A DNA stretch of 64,000 nt from Rhodovibrio salinarum DSM 9154 (GTDB lineage Bacteria; Pseudomonadota; Alphaproteobacteria; Kiloniellales; Rhodovibrionaceae). Positions 1-64,000 of the stretch are shown here, in pieces. The notes below the pieces were generated by a model. The model saw nothing but the letters and a program-made list of their open reading frames with translations, made no database searches and was not told the DNA's origin. Every line of letters begins with the position of its first letter. Position 1 is the stretch's first letter. The stretch covers positions 3,642,693-3,706,692 of the forward strand of contig NZ_KI911559.1 of the NCBI RefSeq assembly GCF_000515255.1, given 5' to 3'. A program made the position numbers and the translations under genes.

Positions 1-800
1 CCGAAGCGCTGACCGGGCCTGAGTTGCGCACGATCTTCCTTGGCATGGATCAGATGCGCGACGAGTTGCTGTACTCCAACGTCGAAGGCAAGAACCCGTT
101 CAAGGACGTGCGGGTGCGCGAGGCGGTCTACCGCGCGATCGACATCCGCGCGATCAAGCAGAAGATCATGCGCGGCCAGTCGGACCCATCGGCGCTGATG
201 ATCTCGCCGTTCCTGTTCGCCCTATCGGATCAATTCGAGCGGCCCAGCTACGACCCGGAGAAGAGCCAGCAACTGCTGGCCGACGCCGGCTATCCCGACG
301 GATTCCAGGTCGCCATGGATTGCCCGAACAACCGCTACGTCAACGACGAAGCGATCTGTCAGGCGGTGGTCGCGATGCTGGCCAAGGTGGGCGTGGACGT
401 CGACCTGAACGCCCAGCCGAAGGCGCAGTACTTCGCCAAGGTGCTGGCTTACGACACCAGCTTCTACCTGCTGGGGTGGACCCCCTCCAGCCTGGACAGC
501 TACAACGTCTACGCCAATCTCATCATGTGCCTGGATCGTGACAAGACCCCAACCCAGGCCAAGTTCAACTACGGGGGCTACTGCAACCCGAAGATCGACG
601 CGCTGGCGGAGCAGATCCTCGTGGAAACCGACGAGGCCAAGCGCAACGAACTGATCGCCGAGGGGTTCCGCATCCTCGAGAAGGACTGGGGTTACATCCC
701 CCTGCACCAGCAGTACCTGGCCTGGGGCGCGGCGAGCGACGTCGACGTGAAACAATCGCCCGACAACAAGATGCTGCTCTACTACGTCAATATGCAGTAG
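1..800 (+). CDS. ABC importer substrate-binding protein, family 5 (C-terminal part)
   Basis: The reading frame is open from the window edge, so only about the last 266 residues are present. The segment resembles the C-terminal lobe of family 5 extracellular solute-binding proteins (DppA/OppA type): a NPFKDVRVREAVYRAID stretch, then a YDPEKSQQLLADAGYPDGF segment, which are typical of lobe 2. It would bind a di- or oligopeptide or a similar ligand in the periplasm and hand it to the two permeases encoded directly downstream on the same strand. The 141-base gap to the first permease is longer than the other gaps in this operon. The ligand cannot be told from sequence; family members also bind opines, nickel or glutathione. 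Confidence 0.9.
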   Translation, partial: EALTGPELRTIFLGMDQMRDELLYSNVEGKNPFKDVRVREAVYRAIDIRAIKQKIMRGQSDPSALMISPFLFALSDQFERPSYDPEKSQQLLADAGYPDGFQVAMDCPNNRYVNDEAICQAVVAMLAKVGVDVDLNAQPKAQYFAKVLAYDTSFYLLGWTPSSLDSYNVYANLIMCLDRDKTPTQAKFNYGGYCNPKIDALAEQILVETDEAKRNELIAEGFRILEKDWGYIPLHQQYLAWGAASDVDVKQSPDNKMLLYYVNMQ

Positions 801-941
801 GCTGCCATCACCGGGATTCGGGCACCCCTGTTGACGCTTGGCGCCCAGGGGTGCCCACCGTTTATCTCACCGGCCCGCTGTCGACACCCCATCCGAGAGA
901 CCCCATTTGTTGATGCTTCCAGCCCGCCGTAGGCAACAACT

Positions 942-1928
942 GTGATCGCCTTCATCATCCGGCGACTGCTGCAGTCCATCGTGGTGATGCTGGTGGTCGC
1001 CCTGCTTGCCTTCTCGATGTTCCGCTACATCGGCGACCCGATCAATCAGATGGTCGGCGTCGAGACCAGTTCCGAGGAGCGCGAAGCGCTGCGCGAGCGT
1101 CTGGGGCTGAACGATCCCATGCTGGTGCAATTCGGCCGTTTCGTCGCGGACGCCGCGCGCTTCGACTTCGGCGTCAGCTACCAGCAGAAGAAGCCAGTCT
1201 CGGCGTTGTTCGCCGACCGCCTGCCGGCAACGCTGGAACTCGCCTTCCTGTCAGCGGTGTTCGCGCTCGCCTGCGGCATCCCGATGGGGGTCTATACCGC
1301 GCTCAGACGGGATGCCTGGCTGTCCAAGGTGTTCCTCACGGTCTCGCTGATCGGCATTTCGCTGCCGACCTTCCTGATCGGCATCCTGATGATCTTCGTC
1401 TTCTCGGTCTGGCTCGGCTGGCTGCCCTCGTTCGGCCGCGGCGAAACGGTCGACCTCGGAATCTGGACCACGGGTCTGCTCACCGCCAACGGCTGGAAGG
1501 CCGCGATCATGCCGGCGATCACGCTGGGCCTGTTCCAGATGACGCTGATCATGCGTCTGGTCCGCTCGGAAATGCTGGAGGTGCTGCGCACGGACTACAT
1601 CAAGTTCGCGCGCGCCCGCGGCTTGAGCGACCGGGCGGTGCATTTCGGCCACGCGCTGAAGAACACGCTCGTCCCCGTAATCACGATCACCGGCCTGCAG
1701 CTCGGCTCGATCATCGCCTTCGCCATCATCACCGAAACGGTGTTCCAGTGGCCGGGCATGGGCCTGTTGTTCTTGCAGGCGATCCAGAACGTCGACATCC
1801 CGATCATGGCCGCCTACCTGATCCTGATCGCCTTCTTCTTCGTGCTGATCAACCTGATCGTCGACCTGCTGTATTACGCCGTCGATCCGCGCCTGCGCGT
1901 CGACCGGTCGACCAGCGCGGGGCACTAG
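942..1928 (+). CDS. ABC transporter permease, DppB/OppB type
   Basis: Inner-membrane subunit of a peptide-type ABC importer, 328 residues, the usual length for DppB/OppB. It begins with an N-terminal membrane segment followed by the GDPI stretch found in DppB proteins. The EAA loop lies around residues 205-225 (DYIKFARARGLSDRAV), which docks the ATPases. It starts with GTG at 942; the sequence upstream lacks a strong Shine-Dalgarno, but the N-terminus matches the family start. The DppC-type gene begins 3 bases after its stop, so the two are co-translated. Substrate is unknown. Confidence 0.92.
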   Translation: MIAFIIRRLLQSIVVMLVVALLAFSMFRYIGDPINQMVGVETSSEEREALRERLGLNDPMLVQFGRFVADAARFDFGVSYQQKKPVSALFADRLPATLELAFLSAVFALACGIPMGVYTALRRDAWLSKVFLTVSLIGISLPTFLIGILMIFVFSVWLGWLPSFGRGETVDLGIWTTGLLTANGWKAAIMPAITLGLFQMTLIMRLVRSEMLEVLRTDYIKFARARGLSDRAVHFGHALKNTLVPVITITGLQLGSIIAFAIITETVFQWPGMGLLFLQAIQNVDIPIMAAYLILIAFFFVLINLIVDLLYYAVDPRLRVDRSTSAGH

Positions 1929-1931
1929 ACG

Positions 1932-2888
1932 ATGGCCGCAAGCAACAAATCTGATCTCATCCACCGCCCGGGCCTCACCGGTGCGCTCGCCCGGGCATTG
2001 GACAGCGACGTCGCCTACTCCTTCCGGCAGTCGAAGATCACCATGCTGGCGGCGGCGATCACGGCCATCTTCTTCCTGGCCGCGCTGTTCGCCCCCTGGA
2101 TCGCACCGCACGACCCGTACGACCTGACGAACATCTCGCTGATGGATTCCTTCCTGCCTCCGATGTGGATGGAGGGCGGCGACGCGCGCTTCCCGCTTGG
2201 CACCGACGACCAGGGCCGCGGCATCCTCTCCACCATCATCTATGGCGCGCGCGCTTCCCTGCTGGTCGGCTTCGCGGCAGTCCTGCTGGCCGCGGCGATC
2301 GGCGTCACGCTGGGGCTGATCGCGGGCTATCTGGGCGGCACGGCGGATGCGCTGATCATGCGCGTGGCGGAGGTGCAGCTGTCGTTCCCGGCGATCCTGA
2401 TCGCACTCCTAATCGACGGCGTGACCCGAGGCGTCCTGGGTGGCCAGGGGGAAGGCAACCTGGCCTTCGCGGTGATCATCGTCTCGATCGGCCTGTCCTT
2501 CTGGGTGCAGTACGCGCGTACGGTGCGCGGCTCCTGCCTGGTCGAAAAGAACAAGGAGTACGTTCAGGCCGCCCGCGTGATCGGCGTGCACCCGGCACTG
2601 ATCGTGATGCGCCACGTGCTGCCGAACGTTCTGGGCCCGGTGCTGGTGATCGCGACGATCTCGCTCGCGCTCGCCATCATCACCGAAGCGACCCTGTCCT
2701 TCCTCGGCGTGGGCGTGCCGCCGACGCAGCCCTCGCTCGGCACCATGATCCGGGTGGGCAACGACTTCCTGTTCTCCGGTGAATGGTGGATCTCGATGTT
2801 CCCCGGGGCGGCGCTGGCGATCCTGGTGCTGGCGGTCAACCTGCTGGGCGACTGGCTGCGCGACGCCCTGAACCCCAAGCTGCGATAG
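1932..2888 (+). CDS. ABC transporter permease, DppC/OppC type
   Basis: Second inner-membrane permease of the same importer, 318 residues. The N-terminal cytoplasmic stretch, the PWIAPHDPYD segment after the first membrane helix, and a FPLGTDDQGRGILS motif are hallmarks of the DppC/OppC subfamily. The EAA coupling loop is near residues 205-225 (KEYVQAARVIGV). ATG at 1932 lies 3 bases after the DppB-type stop, and the first ATPase gene starts 9 bases after this gene ends, so this is one operon. It forms the pore together with the preceding permease. Confidence 0.93.
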   Translation: MAASNKSDLIHRPGLTGALARALDSDVAYSFRQSKITMLAAAITAIFFLAALFAPWIAPHDPYDLTNISLMDSFLPPMWMEGGDARFPLGTDDQGRGILSTIIYGARASLLVGFAAVLLAAAIGVTLGLIAGYLGGTADALIMRVAEVQLSFPAILIALLIDGVTRGVLGGQGEGNLAFAVIIVSIGLSFWVQYARTVRGSCLVEKNKEYVQAARVIGVHPALIVMRHVLPNVLGPVLVIATISLALAIITEATLSFLGVGVPPTQPSLGTMIRVGNDFLFSGEWWISMFPGAALAILVLAVNLLGDWLRDALNPKLR

Positions 2889-2897
2889 GCGTTTTCC

Positions 2898-3896
2898 ATG
2901 GCATCGCCCGTCCTCCAGGTCGACAACCTGACCGTCGAATTTCCCGGCCGCCGCGGTACGCTGCGGGCGGTCGACGACATCTCTTTCCAGATCGCCGAAG
3001 GCGAGGTGCTGGGCGTGGTCGGCGAGTCCGGGGCCGGCAAGTCGATGACCGGCACGGCCGTGATCGGTCTTCTTGAGCCACCGGGACGGATTTCCGGCGG
3101 CAGCGTCCACCTGGAGGGGCAGCGGATCGACAACCTGCCGCACGAGCAGATGCGCCGGATTCGGGGCGACAAGATCGGCATGATCTTCCAGGACCCGCTG
3201 ACCTCGCTGAACCCGCTCTATACCGTCGGCTTCCACCTGACCGAGACGATCCGCACCCACACCGACCTGTCGGAAGCCCAGGCCCGACGTCGCGCGATCG
3301 AGCTGTTGAACGAGGTCGGCATCCCCGCCCCCGAACAGCGGATCGACCAGTACCCGCACCACTTCTCCGGCGGCATGCGCCAGCGCGTGGTCATTGCCCT
3401 GGCGCTGAGCGCGGAGCCCAAGCTGGTGATCGCCGACGAGCCGACCACCGCGCTCGACGTCTCAATCCAGGCGCAGATCATCCAGCTCCTGAAGCGCTTG
3501 TGCCGCGACCACGGCACCAGCGTCATGCTGATCACCCACGATATGGGCGTGATCGCGGAAACGGCCGACCGCGTGGCGGTGATGTATGCCGGCCGGATCG
3601 TCGAGGTCGGCCCGGTACGCGAGGTCGTACAGAACGCCAAGCATCCCTATACCGAGGGCCTGATGGGCGCGATCCCGAAGATCGGCGGACGCACGGAGGA
3701 TCTGGTGCAAATCACGGGCAGCATGCCGCGCCTGTCGCAGATCCCGTCGGGCTGCGCCTTCCACCCCCGTTGTCCCCAGGCGTTCGACCGCTGCACACAG
3801 GAGCGTCCAGAGTTGCTGCCGGTGGGCGACAGCAAGGCCGCCTGCTGGCTGCATGCGCCCGAAGCGGCCGACGCCGCGGGAGGTCGACGTGGCTGA
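2898..3896 (+). CDS. ABC transporter ATP-binding protein, DppD/OppD type
   Basis: First of two ATPases powering the importer, 332 residues. The Walker A motif GESGAGKS is at residues 42-49, the signature SGGMRQ at 157-162, and Walker B LVIADE at 176-181 with the D-loop next. The C-terminal extension contains the Cys cluster of oligopeptide transporter ATPases (GCAFHPRCPQAFDRC), which in DppD/OppD homologues can hold an iron-sulfur cluster. The gene overlaps the next ATPase gene by 8 bases at GTGGCTGA, implying translational coupling and equal amounts of the two ATPases. Confidence 0.94.
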   Translation: MASPVLQVDNLTVEFPGRRGTLRAVDDISFQIAEGEVLGVVGESGAGKSMTGTAVIGLLEPPGRISGGSVHLEGQRIDNLPHEQMRRIRGDKIGMIFQDPLTSLNPLYTVGFHLTETIRTHTDLSEAQARRRAIELLNEVGIPAPEQRIDQYPHHFSGGMRQRVVIALALSAEPKLVIADEPTTALDVSIQAQIIQLLKRLCRDHGTSVMLITHDMGVIAETADRVAVMYAGRIVEVGPVREVVQNAKHPYTEGLMGAIPKIGGRTEDLVQITGSMPRLSQIPSGCAFHPRCPQAFDRCTQERPELLPVGDSKAACWLHAPEAADAAGGRRG

Positions 3897-4920
3897 GCGC
3901 CCCGTGCTCCAGGTCCGCGATCTGGCCAAGCGGTTCGATGTCTCGCCGCCCTTGCTGAACCGCCTGCTGCAGGGACAGCCGCAGGCGTTCGTGCAGGCGA
4001 TCGACGACGTCGGCTTCGACATCCCACGCGGCACCACCTTCTCGCTGGTCGGGGAATCCGGTTCCGGCAAGTCGACGGTGGCGCGCGTGGTGGTCGGGCT
4101 GTACCGCCCGACCCAGGGGTCGGTCACGTTCGACGGCACCGATCTAGCAAGCATCCGCAGCCGCAAGCAGATGGCCCCCCTGCGCCGGCGCTGGGCGATG
4201 ATCTTCCAGGATCCGTACGCCAGCCTGAATCCACGCTGGCGGGTGCGCACCATCATCGCCGAGCCGATCCGGGTCCACGGCCTGGCCAACGGCGAAGCCG
4301 CGATCAAACGCCGTGTCGGGGAGCTTTTGGAACTGGTCGGCCTGTCCGCTCAAGACGGCGACAAGTTCGCCCACGAGTTCTCCGGCGGGCAGCGCCAGCG
4401 CATCTCGATCGCCCGGGCGTTGGCGAGCGAGCCGGAATTCCTGGTGTGCGACGAGCCGACCAGCGCGCTCGACGTTTCGGTGCAGGCGCAGATTCTGAAC
4501 CTGATGAAACGGCTACAGCGCGAACTGGGCCTGACCTACCTGTTCATCAGTCACGACCTGGCGGTGGTCTACCATATCTCCGACTACGTCGGGGTGATGT
4601 ACCTCGGCCGGCTGGTCGAGTGGGCGCCCGCGCACGAGCTGTTCACCCGCCCGCAGCATCCCTATACCCGGATGCTGCTGGAGGCGATCCCGGATCTGGA
4701 GATGAGCGGCCGCGCGCGCACGCCCGTCGGCGGCGAGGTGCCGAGCCCGATTCACCCGCCCGCAGGATGCCACTTCCACCCCCGCTGCCCGTTCGCCGAC
4801 GGCGACCGCTGCCAGCGCGAAGTCCCAATGGCCCACGACATCCCCGGGGGTGGCCAAGTACGTTGCCATGCCGTCGAGGAAGGCCGGATGCCGCCTGCGG
4901 ACGTGCACACCCGCGGCTGA
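3889..4920 (+). CDS. ABC transporter ATP-binding protein, DppF/OppF type
   Basis: Second ATPase of the importer, 343 residues from GTG 3889. I prefer this start because GGGAGG lies five bases upstream (3878-3883) and the protein then begins with the family-typical [12 protein letters not shown]; an in-frame ATG at 3853 would add 12 unsupported residues. Walker A is GESGSGKS, the signature SGGQRQR, and Walker B FLVCDE. The C-terminal Cys motif ([16 protein letters not shown]) matches the DppF/OppF extension. It is the last gene of the operon; a weak hairpin follows at 4962-4983. Confidence 0.93.
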
Positions 4921-4961
4921 GCCCTACCGCCAGCCACGATCACGCCAGAAGATTGTGCATT

Positions 4962-4983
4962 GCGGCAAGAAGAGCATTGCCGC
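4962..4983 (+). terminator. Weak hairpin after the ABC importer operon
   Basis: A 7-bp perfect stem (GCGGCAA / TTGCCGC) with an 8-base loop lies 41 bases after the dppF-type stop. There is no T-run, so termination here would be inefficient or factor-assisted. The rest of 4921-5180 is AT-richer than the flanks and presumably carries the promoter of the stress-protein/BCCT pair; I see no gene in it. Confidence 0.35.
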
Positions 4984-5180
4984 GTTCCAGGCATTCCAAT
5001 AGCACATCAATATAACTTGCGTTACCACTCCGGTATGAGGGTATCTCTCAGCATTTCTTAAAACAGAGAGACCTTTTCATCTCCAGGCGCATGCAATTTC
5101 TTCCAGTTTAACTGCGACCGTGCTAATCTCCAGGCTTCGCCAATAATGCCAAAAACCCCGCCGGAAATAAGGGGATTGTC

Positions 5181-5597
5181 ATGTACAAGAAGATCATGAT
5201 CCCGGTGGATCTGGCGCACACCGAAAAGCTGGAAAAGGCCCTCACCACGGCGGCGGATCTGTCCAAGCAGTACGGTATCCCCGTCTGCTACACCGCCGTA
5301 ACCGCCACAGCCCCCGGTTCGGTAGCCCACACACCGGAGGAGTTCGCCCAGAAGCTGGAAGCATTCGCGCAGTCGGAGAGCGAGAAGCTGGGCCTGCATA
5401 GCGCGGAATCGCATACCATCGTCGACCCGGATCCGGTCGCCGACTTATCGAAAAAGCTGATTATGGCCGCCCACGACAACGGCTGCGATCTCGTCGTCAT
5501 GGCCTCGCATATCCCGGGTGTGCGCGAACACGTATTCGAATCCAACGCCGGCAAGCTGGCCCTGCACGCCGACGTATCGGTGTTCATCGTCCGCTGA
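5181..5597 (+). CDS. Universal stress protein, UspA family
   Basis: 138 residues, one complete Usp domain: KKIMIPVDLAHTEK at the N-terminus, a DLVVMASHIPG strand, and a closing VSVFIVR strand. The classical ATP-binding G-x2-G-x9-G-S/T pattern is not intact (SHIPGVREHVFESNAG), so ATP binding is possible but altered. It lies 84 bases upstream of a BCCT osmolyte transporter on the same strand. By analogy with TeaD, a Usp protein encoded beside the ectoine transporter of Halomonas, it may tune the activity of that transporter; this role is inferred from context only. Confidence 0.88.
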   Translation: MYKKIMIPVDLAHTEKLEKALTTAADLSKQYGIPVCYTAVTATAPGSVAHTPEEFAQKLEAFAQSESEKLGLHSAESHTIVDPDPVADLSKKLIMAAHDNGCDLVVMASHIPGVREHVFESNAGKLALHADVSVFIVR

Positions 5598-5681
5598 CCC
5601 GATCGCCCGTACCGTCGATGCCCCTGCGGGCCGACAGAGCATCAAACAAAAATAACGCAAAAGAACGAACAAGGAGGCCTC

Positions 5682-7295
5682 ATGAGCGACGATGCGCTCA
5701 CCCCGGATGGGGACGCCGCCGTCGTCCAGACCGATCATGTGGTCGGTCAGGACAATATCCAGACACAGATCGGGCCATTCGGCCTCGACATCCACAACCC
5801 CGTCTTCATGATCTCCGGTCTGGCCATCTGCGCGTTCGTGTTTTACGCCCTCGCCCTGCCGGAACAGGCTGCAACCTTCTTCGGCTGGCTCAGGCCGGCT
5901 GTGACCTCGACCTTCGACTGGTTCTTCCTGTTGGCCGGCAACATCTTCGTGCTGGTCTGCCTGGGCCTCCTGATCTCACCGCTCGGCAAGGTGCGGATCG
6001 GCGGCACCGAGGCAAAGCCAGAGTTCTCCTATCCGGGCTGGTTCGCCATGCTGTTCGCCGCAGGCATGGGCATCGGCCTGATGTTCTTTGGCGTCTCCGA
6101 ACCGATCACCCACTTTAGTGAATCCGTCGCGTCAGGTGCCGGTTCTGCGGACAGTTCGGCACCGCTTGCCGGCGCGGCCGGCAACCCGGAGGAAGCGCGG
6201 CGCCTGGGCATGGCCGCAACGATCTTCCATTGGGGCCTGCATCCCTGGGCGATCTATGCGGTGGTTGCGCTGTCCCTGGCGCTGTTCGCCTATAACAAGG
6301 GCCTGCCGCTGTCGATGCGCTCGATCTTCCACCCGATCTTCGGCGAGCGGGTGTGGGGCTGGACCGGGCACATCATCGACACCGTCGCGGTGTTCGCGAC
6401 CCTGTTCGGTCTGGCCTGCTCGCTCGGTTTCGGGGCGGAGCAGGCGAACGCGGGCCTGGAGCATGTGTTCGGCCTCCCGGTCTCCGACGTGTCGAAGGTC
6501 GTACTGATTAGTGCGATCACAGGCGTGGCGCTGCTGTCCGTCGTCGCCGGCGTGGAAGCGGGCGTGAAACGCCTGTCCGAGATCAATATGGTGTTCGCGT
6601 TCTTGCTACTGCTGTTCGTGATCCTGCTCGGACCGACTCTGATGATCCTCAGCGGCTTCGTTGAGAACCTGATGGCCTACGGCGAATATCTGCCGGCGCT
6701 GTCGATGCCGTTCGCCCGTGAGGACGCCAGCTTCTCGCAAGGCTGGACCTCGTTCTATTGGGCCTGGTGGATTTCCTGGTCGCCGTTCGTCGGCATGTTC
6801 ATCGCCCGGGTCAGCCGTGGCCGCACCGTGCGGGAATTTATCTTCTGCGTCCTACTGGTGCCGTCGCTCGTCTCGGTCCTGTGGATGACCGCCTTCGGCG
6901 GCACGGCGATCAGCTTCGTCACCGCCGGCGTCACCGAAATCGCGGATGCCGATCTGGAGCTCAAGCTGTTCACCATGCTGGAGCAGATGCCGCTGGCCGC
7001 GATCAGTTCGTTCATCGGCATCGTGCTGGTGATCGTGTTCTTCGTGACGTCCTCGGACTCCGGCTCGCTGGTGATCGACACCATCACCGCGGGCGGCAAG
7101 GTCGACGCTCCAGCGCCGCAACGCGTCTTCTGGTGCGTCTTCGAGGGCCTGGTGGCGATTGCGCTGCTTTTGGGCGGCGGATTGGAGGCGCTACAGGCCG
7201 CAGCCGTCTCAACCGGTCTGCCGTTCGCGGTGGTGCTGCTGGCCGCCTGTTATGCGCTGGTGAAAGGCCTGATCCAGGAACCCAAGGCTAAATAA
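5682..7295 (+). CDS. BCCT family betaine/choline/carnitine-type transporter
   Basis: 537 residues with about 12 hydrophobic segments. The Na-linked glycine motif GMGIG (residues 128-132) is followed by MFFGVSEP. The BCCT signature with clustered tryptophans, W355-T...WAWWISWSPFVG (to residue 371), forms the substrate cage in BetP-like proteins. The SSDSGS stretch near residue 450 is also typical. It would import glycine betaine or a related compatible solute with sodium, fitting a halophile that also makes betaine. AAGGAGG sits at a good distance before ATG 5682. The substrate is not resolved. A strong hairpin ends the transcript. Confidence 0.94.
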   Translation: MSDDALTPDGDAAVVQTDHVVGQDNIQTQIGPFGLDIHNPVFMISGLAICAFVFYALALPEQAATFFGWLRPAVTSTFDWFFLLAGNIFVLVCLGLLISPLGKVRIGGTEAKPEFSYPGWFAMLFAAGMGIGLMFFGVSEPITHFSESVASGAGSADSSAPLAGAAGNPEEARRLGMAATIFHWGLHPWAIYAVVALSLALFAYNKGLPLSMRSIFHPIFGERVWGWTGHIIDTVAVFATLFGLACSLGFGAEQANAGLEHVFGLPVSDVSKVVLISAITGVALLSVVAGVEAGVKRLSEINMVFAFLLLLFVILLGPTLMILSGFVENLMAYGEYLPALSMPFAREDASFSQGWTSFYWAWWISWSPFVGMFIARVSRGRTVREFIFCVLLVPSLVSVLWMTAFGGTAISFVTAGVTEIADADLELKLFTMLEQMPLAAISSFIGIVLVIVFFVTSSDSGSLVIDTITAGGKVDAPAPQRVFWCVFEGLVAIALLLGGGLEALQAAAVSTGLPFAVVLLAACYALVKGLIQEPKAK

Positions 7296-7331
7296 CCGCG
7301 CCGGTACGTTGGCACTGTGCCGGATACAACA

Positions 7332-7371
7332 ATGGCGCCGCGTTCCTATCGAACGCGGCGCCATCTTCATT
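7332..7371. terminator. Bidirectional-looking terminator between BCCT gene and Met-rich gene
   Basis: A perfect 14-bp stem (ATGGCGCCGCGTTC paired with its complement) with the 5-base loop CTATC, followed by CTTCATTTT on the plus strand. It lies between two convergent genes and is positioned to terminate the BCCT transcript and possibly the opposing one. Confidence 0.8.
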
Positions 7372-7395
7372 TTCAGAGCGGCGATGATCGAGACG

Positions 7396-7923
7396 CTATT
7401 CGCCCTGGCTGTCGCCAACACCCGGGCGAACCTGCTCGAACGCCTGTAGGCAGGCCTGCATGCCGGCGTTGCAGGTGAAGGTGCTACCGTCTGGCATTTC
7501 GATCTGCAGGGTCGGGCCGGAATCAGAAAAGCCGCGCATCATGCCTCTGCGCATCATGCCCGGGCCCATTCCGTAACCACCCATCATGCACGCGCCGGGG
7601 CCCATCATCTGGCAAGGGCCCATGCCCCATCCAGGAGCGCCTTGACCGCCGCCGGGCCCCTGCTGGCCGTACATACCCTGGCCCCGCATACCAGGGCCAT
7701 AGGGCCCGGGACCATACATGCCCTGGCCCTGTCGCGGCCCCATCATGCCCGGGCCCATCATACCTGGACCCATCATGCCGCCCCGCGGCATCCGTTGAGT
7801 GCCCTGTTGAGCGCTGGGGTCGTTCTGAGCTTGCTGGCTGCCGTCATTCTGCGCGAGCGCCGGTCCAGCGCTGAGAGCCAGGGCCAGCGCGGCGGCAAGC
7901 GCGACGATACGTGGGGGAATCAT
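7396..7923 (-). CDS. Secreted Met/Gly/Pro-rich repeat protein
   Basis: 175 residues. A clear Sec signal peptide (to about residue 24, ...SAGPALAQ) is followed by a low-complexity core, residues about 45-130, built from MMGPG, MYGPG and GMRGQ type repeats, with many methionines. A short folded C-terminal segment (TLQIEMPDGSTFTC...) carries two cysteines eight positions apart. Methionine-rich exported proteins often bind Cu(I) or Ag(I), so a copper-buffering role is possible; this is inference from composition. No family is recognised. It is convergent with the BCCT gene and monocistronic. Confidence 0.75.
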   Translation of the reverse strand: MIPPRIVALAAALALALSAGPALAQNDGSQQAQNDPSAQQGTQRMPRGGMMGPGMMGPGMMGPRQGQGMYGPGPYGPGMRGQGMYGQQGPGGGQGAPGWGMGPCQMMGPGACMMGGYGMGPGMMRRGMMRGFSDSGPTLQIEMPDGSTFTCNAGMQACLQAFEQVRPGVGDSQGE

Positions 7924-8198
7924 TGGGAACCTCTTGGCTTCAAGTTGGCATGACGATACAGGGGCAGGATATATGCACCCTGACGAATTTGTCTAAGCCA
8001 TCGGCATCATCATCCTCCTGGCCCGTCCAACGCACATGCCAGCCATGCTGCTCCACACGGACTGCGCGCTTTTTTCCACGTCTGCACGTCTGGGAGGAAA
8101 CACTCTTTTAACACGAACATGACATAACCAGGGCATCGCCCTCATCCCAACCGTGCACATGCCGTCGTCAGGCGGCTTCCTGCAGCGAAGTCACCGCC

Positions 8199-8342
8199 AT
8201 GCAGCGTCCCGACACCAAACGTAAGTCGTCTGCCGCCACCACCAAGCAGCCGCACTGGCTGGCGGTTGTGGCGCTTCTGCTCGTCGGACTGGGAGGCGCG
8301 GCCATGATCTCGTATGTGGGGTCCATCGCGCTGGTCGGCTAA
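8199..8342 (+). CDS. Small single-pass membrane protein, 47 aa
   Basis: A short frame from ATG 8199 to TAA: a basic, Ser/Thr-rich head (MQRPDTKRKSSAATTKQPHW) and one strong membrane helix (LAVVALLLVGLGGAAMISYV), topology probably N-in. Codon third positions are GC-rich like the neighbours and a strong terminator follows 160 bases downstream on the same strand, both of which favour a real gene. No clear Shine-Dalgarno precedes it, which is the main doubt. No function can be assigned. The preceding 275 bases (7924-8198) show no other gene. Confidence 0.45.
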   Translation: MQRPDTKRKSSAATTKQPHWLAVVALLLVGLGGAAMISYVGSIALVG

Positions 8343-8501
8343 GCCTCGGCAAATCGCCCGAACGGCTCACTCCCCCGTCCAAGACAACAGCGCCCAGCCT
8401 CTGGTCCTGAGCCCCTAGCGTCCCCAACTCGACAGGTGATTCGACCGATATCGCGCGGGCGATAGCCAGCGGGGATCGGCCGTATCTGCACCACCCTCGA
8501 C

Positions 8502-8536
8502 GCGCGGCCGGCACCTGTCCGGCCGCGCCTTTTTCC
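8502..8536 (+). terminator. Intrinsic terminator
   Basis: A 10-bp perfect stem (GCGCGGCCGG / CCGGCCGCGC) with loop CACCTGT followed by CCTTTTTCC. It would end a plus-strand transcript covering the 47-aa gene and separates it from the next small gene at 8600. Confidence 0.75.
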
Positions 8537-8599
8537 GCCCGGTTGAACGGTTGTCGAGGGTTAGTTTCGGGGGAGCGCAATCTATCGAGGGGGACCACG

Positions 8600-8815
8600 A
8601 TGCGACGGCTCTATACCGGCAATGCGCACAAGCTGGGCATCGTCCTGGCCACGCCGATGCTGCTGATCGCCCTGCTCGTGCTGCTGTTCCAGGAGCAGGG
8701 CAAGCTGCTGCTGAGCTTGGCGTTGCTGACGCTGGCGGGCCTGCTCTATGGCAGCGTGGTGCTAATCCAGTACGTCGACAAGACCCTGGTGGAACGCCGG
8801 CACGGCCGGCGCTGA
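8600..8815 (+). CDS. Small two-helix membrane protein, 71 aa
   Basis: Starting at ATG 8600, which has GAGGGGGA just upstream, the product is 71 residues: a short basic N-terminus, two hydrophobic segments (roughly residues 12-30 and 35-57) and a basic C-terminal tail (ERRHGRR). An in-frame start at 8543 would add 19 residues lacking support. It ends 7 bases from the convergent metZ stop. No family is recognised. Confidence 0.6.
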   Translation: MRRLYTGNAHKLGIVLATPMLLIALLVLLFQEQGKLLLSLALLTLAGLLYGSVVLIQYVDKTLVERRHGRR

Positions 8816-8822
8816 GGCCGCG

Positions 8823-10043
8823 TCAGCGCACGCCAGCCAGCGCCTGCGCCAGATCGTCTTTCAAGTCCTCGACATCTTCCAGCCCGACCGAGAAGCGGAT
8901 CAGGCCGTCGGCGATCCCGATCTCCCGACGCGTTTCCGCCGATACGCGCTGGTGCGTCGTGGTTGCCGGATGGGTCGCCAACGTCTTGGCATCCCCCAGA
9001 TTATTGGAGATATCGATCAGCTGCAGACGGTTCAGCACGGCGAACGCGCCTTCCTTGCCGCGCTCGACCTCAAGGGCCACGATCGTGCCGCCACGCTTCA
9101 TCTGCGCGCGCGCAAGGTCTGCCTGCTTCCCACTGCCCCGGCCCGGATAGCGCACCGCGCGCACGCCGGGCCGGCCGTCCAGGAAGTCGGCCAGTGTCTG
9201 CGCGTTGTCGCACTGTTGTTGGACACGCAGGTCCAGCGTCTCCAACCCCTTCAGCATCAGCCAAGCGTTGAACGGGCTCATGCTGGGGCCGGTGTGCTTG
9301 GCGAAGGGGAACAGCTTCTCGTCAATGAACGCCTTGGAGCCGAGCACCGCACCGCCCAGCGCGCGCCCCTGACCGTCGATATGCTTGGTCGCGGAGTAGA
9401 CGACCACATCCGCGCCGAACTCGAGCGGGCGCTGCAGGACGGGGGAGGCAAAAACGTTGTCGATCACCACGCAGGCGCCAGCCTTGTGCGCCATCTCGCA
9501 GACGGCGCCGAGGTCGACGATCTCCAGCGTCGGGTTCGCCGGCGTTTCCAGAAACACGATGTCCGCCGGACGTTCCAGGGCAGCCGCCCAAGCATCGGTG
9601 TCGCTGCCGTCGACGAACTCCGTCTCGACGCCGAAGCGCGGCAGGATGTCGTTGACGATGTAGTGGCAGGAGCCGAACAGCACCCGCGAGGCGACCACCC
9701 GCATGCCCGAGCGCAGCTGGCACATCATCGCCGCGAACACCGCCGACATGCCGGTCGCGGTGGCAAAGCAGGCCTCCGCGCCCTCCAGGCGGCGCAAGCG
9801 CTCCTCGAACATCGCGACGGTCGGATTGGCGTAGCGCGAATAGACGAACCGTGGCATCTCCCCGGTGAACGCGCCCTCGGCTTCCTCGGCGGAGCTGTAG
9901 ACGTAGCCGCTGGTAAGATACAGCGCCTCCGACGTCTCGTTGAACGGGCTGCGGGTTTGACCGCCGCGGATCAGCTCGGTTTGCGGGCGGTAACAGCCGG
10001 ACCGGGCCGGGCCGTCGTTCGGGGTGTCTTCGTCGCGCGCCAT
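8823..10043 (-). CDS. metZ: O-succinylhomoserine sulfhydrylase
   Basis: 406 residues, Cys/Met-metabolism PLP enzyme of fold type I. The PLP lysine is K220 in the family signature YSATKHIDGQGR, and the ETPANPTLEIVDL strand precedes it. MetZ proteins convert O-succinylhomoserine and sulfide to homocysteine, the direct-sulfurylation route to methionine common in alphaproteobacteria. The rhodanese gene lies 12 bases upstream on the same strand, making a sulfur-related operon. Closely related enzymes use O-acetylhomoserine or act as cystathionine gamma-synthases; the sequence favours MetZ. Methionine supply links to the large SAM demand of the betaine block. Confidence 0.88.
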   Translation of the reverse strand: MARDEDTPNDGPARSGCYRPQTELIRGGQTRSPFNETSEALYLTSGYVYSSAEEAEGAFTGEMPRFVYSRYANPTVAMFEERLRRLEGAEACFATATGMSAVFAAMMCQLRSGMRVVASRVLFGSCHYIVNDILPRFGVETEFVDGSDTDAWAAALERPADIVFLETPANPTLEIVDLGAVCEMAHKAGACVVIDNVFASPVLQRPLEFGADVVVYSATKHIDGQGRALGGAVLGSKAFIDEKLFPFAKHTGPSMSPFNAWLMLKGLETLDLRVQQQCDNAQTLADFLDGRPGVRAVRYPGRGSGKQADLARAQMKRGGTIVALEVERGKEGAFAVLNRLQLIDISNNLGDAKTLATHPATTTHQRVSAETRREIGIADGLIRFSVGLEDVEDLKDDLAQALAGVR

Positions 10044-10055
10044 GAGTGGGTATCG

Positions 10056-10481
10056 TCAGTCCTGTGTCCAGGGAAGGCCGCGCACCTTCCAGCCGTTGTG
10101 CGTGGCGCGGTGGCCGTCGGCATTCTTGTCGCCTTCGAAGCCCTCGGCGACGTTATAGCAGCGCTGGAACCCCTGGGCACTGAGCGCCTGCGCCGCCGCG
10201 GCCGAACGCTGGCCGGACCGGCACAGCAGCAGCACCGTATCCCCGGTCTCCACGCCAGCCGCGCGCACCTCATCGACGAACTGCGTATTCGCGACCATAC
10301 CCGGATAAGTCTTCCAGGGCACGGTGACAACCGCCTTACCCAGCCGACCGAGGTCGGGCAGGCCGACGAAAGTGATCTCGGGCTGAGTACGCACGTCGAT
10401 CAGCTTGGCGGTCGGGTCGTCCTGCAGGATTTCCCACGCGGTATCGGGGGAGACATCACCGGCGTAGCCGTTCTCGGTCAT
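10056..10481 (-). CDS. Rhodanese-like sulfurtransferase
   Basis: About 141 residues from ATG 10481, a single rhodanese domain. The catalytic loop is CRSGQRS, the active-site Cys followed by the usual R/S residues. The N-terminal MTENGYAGDVSP and the end (NGWKVRGLPWTQD) match short cytosolic rhodaneses. A longer frame opens at 10622 but the extra 47 residues are basic and low-complexity, so I prefer the internal start although its Shine-Dalgarno is weak. It lies between the peroxiredoxin gene and metZ on the same strand and may deliver persulfide sulfur. Confidence 0.85.
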   Translation of the reverse strand: MTENGYAGDVSPDTAWEILQDDPTAKLIDVRTQPEITFVGLPDLGRLGKAVVTVPWKTYPGMVANTQFVDEVRAAGVETGDTVLLLCRSGQRSAAAAQALSAQGFQRCYNVAEGFEGDKNADGHRATHNGWKVRGLPWTQD

Positions 10482-10632
10482 CAAAGGGTCCCGCTCGGCG
10501 GAAGACGACCGGCGCGGCGCCACTTCGGGCGCCGGCCGGCCGCGCGATTGGATGCCCGCCCGGCTGATCGCCCGACGGGTCAGGTCGGCAAGGGTCATCG
10601 TCGTAGAGGGTCGCGCGTTCAAACGCCAGACA

Positions 10633-11268
10633 TCAAGCGTCCGGGTTGGGGGTGTAGCGCAGGTAGGGCTTGAGCGTCTTGAACCCCTTGGGAAACAGCT
10701 CCTTGGCCTGGTCGTCGCTGAGCGCCGGCACGATGATCACATCCTCGCCGTGCTTCCAGTTGACCGGCGTCGACACCTTGTAGCGGTCGGTCAACTGCAT
10801 GGAATCGATCACGCGCAGGATCTCTTCGAAGTTCCGCCCGGCCGTCTGCGGATAGGTGAGCGACAGGCGGATCTTCTTATTGGGGTCAATGATGAACACC
10901 GTCCGAACGGTCGCCGTCGCATCCGCGTTGGGATGGATCATGTCGTACAGCTCGGCGACCTTGCGCTCCGGGTCCGCGATCATCGGAAAGTTGACGCCGC
11001 ACCCCTGAGTCTCCTCGATATCGCGGTTCCACGCCTCGTGCGAGTCGAGCGGGTCGACCGACAGGCCGATCGGCTTGACGCTGCGCTGGTCGAACGCGCT
11101 CTTGAGTTTTGCCACCTCACCCAGCTCGGTGGTGCACACCGGGGTGAAGTCCTTCGGATGGCTGAACAGGATTGCCCAGTTGTCGCCGATCCATTCGTGG
11201 AAGGTGATCGTGCCCTCGGTTGTCTCGGCCGTAAAATCGGGGGCGGTATCTCCTAGGCGCAAACTCAT
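10633..11268 (-). CDS. 1-Cys peroxiredoxin (Prx6 type)
   Basis: 211 residues, thioredoxin fold. The peroxidatic cysteine is C45 in the motif HPKDFTPVCTTE. The long C-terminal domain (TPVNWKHGEDVIIVP) is typical of the 1-Cys Prx6/AhpC-TSA subfamily and no classic resolving-Cys VCP motif is present. It reduces hydrogen peroxide and alkyl hydroperoxides. It is probably the first gene of a Prx-rhodanese-metZ transcript. The 175 bases upstream are AT-rich (11330-11390) and likely hold the promoter. Confidence 0.92.
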   Translation of the reverse strand: MSLRLGDTAPDFTAETTEGTITFHEWIGDNWAILFSHPKDFTPVCTTELGEVAKLKSAFDQRSVKPIGLSVDPLDSHEAWNRDIEETQGCGVNFPMIADPERKVAELYDMIHPNADATATVRTVFIIDPNKKIRLSLTYPQTAGRNFEEILRVIDSMQLTDRYKVSTPVNWKHGEDVIIVPALSDDQAKELFPKGFKTLKPYLRYTPNPDA

Positions 11269-11443
11269 GGCATGTCCTCCTTCAGGACGCAGGCCGGCGC
11301 GTGCTTCGAAGCCGTCCAGCCCATTCTACAAGAGAAGAAAGTTAAATTTGCCTTAGTACGTTTATCTAGCGTATATTTGACCCCCTACGCGCGAGTCAAC
11401 GCTTCCCGCGCCGCCGGGCGGTTTAGCTTCCAGGGTCATGTTG

Positions 11444-12418
11444 TCACGCCGCCGGTGCCGGCAGCGCGACGGGATCGAGCAGGAAGGCGACATAGGCCGC
11501 ATAGGCCACCAGCAGGAGCAGGCTCTCCCCCCGGTTCAGGCGGTTGCCGGTTGTCAGGAAGACCAGCAGCAGGGCGGACACGCCCAGCATCACCCACATA
11601 TCGAGGTCCAGGAACGCGCGGCTGATGTGCAACGGTTCGATCACGGCCGTCAGGCCCAGCATGCCGAAGACGTTGAAAACGTTGGAGCCGAGCACGTTGC
11701 CGAGCGCAACATCGGCGTGATTGCGGATCGCCGCCACGATCACCGCGGCCAGCTCCGGTAGGGACGTGCCGATCGCCACCAACGTCACGCCGATCACCGC
11801 CTGGGGGATACCGAAGGCAATCGCGATCCCGGTCGCCCCCTCGATCAGCATGTTGGAGCCGAACACCAGCGCCACGATGCCAGAGAGCACGGCCAGTAAG
11901 GCGACCGAGGTACGCCCGGGCAGCTTGCCGACATCCTCGATCTCATCCTCCAGCTCGCTGACGTCCTCCCCTTTCTGGGCACGTTCGGAAACCCAACACA
12001 CCACGATGAAGCCGATCAGCATGGCCAGCAGGATCAGGCCCACGATCCGCGAAATTTCGCCCAGGAAGGCAAGGCCAACCAGCATCACCGAGGCCACCAG
12101 CATCGCCAGTCCGTCGCGCTTCAGGATCGACGCCCGGCTCAAAATCGGCTGGATCAGGGCGGCAACGCCCAGGATCAGCATCAGGTTGGCGATGTTGGAG
12201 CCGACGATGTTGCCGATCGTAATGTCGTACTGACCGCGCAGCGCGGCTTCCAGACAGACAACGAACTCGGGCGCGCTGGTCCCGAAGCCGACCACGACAA
12301 GACCGGTGAAAAGCGGCGAGACATCCAGCTTGCGCGCCAGTCCGACCGCCCCGCGGATCAGGCTCTCGCCACCTAGAAACAGGAGAACAAGCCCCCCGAT
12401 CGCCAGTGCATAATCCAT
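11444..12418 (-). CDS. Calcium/sodium antiporter, CaCA family (YrbG type)
   Basis: 324 residues from ATG 12418, about ten membrane helices. The two alpha repeats are visible: GFGTSAPEFVV in the N-terminal half and AIGTSLPEL in the C-terminal half, giving the acidic ion-coordinating residues. An acidic central loop (EDVSELEDEIEDVG) separates the halves. It would extrude Ca (or another cation) in exchange for Na or H. An upstream in-frame start at 12451 adds 11 residues before the first helix and is less likely. Length matches E. coli YrbG (325). Confidence 0.92.
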   Translation of the reverse strand: MDYALAIGGLVLLFLGGESLIRGAVGLARKLDVSPLFTGLVVVGFGTSAPEFVVCLEAALRGQYDITIGNIVGSNIANLMLILGVAALIQPILSRASILKRDGLAMLVASVMLVGLAFLGEISRIVGLILLAMLIGFIVVCWVSERAQKGEDVSELEDEIEDVGKLPGRTSVALLAVLSGIVALVFGSNMLIEGATGIAIAFGIPQAVIGVTLVAIGTSLPELAAVIVAAIRNHADVALGNVLGSNVFNVFGMLGLTAVIEPLHISRAFLDLDMWVMLGVSALLLVFLTTGNRLNRGESLLLLVAYAAYVAFLLDPVALPAPAA

Positions 12419-12743
12419 GCGTGCGCTTTCCGGCCGACTGCCGCACGGCATTCCTGCCCCGCAACACCGGCCGCCCCCGTTTCATGTGTCCGGTCCGCTG
12501 CACCGGTGTGCCCTGCGTCCGGACGGACGCGAGGGATTCGTCAACGGCGTGCATACCGCAACACGGCGCGGCGGTGATGACGTGTTCGGCGTGCGCTTTT
12601 CGAAACAGCAACGGTGCGCCGACGCTCGGGCAAGTTCAGCGCGCCGCTGCCGGAGGCCGTCGCGGCCCCGCGTGCGCATATCGGCGGCCTAAAAGGGATT
12701 TGCAAGGCCATAGGCCATTCAGCCCGTCGCCAGGGGAAAGAGG
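12419..12743. other. Intergenic stretch without a recognisable gene
   Basis: 325 bases between the antiporter start and the end of the glycosyltransferase gene, both on the minus strand. Several short frames cross it, but none has a credible ribosome site or protein-like composition. It presumably carries the antiporter promoter; I see no clear hairpin or repeat. Confidence 0.5.
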
Positions 12744-13814
12744 CTACACGCCCAGATAGTGGCGGAGGGTCGACACTGCACGCGGCCGCCCTTCCGGTGG
12801 CACCGGGGTTCCGCGCGGACGTGCCAGCAGGCTCCGAACGGCTGGCTCCAGACCCGCTGCCGTCGCTTCCGCACGGGGAATTACCGAAGCCGTCCCATGT
12901 CGCTCCAGCCAAGCCCGCATCCCGGCATCTTCCGGCCAGTCGGGCCTGCTCACCATCAACAGCCGGGTCCCGACCGCCAAGGTTTCGCACAGCGTGCCAT
13001 AGCCGCTTTTGGTCACCACGAGATCGACCGACGCCACCAGATCGCCGAAATCCAGACCGGTCGCGCTCAGTTCTGTCACATCGTCACGGTCGTGCGGTGC
13101 ATTTACCTGCACCCATCGCACACCGTCGATCCGTGGCAACTCCGCGACCGCCACCCCGGGCAGTCCGCCAAAGCCGACCGCAACCAGACGGGTTCCTGTA
13201 TCCACGCCCAGTCGCGCGCGCAGCAGAGCCCCGCGATCGGTCCCGATGCGACAGATCGGCGGGATCGAGCATAAATGGGTCAGCTCCGTCATCGGGGTGT
13301 GCGGCTGGGGCTGCAGGAACAGCTCGGCAGCGGCATAGGCGTCCCGTATCTCACCGGCGATCCGCTGGGCCTCCGGACGGTCGGCGCAATAGGCGCGATA
13401 GATATCGAGCCAGTTGAGCGAACTCAGCGCCACCGCCGGCACGCCGAGCCGTGCTGCCGCGGCGATCGAGCTGTAGGGCACGTCGGCGAGCAGCAGATCC
13501 GGCACGAGCGCGGCCAGACGTTCCGCCTCCCGGCCGACCACGGCCGGAAAGTCCGCATGCAGTTCGGCATAGGCGGCGGCGCTCGCCTCCGCATCCACGT
13601 CCATCGGACCGGTCATGATCATGCCGATGTCCGCCGGTGGCGCTTCGACCGGAAGCTCCCGTCCGACATGGCGCGCCAGCACCTCCCCTGGGACTGCGGT
13701 ACGCAGCGTCACCCGCACCTGTGGGCAGGCCGACAACAGGTCGCGCACCACCGGGATCACCTGCCCGGCATGACCGAACCCATGGCCAGAGATGTCGACG
13801 ACGAGATGGGCCAT
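12744..13814 (-). CDS. Predicted GT-B glycosyltransferase (MurG-like fold)
   Basis: 356 residues. The N-terminus MAHLVVDISGHGFGHAGQ has the glycine/His-rich first loop of GT-B enzymes, and the C-terminal half has DLVVTKSGYGTLCETLAVGT, the nucleotide-sugar binding motif seen in MurG-like transferases. A similar domain forms the N-terminal part of plant L-arabinokinases. Acceptor and donor are unknown. It stands alone between the antiporter and a LysR gene. Confidence is good for the fold and low for the substrate. Confidence 0.7.
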   Translation of the reverse strand: MAHLVVDISGHGFGHAGQVIPVVRDLLSACPQVRVTLRTAVPGEVLARHVGRELPVEAPPADIGMIMTGPMDVDAEASAAAYAELHADFPAVVGREAERLAALVPDLLLADVPYSSIAAAARLGVPAVALSSLNWLDIYRAYCADRPEAQRIAGEIRDAYAAAELFLQPQPHTPMTELTHLCSIPPICRIGTDRGALLRARLGVDTGTRLVAVGFGGLPGVAVAELPRIDGVRWVQVNAPHDRDDVTELSATGLDFGDLVASVDLVVTKSGYGTLCETLAVGTRLLMVSRPDWPEDAGMRAWLERHGTASVIPRAEATAAGLEPAVRSLLARPRGTPVPPEGRPRAVSTLRHYLGV

Positions 13815-13905
13815 ACGGGCAGAGCGCTCGCTTAAGGCGGCTGGGGAGAAGGTCGCGGGACCTTCCTGTGCACGGGGCGACCGTCGGGTTGCAACCCCAG
13901 TTCGG

Positions 13906-14778
13906 TTACGCCGGCATGCTAAGCCGGGTTTCGACCATCTCCGACAGGCGCTTGACCGCCTCGGACGGGCGGCCCGACCGCCGATGCAAAGCGATCTCGA
14001 CGTTGGGCAGGTCCGGGAGGCCGGAGTCCTCGCCCAGTTGCCGCAGTTGCGGGCTAATCATGCTGGGGATCAGGGCGGTCACCGCAAGGCCGGCGCCGAC
14101 GATCGCCTGCTGTCCGCTCAGCGACATCGAGGTGTAGATCACCTGCCAGGGCCGTCCGGCCTCGTTCAGCGCATCCAGCGCGCGTTCCCGGAAGACGCAG
14201 ATATCGCGCGGGAAGAGCGACAGCGGCAACGGATCAAGCCGCTCCGGCTGATGATCCGGCGCGGCAACCCAGACCAGCTTCTCGCGCCGCAACAGGTGCC
14301 CGCCCGGCGTGCGCGGATGCCGGGTGACGATCGCGAGATCGAGCTGGTCGGCGGCCAGCCGGTTCATCAGCGTGATCGAAAGATCGCAGGTCACCTGCAG
14401 GTCCACCGCCGGATACTGTTCCCGGAACGCCCGGATCACCTCCGGCAGGTAGAAGGCGAAGTCGTCTGGGATGCCCAGGCGCACCCGTCCAGACAACTCC
14501 GCGCTGGTCAGGTCGTTCCACGCCAGATCGTTCAGGCTCAGAAGCTGGCCCGCATAGGGGGCCAGACGCTCGCCATCCGGCGTCGCCTGCACCGACCGGC
14601 CGAGGCGCTGAAACAGCGTGGTGCCGACCTGCTCCTCCAGCCGGCGGATCTGCATCGAGACGGTCGATTGCGTGCTGTTCATCTGCCGGGCGGCGGCGGT
14701 GAAACCACCGGTCTCGCGCACGGCCGCGAAGGTACGCAGCAGGTCGAGGTCGAAGGTGCGCGCGCGGGTATAGGCCAT
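13906..14778 (-). CDS. LysR family transcriptional regulator
   Basis: 290 residues. The N-terminal winged HTH spans about residues 9-68 (FDLDLLRTFAAVRETGGFTAAARQ..., TQSTVSMQIRRLEE) and a periplasmic-binding-like effector domain covers residues about 95-285. It is divergent from an EamA exporter gene starting 117 bases away, and the gap contains a 7-bp inverted repeat (14798-14818). The usual LysR arrangement suggests it controls that exporter and itself. The effector is not evident. Confidence 0.92.
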   Translation of the reverse strand: MAYTRARTFDLDLLRTFAAVRETGGFTAAARQMNSTQSTVSMQIRRLEEQVGTTLFQRLGRSVQATPDGERLAPYAGQLLSLNDLAWNDLTSAELSGRVRLGIPDDFAFYLPEVIRAFREQYPAVDLQVTCDLSITLMNRLAADQLDLAIVTRHPRTPGGHLLRREKLVWVAAPDHQPERLDPLPLSLFPRDICVFRERALDALNEAGRPWQVIYTSMSLSGQQAIVGAGLAVTALIPSMISPQLRQLGEDSGLPDLPNVEIALHRRSGRPSEAVKRLSEMVETRLSMPA

Positions 14779-14797
14779 ACCGCAATACCATCACAGT

Positions 14798-14818
14798 TTT
14801 TGATCCAACACATCAAAA
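14798..14818. promoter_or_regulatory. Candidate LysR operator in the lysR/eamA divergent region
   Basis: TTTTGAT and ATCAAAA form a perfect 7-bp inverted repeat around a 7-base spacer, 20 bases upstream of the lysR start and 78 bases upstream of the exporter start. Size and position fit a LysR-type site. No binding data. Confidence 0.5.
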
Positions 14819-14895
14819 CGATGCGTTCGTGTGATCCTCGCTTTCGGATTACCTGATCGGATGAAGATCAGCCATCAAGGGTGTGGGAGGCAGCC

Positions 14896-15822
14896 ATGCG
14901 CCGGCTTTATGCGCGCGCGCCAGTCCAGTTTAACCGCAACGAGAAAACGGCGTTCCTGGCGGCGCTGTTCGCCGTCGTGTTGTGGGGCTGCATGCCGCTC
15001 CTGCGCAACCAGGCCACATCCGTTCCACCGCTGCAGATGACAGCGATCGCGCTCACTTGCGCAGCACTCGTGGAGTTCTGGCGCGACCGGCTGGTTGAAG
15101 GCCGACCGGACAGCACCGGCATACGGCTCCCTTGGATGCGGCTAAGCGGGCTGGCGATTTCGCTGGTAGGGGCGATCGCCTTCTATTTCCTGGCACTCGA
15201 CCTGGCCCCGGGGGCGCAGGTGACACTGGTCACCTATACCTGGCCGCTGATGTTCGTCTCCGCGAGCGAGATCCTGACCCGCGGACGGGTACGCAGTGTC
15301 GTGCTGGCGGGCGGCGCGGTCGCGTTCACCGGTTGCGGGGCGCTGGTGCTGAGCGACGCGGGACCCCACGGAGTCGGCTTGGATACGTTGCTCGGCTACG
15401 CGCTGGGCCTGGCCAGCGGGGTTTGCTGGGTCGGCTACTCGCTGTTGCTGCGCCATGGCCGCACGCTGGGCCCTGGCGCCTGGCCGCGGGTGTTCCTGCT
15501 CGGCGCCTTGGCGGCACTGCTGCTGCACCTCGGGCTGGAGGCAACCTTGTGGCCCCTGCCCGCCCACGCCCTGACGATCAGCGCGGCGATCGGGGTCGGG
15601 CCCTACGGTTTGGCGTTCGTCGCCTGGGCCTACGGCGTCCGGCGCGGCCCGGCGCGGTCGGTCGGGTTGCTGGCCTATGCGGTGCCGCTGGTCGCCTCGG
15701 CATTGCTGATCGCGATCGGCGCGAGCGAGCCTGGCTGGCCGTTCGCTTTTGGCACCGCGGCGGTGCTGGGCGGCGTGGCGCTGTCCAACGCCAACCTCGG
15801 CAACGGCCCCAAGCAGGCGTAA
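14896..15822 (+). CDS. DMT superfamily transporter, EamA type
   Basis: 308 residues from ATG 14896, preceded by GGGAGG; a GTG at 14881 in frame overlaps that ribosome site and is unlikely. About ten membrane helices in two EamA repeats (residues about 17-145 and 160-300). Early features include a charged N-terminus and a WGCMPLL motif in the first helix. EamA proteins typically export amino acids or metabolites. It is divergent from and probably regulated by the LysR gene. Substrate unknown. Confidence 0.87.
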   Translation: MRRLYARAPVQFNRNEKTAFLAALFAVVLWGCMPLLRNQATSVPPLQMTAIALTCAALVEFWRDRLVEGRPDSTGIRLPWMRLSGLAISLVGAIAFYFLALDLAPGAQVTLVTYTWPLMFVSASEILTRGRVRSVVLAGGAVAFTGCGALVLSDAGPHGVGLDTLLGYALGLASGVCWVGYSLLLRHGRTLGPGAWPRVFLLGALAALLLHLGLEATLWPLPAHALTISAAIGVGPYGLAFVAWAYGVRRGPARSVGLLAYAVPLVASALLIAIGASEPGWPFAFGTAAVLGGVALSNANLGNGPKQA

Positions 15823-15916
15823 GCGAACAGGGCCGACGTCACCGCACGGCACCTATCCGTGCCGTGCGGTGATCTCCCGCTTTGCGCAACACCCGGTCGA
15901 AGTTATATCACCGGGC

Positions 15917-16321
15917 ATGACCATGCAGATTCCCGTCCATCTCACCGCTTTCTACACCGCACTCTCGCTGCTTTGGCTGCTGGTTCTGGCCGGCCGGGTG
16001 ATGGCCCTGCGCTGGAAGCATCAGGTTGGCATCCACAGTGGCGGCCACGACGATCTGGACCGTGCGATTCGCGCGCACGCCAACGCGGCGGAGTACCTGC
16101 CGGGCGGCTTACTGTTGATCCTGGTGCTGGAGCTGCTGGCCGCCCCGCTTTGGGTCTTGCACACCCTGGGCCTGGCGCTGGTGATCGGCCGGGTAGCGCA
16201 CGCGATCGGGCTGTGGCGCAGTTCCGGCGTGTCCCTGGGTCGGCAGGTCGGCATGCTGCTGACCCTGCTGGTCTACGCCGTCGGCGCGCTGCTGCTGCTG
16301 GCCGAAGCCTTCATCCTGTAA
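15917..16321 (+). CDS. MAPEG family membrane protein
   Basis: 134 residues from ATG 15917. Four membrane helices are evident, with the family segment HANAAEYLPGGLLLI at the second helix (the E-Y-x-P motif) and IGRVAHAIGL later. Bacterial MAPEG proteins are often glutathione-linked but this clade (YecN-like) has no settled reaction. It lies downstream of the EamA gene with a 94-base gap and upstream of pmbA on the same strand. Confidence 0.85.
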   Translation: MTMQIPVHLTAFYTALSLLWLLVLAGRVMALRWKHQVGIHSGGHDDLDRAIRAHANAAEYLPGGLLLILVLELLAAPLWVLHTLGLALVIGRVAHAIGLWRSSGVSLGRQVGMLLTLLVYAVGALLLLAEAFIL

Positions 16322-16420
16322 CCATCCCTGGTCCTGACCGGGGCGGACCACCTATATAGGATAGGTGCGGCGCCTGCCGCGGCCACCCTTGCCTGCAATC
16401 GATCCCGGAGCCCGCCTGCC

Positions 16421-17776
16421 ATGAGCCCACGCGACAGCCACGACCCGGCCCATCTGGACGTGCTGGACGACCTGCTGACCCGGGCGCGCAAGGCCGGCGC
16501 CGATGCCGCCGACGCGGTGTTCGTCGATTCCACCGCTGTCTCGCATGCCCAGCGGCTGGGCAACGTCGAGCAGCTGGAGCGCAGCGAGGAGCAGGACCTC
16601 GGCCTGCGCGTGTTCGTGGGCAAGCGTCAGGCCTGCGTGTCGTCCTCGGACCTCTCGCCGCAAGCCCTCGACGAGTTGGCGACGCGGGCGCTCGCAATGG
16701 CGAACAACGTCCCGGAAGATCCCTATTGCGGGCTCGCCTCGCCGGACCAATTGGCCACTGACTGGCCCAAGCTGGACAGCTGCGATCCCGAGGAACCCAG
16801 CGCCGACACCCTGATCGAGCGCGCGCGGGCGTGCGAAAAAGCCGCACGGGCGGTTGAGGGCATCTCCAACTCCGAAGGGGCCGAGGCCGGGTGGAGCCAG
16901 GCGCGCATCGCGCTTGCCGCGTCCAACGGCTTCCGCGGCGGGTACGCCGTCTCCTCGCATTCCGTCGGCTGCGCGGTGCTGGCGGGCGACGGCACGGCGA
17001 TGGAGCGCGACTACGCTTTCCATCGCGCGGTCTACGGCAACGATCTGGAAGACCCGGCGACCGTGGGCACGCGCGCCGGACAGAACACGGTCCGCCGCTT
17101 GAACCCGCGACGGGCCAAGACCGGACGCTATCCGGTGATCTTCCATCCACGCGTGGGCAACGGCCTGCTGCGCAGTTTGGCCGGCGCGATCAGCGGTCCG
17201 GCGGTGGCACGCGGTACATCGTTCCTGAAGGACAGGATGGGCGAGCAGATCTTCGCCCCCGGCCTGAACGTGATCGAGGACCCGCACGTCCACCGCGGCC
17301 TGAAGTCCGCGCCGTTCGATGCCGAAGGCCTGCCGCGCAGGCGCAACGTGGTGATCGAGGACGGCGTCCTGACCACCTGGTTCCTGTCGCTCTCTTCCGC
17401 CCGGCAGTTGGGCCTCGCGCCGACCGGCCACGCCAGCCGCGGCACCAGCGCCCCGCCCGGACCGTCGCCGTCGAACATGTGGCTGGAGCCGGGCAAGACC
17501 GATGCCGAGGCTCTGTTCGCCGATGTCGAGGAAGGGTTCTACGTCACCGAAATGATGGGCATGGGCGTCAATCAGGTGACCGGCGACTACTCCCGCGGCG
17601 CCGCCGGCTTCTGGATTGAGAACGGGCAGATCGCCTATCCGGTCTCGGAGGTGACGGTCGCCGGGAATCTCAAAGAGATGTTCCTGAACATGACGCCCGC
17701 CAGCGACCTGGAGTTCCGCTACGGCATCGACGTCCCGCACCTGCGCGTCGACGGCATGACTTTGGCCGGCGAATAA
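16421..17776 (+). CDS. pmbA: TldD/PmbA family protease, PmbA (TldE)
   Basis: 451 residues. It matches PmbA over its length: an N-terminal domain with the GNVEQLERSEEQDLGLRVFVG stretch and a C-terminal beta-barrel region with GTSFLKDRMGEQIF and SNMWLEPG. PmbA/TldE pairs with TldD, which holds the metal site; the pair degrades unfolded or modified peptides in the cytosol. TldD is not in this window. ATG 16421 gives the family-typical N-terminus. Confidence 0.92.
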   Translation: MSPRDSHDPAHLDVLDDLLTRARKAGADAADAVFVDSTAVSHAQRLGNVEQLERSEEQDLGLRVFVGKRQACVSSSDLSPQALDELATRALAMANNVPEDPYCGLASPDQLATDWPKLDSCDPEEPSADTLIERARACEKAARAVEGISNSEGAEAGWSQARIALAASNGFRGGYAVSSHSVGCAVLAGDGTAMERDYAFHRAVYGNDLEDPATVGTRAGQNTVRRLNPRRAKTGRYPVIFHPRVGNGLLRSLAGAISGPAVARGTSFLKDRMGEQIFAPGLNVIEDPHVHRGLKSAPFDAEGLPRRRNVVIEDGVLTTWFLSLSSARQLGLAPTGHASRGTSAPPGPSPSNMWLEPGKTDAEALFADVEEGFYVTEMMGMGVNQVTGDYSRGAAGFWIENGQIAYPVSEVTVAGNLKEMFLNMTPASDLEFRYGIDVPHLRVDGMTLAGE

Positions 17777-17797
17777 GACCTGCTGTAACGGCCCGGG

Positions 17798-18760
17798 CTA
17801 CGGCGGGTCGCCGATTACGAACCGCGCGGCCTCGGGCAACAGGTCGATCTTGACCGGCAATGCCCCCAACAGGTCGCCGTCCCCCTGGATCGGATCGCCG
17901 GTCGGTCCGTCGATCGTCACCGTAGTCGCTTTGACCACACGGACGTCCGGCATCTTCGCCAGCCGGTCGAACTGCATGCCGAACGCATAGCGCGCGGCGT
18001 TGACGCTCCCAAAGCGCTCGAACAACACCACGTGCAGTTCCGGCAGCCAGGGTCGGACATCCGGCGCCAGCACGTAACGTCCGGCGTAGAAGTGTCCCTT
18101 GCACACGACCACCTGCGCGCAGTCGTACCAGGTCCCGTCCGCCTGCACACGCAGGGTCGGGTAGCGGTAAGCGGCCGCGGCCTCCAGCCCGGCCAGTACA
18201 TAAGCCCCCTTGCCGAACCTGCGCTTGACCGGCGTGCGTACCCGGGCGACCGCCTGGGCGTCGATCCCGGCGCCCGCCATCAGCGTGAAGTTGCGACTAG
18301 CCCCGTCAAAGTGCGCTTGCCCAAGGTGGGCCGTGACGATCCGGCCGTGCGCGATCGCGCGTGCCACGTCAGCCGGATCGGTGGGCACCCCGAGCTCCTC
18401 GGCCAACACGTTCGCTGTCCCCAGCGGGATCACCCCAAGCGGCAGCATGCCCGATGGACGGCGCGACAGCCCGTTGAGCGCCTCGTTGATCGTGCCGTCG
18501 CCGCCAGCGACGACGAGCACGTCCGCGGCCTCGGCCCCAGCGGCGATCGCTTCCGCATCGCCCGGCCCGGTGGTGGCGTGTACGGCGACAGGACAGCCAT
18601 GACGTTCCAGCTGCGCGACCGTTTCGCGGAACCGTTCGATCCGCCGCCACCCGGCAACCGGATTGTGCAAGACCAGCAGTCGGCGGGGACGCACCGCAAG
18701 GCCACGCGCAGCGGCGTCGGCGGCGTCGAATTGCCACGGCGGGGGAGAGGCTTCGGTCAT
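17798..18760 (-). CDS. Diacylglycerol/lipid kinase family protein
   Basis: 320 residues from ATG 18760. The catalytic GGDGTINEALNGL motif is at about residue 95-107, followed by PLGTANVLAEELG, both diagnostic of the DAGK catalytic domain (YegS/DgkB-like). It phosphorylates a lipid, sphingoid or diacylglycerol headgroup with ATP at the membrane surface. In-frame starts at 18787 and 18817 would run through an inverted repeat and are less likely. It is divergent from the lipid A operon. The lipid substrate is not known. Confidence 0.88.
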   Translation of the reverse strand: MTEASPPPWQFDAADAAARGLAVRPRRLLVLHNPVAGWRRIERFRETVAQLERHGCPVAVHATTGPGDAEAIAAGAEAADVLVVAGGDGTINEALNGLSRRPSGMLPLGVIPLGTANVLAEELGVPTDPADVARAIAHGRIVTAHLGQAHFDGASRNFTLMAGAGIDAQAVARVRTPVKRRFGKGAYVLAGLEAAAAYRYPTLRVQADGTWYDCAQVVVCKGHFYAGRYVLAPDVRPWLPELHVVLFERFGSVNAARYAFGMQFDRLAKMPDVRVVKATTVTIDGPTGDPIQGDGDLLGALPVKIDLLPEAARFVIGDPP

Positions 18761-18779
18761 TTCGACCTGATATCGAGCC

Positions 18780-18828
18780 TCACACATGCGTGCAATGGCG
18801 CATGTGTGACACAACAATTACGTGTCAC
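18780..18828. promoter_or_regulatory. Overlapping inverted repeats in the lipid kinase/LPS operon divergent region
   Basis: TCACACATGCG (18780-18790) is repeated in perfect inversion at 18799-18809 around an 8-base spacer. A second dyad, GTGACAC (18806-18812) with GTGTCAC (18822-18828), overlaps its right arm. They lie between the minus-strand lipid kinase start (18760) and the plus-strand LPS operon (18923), so they are well placed as operators for both. Confidence 0.5.
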
Positions 18829-18922
18829 GAGACTTTTATCGAACTGACCGAAAGCCACAAAACGCAACATATAGCGTCCGCCAGCATCGAAACCACCAGC
18901 CGGCATAGAGAGGTGGCAGCTG

Positions 18923-19717
18923 ATGCACGGCACGATCGGTCCGATGCGGCGGCGATACCGGGCGGTCTTCATCTCCGACGTGCACTTGGGCACGAAGGGC
19001 TGCAAGGCCGACTTCCTTCTGGACTTCCTCAATTCGATCGACGCCCAGACCATCTACCTGGTGGGCGACATCTTCGACGGCTGGCGTCTGAAGCGCTCCT
19101 GGTACTGGCCGGAGAGCCACGGTGCGGTCGTCCAGACGATCCTCAAGCGCGCGCGCAAAGGCACACGGGTGATCTACATTCCCGGCAACCACGACGAGGT
19201 GTTGCGCGGCTATACCGGCCTGCACTTCTGCGACGTCGAGGTGGTGCGCGAGACCATCCATACCGGGGCGGACGGCACCCGCTACCTGGTGCTGCACGGC
19301 GATCAGTTCGACGGCGTCGTGAAGTACGCCAAGTGGCTCGCACTACTGGGCGACTGGGCCTACAATCTGATGCTCGCCGCCAACGAATGGTTCAACTTCG
19401 CCCGGCGCAAGCTCGGCTTCGGCTACTGGTCGCTGTCCGCCTACCTGAAGCACCGGGTCAAGAACGCGGTCCAGTTCATCGCCAACTACGAGCACGCGGT
19501 CGCCGACGAAGCGCGCCGACAGAACTGCGACGGCGTGATTTGCGGCCATATCCACCACGCCGAGCACCGCGAGATGCAGGGCATTGTCTACCTGAACGAC
19601 GGCGACTGGGTGGAGAGTTGCACCGCGCTGGTCGAACACCTGGACGGCCGGATGGAAATCCTGAACTGGGCCGAGGCCAAGGGCGGCGTTCTGCAAATCC
19701 CGGCCAAGGCGGCGTAA
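18923..19717 (+). CDS. Metallophosphatase, UDP-2,3-diacylglucosamine diphosphatase-like (LpxH-like)
   Basis: 264 residues, calcineurin-like phosphoesterase. All metal motifs are visible in order: SDVHLG (about residue 18), GDIFDGW (48), PGNHDE (90), HGDQFDG (124) and GHIHHAEH (197). This family cleaves UDP-2,3-diacylglucosamine to lipid X in lipid A synthesis, and the six genes that follow concern lipid A or LPS. Many alphaproteobacteria use the unrelated LpxI instead, so an alternative phosphatase role is possible. It is first in the operon, 9 bases before the glycosyltransferase gene. Confidence 0.8.
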   Translation: MHGTIGPMRRRYRAVFISDVHLGTKGCKADFLLDFLNSIDAQTIYLVGDIFDGWRLKRSWYWPESHGAVVQTILKRARKGTRVIYIPGNHDEVLRGYTGLHFCDVEVVRETIHTGADGTRYLVLHGDQFDGVVKYAKWLALLGDWAYNLMLAANEWFNFARRKLGFGYWSLSAYLKHRVKNAVQFIANYEHAVADEARRQNCDGVICGHIHHAEHREMQGIVYLNDGDWVESCTALVEHLDGRMEILNWAEAKGGVLQIPAKAA

Positions 19718-19726
19718 ACAGCGATC

Positions 19727-20728
19727 ATGCACCTCTGTCTCGTCACGGATGCCTGGACGCCGCAGGTCAATGGCGTCGTCCGTACCCTGTCGCGCATGGT
19801 GGAAGAGGCCCAGGCCAAGGGCCACACCGTCACCGTCATCCACCCCGGCCTGTTCCGCACCTGGCCTTGTCCAACCTATCCGGAAATCCGACTGGCGCTG
19901 TTCGCCGGCGCCAAAGTCCGGGAGATGCTGGACACCGCGCAGCCCGATGCCGTGCACATCGCCACGGAAGCGCCGCTCGGCTGGGCCGCGCGCAAGCACT
20001 GCCTGAAACGCGGCTGGCCGTTCACCACTTCCTTCCACACCAAGTTTCCGGAGTACGTGAAAGCGCGCACCGGCCTGCCGACCGGGCTCGGCTACGCACT
20101 GCTGCGGCATTTCCACAACAAGGCCGCCGGCGTCATGGTCAACACGCCGACCATGTACCGCGACCTGTCGGACCGTGGCATTCGGAACCTGCGGATGTGG
20201 TCGCGCGGGGTCGACACCCAGTTGTTCCGGCCGGGCGACAAGAGCGCATTCGACCATCTGACCCGGCCGGTCTTCCTCTACGTCGGCCGCGTGGCGGTGG
20301 AAAAGAACGTGCGCGACTTCCTGAGCCTGGACCTGCCGGGCAGCAAGGCGGTGGTCGGCGACGGACCGATGCTGGAGACACTGCGCCAGCGCCATCCGGA
20401 GGTTACCTTCACCGGCGCCAAGCACGGTGAGGAGTTGGCGCATCACTACGCCGGCGCGGACGTCTTCGTCTTCCCCAGCCGGACCGACACCTACGGTCTG
20501 GTCATGCTGGAGGCGCTGGCCAGCGGCCTGCCCGTGGCGGCCTATCCGGTGCCGGGGCCGAACGACGTGATCAACGGTCACGACATCGGCGTTCTGGACG
20601 AGGATCTGGGACACGCGGCGCGGGCGGCATCGGAGATCCCCAGCGAGCGCTGCCGGAACTTCGCGCTGGACTATTCCTGGTCCCGCAGCGCCGAGCAATT
20701 CCTGGACAATCTGGCCCCCATCGGCTAG
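19727..20728 (+). CDS. GT4-family glycosyltransferase
   Basis: 333 residues, GT-B fold. The N-terminus CLVTDAWTPQVNGVVRTL is the acceptor-site start typical of GT4 mannosyl/glucosyltransferases and the C-terminal nucleotide-sugar site contains DTYGLVMLEALASGLPVAAY with the E-x7-E-like pattern. It lies 9 bases after the LpxH-like gene, a pairing often seen in alphaproteobacteria, and probably glycosylates a membrane lipid. Donor and acceptor are not deducible. Confidence 0.85.
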   Translation: MHLCLVTDAWTPQVNGVVRTLSRMVEEAQAKGHTVTVIHPGLFRTWPCPTYPEIRLALFAGAKVREMLDTAQPDAVHIATEAPLGWAARKHCLKRGWPFTTSFHTKFPEYVKARTGLPTGLGYALLRHFHNKAAGVMVNTPTMYRDLSDRGIRNLRMWSRGVDTQLFRPGDKSAFDHLTRPVFLYVGRVAVEKNVRDFLSLDLPGSKAVVGDGPMLETLRQRHPEVTFTGAKHGEELAHHYAGADVFVFPSRTDTYGLVMLEALASGLPVAAYPVPGPNDVINGHDIGVLDEDLGHAARAASEIPSERCRNFALDYSWSRSAEQFLDNLAPIG

Positions 20729-20881
20729 ACGGCGGGCGCCGCGGCTGGCCGCGCCCGCTCGCCGGCCGCGCCTCCACGTTGCGGCGATGGCGACGGCATG
20801 CCCGGCGCGTGGTCAGGCCACGCGGGCGCGTGCTATCGTGCGCGCGCACACCCGCGAATTCCGGACAGCCGACGCACCGCC

Positions 20882-22744
20882 TTGGCCAACTCTTCGCTCT
20901 CAAGCCTGCAGATCGACGACCGCACCGCCACGCTGGTCAAGCGGCTGGCGCGAACCTACCTACGCCCGCACCTCGGCAGGCTGGTCGCCGCGATCGTCTG
21001 CATGGTGATCGCCGCCAGCACGACGGCGGCGTTCACGCAGTTGATGAAGCCGATCATCCAGGAAATCTTCGTCAACAAGAACGCGGCGATGCTGTGGCCG
21101 ATCGCGTTGATGACGCTGGTGGTGTTCCTGGCCCGGGGCTTGGCCAGCTACGGCCAGGCGGTCCTGATGAGTCACATCGGCCTGGCGATCATGGCCCGCA
21201 TCCAGGGCGAGATGTTCCATCGGCTGATGCACACGGAACTTGGCTTCTTCAACGCCAACTCGCCGGGTCATCTGGTTTCACGCTTCGTCAACGACGTGCA
21301 GACGATGCGTAACTCGGTGGCCGAAACGCTGACCGGGCTTGGCAAGCATGCCCTGACCCTGGTCGCCCTGGTCGGGGTGATGTTCTACGAAGACTGGCTC
21401 CTGGCGACCATCGCGTTCATCGCTTTTCCCACCGCCGTGCTGCCGATCGCCAGCGTCGGCAAGAAGATGCGCAAGGTCTCCGGGCGCACCCAGGAGAACC
21501 TGGGCGACCTGACGACCACCCTGGACGAGGCCTTCCAGGGCATGCGCTCGGTCAAGGCCTACGGCATGGAACAGCGCGAGACCGAGCGCGCGGAAGCCTC
21601 GATCGGCCGCGTCTTCAAACTGATGCTGAAGGCCGCGCGAACGCAGAATATCCTGACGCCGGTGATGGAGGTTCTGGGCGGTCTCGCGATTGTCGCGGTG
21701 CTGATCTACGGCGGCAATCAGGTGATTTCCGGCGAAAAGCAGGCCGGCGCCTTCTTCGCGTTCATCACCGCCTTGCTCCTGGCCTACGAACCATTAAAGC
21801 GCCTGGCCAAGCTGAACAACCAACTGCAGCGCGGCCTCGCCGCCGCGCAGCGCGTATTCGCCCTGATCGACCGCGAGCCCCAGCTGCAGAACAAGCCGGG
21901 GGCCCGGCCGCTGAAGCTCACGGCCGGCGAAGTGGCGTTGGACGACGTCAGCTTCCGCTACGACGACACGGATGAGAAGGCGCTGCACCACGTCTCGCTC
22001 ACCGCGCCGGCGGGTAAGACTTGCGCCCTGGTCGGCGCCTCGGGCGCCGGCAAGTCGACGGTGTTCAACCTGATCCCGCGTTTCTACGACGTCGAAGAGG
22101 GCGCGGTACGGATCGACGGTCAGGATGTGCGCGATCTCACCGTCGAATCGCTACGCAGCCAACTGGCCGTGGTCAGCCAGGAGGTGATGCTGTTCGACGC
22201 CACGGTGCGCGAGAACATCGCCTATGGCCGGCCGGAGGCGAGCGAACGGGAGGTCCTCCAGGCCGCCGAGGCGAGCGGCGCCGCCGACTTCATCGATACC
22301 CTGCCGCAGGGCTACGACACGCGTGTGGGTCCACGCGGCGCGCGCTTGTCCGGCGGGCAGCGCCAGCGCATCGCGATCGCCCGGGCAATGCTGAAGGACG
22401 CACCCATTCTGTTGCTCGACGAGGCGACCAGCGCGCTCGACACCGAGAGCGAGCGCAAGGTGCAGACCGCGCTCCGGACACTGATGCGCGGGCGCACCGC
22501 CATCGTGATCGCCCACCGACTGTCCACCGTGCGCGACGCGGAGATCATCCACGTCCTTGATAAGGGGCAGGTGATCGAGCGCGGCAATCACGACGAGCTG
22601 CTGGAAAGGGGCGGCGCCTATGCGCGCCTGTACGCCATGCAGTTCGCCAGCGAAGGTGACGCGGTGCAGGATGGCACCACCACCGAAACGAACGACGGAT
22701 CCGAGGTCGCCCGGACGGCGGCCGACAAGACCGCAAGCGCGTAG
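20882..22744 (+). CDS. msbA: Lipid A export ABC transporter, MsbA-like
   Basis: About 620 residues from TTG 20882; an ATG at 20798 in frame would add 28 residues with atypical codon use, and neither start has a strong ribosome site. The N-terminal half is a six-helix ABC exporter domain and the C-terminal half an ATPase with Walker A GASGAGKST, signature LSGGQRQR and Walker B ILLLDEATSALD. It flips core-lipid A across the inner membrane using ATP. Its position between LPS glycosylation and Kdo/lipid A genes supports MsbA over a drug exporter. Confidence 0.88.
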   Translation: MANSSLSSLQIDDRTATLVKRLARTYLRPHLGRLVAAIVCMVIAASTTAAFTQLMKPIIQEIFVNKNAAMLWPIALMTLVVFLARGLASYGQAVLMSHIGLAIMARIQGEMFHRLMHTELGFFNANSPGHLVSRFVNDVQTMRNSVAETLTGLGKHALTLVALVGVMFYEDWLLATIAFIAFPTAVLPIASVGKKMRKVSGRTQENLGDLTTTLDEAFQGMRSVKAYGMEQRETERAEASIGRVFKLMLKAARTQNILTPVMEVLGGLAIVAVLIYGGNQVISGEKQAGAFFAFITALLLAYEPLKRLAKLNNQLQRGLAAAQRVFALIDREPQLQNKPGARPLKLTAGEVALDDVSFRYDDTDEKALHHVSLTAPAGKTCALVGASGAGKSTVFNLIPRFYDVEEGAVRIDGQDVRDLTVESLRSQLAVVSQEVMLFDATVRENIAYGRPEASEREVLQAAEASGAADFIDTLPQGYDTRVGPRGARLSGGQRQRIAIARAMLKDAPILLLDEATSALDTESERKVQTALRTLMRGRTAIVIAHRLSTVRDAEIIHVLDKGQVIERGNHDELLERGGAYARLYAMQFASEGDAVQDGTTTETNDGSEVARTAADKTASA

Positions 22745-22751
22745 AGGCGAG

Positions 22752-23534
22752 ATGCGGCTCAGCAAACGGCTGCTTAAGGCACGCGCAACCCGGCGGATCC
22801 TGGCGTTCCTTTGCTTTCTCTATGTCCGGCTGGTCGAGCGTACGACGCGCTTCACGGTCGACGACAGCGCCCTGCGGACCCTCGACGCCGACGGCAAGGG
22901 CGGTGTGGCCGCCTTCTGGCACGGCCGGATGTTGCTGCTGCACCGCGCCTGGACCCCGCGCCCGCGCCGGTTCCACATGATGATCTCCAACCACCGCGAC
23001 GGTGCGTTGATCTCGGAGGCGATCCGCCATATGCGGGTCGAGACGGTCGGGGCGGACAAGCGCACTGGCGGCCTCAGCGCCCTGCGCCAGGCAACCAAGC
23101 TGGTCCGGCAGGGCGAATGGCTCGGCATCACCCCGGACGGCCCGAAAGGACCACGGATGCGCGCGCGCGGCGGGGCCGTCAAGCTGGCGCAGCTGACCGG
23201 CCGGCCGATCCTTCCGGTGTCGATCGGGGCGTCGCACGTGCGGTTCCTGGACAGCTGGGACCGCTTCATGCTGGCCCTCCCGTTCGGTCGCGCCGAAATC
23301 CGCTACGGCACCCCGATCGAGGTGCCGCGCGACGCCGATGGACCCACACTGGAGCGCTGCCGGGAGGCATTGGAAGCGGAGATGAACCGTCTGACCCGGG
23401 AGTTGGACGGCCGGTTTGGCCACGCCCCGATCTCCCCCGCTTCAGGCCCGGTCCCCGAACGCATGGATACGCTCGACGGGCACAGCTCGTCCGCACCCGA
23501 GACGACGGCCACGAACCGGGCGGCTGGATCATGA
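22752..23534 (+). CDS. DUF374 lysophospholipid acyltransferase-like protein
   Basis: 260 residues from ATG 22752 with GAGGCGAG just upstream. It contains the AAFWHGRML and MISNHRDG segments (the acyltransferase H-x4-D-like site is SNHRDG) and GITPDGPKGPR, characteristic of the DUF374/LPLAT family encoded next to waaA in many alphaproteobacteria. Probably an acyl transfer step in lipid A or phospholipid metabolism; the reaction is not settled. Its stop overlaps the waaA start at ATGA, so the two are coupled. The last about 30 residues are low-complexity. Confidence 0.85.
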   Translation: MRLSKRLLKARATRRILAFLCFLYVRLVERTTRFTVDDSALRTLDADGKGGVAAFWHGRMLLLHRAWTPRPRRFHMMISNHRDGALISEAIRHMRVETVGADKRTGGLSALRQATKLVRQGEWLGITPDGPKGPRMRARGGAVKLAQLTGRPILPVSIGASHVRFLDSWDRFMLALPFGRAEIRYGTPIEVPRDADGPTLERCREALEAEMNRLTRELDGRFGHAPISPASGPVPERMDTLDGHSSSAPETTATNRAAGS

Positions 23535-24892
23535 CCGGTTACTCGCTCTACCGGTTCCTGACCTTCCTCGCGGGGCCCGCGCTGCGCATCTATCTGCAGC
23601 GTCGGGTCACACGCGGGAAGGAGGAGAAAGGCCGCCTGCGCGAGCGTTTCGGCATCGCCTCGCAGCCGCGCCCGTCGGGCCCGCTGGTCTGGCTGCATGC
23701 CGCCAGCGTCGGGGAATCGCTGTCGCTGCTGCCGTTGGTGGAAGCGCTGCGCACGCGCGAGCCCGCGCTCAACATCCTGGTCACGAGCGGCACCGTCACC
23801 TCCGCCCGGCTGTTGCAGACCCGCCTGCCGAATCAGACGATCCACCAATACAACCCGATCGACCGCGCGGCCTGGGTGCGTCGCTTCCTCGATCACTGGC
23901 GCCCCGACCTCGCGCTCTACGTCGAAAGCGAGCTCTGGCCCAACCTGCTGGGTATGACCCAGGCGCGGGACACCCCAACGGGCCTGCTGAACGCGCGGAT
24001 GTCGGAAAGCAGCTTCCGCAACTGGCGGCGGATGCCGGCCTTCATCCGGCAGTTGATGGCGGGCTTCCATTTCTGCCTGGCGCAGAACCCGACCCAGGCG
24101 GAACGGATGGCTGCCCTGGGCGCCCGCAATCCACGGCCGCTCGGCAACCTGAAATGCGCGGCCAAACCGCTCGAGGTCGACGCCGACGCGCTTGCGGCCC
24201 TGCGCGCGGCGACCCAGGACCGGACCTGCTGGCTCGCCGCCAGCACGCATGACGGCGAGGAAACCGCCGCCGCCCAAGTGCATGCGGCCCTCGCCCCGAA
24301 GCATCCGGGCCTGCTCACCGTGATCGCCCCGCGCCACCCGGAACGCGGCCCCGAAATCGCCAAGCTGCTGCGCAGCCGGGGACTCCGCCTGGCCCAACGC
24401 AGCCGCGATGGCTTGCAAAGCCTGAGCGCAGACACCGACGTCTACCTGGCCGACACGCTGGGCGAACTCGGTTTGTTCTACAGCCTGTGCCCGATCGCCT
24501 TCGTTGGCGGCTCGCTGAGCGGGGTCGGCGGGCACAACCCGATCGAGCCCGCGCGCCTGGGCTGCGCGGTCGTGCACGGGCCCGACATGCGTGCCTTCAC
24601 CGAAGTGGCGGAAGATCTGAGCGAGCCCGGCGGCAGTTGGCAGGTCAGTGACGTCGACGGCCTGACCCGGGCGGTCGACCGCCTGCTGTCGGAACCCGAA
24701 ACACGCGGCCATCAGGCGCATGCCGCCCGCGAAGTCGCGGCCGGCCAGGTCGGTGTCCTCGACGCCGTGCTGGCGGAGCTCGAGCCCTACCTCGCCCCGC
24801 TGCGCCTGTCGGGTCAAAGCGCCCAAACGCCGACGGGGGAGCCAGACCTGAGCGTCATGTCTCCAGCCGCCGGCTCGACGGCAGCGCGCTGA
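23531..24892 (+). CDS. waaA: 3-deoxy-D-manno-octulosonic acid (Kdo) transferase
   Basis: 453 residues from ATG 23531, which overlaps the preceding stop by four bases. Family features in order: WLHAASVGESLSLLPLV (residues about 55-71), ILVTSGTVTSA, LYVESELWPNLL, and FVGGSLSGVGGHNPIEPA in the C-terminal donor site. WaaA adds Kdo from CMP-Kdo to lipid IVA at the inner membrane. Whether it adds one, two or more Kdo residues cannot be read from sequence. It sits in the expected lipid A operon before lpxK. Confidence 0.94.
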   Translation: MTGYSLYRFLTFLAGPALRIYLQRRVTRGKEEKGRLRERFGIASQPRPSGPLVWLHAASVGESLSLLPLVEALRTREPALNILVTSGTVTSARLLQTRLPNQTIHQYNPIDRAAWVRRFLDHWRPDLALYVESELWPNLLGMTQARDTPTGLLNARMSESSFRNWRRMPAFIRQLMAGFHFCLAQNPTQAERMAALGARNPRPLGNLKCAAKPLEVDADALAALRAATQDRTCWLAASTHDGEETAAAQVHAALAPKHPGLLTVIAPRHPERGPEIAKLLRSRGLRLAQRSRDGLQSLSADTDVYLADTLGELGLFYSLCPIAFVGGSLSGVGGHNPIEPARLGCAVVHGPDMRAFTEVAEDLSEPGGSWQVSDVDGLTRAVDRLLSEPETRGHQAHAAREVAAGQVGVLDAVLAELEPYLAPLRLSGQSAQTPTGEPDLSVMSPAAGSTAAR

Positions 24893-24910
24893 GCAGGACG
24901 GACCCCGGCG

Positions 24911-25897
24911 ATGCGTGAACCTGCTTTCTGGACCCGCGACGGCGTGACGGCCCGGCTGCTGAGCCCGCTGGGCGCGCTCTACGATGTGCTTGGCCAGCGG
25001 CGCGCGGCCGGCATCGAACCGGTCGACTGCGGCGTGCCGGTGATCTGCGTGGGCAACGCCACCTCCGGCGGGACCGGTAAGACGCCGGTGGTGATCGACC
25101 TGGCCCGCCGGCTGCAGATCCGCGGCGTGCTCGTGCACCTCCTGACCCGCGGCTACAAGGGCCGCGAAACGGGGCCACACGCCGTGAACCCGATGTCCGA
25201 CACCGCCGCCCAAGTGGGCGACGAGCCGCTGCTGCTCGCCCGCGCCGCGCCCACCTGGGTGGCCCGCGACCGGGCCGCCGGTGCCCGGGCCGCGGTCGCA
25301 GAAGGCGCGCAGGCGATTCTGATGGACGACGGCTTGCAGAACCCGACCTTGCAGCGCGACCTGAACGTGCTGGTGGTCGATGGCGCGCGGGGCTTCGGCA
25401 ACGGCCGGGTGATTCCCGCTGGCCCGCTGCGCGCCCGACTCGACCGGACGCTTGCAAGTGTGCACGCCTGCGTCATCACCGGTGCGGACCGCACCAATGT
25501 CCTCCACCAGCTTCCAGCCGGCCTGCCGGTTGCTCACGCAGAGACCGAGGTCGACCCGATCACCCGCAACCGCCTGGCCGGCACCCGCGTGATCGCCTTC
25601 TGCGGTATCGGGCGGCCGGAGAAGTTTTACGACACGCTGCGCGCGCTGGGGAGCGAGGTCGTGGAGACGCGAAGCTTCGCTGACCATCACCGCTACCGGC
25701 CGAGCGAGATCACCGGGGTGCTGGAGATGGCCAAGCGGGGCGGCCTGACCCCCGTTACCACCGAAAAGGACGTGGTCCGCCTGCCCGCCTGGGCGCAGGC
25801 GCGGGTGGAGGTGGTGCCGATCACACTCAATTGGCAGGGTGATGCGGCCATTGACCAGCTTTTGGGGCAGGCAGTACCGCACACGGGGCCGGCATGA
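24911..25897 (+). CDS. lpxK: Tetraacyldisaccharide 4'-kinase
   Basis: 328 residues. The P-loop is GNATSGGTGKTPVV at about residues 51-64, followed by LLTRGYKG and a DDGLQNPTL motif, all diagnostic of LpxK. It phosphorylates the 4'-position of the lipid A disaccharide at the membrane with ATP. Its stop overlaps the start of the acyltransferase gene by four bases (ATGA), so the pair is translationally coupled. Confidence 0.95.
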   Translation: MREPAFWTRDGVTARLLSPLGALYDVLGQRRAAGIEPVDCGVPVICVGNATSGGTGKTPVVIDLARRLQIRGVLVHLLTRGYKGRETGPHAVNPMSDTAAQVGDEPLLLARAAPTWVARDRAAGARAAVAEGAQAILMDDGLQNPTLQRDLNVLVVDGARGFGNGRVIPAGPLRARLDRTLASVHACVITGADRTNVLHQLPAGLPVAHAETEVDPITRNRLAGTRVIAFCGIGRPEKFYDTLRALGSEVVETRSFADHHRYRPSEITGVLEMAKRGGLTPVTTEKDVVRLPAWAQARVEVVPITLNWQGDAAIDQLLGQAVPHTGPA

Positions 25898-26850
25898 GCG
25901 CGAACACGGCGCGGAGCTTGCCCCGTACCTCGGATCATCGTGGCCCTGGCAAGCGGCCCGGCGCGCTGAAAACGCTGCGCTGGCTCACGGAAGCGGGCGC
26001 CACTTGGCTGTGGCTGCGTGGCATGCGCGCACTGGGGCCCGAGCGCGCCTCCAACCTGGGCGGCTGGCTGGGCCGCAGCCTCGGCCCGCGCTTGGCCGTG
26101 AGCCGCACCGCGCGCGCCAACATTCGCCTCGCCTTCCCTGAAATAGGCAGGACACGGGTCGAGGAGATCGTGCGCGCGTGCTGGGATAATCTGGGCCGCA
26201 CGGCCGCGGAATATGCCCATCTGGACAGGATCATGGACCCTGCCAACGACCGGGTTCTGTACGCGGGGGAAGAGCAGTTGCGCCCGGCGATCGAGGGGCG
26301 GCAGGCCCTGATCTGCTGGTCCGGGCATTTCGCCAACTGGGAGGTGCTGGGCTGCGCCGCCGCGCAACTGGCGCCCCGGTCCGTGGCGATCGTACGGGAT
26401 CCGAACAACCCCTACGTCGCCCGGCTGATCGAGGGCTGCCGTGCGATCGCCGGCGGCGAGCGGGTCAACAAGGGGCGCGAGGCCAGCCGGCGGATGATGG
26501 GGGCCATGCGGGACAAGGCCCTGCTGGCCGTGCTGCTCGATCAGCGTTTGTCCGACGGGATCGACGCGACCCTGTTCGGCCATCCGGCGAAGAGCCCCTC
26601 GGGCGCGGCGCTGATGGCGGTGCGCCGGCAGGTCCCGATGTATCCGGTGAGGATCGAACGCCTCGGCCCCGCGCGGTTCCAGGTGAACGTCGAGTCCCCG
26701 CTGCATCCCCCACAGGACAGCGACCGCGAAACCTGCACCCGCCACCTGGTCGATGCCTGCAATGCCCGCCTGGAAGCCTGGATATCGGCCCGGCCAGGCG
26801 AATGGCTATGGCAGCACCGCCGGTTCGAGAAGCGGATGTATCGCGCCTAA
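25894..26850 (+). CDS. Lipid A biosynthesis acyltransferase, LpxL/HtrB type
   Basis: 318 residues. The catalytic H-x4-E motif is GHFANWE (about residue 146), followed by LLDQRLSDG and a terminal PGEWLWQHRRFEKR, both conserved in LpxL/LpxM. It adds a secondary acyl chain to Kdo-lipid IVA from acyl-ACP. Which chain and position cannot be predicted. Last gene of the 18.9-26.9 kb operon. The 350 bases after it hold the puc promoter and no further gene. Confidence 0.92.
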   Translation: MSANTARSLPRTSDHRGPGKRPGALKTLRWLTEAGATWLWLRGMRALGPERASNLGGWLGRSLGPRLAVSRTARANIRLAFPEIGRTRVEEIVRACWDNLGRTAAEYAHLDRIMDPANDRVLYAGEEQLRPAIEGRQALICWSGHFANWEVLGCAAAQLAPRSVAIVRDPNNPYVARLIEGCRAIAGGERVNKGREASRRMMGAMRDKALLAVLLDQRLSDGIDATLFGHPAKSPSGAALMAVRRQVPMYPVRIERLGPARFQVNVESPLHPPQDSDRETCTRHLVDACNARLEAWISARPGEWLWQHRRFEKRMYRA

Positions 26851-27022
26851 CGGACCACAGGGCTGAACCGAAGCCACCCCAGCGCCACCGACCCTGTGTC
26901 AACGCCCCCTGCAAAGCGGTGGAGCGGGCTCTGCTGCTCTGCGTCCGGCCTACCTTCGCACTTCAAATCTTTATATTTGCCGCGCGAATAGTTCTTGGTT
27001 CCAAGTGCATTCCTGCACGGTG

Positions 27023-27066
27023 CGTCAATTTATCCTGACACTCACTACCGTCAATTCAGATTGACG
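27023..27066. promoter_or_regulatory. Two tandem PpsR/CrtJ-like operator sites upstream of pucB
   Basis: Site 1 (27023-27040) reads CGTC-N10-GACA; site 2 (27049-27066) reads CGTC-N10-GACG and is a perfect 7-bp dyad around TCAG. Both keep the spacing and core of the aerobic photosynthesis repressor consensus TGTC-N10-GACA, and they are exactly 8 bases apart, the known arrangement for cooperative CrtJ/PpsR binding. Site 2 covers the putative -35 box of the puc promoter. Confidence 0.6.
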
Positions 27067-27089
27067 ATTAATTGCGGGAGGATTTATAT
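27061..27089 (+). promoter_or_regulatory. Putative sigma-70 promoter of the puc operon
   Basis: TTGACG (27061-27066) and TTATAT (27084-27089) are 17 bases apart, a near-consensus pair in an AT-rich island of an otherwise GC-rich window. The -35 box lies inside the second PpsR-like dyad, so repression by occlusion is plausible. The leader to pucB would be about 105 bases. Confidence 0.55.
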
Positions 27090-27200
27090 CTTGAGGTGTG
27101 ATCGGTGGCCACAGCCCCTCAGCGGGCCTCGGCGCCGTGGCAGGGAAGACCCGACAGTGAAGACTGACACGGTCTTCGACGAACCAAGGAGCGAATTTCC

Positions 27201-27365
27201 ATGGCAAATGACATCGACGATCCTGATCGCGTGTGGCCGACCGGACTGACGATCAAAGAGTCCGAGGAGCTCCACAAGCACGTGATCGACGGCGCACGGG
27301 TGTTCTTCGTGATCGCGCTGTTCGCCCACCTGCTGGCGTATGCCTTCACCCCATGGGGCGGCTAA
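27201..27365 (+). CDS. pucB: LH2 light-harvesting complex beta subunit
   Basis: 54 residues, too short for ordinary gene calls. It aligns with LH2 beta chains: [14 protein letters not shown], then one membrane helix with FAHLLA and a C-terminal TPWGG. The His in FAHLLA is the B850 bacteriochlorophyll ligand, the first His of HKHVID and the Arg of GARVFF correspond to the beta-His12/Arg20 positions near B800. The N-terminus ([16 protein letters not shown]) is longer and more acidic than in Rhodoblastus acidophilus. AAGGAG lies 9 bases before ATG. Confidence 0.95.
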
Positions 27366-27389
27366 CCAGCGAGACTTTAGGAGGTTAAG

Positions 27390-27533
27390 ATGAACCAGGG
27401 ACGTATCTGGTGTGTTGTGAAACCCACGGTGGGGCTGCCGCTCCTCCTTGGGGCCGTGACGTTGATCGCGCTCATCGTCCACGGATCGATCCTGGCGAAC
27501 ACCGATTGGTTCCCGGCCTACTGGGGCGGCTAA
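27390..27533 (+). CDS. pucA: LH2 light-harvesting complex alpha subunit
   Basis: 47 residues. It aligns without gaps to the classic LH2 alpha chain: MNQGRIW at the start, His31 in ALIVHGSIL as the B850 ligand, and WFPAYWGG at the end. Tyr44 and Trp45, which hydrogen-bond the B850 acetyl groups, are present, predicting a B800-850 rather than B800-820 antenna. Met1 should carry the formyl group that ligates B800. A near-perfect GGAGGT precedes the start. The C-terminus is short, ending two Gly after Trp45. It lies 24 bases after pucB. Confidence 0.95.
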
Positions 27534-27571
27534 CTCGGTTATTCCACGGATCAACCGGTCTCGTCGGCGCG

Positions 27572-27615
27572 GGCGGGGGCTGCCCTCGCCTGTGCCGGCG
27601 GGAAATTTTCCGCCG
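27572..27615 (+). terminator. Double hairpin between pucA and the downstream puc genes
   Basis: Two hairpins in a row: a GC stem at 27572-27590 (GGCGGG with CTCGCC, one wobble pair) and a long CGGCGGGAAA/TTTTCCGCCG stem at 27596-27615. In other purple bacteria such structures after pucBA stabilise the antenna mRNA and lower expression of the following genes; the same is inferred here. The T-run lies inside the stem, so partial termination is possible. Confidence 0.5.
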
Positions 27616-27644
27616 AAGGCCAGACGCTCATACGGGGGCGTGAC

Positions 27645-28364
27645 ATGACACCAATCGTGCGCTTTTACGCAAACGCAAAGAACGCCGAAAAAGCCGTGAA
27701 GGAGCTCAAGGCCGACGGCTTTGACGCGGCCAACATTCATCACTTTCAACCAAGCGCCGAGGGCGAGTCGGACCCGTCCAAGCGCGTGGGTGAAGAAATC
27801 GCCGCCGGCCATCTGCCCCAATCCAGCCAGGGGCCGGTCGAGCGAGCGCTCGCGCAGGGCCGACACGTCGTCAGCGTCTACGCGACCTACGGTCGCGCCC
27901 GCCCGGCTGTCCGGATCCTGGATGCTTGCGATCCCGTAGAAGACGAAATTCTCCCGGAATCGTACTCCGGCCTGGAAGAGACGCGCCTGACGTCCGAGGC
28001 ATTCGGGATCCCGATGCTCACCAAGCGGCGCTTCTTCACCATCTCGTCGGAGACGGGGCTGGCGAGTTTCCGCCATTTGTTCGGAGGCGGGCTGCTCACC
28101 AATAAACCCGCGCCGTTCTCCGGGGCGTTTGGTCTCAAGACCTTGTCGGAGCGCAAGACGAACTGGGAATCCAGCATGGGCTTGCCGCTGCGTATCGACA
28201 ATCCGGCATGGCTGTCCTCGAAGCTCGGCATGAAGACGCTGCTGTCGCGCAAGTCGGAGTGGACATCGAGTTTCGGCTTGCCGCTGCTATCCAAGTCACC
28301 GGCGCCGTTGTCCGCGGTCCTGGGCCTGCCGGTGCTGACGCAAAAGAAGCGCGACGCAGCGTAG
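27645..28364 (+). CDS. Unrecognised puc-operon protein with about 16-residue repeats
   Basis: 239 residues, no signal peptide, no membrane helix. Residues 1-100 look like a small alpha/beta domain (PIVRFYANAKNAEKAVKELK, FDAANIHHF) reminiscent of YflT/17M-type stress domains. Residues 115-235 hold at least six copies of a degenerate unit of about 16 residues, pattern S-x-x-F/L-G-L/I/M-x-x-L-S/T-x-K/R: for example SEAFGIPMLTKRR, SGAFGLKTLSERK, SSKLGMKTLLSRK, SSFGLPLLSK, SAVLGLPVLTQKK. The C-terminal half is basic. It lies between pucBA and pucC, so a role in LH2 assembly or regulation is likely; function unknown. Confidence 0.8.
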   Translation: MTPIVRFYANAKNAEKAVKELKADGFDAANIHHFQPSAEGESDPSKRVGEEIAAGHLPQSSQGPVERALAQGRHVVSVYATYGRARPAVRILDACDPVEDEILPESYSGLEETRLTSEAFGIPMLTKRRFFTISSETGLASFRHLFGGGLLTNKPAPFSGAFGLKTLSERKTNWESSMGLPLRIDNPAWLSSKLGMKTLLSRKSEWTSSFGLPLLSKSPAPLSAVLGLPVLTQKKRDAA

Positions 28365-28380
28365 TGAACGGATCGGCCGT

Positions 28381-28421
28381 CCGGCGGGCACGCACGCCCG
28401 CCGGCGCCACCGGTCGTTTTT
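28381..28421 (+). terminator. Hairpin between the repeat-protein gene and pucC
   Basis: A perfect 9-bp stem (CCGGCGGGC / GCCCGCCGG, loop ACGCAC) followed 12 bases later by TTTTT at 28417-28421. It could attenuate readthrough into pucC or stabilise the upstream message. Confidence 0.45.
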
Positions 28422-28456
28422 GACCTGCGCCCGATGCCCAGGAACGTGAGTCTCGC

Positions 28457-29956
28457 ATGCCCCGCCTCCCCCATCTGACACGGAAGCTGACGACCTACTG
28501 GCTTTCGCTGGGACCGCGGTTCCTGCCCTATGCGGACGTGGCGCTGCCGGACTTGCCCTGGGCGCGTCTGCTCAGGCTGTCGCTGTTTCAGGTGTCGGTC
28601 GGCATGGCCCTGGTGCTGCTGGTCGGCACCTTGAACCGCGTGATGATCGTTGAGCTGGGCGTGCCGACTTCCCTGGTCGCGGTCATGGTGGCCCTACCGC
28701 TCTTGGCCGCGCCTTTCCGGGCCCTGATCGGGTTCCGGTCGGACTCCCACCGCTGCGAACTTGGGTGGCGGCGCGTCCCGTTCATCTACCGCGGGACCCT
28801 ACTGCAATTCGGCGGCTTTGCGATCATGCCGTTCGCGCTGCTGGTGCTCGCGGGCATGGGCGAGTCCAGCCATCTGCCCGCCTGGGTCGGAGAGATCGCA
28901 GCCGCACTCGCCTTTCTGCTGGTCGGAGCGGGCGCGCACATGGTCCAGACCGTCGGACTGGCCCTCGCGACCGATCTGACCCCATCGGAATCCCACCCGA
29001 AGGTGGTCGGGCTGATGTACGTCATGCTGCTGTTCGGCATGATGTTGAGCGCGCTTGTGTTCGGAGTGCTGCTGGCCGACTTCAGCCCCGGACGTCTGGT
29101 GCAGGTAATCCAGGGCGCGGCCGTGTTGACCGCTGCGCTGAACTTCATCGCCCTGTGGAAGCAGGAGCCGCGCAACCCGCCGCGCGGTGCGCAACCGGCC
29201 CAGCAGGACCCGAGCTTCCGGGAATGCTGGCAACGCTTTTGCCAGGGCCGCGACGCGGTCCGGCGGCTGGTCATCGTCGGGCTGGGGACGATCGGCTTCG
29301 GCATGGCCGATGTCGTTCTGGAGCCCTACGGCGGCGAGGTGCTGGGACTGAGCGTCTCCACGACGACCAAGCTGACGGCGCTGTTCGCCTTTGGCGGGCT
29401 GGTCGGTTTCGCGTTCGCCTGGTTCCGGCTGGCCCGCGGCGGCCACGCCTACCGGGTGGCCCACCTGGGCGCGCTGCTGGGCATCTCGGCGTTCATCCTG
29501 GTGATGCTGTCCGCGCCGCTGGATCTGACCAGTATCTTCCTGATCGGCAACTTCCTGATCGGCTTCGGCGGGGCGCTGTTCTGGCACGGCACCCTGACCG
29601 TCACGATGAACCAAGCACCCAAGGATCAGGCCGGCCTGGCGCTCGGCGCCTGGGGCGCGGTGCAGGCGACCGCCGCCGGCAGCGCGATGGCCATGAGCGG
29701 CCTCCTGCGCGACGGGGTGCAGTTGCTTGCCAGCGGGGCGGCGCCGGTGCTGGGCGTGGCCAACGCGGCGGCGGGCTACATGGCGGTCTACGCCTTCGAG
29801 ATCGCGCTGCTGCTGGTCACGGTCATCGCGACGCTGCCGCTATTGCGCCGGCTTTCGACCCCGGGCGAGTCGGCGACGACCGCCACCGGCGACCCGACGC
29901 CCGCCGGCGTGTCGATGGCGCACACAACCGAGGGTGTGGGCGACTCGCCCCGATAG
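28457..29956 (+). CDS. pucC: PucC/LhaA family light-harvesting assembly protein (MFS/BCH1)
   Basis: 499 residues, about 12 membrane helices. PucC hallmarks: LPYADVALPDLPWARLLRLS at the N-terminus, LNRVMIVELGVP in the first helices, GFRSDSH, and RRVPFIYRGTLLQF. PucC and its paralogues help assemble LH2 or LH1, perhaps delivering bacteriochlorophyll or apoproteins. Its place after pucBA on the same strand favours an LH2 role. The deformylase-like gene starts 10 bases after it. The C-terminal about 30 residues are Thr/Gly-rich and cytoplasmic. Confidence 0.92.
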   Translation: MPRLPHLTRKLTTYWLSLGPRFLPYADVALPDLPWARLLRLSLFQVSVGMALVLLVGTLNRVMIVELGVPTSLVAVMVALPLLAAPFRALIGFRSDSHRCELGWRRVPFIYRGTLLQFGGFAIMPFALLVLAGMGESSHLPAWVGEIAAALAFLLVGAGAHMVQTVGLALATDLTPSESHPKVVGLMYVMLLFGMMLSALVFGVLLADFSPGRLVQVIQGAAVLTAALNFIALWKQEPRNPPRGAQPAQQDPSFRECWQRFCQGRDAVRRLVIVGLGTIGFGMADVVLEPYGGEVLGLSVSTTTKLTALFAFGGLVGFAFAWFRLARGGHAYRVAHLGALLGISAFILVMLSAPLDLTSIFLIGNFLIGFGGALFWHGTLTVTMNQAPKDQAGLALGAWGAVQATAAGSAMAMSGLLRDGVQLLASGAAPVLGVANAAAGYMAVYAFEIALLLVTVIATLPLLRRLSTPGESATTATGDPTPAGVSMAHTTEGVGDSPR

Positions 29957-29966
29957 GAGGATCCCG

Positions 29967-30488
29967 ATGGCCGCGCTGTCGATCCTGGAATATCCCGACT
30001 ACCGCTTGCGCATCGCCGCGGCCCCGGTTGAGACCTTCGATGCCGAGCTTGGGCGCCTTGTCGACACGCTGTGCCAGACGATGCGCGAGGAATCGCTGAT
30101 CGGGCTGAGCGCGACCCAACTGGACATCCGCCAGCGCATCGCCGTGATCACGCCCGAAAACCCCGAGGCACCGCAGGTCTACATCAACCCCGAGATCGTC
30201 TCGCGCCGCGGTCTCGGCTTTGTCGAGGAGAGCTGCCGCTCGGTCCCCGGGGTCAAGGGCAACGTGATGCGCGCCATGCGCATTCGGGTCGAGGCCCAGG
30301 ACCGCGACGGCACGCCGTTTACGCAGGACCTGGAAGGCATGGATGCCGTGTGCCTGCAGCACGAACTCGACCACCTGAACGGCAAGCTGTTCATCGACCG
30401 GCTCTTCATCCTGCGTCGCCTGATGATCGGCTTCGGCGCCATCGGCAAGAAGCGCCGCGAAGTCCACGACCGCGAACACGCCGCTTAG
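29967..30488 (+). CDS. Divergent peptide deformylase-like protein
   Basis: 173 residues from ATG 29967 with TAGGAGG upstream. The metal site is intact: C90 in motif 2 and H132-E-L-D-H136 in motif 3, with E133 as catalytic base. Two substrate-pocket motifs deviate: motif 1 is LIGLSATQ (usual GVGLAAPQ) and motif 2 is ESCRS (usual EGCLS). It may therefore be an accessory deformylase with altered specificity rather than the housekeeping enzyme; no fmt gene is adjacent. It is the last gene of the puc operon, 10 bases after pucC, which is unusual because LH2 alpha needs its N-formyl group. Confidence 0.87.
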   Translation: MAALSILEYPDYRLRIAAAPVETFDAELGRLVDTLCQTMREESLIGLSATQLDIRQRIAVITPENPEAPQVYINPEIVSRRGLGFVEESCRSVPGVKGNVMRAMRIRVEAQDRDGTPFTQDLEGMDAVCLQHELDHLNGKLFIDRLFILRRLMIGFGAIGKKRREVHDREHAA

Positions 30489-30654
30489 ACCCCCACCGCG
30501 CACGCGGCGGACCCGGCTCACAGAAACCCCATCGCGCGCCATCAGATCAGTTGCCGGCATGTGAACCGACATGGGGAACGGAGTTGTTGAACACAGGCTC
30601 CGCACCCCACTGGCCGGTCGCATTGAGAATCCCGGACACGTTAGAGCGCGCCCA

Positions 30655-31176
30655 TCAGGCCATCCGCTTGAGGGTCCCGTCTCGCACGACGAACTGGTGA
30701 ACCAGCGCCATCGTGATATGTCCGACGACAAGGGCGCTCAGGCCCCAGGCCAACGGGGAGTGCAAGCTGCCCAGGCTCGCTGCCCACCCGATTTTATCGC
30801 CCTCGGCAATCAACTGCACACCGAAGGCATCCAGTCCGTAGCCACCTCCAAGCATCACGAGGATGCCGGTAATGGGCTGCAGAATCAGCAACACGTAGAG
30901 CAATCCGTGCCCAGCCGTGGCGAAAATGCCAGTGGTCCCGTTCTGCGGTGGGCGGTTCCGGCGCTGGCTGATCGTCCAGAAGGTCCGCAATACGATCAGC
31001 GCAAGCAACAGAACCCCGATGGACACATGCCAGGGGACAAGAACCTGCCCGACCCAGTGCTCGCCTTCGGCGATGCGGTCGCCGAACTTCAGAATTTGCC
31101 AGCCGATCAGCAGCGCCATCCCCCAATGGAAGGCTTTTGAGATAAGGCCGTACCCGGCAGCCGTATCTTTGATCAT
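30655..31176 (-). CDS. Cytochrome b561 family protein
   Basis: 173 residues with four membrane helices. Candidate heme ligands are the histidines in SKAFHWGMALL (helix 1), PWHVSIGVLLL (helix 2), GHGLLYVLLI (helix 3) and VGHITMALVHQF (helix 4), the usual layout of prokaryotic b561. These proteins move electrons from quinol, in some cases to superoxide. GGAGGAGG lies right before ATG 31176. A 39-codon frame precedes it, and a LysR gene is divergent, probably controlling it. Confidence 0.92.
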   Translation of the reverse strand: MIKDTAAGYGLISKAFHWGMALLIGWQILKFGDRIAEGEHWVGQVLVPWHVSIGVLLLALIVLRTFWTISQRRNRPPQNGTTGIFATAGHGLLYVLLILQPITGILVMLGGGYGLDAFGVQLIAEGDKIGWAASLGSLHSPLAWGLSALVVGHITMALVHQFVVRDGTLKRMA

Positions 31177-31196
31177 GCTCTCCTCCTCCTATGCGC

Positions 31197-31316
31197 TCAG
31201 CCCATGCTCTCGACAAGGCCACCTTCACCCCGCAGCACAGCGGCGGTAGTCGCGCTGGCTCGAGGCGAAGCGGCCCTGCTGAGATCGGCTATCGTGGACG
31301 CGTTCAACTCGACCAT
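31197..31316 (-). CDS. Short 39-aa protein or leader peptide upstream of cytochrome b561
   Basis: A small frame starting at ATG 31316 with a strong AGGAGGT four bases upstream, ending 20 bases before the cytochrome gene. The product (MVELNASTIADLSRAASPRA...) has no membrane helix or known motif. It may be a genuine small protein, a leader peptide coupling translation to the cytochrome, or a gene remnant. The ribosome site is the main evidence. Confidence 0.45.
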   Translation of the reverse strand: MVELNASTIADLSRAASPRASATTAAVLRGEGGLVESMG

Positions 31317-31399
31317 CGCGACCTCCTGGAAGGGGAGGGAGCGAGATATGGTCGTTTGGCACCCGAAATATTGAGCTTGCAGCTGACCAACAAAATGGC

Positions 31400-31409
31400 G
31401 AATATATTC
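31400..31409. promoter_or_regulatory. Palindrome in the LysR/cytochrome b561 divergent region
   Basis: GAATATATTC is a perfect 10-base palindrome in an AT-rich gap, 40 bases upstream of the LysR start and 84 bases from the divergent small gene. A plausible regulator site or -10 region; low certainty. Confidence 0.3.
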
Positions 31410-31448
31410 TAACATTATCTATGCTACGTTCTTAATGATGAGACTAAG

Positions 31449-32345
31449 ATGGATCTGGTCGATGGGCTGAGAGTGTTCGTCGCTGCGGCCGAGACGGGAT
31501 CGTTCGCCGGCGCCGCACGCCGTCTGGCGATATCGAACAAGCTCGCATCCAAATACATCGGCGAACTCGAGCGGCGTCTTGGTGTTCAACTCTTTCAACG
31601 CACGACCCGCCGTCTGGGCATGACAACGGCAGGCGAACTCCTGATCGCGCGCGCCCCCGCCTGGCTGGATGCGCTCGACGAAATGACGGCTGATCTCCGC
31701 GAAGAAGGGGCCGGCCTTACCGGTACGCTACGGCTCGCGGCACCGGTGACGTTCGGTGAAATGTACGTGCAGCCAATGCTACTGCGGCTACAACGCGTGC
31801 ATCCAGACCTGAAGGTCGACCTGCGTCTTTCGGATAGGCATATCGACCTTGCCTCGGAAGGTATCGATCTGGCGATCCGCATCGGGGAACTGGGGAATTC
31901 CTCCCTGATCGCGCGAAGGCTCGGCCGGAGCGAGGTGCTGCTGGTCGCTTCCCCGCGCTACCTGGAACAACACGGCGCACCCGAGACGCCGGCCGACCTA
32001 ACGTCCCATCACTGCATCCGCGACAGCAACATGCTGGAGGACTCCAAGTGGCCCTTGTTCGAGAACGAAACGCCGCAATGGGTCAAAGTGAGCGGGCAGA
32101 TTCGGGTCAACAGCGCCCGCGCTGCACGCAACCTGGCCGTCGCTGGCGAGGGTATCGCCTTCTGTCCGGATTACGCCGTCGCACCGGATCTTACGAGCGG
32201 GCAATTGGTCCGGGTTCTTGAGCGGGTCCGCACCCCCATCGTTGATATCAACGCCGTCTACCTAAAGAGCCACCACATCCCGCGACGCACACGCGCGACC
32301 ATCGAATTCATGGTGCAGGAGGGGTTCGCCAGGCAGTTTCAGTAA
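31449..32345 (+). CDS. LysR family transcriptional regulator
   Basis: 298 residues. The N-terminal HTH (LVDGLRVFVAAAETGSFAGA, then SNKLASKYIGELERRLG) and the TTRRLGMTTAG wing are typical of the CrgA-like LysR group that often responds to redox-active or quinone-type compounds. An effector-binding domain covers residues about 90-295. Divergent from the small gene plus cytochrome b561, which is the likely target. The effector is not deducible. Confidence 0.92.
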   Translation: MDLVDGLRVFVAAAETGSFAGAARRLAISNKLASKYIGELERRLGVQLFQRTTRRLGMTTAGELLIARAPAWLDALDEMTADLREEGAGLTGTLRLAAPVTFGEMYVQPMLLRLQRVHPDLKVDLRLSDRHIDLASEGIDLAIRIGELGNSSLIARRLGRSEVLLVASPRYLEQHGAPETPADLTSHHCIRDSNMLEDSKWPLFENETPQWVKVSGQIRVNSARAARNLAVAGEGIAFCPDYAVAPDLTSGQLVRVLERVRTPIVDINAVYLKSHHIPRRTRATIEFMVQEGFARQFQ

Positions 32346-32510
32346 GGGGGTGAGCGCGCCGTGCGGCACGTGCAGCACGGTCTTGGCCCGAAGTGGACAT
32401 TGCCCTGAAGCTGTCGGGCATATAAGCATATGCTAAATCTACGCATACCCTTGCCAAACGCGCAGAGCTGACCACTCCTCTCGCCGCCATCATATGAACT
32501 CCGGGAGCCA

Positions 32511-33509
32511 ATGAGAATGCGCAGGATCCTTGCCGCAGCGCTTGGTCTGACCTCAATCGTCGGTGTTGCGGCCTCTGCCACCGCGCACCCATCCGAACCA
32601 ACCGTTCACATTGGCGACGCCTGGGCCACCGCACCGATCGGCGCGGCGAAGAACGGCGGAGCGTTCATGACCCTTTACAATATCGGAGAGGGAGACGCCG
32701 AACTGACAGGCGCGGCGAGTGCGTCCGCCAAGCGTGTGGAACTGCACCGCTCCTCGATGGAGGACGGCGTGATGCGGATGGCGCCGGTGGATCGCCTCCG
32801 AATCCCGGCACACGGCCACACCGCCCTGCGCCCCGGTGGGTATCACGTGATGCTCATCGGCGCCGGCGGTCTCGAGGTCGGCGACACCTTGGAATTGACC
32901 TTGCAGTTCGCCCAGTTGCCCGACCAGACGCTCACCGTGCCGGTCGTTCAGACGGGTACGACGCCAAAGGCCGTGCGCCAGCAGGTCCTGGTGCCGATGC
33001 ACCAGATCACGGCCGACGGCCAACAGGCCCGGATCGGCACACTGGCCTTGCGCGCGCATCCCGGTGGTCTGCTTGCGGTCCCGCTGCTGCAAGGCCTGCA
33101 ACCGGGCCCGCACGCGATGCACCTGCACACGCAAGGGGACTGTGGTTCGACAGAACGCGACGGCGAGCTGCGTCCGGGTGCGGCGGCCGGCGGGCACTTC
33201 GACCCGGACGAGACGGGCCGCTATGACGGGCCGTATCGGAACGGGGCGCGCGGCGACATGCCCAACTTGTACGTTGAGGACAACGGCACCTCGACGATCC
33301 CAGTCCTGGCCCCAAGGTTGAACCTGGAGGACGTTCGGGGCCGCAGCATCATGATTCACGCCGAACCTGATCGCTACGGGCCACGGCTGCCAGGGGCATC
33401 AGTCCTGAATGGCGGCGGCAGGCCGTCGGACCACGGTCATGGCGACACCCAGGACCACGAACATCACGGCGGCCTGCGCATGTACTGCGGCATCGTACCG
33501 GATGCCTGA
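32511..33509 (+). CDS. Fusion of PCuAC copper chaperone and copper-only SOD-like domain
   Basis: 332 residues, exported (signal peptide to about residue 25). Domain 1 (about 30-148) is PCuAC: H79, M83, H112 and M114 match the H/M Cu(I) site. Domain 2 (about 158-330) is Cu,Zn-SOD-like: Cu ligands H204, H206, H283 and bridging H229, with the disulfide pair C211 and C326. Two zinc-site histidines are missing: the positions hold Y238 and A246, while D249 remains. It is probably a copper-only SOD supplied by its own chaperone domain. A His-rich stretch (residues 308-319) precedes the last strand. An MFS gene follows 24 bases later. Confidence 0.88.
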   Translation: MRMRRILAAALGLTSIVGVAASATAHPSEPTVHIGDAWATAPIGAAKNGGAFMTLYNIGEGDAELTGAASASAKRVELHRSSMEDGVMRMAPVDRLRIPAHGHTALRPGGYHVMLIGAGGLEVGDTLELTLQFAQLPDQTLTVPVVQTGTTPKAVRQQVLVPMHQITADGQQARIGTLALRAHPGGLLAVPLLQGLQPGPHAMHLHTQGDCGSTERDGELRPGAAAGGHFDPDETGRYDGPYRNGARGDMPNLYVEDNGTSTIPVLAPRLNLEDVRGRSIMIHAEPDRYGPRLPGASVLNGGGRPSDHGHGDTQDHEHHGGLRMYCGIVPDA

Positions 33510-33533
33510 CTCGGGTCGCGCATCGCCACCGGC

Positions 33534-34742
33534 ATGACCAGCCCAGCCCGCGTATGGTCGAACGTCGCGACCCTGTCCTTGTGCCAGGGTCTGGCGATGA
33601 GTGCCTCGGCGCTCGTGGTCACGGTGACCGCGTTGGTCGGGCGCCAGCTGGCACCCGACGCAGGGCTCGCGACCCTGCCGCTGGGATTGCAATACCTGAC
33701 GATGACCCTGGCCGCCGTCCCGATCGCCCGCAGCATGCAGCGGTTCGGGCGCCGGCTGGGGTTTTCGTTGGGCCACGGCGCCGGAGTCGCGGGCGGGCTG
33801 GCCGGCTGCGAAGCGGTTCTGACGGCCGACTTCGCACTGTACTGTCTGGCATCCGTTCTGATCGGCCTGTACGTCGGCCATTCCTTCCACCACCGCTTCG
33901 CGGCGGCGGAGACCGCGGACACGGTGCGATCGGTCGACCGGGACCGCGCGCTCGGTCTCGTTCTGGCGGGCGGCGTTCTGGCCGCCCTGGCGGGCCCGCA
34001 GCTCGCGGCTTGGTCGAAGGACCTGTTCGCACCGGTGACCTTTGCCGGCAGCTGGCTGGCGGTGTCCGGGCTCGCGGGGCTCGGCCTGGTGGTCGTACAA
34101 ACCCTGGAGCTTCCGCAAGCAGCGGTCCCCGGAAGGCGGGCTAGCTGGAGCCAGGCCCGCCGGCTGCTTCGCCGGCCCGCGTTCGCGCTCGCAATGGCCG
34201 CGGCGGCGGTGGCGTACGCGGCGATGAACCTGGTGATGACGGTGACACCGGTTGCGATTCTGGACTGCCACCTGCCCTTCGCGGCGGCGGCGTTCGTTAT
34301 CCAGTGGCACGTGTTCGCCATGCATGCCCCATCCTTCTTCACGGGCGACCTGATTCGCCGGTTGGGCGCACGCCTGGTCATGGGCGCCGGGGTGGCTTTG
34401 ATGACCGGCAGTGCGGCCATCAATGCTACCGGGATCACGCTGCCGCATTTCTTGGGCGCGCTCGTGCTGCTGGGGGTCGGCTGGAACTTCCTGTTCGTCA
34501 GCGCGACCGCGCTGCTTGTGCGCAGCTACACACAGGAAGAGGCGGCCATCGCACAAGGCGTCAACGACACGGTCCTATTCGCCACGATCGCGGTCTCGGC
34601 GCTGGGCGCCGGCTGGCTTTACGACCATTTCGGCTGGATCGTGTTGAACGCCGCAATCCTGGTTCCGCTCCTGGTCGTGGCAGCCGGCCTGACGGTGATG
34701 GGCCGGCCGTCGCAGGCAGTGCCAATCCGGGCCGACGACTGA
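33534..34742 (+). CDS. MFS transporter
   Basis: 402 residues, about 12 membrane helices in two halves. Conserved charged loops such as RSMQRFGRRLG (between helices 2 and 3) are typical of MFS carriers. The Met/His content of several loops (FHHRF, HVFAMHAPSFF) and its place between a copper chaperone-SOD fusion and a SCO gene make a copper or copper-complex substrate plausible, but this is inference. Related MFS proteins (YfkF/CcoA-like) exist, and CcoA is a copper importer for cytochrome oxidase; I cannot confirm membership. Confidence 0.82.
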   Translation: MTSPARVWSNVATLSLCQGLAMSASALVVTVTALVGRQLAPDAGLATLPLGLQYLTMTLAAVPIARSMQRFGRRLGFSLGHGAGVAGGLAGCEAVLTADFALYCLASVLIGLYVGHSFHHRFAAAETADTVRSVDRDRALGLVLAGGVLAALAGPQLAAWSKDLFAPVTFAGSWLAVSGLAGLGLVVVQTLELPQAAVPGRRASWSQARRLLRRPAFALAMAAAAVAYAAMNLVMTVTPVAILDCHLPFAAAAFVIQWHVFAMHAPSFFTGDLIRRLGARLVMGAGVALMTGSAAINATGITLPHFLGALVLLGVGWNFLFVSATALLVRSYTQEEAAIAQGVNDTVLFATIAVSALGAGWLYDHFGWIVLNAAILVPLLVVAAGLTVMGRPSQAVPIRADD

Positions 34743-34850
34743 AACATCCCGATGCGCTGGCATGACGCAGGGCTTGGAGGCAAACCGCCGACGCGATAGC
34801 TCGGGGCTAGGTTAAGTCTTGAAGCCAGCCAACTCTTGAAGAAGGTCAGA

Positions 34851-35504
34851 ATGTCTACGTTGCGCCGAAGCTTGTTGGTCGCGGTCGCCGTGGCCGCCGT
34901 CCTCGCCGCGGCTGTCGCCGCATGGACACTCGCGCCCGGCTCCGACCAAGAGCGGAGCGCTTCAGGATCGGCCGCGATCGGCGGGCCGTTTGAACTGGTC
35001 AACACCGCGGGCGAGACGGTAACGCCCGAGGACTTCGACGGCCGCTATCGCCTGATCTATTTCGGCTACACCTACTGCCCCGATGTCTGCCCGAGCTCGT
35101 TAATGGACATGAGTCGGGCACTGGACCGGCTGGCGGAGACCGCGCCGGCGAAAGCGAAACGTGTCGTCCCGATCTTCATCACCATCGATCCGCAGCGCGA
35201 CACGGTCGAGGTGATGCGGAACTACGTCGAGAACTTCCATCCGCGCATGGTCGGGCTTACGGGCAGCGAACAGCAGGTCAAAACGGCAGCCGACGCCTAC
35301 CGCGTCTACTACGAGAAGGTCTCCCCCGAGCAGTATTACGACAGCGAGGCCGCCGCGGACCGTAGCGACGCCGACTACCTGATGGCCCATTCCTCCTACA
35401 TCTTCCTGATGGGGCCGGACGGTGAGTACATCACGAACTTCAAGTTCAAGCAGACCCCTGCCGAGATCGCTGAAGGGCTCGCCCAGCATGTCGAGCCACA
35501 GTAA
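34851..35504 (+). CDS. SCO1/SenC family copper chaperone
   Basis: 217 residues from ATG 34851 (GAAGGT upstream; an earlier in-frame TTG at 34836 is unlikely). One N-terminal membrane anchor (residues about 7-27) is followed by a thioredoxin-like domain. The copper ligands are C76 and C80 in YCPDVC and H180 in MAHSS. SCO proteins insert Cu into the CuA site of cytochrome oxidase or act as thiol reductases. It closes the 32.5-35.5 kb copper block. Confidence 0.93.
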   Translation: MSTLRRSLLVAVAVAAVLAAAVAAWTLAPGSDQERSASGSAAIGGPFELVNTAGETVTPEDFDGRYRLIYFGYTYCPDVCPSSLMDMSRALDRLAETAPAKAKRVVPIFITIDPQRDTVEVMRNYVENFHPRMVGLTGSEQQVKTAADAYRVYYEKVSPEQYYDSEAAADRSDADYLMAHSSYIFLMGPDGEYITNFKFKQTPAEIAEGLAQHVEPQ

Positions 35505-35657
35505 GGGAGATGAGCCGGCCGCCCCGCTGCAACGGCCGCTCTTGGCGCCCTGACTGGTCATCATACACGCGCTCGCATGCAGCCGCTGTGGGATGGAGCG
35601 CTACCGCCTCACGCGGACGACCGCGATGTGCCCCCCACTGTTGGCGCACGCTAGCGC

Positions 35658-37250
35658 CTACAAGAGCGACCCCTGCCCGTCGCCGCCCGGCTTGCTCTCC
35701 GTCGGCTTGCCGCGCGGTTTGGCGGTTTTCTTAACCGGTTGAGTCTGATTTGGCGTGGAGGTCTCCGCCGGTGACGAGGGCGCGGGGCCGTCGCCCGGCC
35801 CCGCCACAGCCGCGACGCGGGCATCGGCGAAGGTGATGTCCAAGTGCTGGCCGGCCGAGATTTCGTGGGCGCGGGTGGCGACCTGACCATCGGCATAGAC
35901 CACGGCGAAGCCGCGCTGCAGCGTCGCCTGATAGCTGTAGCCTTCCAGCAGCCGCCCCAGTTCCTCCGCCCGCTGGCGTGCGTCGCGGACGGTGAGGTCG
36001 GTCGCCTGCGCCAACCGCCGGTCAGCGTCCAGGCCGTCGAAACGGTCGCGGACACGCTCGATCCGGCGACGGCCGGCGGTCGCGACGCGCTCGCCCAGAT
36101 TGTCGAGGCGTTCGCGTACCTGGGCGATCCGCTGGGTCGGCGTGGGCAGGCGCAGGCCCAGGTTGTCCGCGCTCTCCCGGCGCTGGCGCAGGAACCGGTC
36201 GCCCGACCCGTCCAGGCGCGCGGACAGGTCGTCCAGGGACTGCCAGGATTCTTCCAGCTTGCGCTTGGGATCGGGCAGGCCACGGGCCAGCCCTTCGAGG
36301 TGGGTGCGCCGGTTCTCTAGGCTACGCGTCGCCGCCCCGATCAGCCGCCGCTCGAAATCGGCGACCAGGTTCACCAACTCGCTCTTCACCGGCACCGCGA
36401 TCTCCGCCGCGGCCGTCGGCGTGGGCGCACGCCGGTCGGCGGCGAAGTCGATCAGGGTCGTATCGGTCTCGTGCCCGACCGCGGAGATCAGCGGGATCTC
36501 GGAGGCCGCCGCGGCGCGCACCACGGCTTCCTCGTTAAAGCCCCAGAGGTCTTCCAGGCTGCCGCCGCCACGCGCCACGATCAGCACGTCCGGCCGCGGC
36601 ACGGGCCCATCCTTCGTCAGCGCGTTGAAGCCCTGGATCGCGGCGGTGACCTGCGGCGCGCACGCCTCGCCCTGTACCGACACCGGCCAGACCAGCACGT
36701 GACGCGGGAAGCGATCGGCCAGACGGTGCAGAATATCCCGGATGACCGAGCCCGTGGGCGAGGTAATGACGCCGACGACGCCCGGCAGGTAGGGCAGCGG
36801 GCGCTTGCGTTCCTCGGCGAACAGCCCTTCGGCGGCGAGCTTTTTCTTGCGCTCCTCCAGCAGCTTGAGCAGCGCGCCCTCGCCCGCCATCTCCAGCGAG
36901 TCGACGATGATCTGGTAGCTCGACTTGCCAGCGTAGGTGGTCAGCCGACCGGAGGCGATCACCTCCAACCCGTCCTCCGGCAGCATCGCGAGCTTCTGCT
37001 TCATGCCGCGGAAACAGACGGCGTCGAGCACCGCGTTCTCGTCCTTCAGCCGGAAGTAGACGTGGCCGCTCGCCGGAAAACTGGGCCGCGAAATCTCGCC
37101 GCGCACGCGCACCCGCTCGAACGCGCCTTCGACCGTTTTCTTCACCGCCTGGCCGAGCTCGGTGACGGTAAAGATCGGCTGGTTGTCGCCACGCGGGTCG
37201 GCGTCGGACTCGAACGGCATGGCTTGGGAACGGGCGCGCGGGTCTGTCAT
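35658..37250 (-). CDS. xseA: Exodeoxyribonuclease VII large subunit
   Basis: 530 residues. The N-terminal OB fold ([28 protein letters not shown]) is followed by the catalytic region with [32 protein letters not shown] and [20 protein letters not shown], then a long coiled-coil C-terminal half. With XseB (not in this window) it degrades single-stranded DNA to oligonucleotides. It is longer than E. coli XseA (456) through a Pro/Thr/Lys-rich tail. Divergent from purD across 110 bases. Confidence 0.95.
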
Positions 37251-37360
37251 GGGATCATTTCTATGCTAGACGGCCTGCGTTTGACAAAACCGGCGTGTGC
37301 ACGGGCCAACTCCGCCCGCGCCCGAAATCGGACGCACGAGATGAGAGAACGAGATAGGTC

Positions 37361-38656
37361 ATGAAGATTCTGGTTGTCGGCGGCGGCGGCCGCGAGCACG
37401 CGCTGTGTTGGGCGCTCGCCGCCTCGCCGCTTTGCGACGAACTGTACTGCGCCCCTGGCAACGCCGGCATCGCGGAGGAAGCGACCTGCCTGGAGATCGC
37501 CGCGGACGACGTCGACGCCCTGGTCAAGGCCGCGAGCGACAAGGCGGTCGACCTGGTCGTCGTCGGACCGGAAGCGCCCTTGGTCGCGGGCCTGGTCGAC
37601 GCGCTGGAGGCCGCTGGCATCCGGGCCTTCGGGCCATCCAAGGCCGCCGCCGAGCTGGAGGGCTCCAAGGCGTTCGCCAAGTACCTCTGTGACCAGCACG
37701 GTATCCCGACCGCCGCCTTCCAGCGCTTCACCGACCCCGCCGAGGCCAAGGCCTACGTCGCCAGCCAACCGCTGCCGATCGTGGTCAAAGCCGATGGGCT
37801 GGCCGCCGGCAAGGGCGTGACCGTCTGCCAGAGCCACGCCGAAGCCGAGCGCGCGATCGAGGAAGCGTTGGTCGACAAACGCTTCGGCGCGGCCGGCGAC
37901 AGCGTGATCGTCGAGGAATGCTTGACCGGCCAGGAAGTCAGCGCGTTCGCCCTGGTCGACGGCGACACCGCGCTGATGCTGCCGTGCGCGCAGGATCACA
38001 AGGCCGCCTACGACGGCGACACGGGCCCCAACACCGGCGGCATGGGCGCCTACTCCCCAACCCCGCTGGTCGATGAGGCGACCGCCGAGGTGATCCAAAG
38101 CACCATCCTGCAGCCGACCGTCGACGCGATGAAGGCTGAGGGACGGCCCTTCAAGGGGCTGCTCTACGCCGGGCTGATGATGACGCCGGACGGGCCGAAG
38201 GTGCTGGAATACAACGTGCGCTTCGGCGACCCCGAATGCCAGGTGCTGATGATGCGCCTGATGTCGGACCTGTTGCCGGCACTTCTGGCGGCATGCGACG
38301 GCGTGCTGGACAGCTTCGACATGCGCTGGTTCGCCGAAACGGCCGTCTCCGTCGTGCTGGCCGCGCGCGGCTATCCCGGCAGCTACGAAAAGGGCGAGGC
38401 GATCGGCGGGTTGGAGGCACTCAAGGAACTCGACGACGTGATCGCCTTCCACGCCGGCACCAAGGCCGATGGCGACGGAACGGTCCGCTCCAACGGGGGG
38501 CGCGTACTGACCATGACCGCGCTCGGCGGATCGATCGAGGAGGCACGCCAGCGCGCCTATACCGCGATCGACCAGATCGACTGGCCGGGCGGCTTCTGCC
38601 GTCGGGATATCGGCTGGCACGCGCTCGGCAAGCTGACGATCGAGACGGAGGACTAA
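37361..38656 (+). CDS. purD: Phosphoribosylamine-glycine ligase (GARS)
   Basis: 431 residues, ATP-grasp enzyme. Motifs: MKILVVGGGGREHALCWAL at the start, VVVGPEAPLVAGLVD, VKADGLAAGKGV, the DTGPNTGGMGAYSP loop and NVRFGDPECQ. It joins 5-phosphoribosylamine to glycine in purine synthesis. In this organism it competes with GSMT for glycine. It is divergent from xseA. Confidence 0.97.
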   Translation: MKILVVGGGGREHALCWALAASPLCDELYCAPGNAGIAEEATCLEIAADDVDALVKAASDKAVDLVVVGPEAPLVAGLVDALEAAGIRAFGPSKAAAELEGSKAFAKYLCDQHGIPTAAFQRFTDPAEAKAYVASQPLPIVVKADGLAAGKGVTVCQSHAEAERAIEEALVDKRFGAAGDSVIVEECLTGQEVSAFALVDGDTALMLPCAQDHKAAYDGDTGPNTGGMGAYSPTPLVDEATAEVIQSTILQPTVDAMKAEGRPFKGLLYAGLMMTPDGPKVLEYNVRFGDPECQVLMMRLMSDLLPALLAACDGVLDSFDMRWFAETAVSVVLAARGYPGSYEKGEAIGGLEALKELDDVIAFHAGTKADGDGTVRSNGGRVLTMTALGGSIEEARQRAYTAIDQIDWPGGFCRRDIGWHALGKLTIETED

Positions 38657-38805
38657 ACCGTCCGCACGGCATGCCGCCATCTGACGCGAACGCCCTTAGC
38701 TCCTTACACGTGAGGCGTGACTCGGTCGGCGAAATCGGGCACACTGTGACTTCGGGCTCGAAAGCGCCCGAGGGACTTCCCCGTCAAACGCTTGGGAGGT
38801 GCACG

Positions 38806-39045
38806 ATGAAAAGCCTGATCGCCGCCACCGCCATCGTGGCCCTTGGTGCGACCAGCGCCGCGGCCTGTGGCTGGAAAAGTGCCGATACGCTCGCCGACCT
38901 CGACGTGAAGAGCGACACGCAGCAGAGCGCGATGCAGTCGACCCCGGTCACCGCGCCAAAGGGAGCGGACGCCAAGTCCAAGGTGTCCCGCGAGCGTCCC
39001 CAGCTTGCTGCCGATCCGCGCGCCGAGACCCTCCCCGAAAACTAG
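38806..39045 (+). CDS. Small exported protein, 79 aa
   Basis: 79 residues from ATG 38806 with GGGAGGT upstream. The N-terminus MKSLIAATAIVALGATSAAACG is a signal peptide ending at a Cys-Gly, so it may be a lipoprotein or be cleaved at AAA-C. The mature part is short, polar and low-complexity (ADTLADLDVKSDTQQSAM...). Similar short exported proteins with the same start are common in alphaproteobacteria with no known role. A strong terminator follows. Confidence 0.75.
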   Translation: MKSLIAATAIVALGATSAAACGWKSADTLADLDVKSDTQQSAMQSTPVTAPKGADAKSKVSRERPQLAADPRAETLPEN

Positions 39046-39107
39046 CGGCTCGCGTGCCCCCGCCCGGCCCTACGCAGTCGCCGGGCACAACTTGCTGCCT
39101 CCCTCTT

Positions 39108-39138
39108 CCCCCGCGCACGCCTGGCGCGGGGGCTTTTA
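39108..39138 (+). terminator. Intrinsic terminator after the small exported protein
   Basis: A perfect 9-bp stem (CCCCCGCGC / GCGCGGGGG) with a 7-base loop followed by CTTTTA. It lies 63 bases after the stop codon. Confidence 0.85.
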
Positions 39139-39250
39139 TGGGTAGCTGCGGCCTCTGTGGGTGCGCCGATCTGCGCGGCTGTCTCCAGCGCCGCTCGATA
39201 CATCCTCCCCCACCGCTAACGGGCCGCCCCTACATCAAACCGGCTGGGCA

Positions 39251-40036
39251 TCAAAGGCGGCTGGGCAGCTTGGCCAATTCCGCGTCCAGGTCCTTCGGCA
39301 TGGTGTGCTGCCGCAGGTAGTCCTCATCGAACCCAGTCACGGCGCACAACTGAACGCTGTCCAGGATGGTCACGGATTCCCGCTTTACGGCCAACAGGCC
39401 TTCGGCAGCGAGCTGGCGCAGCGTGCGGTTCACGTGCACCACCGAAAGGCCAAGCGTGTCCGCGATCACGTTCTGGGTCAGGGGCACATTAAGGTGAGTC
39501 GCATCGGCAAGCCCGCGCATCTGTAAGCGGGCCCGCAGCTCTAGAAACAGGTGCGCCACCCGCTCGCGCGCCGACCGTCGGCCAAGACTGACCATATGTT
39601 CGGCCAGGACTTCCTGCTCGCCCATAACAACCCAGATCATGGCGGCCGTCAGGCGCGGCGACCGCACGGCCACCGCGAAAACGTCCGTGGGCCTGAACGG
39701 AACGACTTCAAGCTCGCTTAGCGCCGTGACCGCGCTTACAGCCGGCGGGGAAATGCCCCCGAACAACCCGACCACGTCCCCCGGTATCAGGAACGACAGA
39801 ACCTGCCGCCGGCCATCGGACAGCGTTTTGTACCGCGCGGCCCAGCCCCGGAGAACGATATAACCTTCCGGCTTGTGTCTCCCCTGGGCGACCAAATCGG
39901 CACCACGGCGTACCCGGCGACCGGATTGGTACACCGCATCACCCAGGGCCTGTTGCTCCCGGTCGGAAAGGGTGGCGAACGGCGTCAACCTCTTGAACAG
40001 TGCCTGCGCACCCGGCGACGTTATCGTGCTTTCCAT
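39251..40036 (-). CDS. Crp/Fnr family transcriptional regulator
   Basis: 261 residues from ATG 40036 (a longer frame to 40105 is possible but adds an unusual 23-residue extension). A cyclic-nucleotide-binding-like domain covers residues about 15-135 (RGADLVAQGRHKPEGYIVLRG) and a C-terminal winged HTH about 150-225 (VPLTQNVIADTLGLSVVHVNRTLRQL). There are no Fnr-type N-terminal cysteines, so it does not look like an oxygen-sensing Fnr. It stands alone, reading away from a 455-base intergenic gap. The signal is unknown. Confidence 0.9.
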   Translation of the reverse strand: MESTITSPGAQALFKRLTPFATLSDREQQALGDAVYQSGRRVRRGADLVAQGRHKPEGYIVLRGWAARYKTLSDGRRQVLSFLIPGDVVGLFGGISPPAVSAVTALSELEVVPFRPTDVFAVAVRSPRLTAAMIWVVMGEQEVLAEHMVSLGRRSARERVAHLFLELRARLQMRGLADATHLNVPLTQNVIADTLGLSVVHVNRTLRQLAAEGLLAVKRESVTILDSVQLCAVTGFDEDYLRQHTMPKDLDAELAKLPSRL

Positions 40037-40492
40037 CGGCTTGTCTGGACGCTCCCAACGCACGGCCGCAGCGACCCGGCTTAGCGTCACAATCTTCCCG
40101 GGCATTCATATAGCGACCCGTGGAATCGGCGGAATCCCATGCCCGTCACGCCGATCAAACCCAACTTCCACGTGAGTTTGACAGAAGTCGCACTTCCTTA
40201 AAAGCCCAACGCTGGCGGGCATTTTCGGCGATATCGAAACTGCCGTTCATGTTCACGGCCTGCTGCCATGATTTTGTTGAATTTCTCGTTTTCTTGCTTT
40301 GTGTTGGCGATTTTTGCGGCGCAAAAGGCATACAATTTGATTGTCGATCCTGCCGGAAACCCAAAACAGGCATTTGACCGGGAATAACGGCCAAAGTTCG
40401 CCGTTAGCAAACCGCGGGCTCGACCGCCGCACCGGTTGCCGATCTTCCGCGATCGGTACGCTGCGGCACCAGACCGAGGGGAGACCACCTGA
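40037..40492. other. Long AT-richer intergenic region with a dyad
   Basis: 455 bases between the Crp/Fnr gene and a 77-aa gene, clearly lower in GC than the flanks. It contains the inverted repeat TAACGGC/GCCGTTA (40385-40391 and 40400-40406, 8-base spacer). Frames on both strands lack ribosome sites and protein-like composition. It probably carries divergent promoters. Confidence 0.45.
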
Positions 40493-40726
40493 ATGCTAAG
40501 TGAAGGCCAACGCTTCGCGCTACTCGATCACCGCGGACGTCGCGTAGAGGAATGGGAGGTTGCAGCGATCTACCGCGCGCGCGGCGTGCGCACCCGCGCC
40601 ACCCTGATCGATCCGGATGACCAATTCCGGCAGCTAGAGCTGGCTGCCGACGACCTGTCCGACCGCCGGCGCTTCCGCCCGGTCCCGGCGATGCTTCGGC
40701 ATCGACCGCTGACCAAGGCTGTTTGA
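40493..40726 (+). CDS. Conserved-looking hypothetical protein, 77 aa
   Basis: 77 residues from ATG 40493 with GAGGGGA upstream. It is soluble, charged and Arg-rich (LLDHRGRRVEEWEVAAIYRARG), with no signal or membrane segment. Codon bias matches the genome and a strong terminator follows 12 bases after the stop, so it is likely a monocistronic real gene. No family recognised. Confidence 0.6.
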   Translation: MLSEGQRFALLDHRGRRVEEWEVAAIYRARGVRTRATLIDPDDQFRQLELAADDLSDRRRFRPVPAMLRHRPLTKAV

Positions 40727-40737
40727 GCGACGGCTTC

Positions 40738-40777
40738 CTGCGGCCGGCCATCCCCCCGGCCGGCCGCAGCGCTTTTC
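40738..40777 (+). terminator. Intrinsic terminator
   Basis: A perfect 12-bp GC stem (CTGCGGCCGGCC, 40738-40749, with 40758-40769) with an 8-base loop, followed by CGCTTTTCC. It terminates the 77-aa gene. Confidence 0.8.
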
Positions 40778-40908
40778 CGCATGAGCATCGCCTGCGAAGG
40801 CAACTCTGAGCGAGGTTGATCGGGAAGGCATCCAGTCGCGCTGTACAACAGCCCGGACCAACCTCACCCATCATCGGAAGAAGCCCAAAAAGGCCACGTC
40901 GGGCGCGG

Positions 40909-41379
40909 CTACCGTCGGGTGCGGAAAAAATCTTCCAACAAGGCGGCGCAGGCGCGCTCGTCCAGACCGCCGATCACCTCCGGACGCCAGTTGCACTGCG
41001 GCTGGTCGAAGACGCGGGCGCCGTGCTCGACGCCGCCGCCCTTGGGATCGTAGGCCCCGAAATAGACCCGGCGGATTCGTGACAGCGCCAGCGCCGCCGC
41101 GCACATCGCGCACGGCTCCAGCGTGACGTAGAGGTCGCAGTCCTCCAGCCATTTGTGTCCCAGCGCCCGCGTCGCCGCCCGGATCGCCAGCAGTTCGGCA
41201 TGCGCGCAGGGATCGCCGTCAGCTTCCACCCGATTGTGCGCTTCGGCAACGATCTCGTTCCGGTCGCCCGAAACCACGACCGCGCCGACGGGCACCTCCC
41301 CCATCGCGGCGGCCTGCTCGGCCAGCGCGCGGGCGCGGCGCATCGGCGTCTGCTGGGTCGCGCTCTGCTGATGGGTCAT
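40909..41379 (-). CDS. tadA: tRNA-specific adenosine deaminase
   Basis: 156 residues, cytidine-deaminase fold. The zinc site is H60-A-E62 with C90 and C93 in TLEPCAMCAAAL; the following RRVYFGAYDPKGGGV matches TadA. It converts wobble A34 of tRNA-Arg(ACG) to inosine. The start region contains a 16-bp tandem repeat (41368-41399) that duplicates the ATG; the upstream copy is out of frame. No strong ribosome site is visible. Confidence 0.93.
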   Translation of the reverse strand: MTHQQSATQQTPMRRARALAEQAAAMGEVPVGAVVVSGDRNEIVAEAHNRVEADGDPCAHAELLAIRAATRALGHKWLEDCDLYVTLEPCAMCAAALALSRIRRVYFGAYDPKGGGVEHGARVFDQPQCNWRPEVIGGLDERACAALLEDFFRTRR

Positions 41380-41399
41380 GGGGCTGATGGGTCATGGGG
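41368..41399. repeat. 16-bp perfect tandem repeat at the tadA start
   Basis: CTGATGGGTCATGGGG occurs twice in direct succession. On the minus strand each copy contains ATGACCCATCAG; the downstream ATG (41379) starts tadA and the upstream one (41395) is offset by 16 bases and so out of frame. Confidence 0.9.
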
Positions 41400-41655
41400 A
41401 TGAAAAACGTATCAGACTCTTGGCGCGGGAGACGGCAAGCTCCCAACTATAGCGATATTAGCTGACACCCTCAGCGGCCCCGTTCCCGAGGTCAAGCGGT
41501 CCAGCTGTACCGTTCTCATGAGGTGCGTCCATGCCGCATTCGCACGGCATGTTGATCTGGGGGACGAAAGCCGCTAGCACCCGGAATTCGGGGGACGATC
41601 CGGGCGTCCCGCCGAACACGCCAATCGACCACGTGACAGGCAGGGAGCGCGCGCC

Positions 41656-42093
41656 ATGCTGGATACCGACCTCGAGACGATTTGCTGGCTGATCGTCAAG
41701 GTGCGCGAATTCGAGGTGGACGACTCGATGCCGACAGAAGCCGCCGACGACGACAGTACGCTCGCGCCCGACCCGCAAGAAACCGACGAGGAACTGGGAG
41801 AATCGGACGAGGTCCGCGCCCAGGACGACCCGATCTACGCCGAGGCGAAGCGCGTGATCGACGAGCTGAACGAGGACGCGCAGATCGAGCTGGTCGCACT
41901 GACCTGGCTCGGCCGCGGCGACTACACCGGCCCGGACGAGTGGCAGGAGGCCGTCGACGAGGCCACCAACCGCCACGCCGAGATCAACGCCGCGGAGTAC
42001 CTGCTGGGAAATCCGCACGTCGCCGACTACCTGGAGGAAGGTCTGAGTCAGCTCGGCCTGTCCTGCGAGGGCACCGACGCCTTCTCGATGTAG
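41656..42093 (+). CDS. DUF3775 domain protein
   Basis: 145 residues, strongly acidic and soluble. After MLDTDLETICWLIVKVREFE comes an acidic linker (residues about 22-50) and then a domain with VALTWLGRGDYTGPDEWQEA, the conserved part of DUF3775 proteins of alphaproteobacteria. No function is known. The acidity fits adaptation to high internal salt. It is upstream of a GATase-like gene on the same strand, 46 bases apart. Confidence 0.8.
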   Translation: MLDTDLETICWLIVKVREFEVDDSMPTEAADDDSTLAPDPQETDEELGESDEVRAQDDPIYAEAKRVIDELNEDAQIELVALTWLGRGDYTGPDEWQEAVDEATNRHAEINAAEYLLGNPHVADYLEEGLSQLGLSCEGTDAFSM

Positions 42094-42139
42094 GCTTTTG
42101 TCACCGCCGCCGTTCCCCGCCGCATAAAGGCCCGCAGCC

Positions 42140-42859
42140 ATGTCGACGCGCCCCCTGATCGGTCTTTCGCTGGACAGCGAAGAGGCCGGCGGCTGGTCCA
42201 AGATGCCGTGGTACGCCCTGCGGCAGAACTACTGCACGGCCGTCGCCACCGCGGGCGGCCTGCCGGTCGCGCTACCGCACGAGGCGGAGGCCGCCGAGGC
42301 CTATCTCGACAAGCTGGACGGCCTGGTGATCACCGGCGGGGCGTTCGACGTCGACCCCAGCCTGTTCGGCGCGGACGCCAAGCACGAGACGGTCAAGACC
42401 AAGGACGCGCGCACCCGCTTCGAGCTGGCGATCCTGAAGGGCGCGCTGGCGCGCGACCTGCCGATCCTGGGGATCTGCGGCGGGCAGCAACTGCTGAACG
42501 TCGCGCTCGGCGGCACGCTGATCCAGCACATCCCCGACAGCGTGCCGGACGCGCTCGCCCACGAGCAGCCGAACCCGCGCACCGAGGCCGGGCACAGCGT
42601 GACCCTGGTCAAGGGCACCCGCCTGCACGCGATCTGCGGGGCGGACGAACTGCAGGTCAATTCCGCTCACCATCAGGCGGCCGCCGACGTCGGCGACGGC
42701 GTGGTGGTCAATGCCTGGGCCCCGGACGGCGTGATCGAGGGGATCGAGGCGCCGGACCGCCGGTTCTGCATCGGCGTGGAGTGGCACCCGGAATTCCACA
42801 TCTCCGAGGGCGACGCCCGGATCTTCGACGCCTTCATCCAGGCCGCGCGGGACGCGTAA
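42140..42859 (+). CDS. Class I glutamine amidotransferase-like hydrolase (PuuD/peptidase C26 type)
   Basis: 239 residues. The catalytic Cys is in LGICGGQQLLNVALGG, and the His-Glu pair is in IGVEWHPEF near the C-terminus. YDKLDGLVITGG-like sequence precedes it. PuuD-type enzymes cleave gamma-glutamyl-gamma-aminobutyrate or similar gamma-glutamyl amides. No puu genes are nearby, so the substrate is uncertain. Four bases separate its stop from rluB. Confidence 0.88.
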   Translation: MSTRPLIGLSLDSEEAGGWSKMPWYALRQNYCTAVATAGGLPVALPHEAEAAEAYLDKLDGLVITGGAFDVDPSLFGADAKHETVKTKDARTRFELAILKGALARDLPILGICGGQQLLNVALGGTLIQHIPDSVPDALAHEQPNPRTEAGHSVTLVKGTRLHAICGADELQVNSAHHQAAADVGDGVVVNAWAPDGVIEGIEAPDRRFCIGVEWHPEFHISEGDARIFDAFIQAARDA

Positions 42860-42863
42860 CGCC

Positions 42864-43766
42864 ATGAGCGACAAGACGGACGAGACTCGCGCCTCCGGGA
42901 ATGCGGGGGCCCAACGGGTCGCCAAGCTGATCGCGCGCGCCGGCGTGTGCTCGCGGCGGGAGGCCGAGCGGCTGATCGAGCAGGGCCGCGTCGCGGTCGA
43001 CGACGAGACCCTGACGACACCGGCCGTCACGCTCGACGATCCCCAGCGGATCACAATCGACGGCGAGCGTCTGCCGCAGCCGGAGCCCACGCGCATCTTC
43101 CGCTTCCACAAGCCAAGCGGCGTGGTCACGACCGAGCGCGACCCCGAGGGCCGCAAGACGATCTACGACATCCTGCCCCCGGGACTGCCGCGGCTGATGC
43201 CGGTCGGCCGGCTCGACCTGACCTCCGAAGGGCTGCTGCTGCTGACCAACGATGGCGCGCTCAAGCGCAAGCTGGAGCTGCCGGATACCGGCTGGCTACG
43301 GCGGTACCGGGTGCGCGTGTTCGGCGAGCCGGACCCCGAGCAGCTTGCGACCCTGCAGCAGGGCATCACGGTCGACGGCGTGCGCTACGGCGCGATCGAC
43401 GCGCAGGTCGACACCACCTCGGGCGCCAACACCTGGATCACCGTCTCGCTACGCGAAGGGCGCAACCGGGAGGTCCGGCGGGTGATGGAACACCTCGGCT
43501 ACCGGGTGAACCGGCTGCTGCGCGTCGCCTACGGTCCCTTCCAGCTCGGCTCGATGAAACGCGGCGAGGTCCGGGAGGTGCCGCCCAAGGTATTGGCCGA
43601 GCAGTTGGGCCTGGAGCAGTCGCCGGCACGCAAGACCGGCACCGCCAAGGCCAAGGCGCCCAAGAACGCACGCAAACCGGACAAACCGCGCAAGCCGGCG
43701 GGCACGCCATCCGACCGCCAGACCAAACAGGGCAAGCCACATGCGCATCGTCGCCGGACGTCATAG
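42864..43766 (+). CDS. rluB: 23S rRNA pseudouridine synthase, RluB family
   Basis: 300 residues. An S4 domain (RVAKLIARAGVCSRREAERL, residues about 14-60) precedes the RsuA/RluB catalytic domain, whose Asp lies in GRLDLTSEGLLLLTNDG. A Lys/Ala/Pro-rich tail (about residues 255-300) is unstructured, as in many alphaproteobacterial homologues. RluB makes pseudouridine 2605 in 23S rRNA; RluE/RluF-type specificity cannot be excluded. The gene overlaps rsmD by 26 bases. Confidence 0.9.
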   Translation: MSDKTDETRASGNAGAQRVAKLIARAGVCSRREAERLIEQGRVAVDDETLTTPAVTLDDPQRITIDGERLPQPEPTRIFRFHKPSGVVTTERDPEGRKTIYDILPPGLPRLMPVGRLDLTSEGLLLLTNDGALKRKLELPDTGWLRRYRVRVFGEPDPEQLATLQQGITVDGVRYGAIDAQVDTTSGANTWITVSLREGRNREVRRVMEHLGYRVNRLLRVAYGPFQLGSMKRGEVREVPPKVLAEQLGLEQSPARKTGTAKAKAPKNARKPDKPRKPAGTPSDRQTKQGKPHAHRRRTS

Positions 43767-44307
43767 GGGCCGCCCGCTAAGCGCCCCCGCGGGCGAGCAG
43801 ACGCGCCCGACCAGCGCGCTTACCCGGGAGTCCGTCTTCAACATCCTGACCCACGGCAAGTTCGCCGCCGACGGCGACCCGCTGCAGGGGGCGACCGTGC
43901 TCGACGGCTTCGCCGGTGCCGGCGCCAACGGGCTGGAGGCCTTGTCGCGCGGCGCCACGCACGCCGTGTTCATGGAAAGCCAGGCGGCTGCGATCACGGC
44001 TCTGCGTGAGAACCTGAGCGCGCTGGACGAACATGCCAACGCCACGGTGGTGCACGGCGACTGCCTGCATCCCGCGCGCGCAAGCCGGCCCTGCGAGGTC
44101 GTTTTCCTGGACCCGCCTTACCGCCAGGGCATGGCGCCACCCGCCCTGCGCGCGCTCTGGTCCAGCGGCTGGATCGCGGCCAACGCGCTGGTGGTGGTCG
44201 AGTTGATGAAGACCGAAGACCTGAGCGTGCCGGAGGAGTTCGCGGAAATCGATACCCGCAAGTACGGCAAGGCGAAGGTCATATTCCTGCGCGCACCGGC
44301 GGGGTGA
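43741..44307 (+). CDS. rsmD: 16S rRNA (guanine966-N2)-methyltransferase
   Basis: 188 residues, Rossmann methyltransferase. MRIVAGRHRGRPL start, RPTSALTRESVFNIL, the SAM loop DGFAGAGANGLEALSRG and the catalytic VFLDPPY (NPPY-type) all match RsmD. It overlaps the end of rluB in another frame, a compact rRNA-modification operon. A hairpin follows at 44327-44356. Confidence 0.95.
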   Translation: MRIVAGRHRGRPLSAPAGEQTRPTSALTRESVFNILTHGKFAADGDPLQGATVLDGFAGAGANGLEALSRGATHAVFMESQAAAITALRENLSALDEHANATVVHGDCLHPARASRPCEVVFLDPPYRQGMAPPALRALWSSGWIAANALVVVELMKTEDLSVPEEFAEIDTRKYGKAKVIFLRAPAG

Positions 44308-44326
44308 GACCAGCGTCAGGGCGCTT

Positions 44327-44356
44327 GCGCGCCGCGTTCAACAAATCGCGGCGCGC
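44327..44356. terminator. Hairpin between convergent rsmD and a small gene
   Basis: A perfect 10-bp stem (GCGCGCCGCG / CGCGGCGCGC) with the loop TTCAACAAAT, between converging genes. No T-run, so the strength is uncertain. Confidence 0.45.
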
Positions 44357-44541
44357 TAAGCGGCGTCTGGTTCAAGCACCCGCTCGGAAACCCGGCGGAC
44401 GAGCTGGGTCTGAAGGCGACGGATCGCGGCTTCAAGGGCGGTGACATCAACGGCGTTCTGCCGGCCGTATTTGCGCACGCACGCGAGTGCCTCGTCGAGC
44501 TTCGCGGTCGTCGCGTCGGGAGTCTGCATACGGTTGCTCAT
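44356..44541 (-). CDS. Small hypothetical protein, 61 aa
   Basis: 61 residues from ATG 44541, with GAGG about 10 bases upstream. Helical and charged (TAKLDEALACVRKYGRQNAVD, LEAAIRRLQTQLVRRVSERV), no membrane segment. It follows another small gene of similar character on the same strand, 65 bases apart, so the two probably form a small operon. No family recognised. Confidence 0.55.
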   Translation of the reverse strand: MSNRMQTPDATTAKLDEALACVRKYGRQNAVDVTALEAAIRRLQTQLVRRVSERVLEPDAA

Positions 44542-44606
44542 GGGTAATTCCTCTCTGGCCTCTGCCACTTGGGGGCGTGTGCCGACGGTAGGGTGCGCGG
44601 CGGCGA

Positions 44607-44771
44607 TCAGGCTGCCTGGGGCTGAGAAGCGGTGGTCGCCGGCGTGCCGTGCGCCCCGTCCAACGTCTCGATCAGCGCGATCAGCTCGCGGAGCTCGCGC
44701 GCACTTTCTGGATCCTCTTCCGCAGCGGTGCGCAGGCGGTCCACGGCGAGCCAGAGGTTGATGTTCTGCAT
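44607..44771 (-). CDS. Small hypothetical protein, 54 aa
   Basis: 54 residues from ATG 44771 with AGGGAG upstream. Acidic and helical (NLWLAVDRLRTAAEEDPESARELRE), with a low-complexity tail. Upstream lies an AT-rich gap (about 44780-44930) suited to a promoter. Function unknown. Confidence 0.55.
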   Translation of the reverse strand: MQNINLWLAVDRLRTAAEEDPESARELRELIALIETLDGAHGTPATTASQPQAA

Positions 44772-44995
44772 GGCGGCACGTCTCCCTTTCTGGGTGACAG
44801 AGGTCGTCCAAACGACCGTTTCGACGCCTTCCACCCTCTCGCACCGCCCGTGAAATACCGATTCAATTTTTAGATTGTCGCATTGCACAAAACTATTTCT
44901 ACAGAATTCGAATGTAACTTTTCCACGCATCACCCAAGGGATACGGGCCTGGGCGGCGCCCCGTCTTATCGAGACCAAGTGACACTTTGTCGCAG

Positions 44996-45035
44996 ACAAG
45001 AAAAACCCGGCATCGGGACACCCCAATGCCGGGTT
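44996..45035 (-). terminator. Intrinsic terminator of the ahcY-adenosine kinase transcript
   Basis: A perfect 10-bp stem (AACCCGGCAT at 45004-45013 with 45026-45035) and, reading on the minus strand, a TTTTTCTT tail. It lies 43 bases after the adenosine kinase stop and closes the methyl-cycle block. Confidence 0.88.
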
Positions 45036-45077
45036 CAAAAACGGCGGCAGGAACCGCCGGCGCCAGTCAGGGACCGT

Positions 45078-46067
45078 TTACGCTGCCTTTTGCAGCAGCG
45101 GCTTGATGTCCTTGCGCGGCCGGGCGCCCAGGTGGGCGATCGCCTCCGCCGCCAGACGGGCGCCAAGCGCGCCGCTGTCGGCATGCGACCAGCCGTGCGT
45201 GACGCCGTAGAGGAAGCCGGCGGCGTACATGTCGCCCGCGCCGGTGGTGTCCTCCAGCTGTGCCGGCTTGACCGCCGCGACCTCGGTCGTCTGGCCGCCA
45301 TCGACCACGATCGAGCCGTTCTCGCTGCGGGTGACCACAGCGATCAGACCATCACGCTTCAGCCATTCGACCGCCGACCAGACATCGCCGGTCCCGGCAA
45401 GGGTCTTGGCCTCTTCCTCGTTGGCGAGCAGGATATCGAGACCGTCGTCGAGGACCTTGCGGAACTCCTCAAGATGACGCTCGACGCAGCCGGCGTCCGA
45501 CAAACTCAACGCCGTCTTGGTGGCATGCTTGCGCGCCGCCGGCAGGGCGAGATGGCAGGCCTCGTTCGCCTGCGGGCTGTCGAACAGATAGCCCTCGAGC
45601 AGCAGCACCTCGGCGTCCGCGATCAGGTCGTTGTCGACGTCGTCCTTGGACAGCGTGATCGCCGCGCCCAGCGAGGTGTACATCGTGCGCTGGGCATCCG
45701 GGGTCACCGCGACCAGCGAACGCGCGGTGGTCATCTGCCCGTCCGCACGGTCGGCCTGGAAGGTGACGCCGTTGGCCTTCATGTCGTGGGCGTAGACCAG
45801 GCCCAGCTCGTCGTCGGCGACCTTGCCGATGTAGCCAGTCTTGGCCCCCAGCGCGCCGAGCGCGGCGACGGTATTGCCGACCGACCCGCCGGAACACTCG
45901 ATGCCCGACGGCATGGCCTGGTATAGCCGCTCGGCCGTTTCTTCGTCGCCGAGCTGCATGCCGCCCTTGGTCAGGCCGTGCTTCTCCAGGAAGCTGTCCT
46001 CGACGTTGACCAGCACGTCGACGACCGCGTTGCCGATCCCGACAACCTTGTAGTTCTTATCGGCCAA
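45078..46067 (-). CDS. Adenosine kinase (PfkB family)
   Basis: 329 residues, ribokinase fold. The PfkB signature with catalytic Asp is DTTGAGDMYAAGFLYG; the N-terminal GNAVVDVLVNVEDSFL and CSGGSVGNTVAALG match bacterial adenosine kinases. It phosphorylates the adenosine released by AhcY to AMP, pulling S-adenosylhomocysteine hydrolysis forward. It follows ahcY by 125 bases and ends at a strong terminator. The context makes adenosine a better substrate guess than a sugar. Confidence 0.85.
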   Translation of the reverse strand: MADKNYKVVGIGNAVVDVLVNVEDSFLEKHGLTKGGMQLGDEETAERLYQAMPSGIECSGGSVGNTVAALGALGAKTGYIGKVADDELGLVYAHDMKANGVTFQADRADGQMTTARSLVAVTPDAQRTMYTSLGAAITLSKDDVDNDLIADAEVLLLEGYLFDSPQANEACHLALPAARKHATKTALSLSDAGCVERHLEEFRKVLDDGLDILLANEEEAKTLAGTGDVWSAVEWLKRDGLIAVVTRSENGSIVVDGGQTTEVAAVKPAQLEDTTGAGDMYAAGFLYGVTHGWSHADSGALGARLAAEAIAHLGARPRKDIKPLLQKAA

Positions 46068-46192
46068 GGTTGATCCTCCCTTGTCGAATGGTCTCTCGCG
46101 CAGCTAGCGGCTGCCCGTTCGATAGGCGTCGCGGCCCCTCCCTCCCCCTCAAGGAAGCGGGAGGGGCCGCGTCTCCGCCGCGCCGGGCGCGC

Positions 46193-47491
46193 TTAGTAGC
46201 GGTAGTGGTCGGGCTTGAAGGGACCGGTCTTGGGCACGCCGAGGTACTCGGCCTGCTGCTCGGTCATCTGCTCCAGCTTGACGCCGATCTTGGACAGGTG
46301 CAGCGAGGCGACCTTCTCGTCCAGGTGCTTGGGCAGCACGTAGACGTCGTGCTTGTAGTCCTTGGCGTTGTGCCAAAGCTCCATCTGCGCCATCACCTGG
46401 TTGGTGAAGCTCGCCGACATCACGAAACTCGGGTGGCCGGTGGCGTTACCCAGGTTCACCAGGCGGCCCTCCGACAGCACGATCAGCCGCTTGCCGTCCG
46501 GGAACTCGACCTCGTCGACCTGCGGCTTGATGTTGTCCCACTTGAAGTTCTTCAGCCCGTCGATCTGGATCTCGTTGTCGAAGTGGCCGATGTTGCAGAC
46601 GATCGCCCGGTCCTTCATCGCCCGCATGTGGTCGACCGTGATCACGTCGACGTTGCCCGTCGCGGTGACGAAGATGTCGGCCAGCGGCGCCGCCTCCTCC
46701 ATCGTCGTCACCTCGTAGCCTTCCATCGCCGCCTGCAGCGCGCAGATCGGGTCAACCTCGGTCACCATCACCCGGCAGCCCGCGTTGCGCAGGCTCTGCG
46801 CCGAGCCCTTGCCGACGTCGCCGAAGCCGGCCACCAGCGCCCGCTTGCCGGCCATCATCACGTCGGTGCCCCGGCGGATGCCGTCGACCAGGCTCTCACG
46901 GCAGCCGTAGATGTTGTCGAACTTGCTCTTGGTCACGCTGTCGTTGACGTTGATCGCCGGGCACAGCAGCTCGCCCTTGCGCGCCATCTGGTACAGGCGC
47001 GCCACGCCCGTCGTGGTCTCCTCCGACAGCCCCTTGACCTGCTCCTTCAGCAGCTCCGGGAACTTCTCGTGCATCATCGCGGTCAGGTCGCCGCCGTCGT
47101 CCAGGATCATGTTCGGACGCCAGCCGTCCGGACCCACGATCGTCTGCTCGATCGCCCACCAGAAGCTGTCCTCGTCCATCCCCTTCCAGGCGAACACCGG
47201 CACCCCGGCCGCGGCTACCGCCGCCGCCGCCTGGTCCTGGGTCGAGAAGATGTTGCACGACGACCAGCGCACTTCCGCGCCCAGCGCCGTCAGCGTCTCG
47301 ATCAACACCGCCGTCTGCACCGTCATGTGCAGGCAGCCCGCAATCCGCGCCCCCTGCAGCGGCTTGGCCGCCCCGTACTCCTCGCGCAGCGCCATCAAAC
47401 CCGGCATCTCCGTCTGCGCGATCTCGATCTCCTTGCGACCCCACTCCGCAAGCTTGATGTCCGCTACCTTGTAGTCGGTGAATTCCTGCAT
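46193..47491 (-). CDS. ahcY: Adenosylhomocysteinase (SAH hydrolase)
   Basis: 432 residues. The NAD-binding loop is [11 protein letters not shown], the active-site segments include [12 protein letters not shown] and [19 protein letters not shown]-like sequence, and the C-terminus ends PFKPDHYRY as in bacterial SAHases. It reversibly splits S-adenosylhomocysteine to adenosine and homocysteine, relieving product inhibition of GSMT and SDMT. It lies between metK and the adenosine kinase gene, with a terminator before it, so it probably has its own promoter in the 200-base gap. Confidence 0.97.
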
Positions 47492-47690
47492 TGATGGCCT
47501 CCAATGACCTGATCTGTCGTCTCCGGCGAGAATCGCCTGCGCGCAATCACCGCCCGGGCGACTGTCGGCACCGGGGCGCGCGGGGCGCCGGAGGGATGTT
47601 CACGTGATTAAGCGTATGCGTCGTCTCGAAACCGGCCGCGGCCCGGGGCCTGCCGGCCGACTGCCCAATCCTGGATCGGCTGAGCAAAAG

Positions 47691-47734
47691 ACCATCCCCG
47701 CGCCGAACCTCCCGGGATCGGCGGCGGGGATGGT
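47691..47734 (-). terminator. Terminator between metK and ahcY
   Basis: A long stem of 16 pairs with one bulged G: ACCATCCCCG (47691-47700) with 47725-47734, and CGCCGA (47701-47706) with 47718-47723, loop of 11 bases. On the minus strand CTTTTG follows. It lies 20 bases after the metK stop, so metK and ahcY appear to be separate or partly uncoupled transcripts. Confidence 0.8.
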
Positions 47735-47754
47735 TGGTCGCCGTTCAGCAGTAC

Positions 47755-48933
47755 TTACTGCGCGGCGTGGGCCGGCGCCTCGGCGCGCAGCGCCTCGACA
47801 CGGTCCTTCTTCTCCCAGGTGAAGTCGTCCAGCTCGCGACCGAAGTGCCCGCCGCTGGCGGTCTGACGGAAGATCGGACGCTGCAGATCGAGCATGTTGA
47901 CGATGCCCTTCGGCCGCAGGTCGAAGGTCTCGCGGATCAGTTGCTCGATGCGGCGCTCGGGGATCTTCGCCGTACCCTGAGTGTTGACGTGGACGCTAGT
48001 CGGCTGCGCCACGCCGATGGCATAGGACAGCTGCACCTCGCAGACATCGGCCAGACCGGCCGCGACCACGTTCTTGGCGACGTAGCGCGCGGCGTACGCG
48101 GCGGAGCGGTCGACCTTTGTCGGGTCCTTACCGGAGAAGGCGCCGCCGCCGTGCCGGCCGATCCCGCCATAGGTGTCGACGATGATCTTCCGACCCGTCA
48201 GGCCGCAGTCGCCGTGCGGACCGCCGACCACGAAGCGCCCGGTCGGATTGACCAGGAACTTGGTGTCCTTGGAGATCATGTCGGTCGGCACGACCGGCTT
48301 GATGATCTCCTCGATGACACCCTCGCGGATCGTCTCGTAGTCGACCTCGTTGTCGTGCTGGGTCGACAGCACGACCGTGTCGATCGCCTTCGGGATGTCG
48401 TCCTCGTAGATCACCGAGACCTGGGACTTCGCATCCGGACGCAGCCAGTCGAGCTGCTTCTTCTGGTAGGCCTCGGCCTGACGCTCGGTCAGGCGGTGCG
48501 AGAGCTGGATCGGCATCGGCATCAGCTCGTCGGTCTCGCGGCAGGCGAAGCCGAACATCAGGCCCTGGTCACCCGCGCCCTGGTCGAGGTCGAGGCCGGA
48601 GCCCTCGTCGACGCCCTGCGCGATGTCCGGGCTCTGCTTGTCCAGCGCGATCAGGCAGGCGGCACTGGTGCCGTCGAAACCGAGCGCGCTGTCGGTGTAG
48701 CCGATGTCGCAGACCACGTCGCGGGCGAGCTGCTGATAGTCGACCTGCGCGGTCGTGGTGATCTCGCCGGCGAGCAGGATCAGGCCGGTGTTGACCAGCG
48801 TCTCACAGGCAACGCGGGCGCCCTTGTCCTGCTTCAGGATCTCGTCGAGCACCGCGTCGGAGATCTGGTCGGCGATCTTGTCCGGGTGGCCCGGACCGAC
48901 AGACTCGCTGGTGAGGATGTAGCCTTCAGACAT
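47755..48933 (-). CDS. metK: S-adenosylmethionine synthetase
   Basis: 392 residues. Motifs: [20 protein letters not shown] (ATP), [12 protein letters not shown], and [19 protein letters not shown] (phosphate loop). It makes S-adenosylmethionine from methionine and ATP. Its place directly after the two glycine-methylating enzymes suggests dedicated SAM supply for betaine synthesis, which uses three SAM per molecule. The 220 bases between SDMT and metK show no gene. Confidence 0.97.
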
Positions 48934-49153
48934 GAAGTGCTCCTTTGCGTTGGCGTCTTGCGCGCTTGGTGGCAGCGCCCGATCGCGGCGGCCCAGATGA
49001 TGAACCGCACGCGCCGAACGGCGCCGAGCGCGCTACGTTTGGCGACACGCCCCAATACGCCGCGCCCTCCCGGGGACGCGCGAACGCGCCCGGCCAGGAA
49101 CCGCAGCCTAGGGGGAGCGCCGCGCGCCCCGGCAGGCGGCGTCGTTCCGCCGC

Positions 49154-49990
49154 TTACTTTCGGGCGATGAAGTATTCCCAGCCGATCTTGCCGGCGTTGG
49201 CGCTGTCGACCCAGTACTGCAGCTTCTGCGAGGTGTCGTCGACGCGCTCCTTGCCGATGCGCGGCTCGAACTCGTCGCGGCGCTGCTCGAGCTGGGAGCG
49301 TACCCAACCGTAGGTCGGGGCCACGTTGGACGACCAATCCTCGTGACGCTCGATCGTGAAGCCGATGTCCTTGAGCGCCTCGACGTAGTGATGGCCGTCC
49401 CACATGTCCGGGCTGTTCACCCGCGAATAGATGACCTCGCGGTCCTCTTGCGGAGTGCCGTCACGCACCAGCAGGTCGGTCATCACCAACTTGCCGCCCG
49501 GCTTGAGGACCCGATAGGCTTCCTCCAGCACCTTCCGCTTGTCGACGGCGTGCAGGAACGCTTCCTGCGACCAGTAGTAGTCGAAGGTGTTGTCCTTGTA
49601 CTGCAGGTCGTGGAAGTCGGCCCACTCGAAGCTGACCTTGTCTTCCAGGCCCTCGTCACGGGTCAGCTCGCGGCCCCAGTCCAACTCCTTCTCGGAGATG
49701 TTCGAGGCGACCACGCGCACGCCGTAGTTCTTCGCCAGGAAGCGGGCGAGCGCGCCATAGCCGCAACCGACGTCCAGCAGCAGCCCCTCGGGCTTCAGCT
49801 CGACCGGGTCGGCCTGCTTGACGTTGGAGCGGTGCATCGCGGTGGGAAGATCCTCGGTCTCGGGATCCTCGAAGTAGCCGATGTGGACGTTCTCGCCCCA
49901 GATATCGCGGTAAATCTCGTCCGCGGGACCGTCGTAATAGGCCTTCGTCGTCTCGACGATATCGCGGATGCTTTGAGCGGCTTCCGCCAT
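49154..49990 (-). CDS. Sarcosine/dimethylglycine N-methyltransferase (SDMT)
   Basis: 278 residues, class I SAM methyltransferase. The SAM loop is LLDVGCGYGALARFLA; NVHIGYFEDPETEDL, WSQEAFLHAVDKRKVLEEA and NSPDMWDGHHY match SDMT/BsmB proteins of halophiles. It carries out the last two methylations, sarcosine to dimethylglycine to glycine betaine. It is encoded just downstream of GSMT. The protein is acidic, as expected for enzymes working at high salt. Symbols used elsewhere for this family vary, so none is given. Confidence 0.92.
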   Translation of the reverse strand: MAEAAQSIRDIVETTKAYYDGPADEIYRDIWGENVHIGYFEDPETEDLPTAMHRSNVKQADPVELKPEGLLLDVGCGYGALARFLAKNYGVRVVASNISEKELDWGRELTRDEGLEDKVSFEWADFHDLQYKDNTFDYYWSQEAFLHAVDKRKVLEEAYRVLKPGGKLVMTDLLVRDGTPQEDREVIYSRVNSPDMWDGHHYVEALKDIGFTIERHEDWSSNVAPTYGWVRSQLEQRRDEFEPRIGKERVDDTSQKLQYWVDSANAGKIGWEYFIARK

Positions 49991-50085
49991 GATCTCAGCC
50001 TCCCTTTACCCTGTCTCGTGGGCCGTCCGCGCCAACACCTGGGCGGTGGAACACCCCCGGTGCGCGCGGCCCAACCTATGCCGAA

Positions 50086-50119
50086 ACGGCCCGCCGCACC
50101 GTGGTGCGTCGCGGGCCGT
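50086..50119 (-). terminator. Hairpin between GSMT and SDMT genes
   Basis: ACGGCCCGC (50086-50094) pairs with 50111-50119 and CGCAC (50095-50099) with 50104-50108, a 14-bp stem with a 2-base bulge and 4-base loop. On the minus strand TTTCGG follows. It lies right after the GSMT stop and may partly terminate or stabilise the GSMT message, setting the ratio of the two enzymes. Confidence 0.5.
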
Positions 50120-50130
50120 GGACGGGTGGC

Positions 50131-50886
50131 TTAGTGGCGCGGCTTGCGACCAACGACCTGCAGGAAGTCGACGTTCTCCGGATCGTACTTCTTCTCGAAG
50201 TCGCCGTAGCTGTGGAGCTCGGTGAAGCCCGCCTCGTCCATCAGGCTGCGCATGTAGGACTGGCGCAGCGGGAACATGGTGAGGTGGAACTTGTTGCCAT
50301 CCGGATAGCTGTACTCGAAGCGCACCATGTCGTCCTGGATGATCACCGGACGGGCGTCGACGCCGCTGCCGACGTAGTAGTACTGGTGCTTGCTGTCGTA
50401 GCCGTGGTCCAGAATCTTATCGTAGTTGCGGTGGTCGATCACCGCGATACCGCCCGGCTTGAGGACGTTCAGCATGGCCTCCAGCGAGCGCCGACGGTCG
50501 TCCTCGTCGAACAGGTGCGTGAAGGCGTTGCCCAGGCATAGCAGCGAATCGAAGCTGTTGTGCGCGAACACCTTGTCCAGTTCACGCCAGTCGACGGTCT
50601 TGGCGTCCTTCAGGGTGACGTCCATCTGCCGGGCGTTTTCCTTGGTCTTTTCGACCATCGCCTCGGCGCCATCGGCGGCGGTGACCTCATAGCCCTGGTC
50701 GGCCAGGATGACAGCGTGGAAGCCGGTGCCCGTGGCAATGTCCGCCACGCTCTTGCAGTTGTATTGATCGAGCAGGCCTTCGAAGAAGCCATCTTCGCCC
50801 TTCGCGCGGCCTTCCCAACCAATCAGCTTGTCCCAGCGGTTCACGAAGTCGTCGGTGTATTCACGCTGATAGGTTTCGCTTTCCAT
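50131..50886 (-). CDS. Glycine/sarcosine N-methyltransferase (GSMT)
   Basis: 251 residues from ATG 50886, with GGAGG seven bases upstream. The SAM site is VADIATGTGFHAVILA; family segments include DFVNRWDKLIGWEGRAKGE, CLGNAFTHLFDE and AVIDHRNYDKILDHG. It methylates glycine to sarcosine and on to dimethylglycine. First gene of the betaine block, preceded by a 767-base control region and divergent from serA. A longer frame reaching 51072 is not supported. Confidence 0.93.
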   Translation of the reverse strand: MESETYQREYTDDFVNRWDKLIGWEGRAKGEDGFFEGLLDQYNCKSVADIATGTGFHAVILADQGYEVTAADGAEAMVEKTKENARQMDVTLKDAKTVDWRELDKVFAHNSFDSLLCLGNAFTHLFDEDDRRRSLEAMLNVLKPGGIAVIDHRNYDKILDHGYDSKHQYYYVGSGVDARPVIIQDDMVRFEYSYPDGNKFHLTMFPLRQSYMRSLMDEAGFTELHSYGDFEKKYDPENVDFLQVVGRKPRH

Positions 50887-51653
50887 AATCGCCTCCAGCT
50901 TTTTTGCGCTATTGACCATTTTCTTTGGCGATATGCCCGGGAGCGCCTTCTGTGCTGCGCCGCACACGTTGGGGCCGAACGCGCAGGTTCGCCCCGCCCC
51001 CGGTCGCCAGTATTGTTTTGTTTTTATGTCATCACGGCGTGCGAACGTGGGCCTTGCCCCTAATCGCCGCACCTCCGTCGCGGCTGAGTGCCGCTTTCGT
51101 GTGCGTCACCATTGAACGGTGTTTTTTCACATTTTCAACCACATTTTCACGCTATCGGTTGAAGCCTTATCTAAGACCGTATTTTAGCACGGTTTTTTTG
51201 GATACTTTTAACCTATATTTCCACTCCTTAGACCCGCCGCTCGGGCGACAGTCGCCGCAGAGCAACATAAGTTGTTCAATAGCGACCGATTGTTTGGTAT
51301 CTACGTCATCGGGCGGCGAAGGTTCCCTCTCCACACGCAGCGGAATACTGGCCGCCGAACAAGACAGAAACTGGACCGTCTGGCATCGCGATCCGCAGGG
51401 TCGTGCCGTGACCCCACGTCCACATAGACCGTGAACGACCGTTATTGACGGGAAAGCGACATCGAGGCGACGCGATATCGATATCGCGCCAGCAGGCGCC
51501 GGGAAGCGGAAAAACCAATAGCGCATCGGCGACGGGACGATGCCGCACCGCGTGCCCAAGCTACGGCTACAGACGCAAAAGCGCGCGAAATCATCGGCGC
51601 CCAAGGTTGCTCCACGGGGTAGGCGCCGCCATCGCAGAACCAAGGAGGGGCTC
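50887..51653. promoter_or_regulatory. Long control region between the GSMT and serA genes
   Basis: 767 bases with no convincing gene. It is much richer in A/T than its surroundings, especially 50890-50940 and 51110-51240. It holds an 18-base perfect palindrome (51471-51488) and a short hairpin, ACCGT/ACGGT with a T7 run (51176-51199). It must carry divergent promoters for the betaine genes and serA; salt-dependent control is likely but not shown by sequence. Confidence 0.6.
51471..51488. promoter_or_regulatory. 18-base perfect palindrome upstream of serA
   Basis: CGCGATATCGATATCGCG is its own reverse complement. It lies 166 bases upstream of serA and 585 bases upstream of GSMT. Size and symmetry suit a dimeric regulator. 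Confidence 0.45.
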
Positions 51654-53264
51654 ATGCCCAAGGTACTGATCGCCGACAAGCTGTCCGAAAGCGCAGTGGA
51701 GGTGTTCCGCCAGCGTGGCGTGGACGCCGAGATCGCCACCGGTCTCAGCCCGGAAGAGCTGAAGAAGAAGCTGCCGGGCTTCGACGGCCTGGCGATCCGC
51801 TCCGCCACCAAGGTCACCAAGGAGATCCTGGACGCCGCCCCCGACCTCCGGGTGGTCGGCCGCGCTGGCATCGGTGTCGACAATGTCGACCAGGAGGCCG
51901 CGACCGCCCGCGGCGTGGTGGTGATGAACACCCCCGGCGGCAACGCAGTGACCACGGCCGAGCACGCGATCTCCCTGATGCTCGCGATGGCGCGGCGAAT
52001 CCCGCAGGCCGACGCCTCCACCAAGGCCGGCAAGTGGGAGAAGTCGAAGTTCCAGGGCGTCGAGGTGACCAACAAGACCCTCGGCCTGGTCGGCTGCGGC
52101 AACATCGGTGCGATCGTCGCCGAGCGCGCCCGTGGCCTGCGCATGAAGGTGATCGCCTACGATCCCTACCTGACCCAGGAGCGCGCCCGGACGCTCGGCA
52201 TCAAGCGTGTGGAGACGCTCGACGAGCTGTATGGACAGGCGGACTTCATCACCCTGCACGTGCCCAAGACCGACGAAACCACGGGCATGATCGACAAGGC
52301 GGCGATGCAGAAAATGAAACCGGGCGTGCGGATCATCAACTGCGCGCGCGGCGGTCTGATCGTCGAGCAGGACCTCGCCGACATGATCCAGGACGGTCAT
52401 GTCGCAGCGGCGGCGATCGACGTCTACGACGAGGAGCCGGCCAAGGCGAATCCGCTGTTCGAGCTGGAGAACACGGTCTGCACGCCGCACCTGGGCGCCT
52501 CGACGTCCGAGGCACAGGAGAAGGTCGCCGTGCAGGTCGCCGAGCAGATGGCCGATTACCTGACCACCGGCGCAGTCTCCAACGCCCTCAACATGCCGAG
52601 CCTGACGGCCGAGGAATCCGAGCACCTGGGCCCTTACATGACGCTCGCCGACCAGATCGGCTCGTTCGCCGGCCAGTTGACCCGCAGCGGCATCTCCAGC
52701 ATCAAGATCGAGTACGAGGGCACCGTTGCCGGCCTGAACACCCGCCCCATCACACAAAGCGCGCTGGCCGCGCTGCTCCGGCCCGTGCTGGCGTCGGTCA
52801 ACCTGGTCAACGCGCCCGTGGTGGCCCGCGAGCGCGACATCGAGGTGTCCGAGGTCAAGCACGAGCGCGACCACGACTACCAGACGCTGGTCCGGGTCAG
52901 CGTACAGTCGGAAAGCGGCAGCCACAGCATCGCCGGCACGCTGTTCGGCGGCGACAAACCACGCCTGGTGGAAATCAACGGCATCGCCGTGGAAGCCGAA
53001 CTCGGCCCGCGCATGCTATACATCTCCAACGAGGATAAGCCGGGCCTGATCGGCGACGTCGGCAATACGCTCGCCGAATCGGGCATCAACATCGCGACCT
53101 TCCACCTCGGCCGGGCAGAACGCGGCCGCGACGCGCTGGCGCTGATCGAGGTGGACGACGACGTCGCCCCGTACGTCGTGGAGAAGCTGAGCAAGCTCCC
53201 CGCGATCCGCGACGTGAACGTCTTCCGGCACCCGCAGATCCAGCTGGCCGAGGCCGCGGAATAG
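51654..53264 (+). CDS. serA: D-3-phosphoglycerate dehydrogenase
   Basis: 536 residues from ATG 51654 with AAGGAGG upstream. The NAD-binding segment is LGLVGCGNIGAIVAERA and the catalytic Arg/Glu/His residues lie in INCARGGLI, DVYDEEP and TPHLGAST. The long form with an intervening domain and a C-terminal ACT domain (ISNEDKPGLIGDVGNTLAE) is present, so serine feedback is possible. It commits 3-phosphoglycerate to serine and hence glycine. Divergent from the betaine genes, fitting precursor supply. Confidence 0.96.
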   Translation: MPKVLIADKLSESAVEVFRQRGVDAEIATGLSPEELKKKLPGFDGLAIRSATKVTKEILDAAPDLRVVGRAGIGVDNVDQEAATARGVVVMNTPGGNAVTTAEHAISLMLAMARRIPQADASTKAGKWEKSKFQGVEVTNKTLGLVGCGNIGAIVAERARGLRMKVIAYDPYLTQERARTLGIKRVETLDELYGQADFITLHVPKTDETTGMIDKAAMQKMKPGVRIINCARGGLIVEQDLADMIQDGHVAAAAIDVYDEEPAKANPLFELENTVCTPHLGASTSEAQEKVAVQVAEQMADYLTTGAVSNALNMPSLTAEESEHLGPYMTLADQIGSFAGQLTRSGISSIKIEYEGTVAGLNTRPITQSALAALLRPVLASVNLVNAPVVARERDIEVSEVKHERDHDYQTLVRVSVQSESGSHSIAGTLFGGDKPRLVEINGIAVEAELGPRMLYISNEDKPGLIGDVGNTLAESGINIATFHLGRAERGRDALALIEVDDDVAPYVVEKLSKLPAIRDVNVFRHPQIQLAEAAE

Positions 53265-53296
53265 CGGCCGGCACGCTTGTGCCGGGCGACCCGAGC

Positions 53297-53334
53297 CCCC
53301 CGGTCGCGGCCCTGCGGCCGGGGGCGTTCTCGTT
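53297..53334 (+). terminator. Probable terminator of serA
   Basis: CCCCCGG (53297-53303) pairs with CCGGGGG (53318-53324), with a GC-rich loop that can fold further, followed by CGTTCTCGTTT. It lies 32 bases after the serA stop. Confidence 0.6.
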
Positions 53335-53409
53335 TGTGCCACCGAACGCGACTCCCGATCCCGGCGTTGGCGTTCACGACCGAGGACGACCGAAAGGACC
53401 GATTCTGGC

Positions 53410-53784
53410 ATGAGCCGACACGACGTCTACGGCCGCCGCTACTGGTCCGTCTCAATCTACCAGGCGCGCCTTCTGTTCTTCCTGCCGGCGGACTACGTCA
53501 CGCTGCGCGAACTGAAAGACCGGGCCGAGAAGGAAGGCGGCCTGTCGCTGAAGAAACTCAATTGGGAAAAGCTGCACGTCCTGGGCCTGCTGGAAGTCGA
53601 CCGCACCACCTGGTCCTGGGTGATGGTGCGCCAGGGGCCGCTGTGGCGGGCGTTCTGGGACGCACTCGACATTCACCCCGCGGCCGACGACACGGACATC
53701 AGCGAACAACTCCGCCATCTGGATAACCTGTTCGCCGACGCCTCCCAGAACACGATCTCCCTGCCCCACCTGACGGTCGAGTGA
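53410..53784 (+). CDS. Hypothetical cytoplasmic protein, 124 aa
   Basis: 124 residues with no signal or membrane segment. It is rich in aromatic residues (YWSVSIYQARLLFFLP, TTWSWVMVRQGPLWRAFWDAL) and has helical stretches (TLRELKDRAEKEGGLSLKKL). Codon use matches neighbours. It sits alone between serA and a MOSC gene on the same strand. I do not recognise a family. Confidence 0.65.
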   Translation: MSRHDVYGRRYWSVSIYQARLLFFLPADYVTLRELKDRAEKEGGLSLKKLNWEKLHVLGLLEVDRTTWSWVMVRQGPLWRAFWDALDIHPAADDTDISEQLRHLDNLFADASQNTISLPHLTVE

Positions 53785-53851
53785 CCCTAACGTCGCCCGT
53801 CATCGAACGGTCGCTTGCCGCGCCGCACCGCCCACCGCGATACTGCGGTCC

Positions 53852-54403
53852 ATGGACAGTTCGCATGCGCGTGTAGCAGCGGTGGCGGCCGCCCCAGGGC
53901 ACAACTTCAGCAAGCAGCGCCTGGCCGCGATCGAGCTGGTCGCAGGTTTCGGCGTGGCCGGAGACGCCCATGCGGGGGCGACAGTCAAGCACCGCTCCCG
54001 GGTCGCCCGCGACCCCGATCAGCCCAACCTGCGGCAGGTGCACCTGATCCATGTCGAACTGCTGGACGCGCTGAACGCCCGCGGTTTCGACGTGGCACCA
54101 ACGGCCCTGGGCGAAAACGTCACCACCCGCGGCATTGACCTGCTGAATCTGCCGACCAGCACCGTGCTGCGCCTGGGCGCGCACGCGGAAGTCGAGATCA
54201 CGGGGCTGCGCAACCCCTGCCGCCAGTTGGATAGCTACCGCAGGGGGCTGATGCAGGCCGTGCTCGACCGCGACGGCGCGGGCCAACTCGTCCGGCTTGC
54301 CGGCGTGATGGCCGTCGTGCGGACGGGCGGCCTGGTCCAACCGGACGACGCCATCGCCCCCCGCCTGCCCGAGCGACCGCACCGGCCATTGGAACCGGTG
54401 TGA
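53852..54403 (+). CDS. MOSC domain protein
   Basis: 183 residues, a single MOSC domain. The conserved motif GLRNPCRQLD supplies the Cys that in this family can carry sulfur or bind a molybdenum cofactor; GLVAGFGVAGDAHAG-like and LGENVTTRGIDLL segments are also typical. Such stand-alone MOSC proteins may act as sulfur carriers in cofactor maturation or in detoxification. The nearby HTH/binding-domain regulator could belong to the same pathway. Confidence 0.87.
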   Translation: MDSSHARVAAVAAAPGHNFSKQRLAAIELVAGFGVAGDAHAGATVKHRSRVARDPDQPNLRQVHLIHVELLDALNARGFDVAPTALGENVTTRGIDLLNLPTSTVLRLGAHAEVEITGLRNPCRQLDSYRRGLMQAVLDRDGAGQLVRLAGVMAVVRTGGLVQPDDAIAPRLPERPHRPLEPV

Positions 54404-54440
54404 CGCCGCGAAAAGACGTTGCGGTTTCACGAAACCGACG

Positions 54441-54875
54441 TTACCGGCCGCGCCCGCACGCCCAATCCAGGGTCTGGGTGCTACGCGGGGCGATCGCCGG
54501 ACCGATTCGGCTCATACCGAGCATCAACTGCACGTCCCGCCCCACGACCCCGGCGACATCGTCGACCGTGCGATTGCCGTCGCGACTGGCAAAACGGGGC
54601 TGGCGCGGACGCACCACGATCGGCGCCGACTGGGCGACCCGCCGGCCGGTCTCCGGGTCCAGGCGATAGAGCGCGATCCGTTCGCCCGTCGCCCAGTCGA
54701 CCGCACCGTCCGTCACCAGCAACAGCCGGTCGGAACGGAAGGCGAGGCTGCCGGGCTCGACGAAATAGCCCCAGCCCGACCAGCAGGCCGCGCGGGCCAG
54801 GACGGGCGACGCGCCCATGGAGAGCCCAGCGGCGAGCAAACAGGCCAACAGCATGAGCCCGAAGACGCGGGTCAT
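54441..54875 (-). CDS. Hypothetical exported protein, 144 aa
   Basis: 144 residues. An N-terminal hydrophobic stretch (FGLMLLACLLAAGLSMGAS) followed by small residues looks like a signal peptide. The mature part contains two-Cys beta-rich sequence (ACWSGWGYFVEPGSLAFRS). Its start overlaps the end of the upstream regulator gene by four bases, so it is translationally coupled to that regulator. No family recognised. Confidence 0.6.
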   Translation of the reverse strand: MTRVFGLMLLACLLAAGLSMGASPVLARAACWSGWGYFVEPGSLAFRSDRLLLVTDGAVDWATGERIALYRLDPETGRRVAQSAPIVVRPRQPRFASRDGNRTVDDVAGVVGRDVQLMLGMSRIGPAIAPRSTQTLDWACGRGR

Positions 54876-55771
54876 GGCGCGTTGTACCGCACCGTACCCA
54901 GGCCGGAGATGTCGTAGCCGCCCAGACGTTGCGCCCGTTCGGCAAACGCCGACGTGCGCGCGAAGGTCATCAGCGTCTGGACCGCCGGGCCGAAGTAATC
55001 CCGTCGGGCCATCAGCAGATCGAAGCGCTCGACCATCAGCGGCACGAAGGCGAGTTGCAGGCTGCGCGCCACCGCCTCCACCGCCACGCCGGCGCGCGCT
55101 CGGCCCTCCAGGATCGCCAGCCCCAGATCCATCTCGCTGCGCGCCGTCTCCGCGACGAACGCGAGGTCGCCGGGTGCCAGCCCCGCCTGTCCGGCCAGAT
55201 AGTCAAGCAGCAGGCCGCTGCCGGATTCGGCCTGGCGCCGGGCAACCGGCAGACGCCGGTCGGCCAGGTCACTCAAGCCTGCCACGCCGTCGGGATTGCC
55301 GGCTGGCAGCACCAATCCCTGGGTACGCTGGGCCCATTCGATCAGTACCGCATCCGCGGGCGCGCCCGTCTCCTTGACGTTCGGGAGGTTGAACGCACCG
55401 TCCGGGTCGCTGTCGGCAAGGTCGGCATGGAACAGGTGCAGGCCGGCCAGCCGCGCCGCGCCTTCGTTCAACCGCTTCAGCCCGTCCAGGCTACCGCCCG
55501 GCAGCAGCGCCAGACCGCAGCCACTTTCCTTGACCGCCCAGTCAAGCAACGGGTCGTGGCTGCCAGCGACCACCGGCGGCGTCTCGCGCGCGCTCGCCGG
55601 CGCCATCTCCAGCTGTTCGGCGATCCAGCGGTCGATCAGGGCGCGCGGGAACAGCCACTTTCCGGTCGCCCGGGTACAGGGGATCGCGCGTTGACGGACC
55701 AACTCATAGACCCGCCGTTCCTTGATCCGCAGATAGTCGGCGACCTCGTGGGTGGTCAGGTAGTCGTACAC
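54872..55771 (-). CDS. HTH regulator with periplasmic-binding-like domain
   Basis: 299 residues. Residues 1-55 form an excisionase/MerR-like HTH (LTTHEVADYLRIKERRVYELV, GKWLFPRALIDRWI). Residues about 75-295 resemble a PBP-like substrate-binding domain used in one-component regulators that sense molybdate or related anions (WAQRTQGLVLPAGNP, ESGSGLLLDYLAGQAGL). Possibly a molybdate- or metabolite-responsive regulator; the neighbouring MOSC gene is consistent. The ligand is inferred only from fold. Confidence 0.8.
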   Translation of the reverse strand: MYDYLTTHEVADYLRIKERRVYELVRQRAIPCTRATGKWLFPRALIDRWIAEQLEMAPASARETPPVVAGSHDPLLDWAVKESGCGLALLPGGSLDGLKRLNEGAARLAGLHLFHADLADSDPDGAFNLPNVKETGAPADAVLIEWAQRTQGLVLPAGNPDGVAGLSDLADRRLPVARRQAESGSGLLLDYLAGQAGLAPGDLAFVAETARSEMDLGLAILEGRARAGVAVEAVARSLQLAFVPLMVERFDLLMARRDYFGPAVQTLMTFARTSAFAERAQRLGGYDISGLGTVRYNAP

Positions 55772-55890
55772 GTCCCGTCCGCCTCATGTGATCCGGTTGC
55801 TCAATGCCGCGCGGGCCAGTTTCCGCACGATGCCACAACATGCGCCCTGGGCCACACGACGTTTGGGGGTGCCTGGCAAGGCACCATCCC

Positions 55891-56226
55891 TCACCCCAGA
55901 AACGCGATCCAGGCGCCATAGATGGCCGCGCCGGCCAGCGTCGGCAGTACGAAGCCGCCGGCCACGCGTTTAACCGCGATCACGCCCGCAAACGCGACGG
56001 CCGCGCCCGCCGCCCCGGTCGTGCCGGTCTGCTGGACGGCGCCCCAGACGGACACCACAAGCAGCCCCATGATCGCGGCCGGCCCAATCGCCCGCAGAAA
56101 GCCCTCGAAGCGGGGGTGATCGCCGGCGAGCTGGCCCCGGGTGCTGCGCAGCCACATCGGGCCCAGACGCATCAAAAAGGTCCCGATCCCGCAGAGAATG
56201 ATCGTCAGGGCTACGCTCGTGTCCAT
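55891..56226 (-). CDS. azlD: AzlD family membrane protein
   Basis: 111 residues from ATG 56226, about four membrane helices. GIGTFLMRLGPMWL and LRAIGPAAIMGLL are typical of AzlD. With AzlC it forms an exporter of branched-chain or other amino acids. It overlaps the 3' end of azlC by 16 bases, a tight operon. Confidence 0.88.
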   Translation of the reverse strand: MDTSVALTIILCGIGTFLMRLGPMWLRSTRGQLAGDHPRFEGFLRAIGPAAIMGLLVVSVWGAVQQTGTTGAAGAAVAFAGVIAVKRVAGGFVLPTLAGAAIYGAWIAFLG

Positions 56227-56924
56227 ACCGACCTCTGGAACAGGCCGCACGCGGCCCCGGCCAGCATGCCGATCGCCAAGGCTGCATTGGCCGGCAGCAT
56301 TGTCATCGAAACCACCGTGGCGATCCCGGCTACTCCGATCGGCCCACGGTGAGCCTGCACCCCGAGATCCAGAAGCAGGCTCAGGAACAGCGCCGGCAAG
56401 ACGAATCCAAGCGCTTCGCGCAACCACACCCAGTCCGCCGGCACCAAGCCGCCCAGCTGGCTACCAAGCAACGTGCCCACGATCCAGGCGGTATAGGCAC
56501 CGATCCACAGGCCCGTCACCCAGACGTCCCGGTCGTCCTCCACCACCTGGCCCGAACGGGCAACCGCGGTCGCCATCACCTCGTCGGTCAGGCCGAATGC
56601 CATCACCGCCAGCGGCACCCGGCTGGGACGGCCGCCCAGGCGGTCCAGCACGGTGGGCCCGTAGAACAGATGCCGGGCATTGATCAGCCAGATCGCCGGC
56701 ACGGCGGTCAACGGCCCGCCCCCGGACGCGAGCAGCGCCACCAGCAGAAACTGACTGGCCCCGGCGAACACCACCGCCGAGATCAGAAAGGCCGCCAGCG
56801 GGGACAAGCCAGCCTGGCTCGCCGACAAACCGAACGAGAACGCGATCGGCAGGTAGCCGGCCGCAATCGAGGTGCTGGCCCATAGCCCGCGCGCGAACGG
56901 CCGCAACGCCGAGCGCCCGGTCAT
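56211..56924 (-). CDS. azlC: AzlC family amino-acid exporter subunit
   Basis: 237 residues from ATG 56924, about seven membrane helices. The first helix carries YLPIAFSFGLSASQAGLSP and the loop INARHLFYGPTVLDRLG is the AzlC hallmark. With AzlD it exports amino acids such as leucine analogues. In-frame starts farther upstream (to 57113) lack ribosome sites. Substrate unproven. Confidence 0.9.
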   Translation of the reverse strand: MTGRSALRPFARGLWASTSIAAGYLPIAFSFGLSASQAGLSPLAAFLISAVVFAGASQFLLVALLASGGGPLTAVPAIWLINARHLFYGPTVLDRLGGRPSRVPLAVMAFGLTDEVMATAVARSGQVVEDDRDVWVTGLWIGAYTAWIVGTLLGSQLGGLVPADWVWLREALGFVLPALFLSLLLDLGVQAHRGPIGVAGIATVVSMTMLPANAALAIGMLAGAACGLFQRSVWTRA

Positions 56925-57275
56925 GCGGCGGATCCCCGGAAGATGACAATGCGGACGTGGGCAGCCACCGTACGATAAGGCATGGCCTCGCCACTGTCCG
57001 GTCGAAAGAGAGAGTGCATTCCCACGAGGCCTACCGAGACGTCGTCCTGCCCTAGTCTGTTCCTCACCGAACGTATGGCAGTATGTCGAACGATCAGTCG
57101 CACCGCAAAGCATCGGCCACGATCCAGCGGTCCCGGGCCCGGCCGTTTTTAGAATAATTTTAGGGTCGTCTGCGAGCGTCCCAACTCGTTAGAGTGGCAC
57201 GACGAATCGAACAAGGCTGGGGCGCTACCGACTGCCGCACGCCACCGCTGGGACACCGCTCGGAACCCCCTAACC
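56925..57275. other. Intergenic region upstream of the 4Fe-4S protein gene
   Basis: 351 bases between divergent azlC and the iron-sulfur gene. It contains an AT-rich stretch (57146-57170) suitable for a promoter. I see no gene, strong hairpin or long repeat. Confidence 0.45.
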
Positions 57276-59300
57276 ATGCATCTCAAGAACAAGCGCGTGC
57301 TCGTCTGCAACTGCGCGCGCGACAAGGCGCTTGATCCCAAGAAGCTGACCCGGGCCCTGCACGCCGTCGGCGCGGATGGCGAGGCGGAGGTCTACACTAG
57401 CCTCTGCCGCGCGCAGCTGGACAGCTTCCAGAACGCGCTCGCCCAGGATCGCGACGTGCTGGTCACCTGTGCGCAGGAAGCGCCGCTGTTCCGGGAAGTC
57501 GCGGCCGAGGAGGCCCCGGAGGCCGGCCTCGCTTTCGCCAACCTGCGGGAAAAGGCGCTCTGGTCGGACGAAGCGAAGCAGGCGCATCCCAAGATGGCCG
57601 CATTGGTTGCCGAGGCCGCGCTCGACCTTGAGCCGATGCCGACGGTGGCGATGGAAAGCGCGGGCACCTGTCTGATCTACGGCCGCGACGAGACGGCGAT
57701 CGCGCTGGGTCGGCAACTGTCCGACAAGCTGGACGTCACCGTGCTGCTCGCCGATCCAGGCGAGATCATGCCGCCGCGCACGATGGACGTGCCGGTGTTC
57801 AAGGGCCGGATTCGCGAACTACGCGGCCACCTTGGCGGCTTCGGCGTGATGGTCGACGACTACGCGCCCGCCCTGCCCGCCACACGCCAGAGCCTGCAGT
57901 TCGAGCTGGGCCGCAACGGCGCGTTCAGCGAGTGCGATCTGGTGATCGACGTCACCGGCGAAGATCCGCTGGTGCGCGCGCCGGATAAGCGCGACGGCTA
58001 TCTGCGCGCCGCCCCGGACGACCCCGCGCGCGTGCAGCGAATCGCCTTCGAAGCGGCCGACCTCGTGGGCACCTTCGAAAAGCCGAAGTACGTCGCCTAC
58101 GACCCGTCGATCTGCGCCCACGGCCGCTCGCGCAAGACCGGCTGCACCAACTGTCTGGACGCCTGCCCCACCGGCGCGATCCAGAGCCTGGGCGAGACGG
58201 TTGAGATCGACCCGTACGTCTGCGCCGGCTGCGGCTCCTGCGCCAGCGTCTGCCCCACCGGAGCGGCGAGCTACAACCTGCCCCGCCCGTTCGACCTGGG
58301 CGAACGGCTGCGCACCCTGATCGGCGGCTACCTGAAGGCCGGCGGCACGGACCCGGTGCTGCTGATCCACGACGCGGCCCACGGCGAGGAGCAGATCGCC
58401 ATGATGGCCCGCTACGGCCGCGGCCTGCCGGCGCGCGTGCTGCCCTTCCAGGTCAACGAGGTGACGCAGATCGGTCTGGACGCCCTCTCGGCGGCGTTCG
58501 GCTACGGCGCGGCGCGGGTGGTCTTCCTGGTGCCGCCCGCCAAGCGCCGGGAGGGCGAGCTGGACGGCCTGGAAACCCAGATCGCCACGATGGACTCCAT
58601 CCTGGCCGGCATGGGCTATCGAGCCGGGCGGATCACGCTCATCGAGGAAGCCGACCCGGACGCGGTCGAAGCGCACCTCTGGGACCTGGACAAGCCGGCG
58701 GCGCCGGAGCCGGGCACGTTCCTCGCCATGGGCGGCAAGCGCAGCCGCACCATGCTGGGCCTGCGCCATCTATACCAGCACGCGCCGACCCCGCAGGAGA
58801 TCGTGCCGCTGCCCCAGGGCGCGCCGTTCGGCCGGGTGCACGTCGACACCCAGGGCTGCACGATGTGCCTGGCCTGCGTCTCCGCCTGCCCGACGGGGGC
58901 GATGCTGGACGACCCGGACAGCCCCTGGCTCGGCTTCAACGAGGAGACGTGCATCCAGTGCGGCCTGTGCGCCACCACCTGTCCGGAGAACGTCATCCAG
59001 CTGGAGCCCCGGCTGAACCTGAGCGAGGACGCCCGCAGCCCGATCGAGCTCAACCGGCAGGAGCCGTTCCACTGCGTGCGCTGTGGCAAGCCGTTCGGCG
59101 TGGAAAGCTCGATCCGCCGGATCGCCGACCAGCTGGCCGAAAAGCACTGGATGTTCCAGCGCCCCGACCAGGTCGAGCGGATCATGATGTGCGACGACTG
59201 CCGGGTCGTGGTGCAGTTCGAAAGCGGCGATACGCCGTACAAGCACGGCGAGGTCCCCCGGCCGCGCACCACCGACGACTACAAGCCCGGCACCAGCTAG
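57276..59300 (+). CDS. Multi-cluster 4Fe-4S protein
   Basis: 674 residues. Four ferredoxin-type motifs are visible: CTNCLDACP, CAGCGSCASVCP (middle), CTMCLACVSACP and CIQCGLCATTCP (C-terminal part), so up to four [4Fe-4S] clusters. The N-terminus has extra Cys at 11, 13, 44 and 65, and a CVRCGKPFG...CDDC pair near the end may bind zinc. Homologues in alphaproteobacteria usually lie beside formate dehydrogenase maturation genes; none is here. Probably a cytosolic electron carrier or hub; the partners are unknown. Confidence 0.85.
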   Translation: MHLKNKRVLVCNCARDKALDPKKLTRALHAVGADGEAEVYTSLCRAQLDSFQNALAQDRDVLVTCAQEAPLFREVAAEEAPEAGLAFANLREKALWSDEAKQAHPKMAALVAEAALDLEPMPTVAMESAGTCLIYGRDETAIALGRQLSDKLDVTVLLADPGEIMPPRTMDVPVFKGRIRELRGHLGGFGVMVDDYAPALPATRQSLQFELGRNGAFSECDLVIDVTGEDPLVRAPDKRDGYLRAAPDDPARVQRIAFEAADLVGTFEKPKYVAYDPSICAHGRSRKTGCTNCLDACPTGAIQSLGETVEIDPYVCAGCGSCASVCPTGAASYNLPRPFDLGERLRTLIGGYLKAGGTDPVLLIHDAAHGEEQIAMMARYGRGLPARVLPFQVNEVTQIGLDALSAAFGYGAARVVFLVPPAKRREGELDGLETQIATMDSILAGMGYRAGRITLIEEADPDAVEAHLWDLDKPAAPEPGTFLAMGGKRSRTMLGLRHLYQHAPTPQEIVPLPQGAPFGRVHVDTQGCTMCLACVSACPTGAMLDDPDSPWLGFNEETCIQCGLCATTCPENVIQLEPRLNLSEDARSPIELNRQEPFHCVRCGKPFGVESSIRRIADQLAEKHWMFQRPDQVERIMMCDDCRVVVQFESGDTPYKHGEVPRPRTTDDYKPGTS

Positions 59301-59399
59301 ACCCGATTCCCCTTTTCACGTCACCCTAACTCCGAGCCGCGTTACAACTTCCGGTAGGAGGGCAGGTGTCGCGGCGGGTCTTTGGGGGAGGATGGGCCG

Positions 59400-60533
59400 A
59401 TGCTGAAGTTCGTCTGGCGGGCGGAGCACGCCGGGGCGCCGGATCACGGCGGCTACGCCGCAGCACGCGACCGGCTGTATCAGCGCACGGAGCAGCCCTA
59501 CGCCGAACAGGAGTTGGAAGCCTTCCAGAAGCGCTTCGACGGCTGCCCGGCGCCCGGCCGACCGCTTGGCGACGCGGTTCAGACCTGGCTGGCGGACGGC
59601 AACCCGCAGCGCGTGGTCGTGCTGGTGCACGGCTACAACTGGGGCCAGTACGACCCCGACCGGGCCGAGTTCGACGGCGACCCTTACCGCACGATCTACG
59701 CCGATCCCGCAAACCTGCCCGCCGGCGACCAGGCGCAAAGCTGGCTGCCGCTGGTCGGCGCGGACCGCGCGGTCGCCTTCGCCTGGACCTCCGATCCCGG
59801 CTTCTTCGACTACGCCAACGCCTGCTGGTCCAACCCTTACGAATACGCCGTGCAGGATCTGGCCCCGCTGGCCGCCCAGGCGCTGGCGGCGATCATCCGC
59901 GCGCTGTTGGACGCCGGTCTGGAGGTCGACCTGCTGGCGCACAGCCTGGGCACCCGCACGGCGATTAAGGCGCTCGACCGCCTGGCGGACGCGGACGCCT
60001 ATAAGAACGCCGTGCGCCGGGCGGTGATGATGGGCGGGGCGGAATACAGCGTCGACGCGCTGGCGACGGCCTCCCGGGTGGGCACCGATATCTACAATCT
60101 GGTGATCCGCGAGGACCCGGTGCTCGACTGGGGCGCCCGTCAGCTGGGCGGCAGCCAGCGCCCGAACAACAGTATGCGTTCCCGCGTCATCGGGCTGGAC
60201 GGCATGAAGCGCCGGGCGAACTGGCTCGACCTGCAGCTCGACCACCAGGACCACGCCAGCCGGGAGGAATCCCGGCGCTGGTTCGACACCCTGAACGGCT
60301 ACCGCCTGTCCGGCGAGAAAGCCGGCGGCCGCGGCCTGCACTGGGCCTATTTCCTGAACGAGGGCAACCGCGAACTGATCCGCGATTTGTTCGACAAGCC
60401 GAACTTCACCGTGAAATGGCTGCGCGATCAGGGCTGCCCCGACGGCGTCGAACGCTTCCGTTATGACTCCCTGTCCGGCCGACCACCGGCGCCGCTGCTG
60501 ACCTGCAAGGCGCGCAAGGCGGCGATGCGGTAA
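59400..60533 (+). CDS. Alpha/beta hydrolase-like protein (DUF900-like)
   Basis: 377 residues from ATG 59400, preceded by GGGGGAGG (a TTG at 59382 in frame is unlikely). The nucleophile elbow is AHSLGT and an early VVLVHGYNWGQYDP gives the oxyanion loop, as in DUF900-type hydrolases. There is no signal peptide. Substrate unknown. It follows the iron-sulfur gene by 99 bases. Confidence 0.8.
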   Translation: MLKFVWRAEHAGAPDHGGYAAARDRLYQRTEQPYAEQELEAFQKRFDGCPAPGRPLGDAVQTWLADGNPQRVVVLVHGYNWGQYDPDRAEFDGDPYRTIYADPANLPAGDQAQSWLPLVGADRAVAFAWTSDPGFFDYANACWSNPYEYAVQDLAPLAAQALAAIIRALLDAGLEVDLLAHSLGTRTAIKALDRLADADAYKNAVRRAVMMGGAEYSVDALATASRVGTDIYNLVIREDPVLDWGARQLGGSQRPNNSMRSRVIGLDGMKRRANWLDLQLDHQDHASREESRRWFDTLNGYRLSGEKAGGRGLHWAYFLNEGNRELIRDLFDKPNFTVKWLRDQGCPDGVERFRYDSLSGRPPAPLLTCKARKAAMR

Positions 60534-60681
60534 GACGCGGGCGCCCACGAGGCATTCATGGTAACAGCATGCGCATCAACATCATGTTGGGACTTGTTAT
60601 TAGACCGTGAACGATTACCCTATAAAGGTGGCAATCATCAGTGATGTTCGCTGGTGACGTCGTGACTGCAGAGAGATCGAG

Positions 60682-60897
60682 ATGGCTCAGCAGATCGTGC
60701 ACAACCTGGGCGCCAAGCGCGCGGCCGCTAAACAGGCTGATCGTGCACGCTTGGACCGTCTAATGGCCAATGGCGCCGACGGCATGAAGCTGAACGGCGA
60801 GGTCGGTCTTGTGTCTCCAGATCGGAAGCCGTTGCGTAAGCCCAGGCGCATCGGTCGCGGATCTCTCAAACAGGCTGTTAGCGCGCAACGTTCTTGA
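60682..60897 (+). CDS. Small basic protein paired with a nucleotidyltransferase
   Basis: 71 residues, about a quarter Lys/Arg, the C-terminal half highly basic (PDRKPLRKPRRIGRGSLKQ). No membrane segment. A TATAAA box lies upstream at 60621-60626. Its stop overlaps the TTG start of the next gene as TTGA, so the two are coupled. The local sequence is less GC-biased than the genome, suggesting acquisition. It could be an antitoxin or DNA-binding partner; this is inference from the arrangement. Confidence 0.65.
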   Translation: MAQQIVHNLGAKRAAAKQADRARLDRLMANGADGMKLNGEVGLVSPDRKPLRKPRRIGRGSLKQAVSAQRS

Positions 60898-61754
60898 ACG
60901 ACAGCGATGAGCCGCTTGGGCCATACGATTTCCCCGAGCTCCTTAAAGCGTTCGACCCCCTCCTCGACGATCACAATGCAGCGATTGTAGGCGGCCAAGC
61001 GCTCAACGTCTGGGCCACGTACTTTTATGATAAGGCTCCAGGCGAACTCGCCCAGTTCGCGCCTTATACGTCGAAAGACATAGACTACTACGGAAATAGG
61101 GAAGCTGCAGAAGCGCTTGCAAACGCGTTGCAGGGTGACGTCCATCTTCCACATCCGGAGGACCAGACTCCCCATACAGCTGTAGCGATCGTTAACTTGA
61201 ACGGTCATCGTCGTGAAATCGACTTTCTTGGCGTTCTGGCCGGGGTTCCTCAGCGCATCATCTCCGGCGATCTGGCCACGGTCGACCTTGCTTGGGCTGT
61301 AGACGATGACGCAGACGTGCGGGTCCGGCTCCTGCACCCACTCCCGATTCTGATGAGTCGCGCGGGCAACATCATCATGCTGCTCAGGGACGACGACCGC
61401 GCCGTTCGGCAACTTCAGGCGTCAATCATCGTTTTGCGGGAATATTTACAAGAGCGTCTGGATGTGGCGGTCGAAAATACCGAGTCAGAAGGTCAGCGCA
61501 CCGACGCCGCCCGCGAAGCTGTCGATGTCGCAAAGGCACTTTTGGGCTGGGCGGCGCACAACAGCAACGCCCGCGGTATCTATGAGCAGGGCCTTGGGGA
61601 TCCCTTGGCTCCACTAGACGCAGTTCGAAGCCATCATGGATGGGATCCCCGTTTCCTGGAACACGAACTCCTTCCCCAGCTGAAAGGGGTGCGAGAACGG
61701 CGAGAAAACCGCTGGGCTGAAGCTGCGCGCAAGCGGGCCCGGCGCCCCACCTGA
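60894..61754 (+). CDS. Nucleotidyltransferase-fold protein (AbiEii/MNT-like)
   Basis: 286 residues from TTG 60894. The N-terminal half shows the pol-beta nucleotidyltransferase layout: VGGQALNVW, then SKDIDYYG (two metal Asp) and later RREIDFLG (third Asp). The C-terminal half is helical, ending in a basic tail (RWAEAARKRARRPT). AbiEii and MNT toxins share this layout. The gene is coupled to a small basic protein gene but no AbiEi-type antitoxin is present. Codon use is less GC-rich than the neighbours. Likely an accessory toxin-antitoxin or defence element; unproven. Confidence 0.72.
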   Translation: MNDSDEPLGPYDFPELLKAFDPLLDDHNAAIVGGQALNVWATYFYDKAPGELAQFAPYTSKDIDYYGNREAAEALANALQGDVHLPHPEDQTPHTAVAIVNLNGHRREIDFLGVLAGVPQRIISGDLATVDLAWAVDDDADVRVRLLHPLPILMSRAGNIIMLLRDDDRAVRQLQASIIVLREYLQERLDVAVENTESEGQRTDAAREAVDVAKALLGWAAHNSNARGIYEQGLGDPLAPLDAVRSHHGWDPRFLEHELLPQLKGVRERRENRWAEAARKRARRPT

Positions 61755-62149
61755 GATTTCACGCCCACATCCCCATACCAGGCGCGACCGGCGCCAACTC
61801 CAAATTAGCATCGCCAGCCCCTCACGCCGCTTTCGCATGCTCCCGCCACCTGCAAACACGGCTTGACTTTGTGCGCCGCAGCGCGCATATCCAGCGCAGT
61901 TCTTCTCGCGATCACGCGAACCCGGCTTGAGCACAAGGCGCAGCGTCGCGCCGCCCGGTCATCCCGAGCAGTTCCCAACAAAATCCCGCCTCGTTTCCAA
62001 CTCGCGTGTGGAACCAGGGCAACGCGCCGGCCTTTGGGCCTTTGTGTACGCGCGTCCCCGGCCCGGTTTCCGCCGTCGTCGTGGGCATGTGTGTGCCTGC
62101 CCTGTCCGCCTTCGTGCACGCCGGCGATCTAAAGAAAGAACGTGATCCT
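61755..62149. other. Intergenic/leader region upstream of the RNA helicase
   Basis: 395 bases between the nucleotidyltransferase gene and the helicase. It may hold the long 5' leader common for DEAD-box helicase genes. Frames through it have no ribosome sites; I see no clear hairpin with a T-run. Confidence 0.4.
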
Positions 62150-63448
62150 TTGAGTAACGAGATTCCTGCCAACCAGACGACCTTCGCCGCGCTCGGCCTG
62201 AACGACCAGATCCTGCGCACCCTCGGCGAGCAGGGCTACGAAAACCCAACACCCGTGCAGGCGCAGGCGATTCCCGCCCTGCTCGACGGCCGCGACCTGT
62301 TGGGCGTGGCGCAGACCGGCACCGGCAAGACGGCTGCCTTCACCCTGCCGATCCTGCACCGGCTGGCCGCCGACAAGACGCCGGCCCCGAACAAGGGCGC
62401 ACGCGCCCTGGTGCTGGCGCCGACGCGCGAGCTGGCGATCCAGATCCACGAGGCCTGCCGCACCTACGGCCGTGGTCTTGGCCAGCGCAGCGCAGTCGTG
62501 CTGGGCGGCGTCCCCAAGGGCAAGCAGCAGCGCCAGATGAGCAAGGGCGTCGATATCCTGATCGCGACCCCGGGCCGGCTGCTCGACCTCGTGAACGAGC
62601 GCAGCGTGCGTTTGGACGCGGTGCAGACGCTGGTGCTCGACGAGGCGGACCGGATGCTCGACATGGGCTTCATCCACGACGTCCGGAAGATCGCCGGGAT
62701 GGTCAAGAGCGAGCGGCAGTCGATGCTGTTCTCCGCGACCATGCCGGGCGAGATCGACAAGCTGGCCCGCGAGCTGCTGTCGAATCCAGCGCGCGTCGAG
62801 ATCACTCCGGACGCTCCGGCGGTCGAGCGGATCGACCAGCGGGTCTACCACGTCCGCCAGCCGGCCAAGCGCGACCTGCTGTCCAGCCTGCTGCAGGACC
62901 CCGAGATGGAGCGGGTGATCGTGTTCACCCGGACCAAGCACGGCGCCGACCGGCTGGCCAAGCAACTCACCGGCGACGGCGTGCCGTCGGACGCGATCCA
63001 CGGCAACAAGACCCAGGGCGCGCGCCAGCATGCCCTCAAGCAGTTCCGTGATGGCCGGGTGCGCGTGCTGGTCGCCACCGACATCGCCGCGCGCGGCATC
63101 GACGTCGATGGCGTCAGCCACGTGGTCAACTTCGAGCTGCCGAACGTGCCGGAAAGCTACGTCCACCGGATCGGCCGCACCGCGCGCGCCGGGGCGGAGG
63201 GCGTCGCCCTATCGTTCTGCGATCCCAGCGAGCAGAACGATCTGCGCCGGATCGAGAAGATGACCAAGCAAAGCCTGACCATTATCGGCGACGGCCCGAT
63301 CGCCAGCGAGCGGCGGGCGCACGCCGGTCGCAAGCCCGGCCGGGGCGGCGCACCGGGCAAGGGCGCGGCGGCCAACCAGGCCCCGCGCGGCCCCAAGCCG
63401 GCCCGCAATGGCGAGCGCCCGCGCCGCCGTCAAGGCCGCGCGGCCTAG
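62150..63448 (+). CDS. rhlE: DEAD-box RNA helicase, RhlE type
   Basis: 432 residues from TTG 62150, which gives the family-like start SNEIPANQTTFAALGL; an in-frame ATG at 62006 adds 48 residues that look non-coding. Motifs in order: NPTPVQAQAIP (Q), AQTGTGKT (I), PTRELA (Ia), TPGR (Ib), DEAD (II), SAT (III), ARGIDVD (V) and HRIGRTARAG (VI). A basic Gly/Pro/Arg-rich tail (about residues 385-432) should bind RNA. Role in ribosome assembly or cold adaptation. SrmB/CsdA-type function cannot be excluded. Confidence 0.9.
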   Translation: MSNEIPANQTTFAALGLNDQILRTLGEQGYENPTPVQAQAIPALLDGRDLLGVAQTGTGKTAAFTLPILHRLAADKTPAPNKGARALVLAPTRELAIQIHEACRTYGRGLGQRSAVVLGGVPKGKQQRQMSKGVDILIATPGRLLDLVNERSVRLDAVQTLVLDEADRMLDMGFIHDVRKIAGMVKSERQSMLFSATMPGEIDKLARELLSNPARVEITPDAPAVERIDQRVYHVRQPAKRDLLSSLLQDPEMERVIVFTRTKHGADRLAKQLTGDGVPSDAIHGNKTQGARQHALKQFRDGRVRVLVATDIAARGIDVDGVSHVVNFELPNVPESYVHRIGRTARAGAEGVALSFCDPSEQNDLRRIEKMTKQSLTIIGDGPIASERRAHAGRKPGRGGAPGKGAAANQAPRGPKPARNGERPRRRQGRAA

Positions 63449-63468
63449 CTCTCCCGGGCGGTTTCGTT

Positions 63469-63493
63469 GTCCCCAGGGCTCAGCCCTGGGGAC
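63469..63493. repeat. Hairpin after the helicase gene
   Basis: A perfect 11-bp inverted repeat (GTCCCCAGGGC and its complement) with the triloop TCA, 20 bases after the helicase stop. No T-run follows on either strand, so it may be an mRNA-stabilising or factor-dependent structure. Confidence 0.6.
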
Positions 63494-63521
63494 TCCGCCC
63501 TAGCCGGACGTCAAGGCGAAG

Positions 63522-63571
63522 TTATCCGCCTTATCCACAGGCGGGTGCAGTTTTCCAGAAGCTTATCCACA
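63522..63571. promoter_or_regulatory. Cluster of DnaA-box-like sequences
   Basis: TTATCCACA occurs twice exactly (63531-63539 and 63563-63571), and TTATCCGCC precedes at 63522-63530. TTATCCACA fits the DnaA-box consensus TTATNCACA. The gap lies between the helicase and a convergent XRE gene. Confidence 0.55.
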
Positions 63572-63612
63572 AGACAGCCGACATGATGGGGAGGCTCGGG
63601 ACAGGCGCCGGG

Positions 63613-63996
63613 TCAGGCATCCTCGTCGCTCTCCCGGGCCAGAACACGGGCCAGTTGGGCGATCGCCTCCTGCTGGCGTTCGTCGCCGATCTTGGAGAAG
63701 TTGCGCGCCAGGTCGAGGCACATCCGCTGCCGGCCGGATAGGCTCTCCTCCTCCGAGGCCAACTCCACATCGGCGAAGAAGTATCCAACGTCGACGCCAA
63801 GCACCATCGCCAGTTCATACAAGCGGCCGGCCGAAACACGGTTGATCCCGCGCTCGTACTTGTGCGCCTGCTGATAGGTGACATCGATCAACTCTGCCAG
63901 CTGTTGCTGGGTCAGGCCCAGCATGGTTCGGCGCTCGCGGATGCGCTGACCGACGTGCCGCTCGATGTCCTGCGTGTTAAGGCTTTTGCGTTTCAC
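63613..63996 (-). CDS. XRE family transcriptional regulator
   Basis: 127 residues. The Cro/C1-type HTH covers residues about 15-70 (VGQRIRERRTMLGLTQQQLA, DVTYQQAHKYERGINRVSA). A C-terminal acidic helical part (ELASEEESLSGRQR...) may mediate dimerisation or sensing. Similar single-HTH regulators with this layout are common in alphaproteobacteria. It is complete, 4 bases from the right window edge, and convergent with the helicase gene. Confidence 0.88.
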   Translation of the reverse strand: MKRKSLNTQDIERHVGQRIRERRTMLGLTQQQLAELIDVTYQQAHKYERGINRVSAGRLYELAMVLGVDVGYFFADVELASEEESLSGRQRMCLDLARNFSKIGDERQQEAIAQLARVLARESDEDA

Positions 63997-64000
63997 GGCT

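Follow-up and report, generated by a model that had tools for sequence, protein, structure and literature searches.

What does a gene do that stands between the antenna genes pucBA and the assembly gene pucC? The window analysed here, a stretch of 64,000 nucleotides from Rhodovibrio salinarum DSM 9154, raises this question by the gene order pucB-pucA-gene-pucC, all of whose features lie on the plus strand. The product of pucB (27201..27365; LH2 beta, 54 aa) matched PF00556 with an E value of 8.9e-10 and had its best PDB match in 7ze3_B, the LH2 beta of Rps. palustris (E 2.4e-22). That of pucA (27390..27533; LH2 alpha, 47 aa) matched the same family (E 4.2e-12), and its best PDB match was the alpha chain of Rps. 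palustris LH2 in 7ze8_A (E 2.5e-20). The nearest PDB relatives of both polypeptides therefore belong to Rps. palustris LH2, the rings of which carry a gamma subunit. pucC (28457..29956) encodes the LH2 assembly and BChl delivery protein (PF03209, E 2.9e-143). A further solved antenna, PDB 8z81, comprises nine copies of alpha and beta polypeptides close to those of the window (alpha E 3.4e-18); a literature search found no paper naming this entry.

The gene in question (27645..28364, ATG start) encodes 239 residues of what is probably an LH2 gamma-type repeat protein. It is separated from the pucA stop codon by 111 bp and from pucC by 92 bp. A preliminary description of the locus had placed a reading frame of this length between pucBA and pucC, which is confirmed by the assignment of its neighbours to PF00556, PF00556 and PF03209. 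Two close homologs (G045 and G049) differ at 18 first, 20 second and 82 third codon positions over 230 codons. Because the differences concentrate at the third position, the frame is translated and constrained. The host genome (4.18 Mb) contained a single match to the protein.

The spacer between pucA and the gene (27534-27644) folds at -61.4 kcal/mol (z -4.0), and none of 200 shuffled sequences was equally stable. RNA folding placed an intercistronic hairpin of 21 bp 3' of pucA (27559..27603), which possibly limits the expression of the gene relative to alpha and beta. With such a hairpin, alpha and beta would be made in larger amounts than the products of the downstream genes, matching the need for one gamma per ring.

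Distribution of the family and its linkage to puc genes

No Pfam or NCBIfam family matched the 239-aa protein or the other family members above its cut-off. Isolated weak matches, among them nucleoporin FG (two of the 16 members), encapsulin cargo and exosome, were taken as chance. Plasmid records gave no match to the family. A search of genome contigs with the window protein alone found no match; with an alignment of four members it found three loci, one in the Rhodospirillaceae MAG ECT2AJA-110-B and two in Rhodovibrionaceae MAGs. A literature search found no description of a repeat protein encoded between pucA and pucC, which does not prove its absence from print. The family to which the gene belongs is linked to LH2 and has no name in the databases.

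At an E value threshold of 0.1, homologs were present in 20 of 143 relatives, seven of them with strong matches (the host genome included; E no higher than 9.3e-21) and the other 13 with weak ones (E 0.0019 to 0.074). Wider searches found homologs in seven of 61 genomes from the order, in 14 of 385 from the class and in 13 of 398 from the phylum, as well as in 11 of 83 genomes of one further family, apparently the Rhodobacteraceae. When pucB, pucA and pucC were mapped by tblastn, puc genes were found beside 34 of 40 mapped homolog loci. Thirteen of these loci show the layout of the window, pucB-pucA-GENE-pucC; two carry a second beta-alpha pair before pucC, and in G124 pucC follows 2.3 kb on. 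Eighteen show pucB-pucA-pucC-GENE, among them G834, where the contig starts within pucC, and G666, where a second copy sits between. In the remaining three (G158, G155 and G007) the gene is on the opposite strand.

Conservation away from puc genes, which the preliminary description had set beforehand as counting against a role in the antenna, was encountered at six loci (G143, G206, G404, G719, G772 and a second match in G006). All six are weaker matches in which the profile covers the N-domain only. Four of them have long tails of the DUF2382 type, assigned by Pfam in G404 and by eye in G206, G719 and G772; the second G006 match is a different hydrophobic protein, and that of G143 is broken by stops. 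Several puc-linked proteins (e.g. G805 and G840) were likewise matched in the N-domain only, yet on reading they have repeat-like tails. Among the mapped and read loci the repeat-tailed form was seen only beside puc genes; G776, the second G835 match and the weak matches in 13 relatives lie outside this reading.

Within the sample of 385 genomes of the class, the family occurs in 11 of the 12 genomes that bear LH2 alpha. The twelfth, G187, possesses pucBAC, and the gene was not found within the 13 kb read. PUCC is present in 16 of the 61 genomes of the order, and all seven family-positive genomes are among these 16. Six family-positive genomes have three PUCC copies and the seventh, G049 (88% complete), has two, as do the nine family-negative genomes with PUCC. 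The linkage at 34 of 40 loci and the co-occurrence with LH2 alpha support the LH2-dedicated function proposed beforehand.

A gene for a peptide deformylase (29967..30488; PF01327, E 8.2e-41) accompanies this operon layout. It lies directly 3' of pucC in all 13 loci of the window type, and a more distant deformylase gene adjoins pucBA in G158. The canonical motif of peptide deformylase is EEGCLS; that of the enzymes in the 13 loci is mostly EESCxS, with QESCLS in G124 and G305 and EERCVS in G397. No deformylase gene was found in the 18 pucC-downstream loci or in G155, G007 and G187, within the 7-16 kb read. According to PMC8775250, the N-carboxylated Met1 of LH2 alpha ligates B800. Since this residue needs a deformylated N-terminus, the deformylase might be one dedicated to PucA.

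The proteins encoded downstream of pucC have the N-domain in common, and many of their C-halves carry repeats of 25-26 residues with cores such as FWPxPLLS. No clear repeat period was found in the C-halves of G612, G637, G840 and G846. A profile of 15 of the 18 proteins (A6, omitting G785, G803, which is a near copy of G805, and the long G832) had the window protein as its sole match among window ORFs of 40 aa or more (E 1.2e-13). Split profiles also matched only the window protein (N-half 9.6e-8, C-half 3e-9), and the whole A6 profile matched all 16 members of alignment A5 at E 2.5e-6 or better. Both halves of the window protein are homologous to the gene 3' of pucC in other genomes.

These homologs stand 3' of pucC, as pucDE does in R. 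capsulatus. Tichy et al. are said to have described in 1989 two R. capsulatus ORFs of 113 and 118 codons, the second of which was reportedly found in the 14-kDa subunit of purified LH2. PucE of Rhodobacter capsulatus has thus been reported as a 14-kDa LH2 subunit (LHII gamma). The shared place, and the agreement of 113 plus 118 codons with a family protein length of about 230 residues in total, suggest that pucDE is the pucC-downstream gene of the family. The two are likened here by position and length, and the window gene, unlike pucDE, precedes pucC, which 18 of the 34 puc-linked members follow. If the ORFs are as reported, the C-half may exist alone as an LH2 subunit. In the literature pucD and pucE sit in the pucBACDE cluster of Rhodobacter (PMC9231093), and for R. 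capsulatus pucDE is written as a single unit (PMC9603517, PMC4634722). The claim that the product is new among puc products found no support, the family also being found 3' of pucC in 18 genomes at the pucD/pucE position of pucBACDE.

The N-terminal domain and the repeats

The N-domain (residues 1-100; 27645..27944) is predicted by AF2 to adopt a compact beta-alpha fold, YflT-like or ferredoxin-like, with pLDDT values of 77-94 per block of ten residues in a model built from four sequences only. This fits the alpha/beta N-domain proposed earlier. In a VIA comparison the first neighbour was ActD of alternative complex III (8k9e_D, Z 7.7, with an rmsd of 3.0 across 82 residues); PII-like and further proteins came next with Z of about 6, and all of these are middling values. 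A Foldseek search with the full-length model found weak ferredoxin-like matches only (best E 0.019). The TPR-like chains 4y6w and 4y6c, matched by a seven-member profile at E 2.8e-6 and 3.6e-6, were rejected because sub-threshold pieces of one N-domain stretch had been summed over helical repeats.

PF11181 (YflT/GSP17M) matched residues 4-32 of the N-domain only, with 17.1 bits against a gathering cut-off of 26.2, and weak matches to it occurred in three of 16 members of one set and in two of 15 of another. It might be argued from this, and from the occurrence of N-domain-type matches on other proteins, that a stress-type YflT/GSP17M protein sits in the puc operon by chance. The predicted beta-alpha fold and the weak profile matches are indeed what the window protein has in common with YflT/GSP17M proteins and with YsnF-like DUF2382 proteins. 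However, the score falls short of the Pfam cut-off, DUF2382 is absent, and the C-terminal repeats were seen in the puc-linked family only, every repeat-tailed member that was read standing next to puc genes. We regard a chance residence as very improbable.

Across residues 104-239 the AF2 pLDDT is below 50. A solenoid, as had been suggested for the repeats, was therefore rejected, only the N-domain being folded in the model. Disorder of the C-half when modelled alone would be expected of a ribbon that is shaped by its partner.

An iterated position matrix (regex seed, 6-bit cut-off, C-terminal starts set by hand) located seven repeat units, starting at residues 115, 141, 157, 173, 189, 205 and 221. 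Unit 1 (residues 115-130; 27987..28034; 20.3 bits) precedes unit 2 by a step of 26 residues, and the last six units (residues 141-236; 28065..28352), which were also apparent from self-similarity, are in exact 16-residue register. The preliminary count of at least six units of about 16 residues is thus borne out and raised by one. In the self-similarity of residues 135-239 the top lag was 32 and the second 16, and none of 5000 shuffles equalled the value at the best lag. That 32 is the strongest period reflects the alternation of two unit types. The same analysis gave no significant period for the N-domain.

Elsewhere in the family the repeats recur every 25-26 or 12 residues or without a regular step, and only one unit is recognisable in G155 and two in G007. 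In the members of G207 and G384 some steps measure 12 residues and the core reads GEPKL; at both loci a second pucBA pair lies between the gene and pucC. Two proteins are unusually long. That of G832 (L149 3815-4861, 349 residues) has eight motifs in 25-residue steps and a terminal one, by eye nine. The second copy of G666 (L122 around 6262-6594, minus strand, about 340 residues) shows the same eight 25-step motifs and terminal one, again nine by eye; in this genome pucC is followed by a tandem of the long form and a shorter one. With nine motifs, each unit of a nonameric ring could be given one.

In the window repeats hydrophobic cores alternate with K/R. This alternation could point to a membrane organiser that couples LH2 to other complexes, with basic and hydrophobic repeats that bind lipid or more than one ring and an N-domain that docks on a partner. 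The best VIA neighbour of the N-domain, ActD, is itself a subunit of a membrane complex, its middling Z notwithstanding. Such a role is rather doubtful, since a periodic ring partner better explains the regular 16-residue register together with the gamma-like core described below. Membrane-surface binding by the repeats, which had been considered at the outset, would fit the analogy with gamma.

Comparison with LH2-gamma and a proposed role

In the account of the 2022 structures, Rps. palustris LH2-gamma is an extended ribbon of six repeats that arches over six of the nine ring units, the serine of each repeat ligating a BChl, and BLASTp is reported to have found it only in Rhodopseudomonas (PMC9618040). 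PMC5069747 places pucBAe at RPA1491/1492, three locus numbers from the gamma gene, RPA1495. Gamma is represented in the PDB by the entries 7zcu, 7zdi, 7ze3 and 7ze8.

Both proteins contain six tandem repeats of period 16 and partly share the core G-x-P-L-[I/L], the G-x-P of gamma recurring in four of the seven window units. Their LH2 alpha and beta are of one type, and the palustris gamma gene, too, lies a few loci from pucBA. In contrast to gamma, the window protein carries a seventh unit as well as an N-domain some 100 residues long, and its gene is located between pucA and pucC. The BChl-ligating Ser before Gly is replaced by F/F/F/M/L/F/L in the seven window units, and from this substitution no extra BChl would be predicted.

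When the C-half of the window protein was compared by phmmer with 177,635 distinct PDB sequences, gamma was the sole match up to E 10, at E 0.052. The whole protein matched PucA-LH2-gamma at E 0.24, among bacteriophytochromes with E values of 0.11 to 0.77, whose matches covered residues 10-82. An hhalign profile of the C-halves of eight of the 16 A5 members, those in regular register (G006, G028, G397, G384, G207, G158, G155 and G007 were omitted), scored 25.7 against gamma, the permuted mean being 8.4; six of 1000 within-repeat permutations reached the score, as did none of an earlier 150. Without the window sequence the score was 24.7. Permutation within the repeat with the period kept gave p 0.0098 for a BLOSUM profile (all circular shifts) and p 0.25 for a log-odds profile. 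Gamma was not matched by a seven-member whole-protein profile run against the PDB, by the C-halves of three other members or by the A6 profile, nor by the Rhodobacteraceae-type C-half (probability 0.11%). A search for gamma in 385 genomes of the class, 17 of one family and one of one order found none, an uninformative result as no Rhodopseudomonas is known among them. The resemblance in sequence between the window protein and palustris gamma is thus only marginally significant; the protein likely works like LH2-gamma, without necessarily being gamma.

We therefore propose, with reasonable though limited confidence, that the gene product is a gamma-type accessory subunit dedicated to LH2. Its C-terminal half would form an extended ribbon of the seven short repeats, six of them in exact register, lying along the outside of the ring on the part near the cytoplasm. 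Each repeat may touch one alpha-beta unit, in which case a single copy would brace and stabilise most of the ring. The N-domain would be a separate cytoplasmic module, possibly docking on PucC or on neighbouring complexes; alternatively, the ribbon might be released from it by cleavage.

The proximity of the gene to pucC in most loci, whether upstream or downstream, could also be explained by an assembly chaperone. Here the repeats would hold alpha and beta polypeptides transiently near PucC at ring closure, and the protein would be absent from the finished complex. Disordered repeats, as predicted by AF2, suit multivalent transient binding, and among solved LH2 structures the gamma of Rps. 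palustris was the only chain of this kind matched by the profiles and the window protein. Absence of the chain from the PDB says little, because no LH2 deposited there is demonstrably from a gene-bearing organism: the alphas of the two bearers compared, the window and G666, have their best PDB matches in Rps. palustris chains (E 2.5e-20 and 1.5e-13, respectively). Against a chaperone stands the resemblance to gamma, a stoichiometric ring subunit. We consider a partner of PucC unlikely, although less so than the other alternatives discussed above.

Returning to a gamma-type subunit, we tentatively suggest that LH2-gamma, rather than being peculiar to Rhodopseudomonas, may be one branch of an ancient family of LH2 subunits in Alphaproteobacteria that girdle the ring. 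This family might comprise the window type with 16-residue repeats and the N-domain, the pucC-downstream type with 25-26-residue repeats in the position of pucDE, and the palustris gamma as a stripped-down form, the number of repeats setting the share of the ring that is braced.

The usual models of LH2 show a ring of alpha and beta only, to which the palustris structures of 2022 added a third subunit (PMC9618040). If the family described here is of the gamma kind, LH2 with a third, symmetry-breaking polypeptide would be common. Bracing of the ring could then be tested by deletion of the gene in a tractable species, and the 14-kDa LH2 subunit reported from R. capsulatus would gain a structural explanation.
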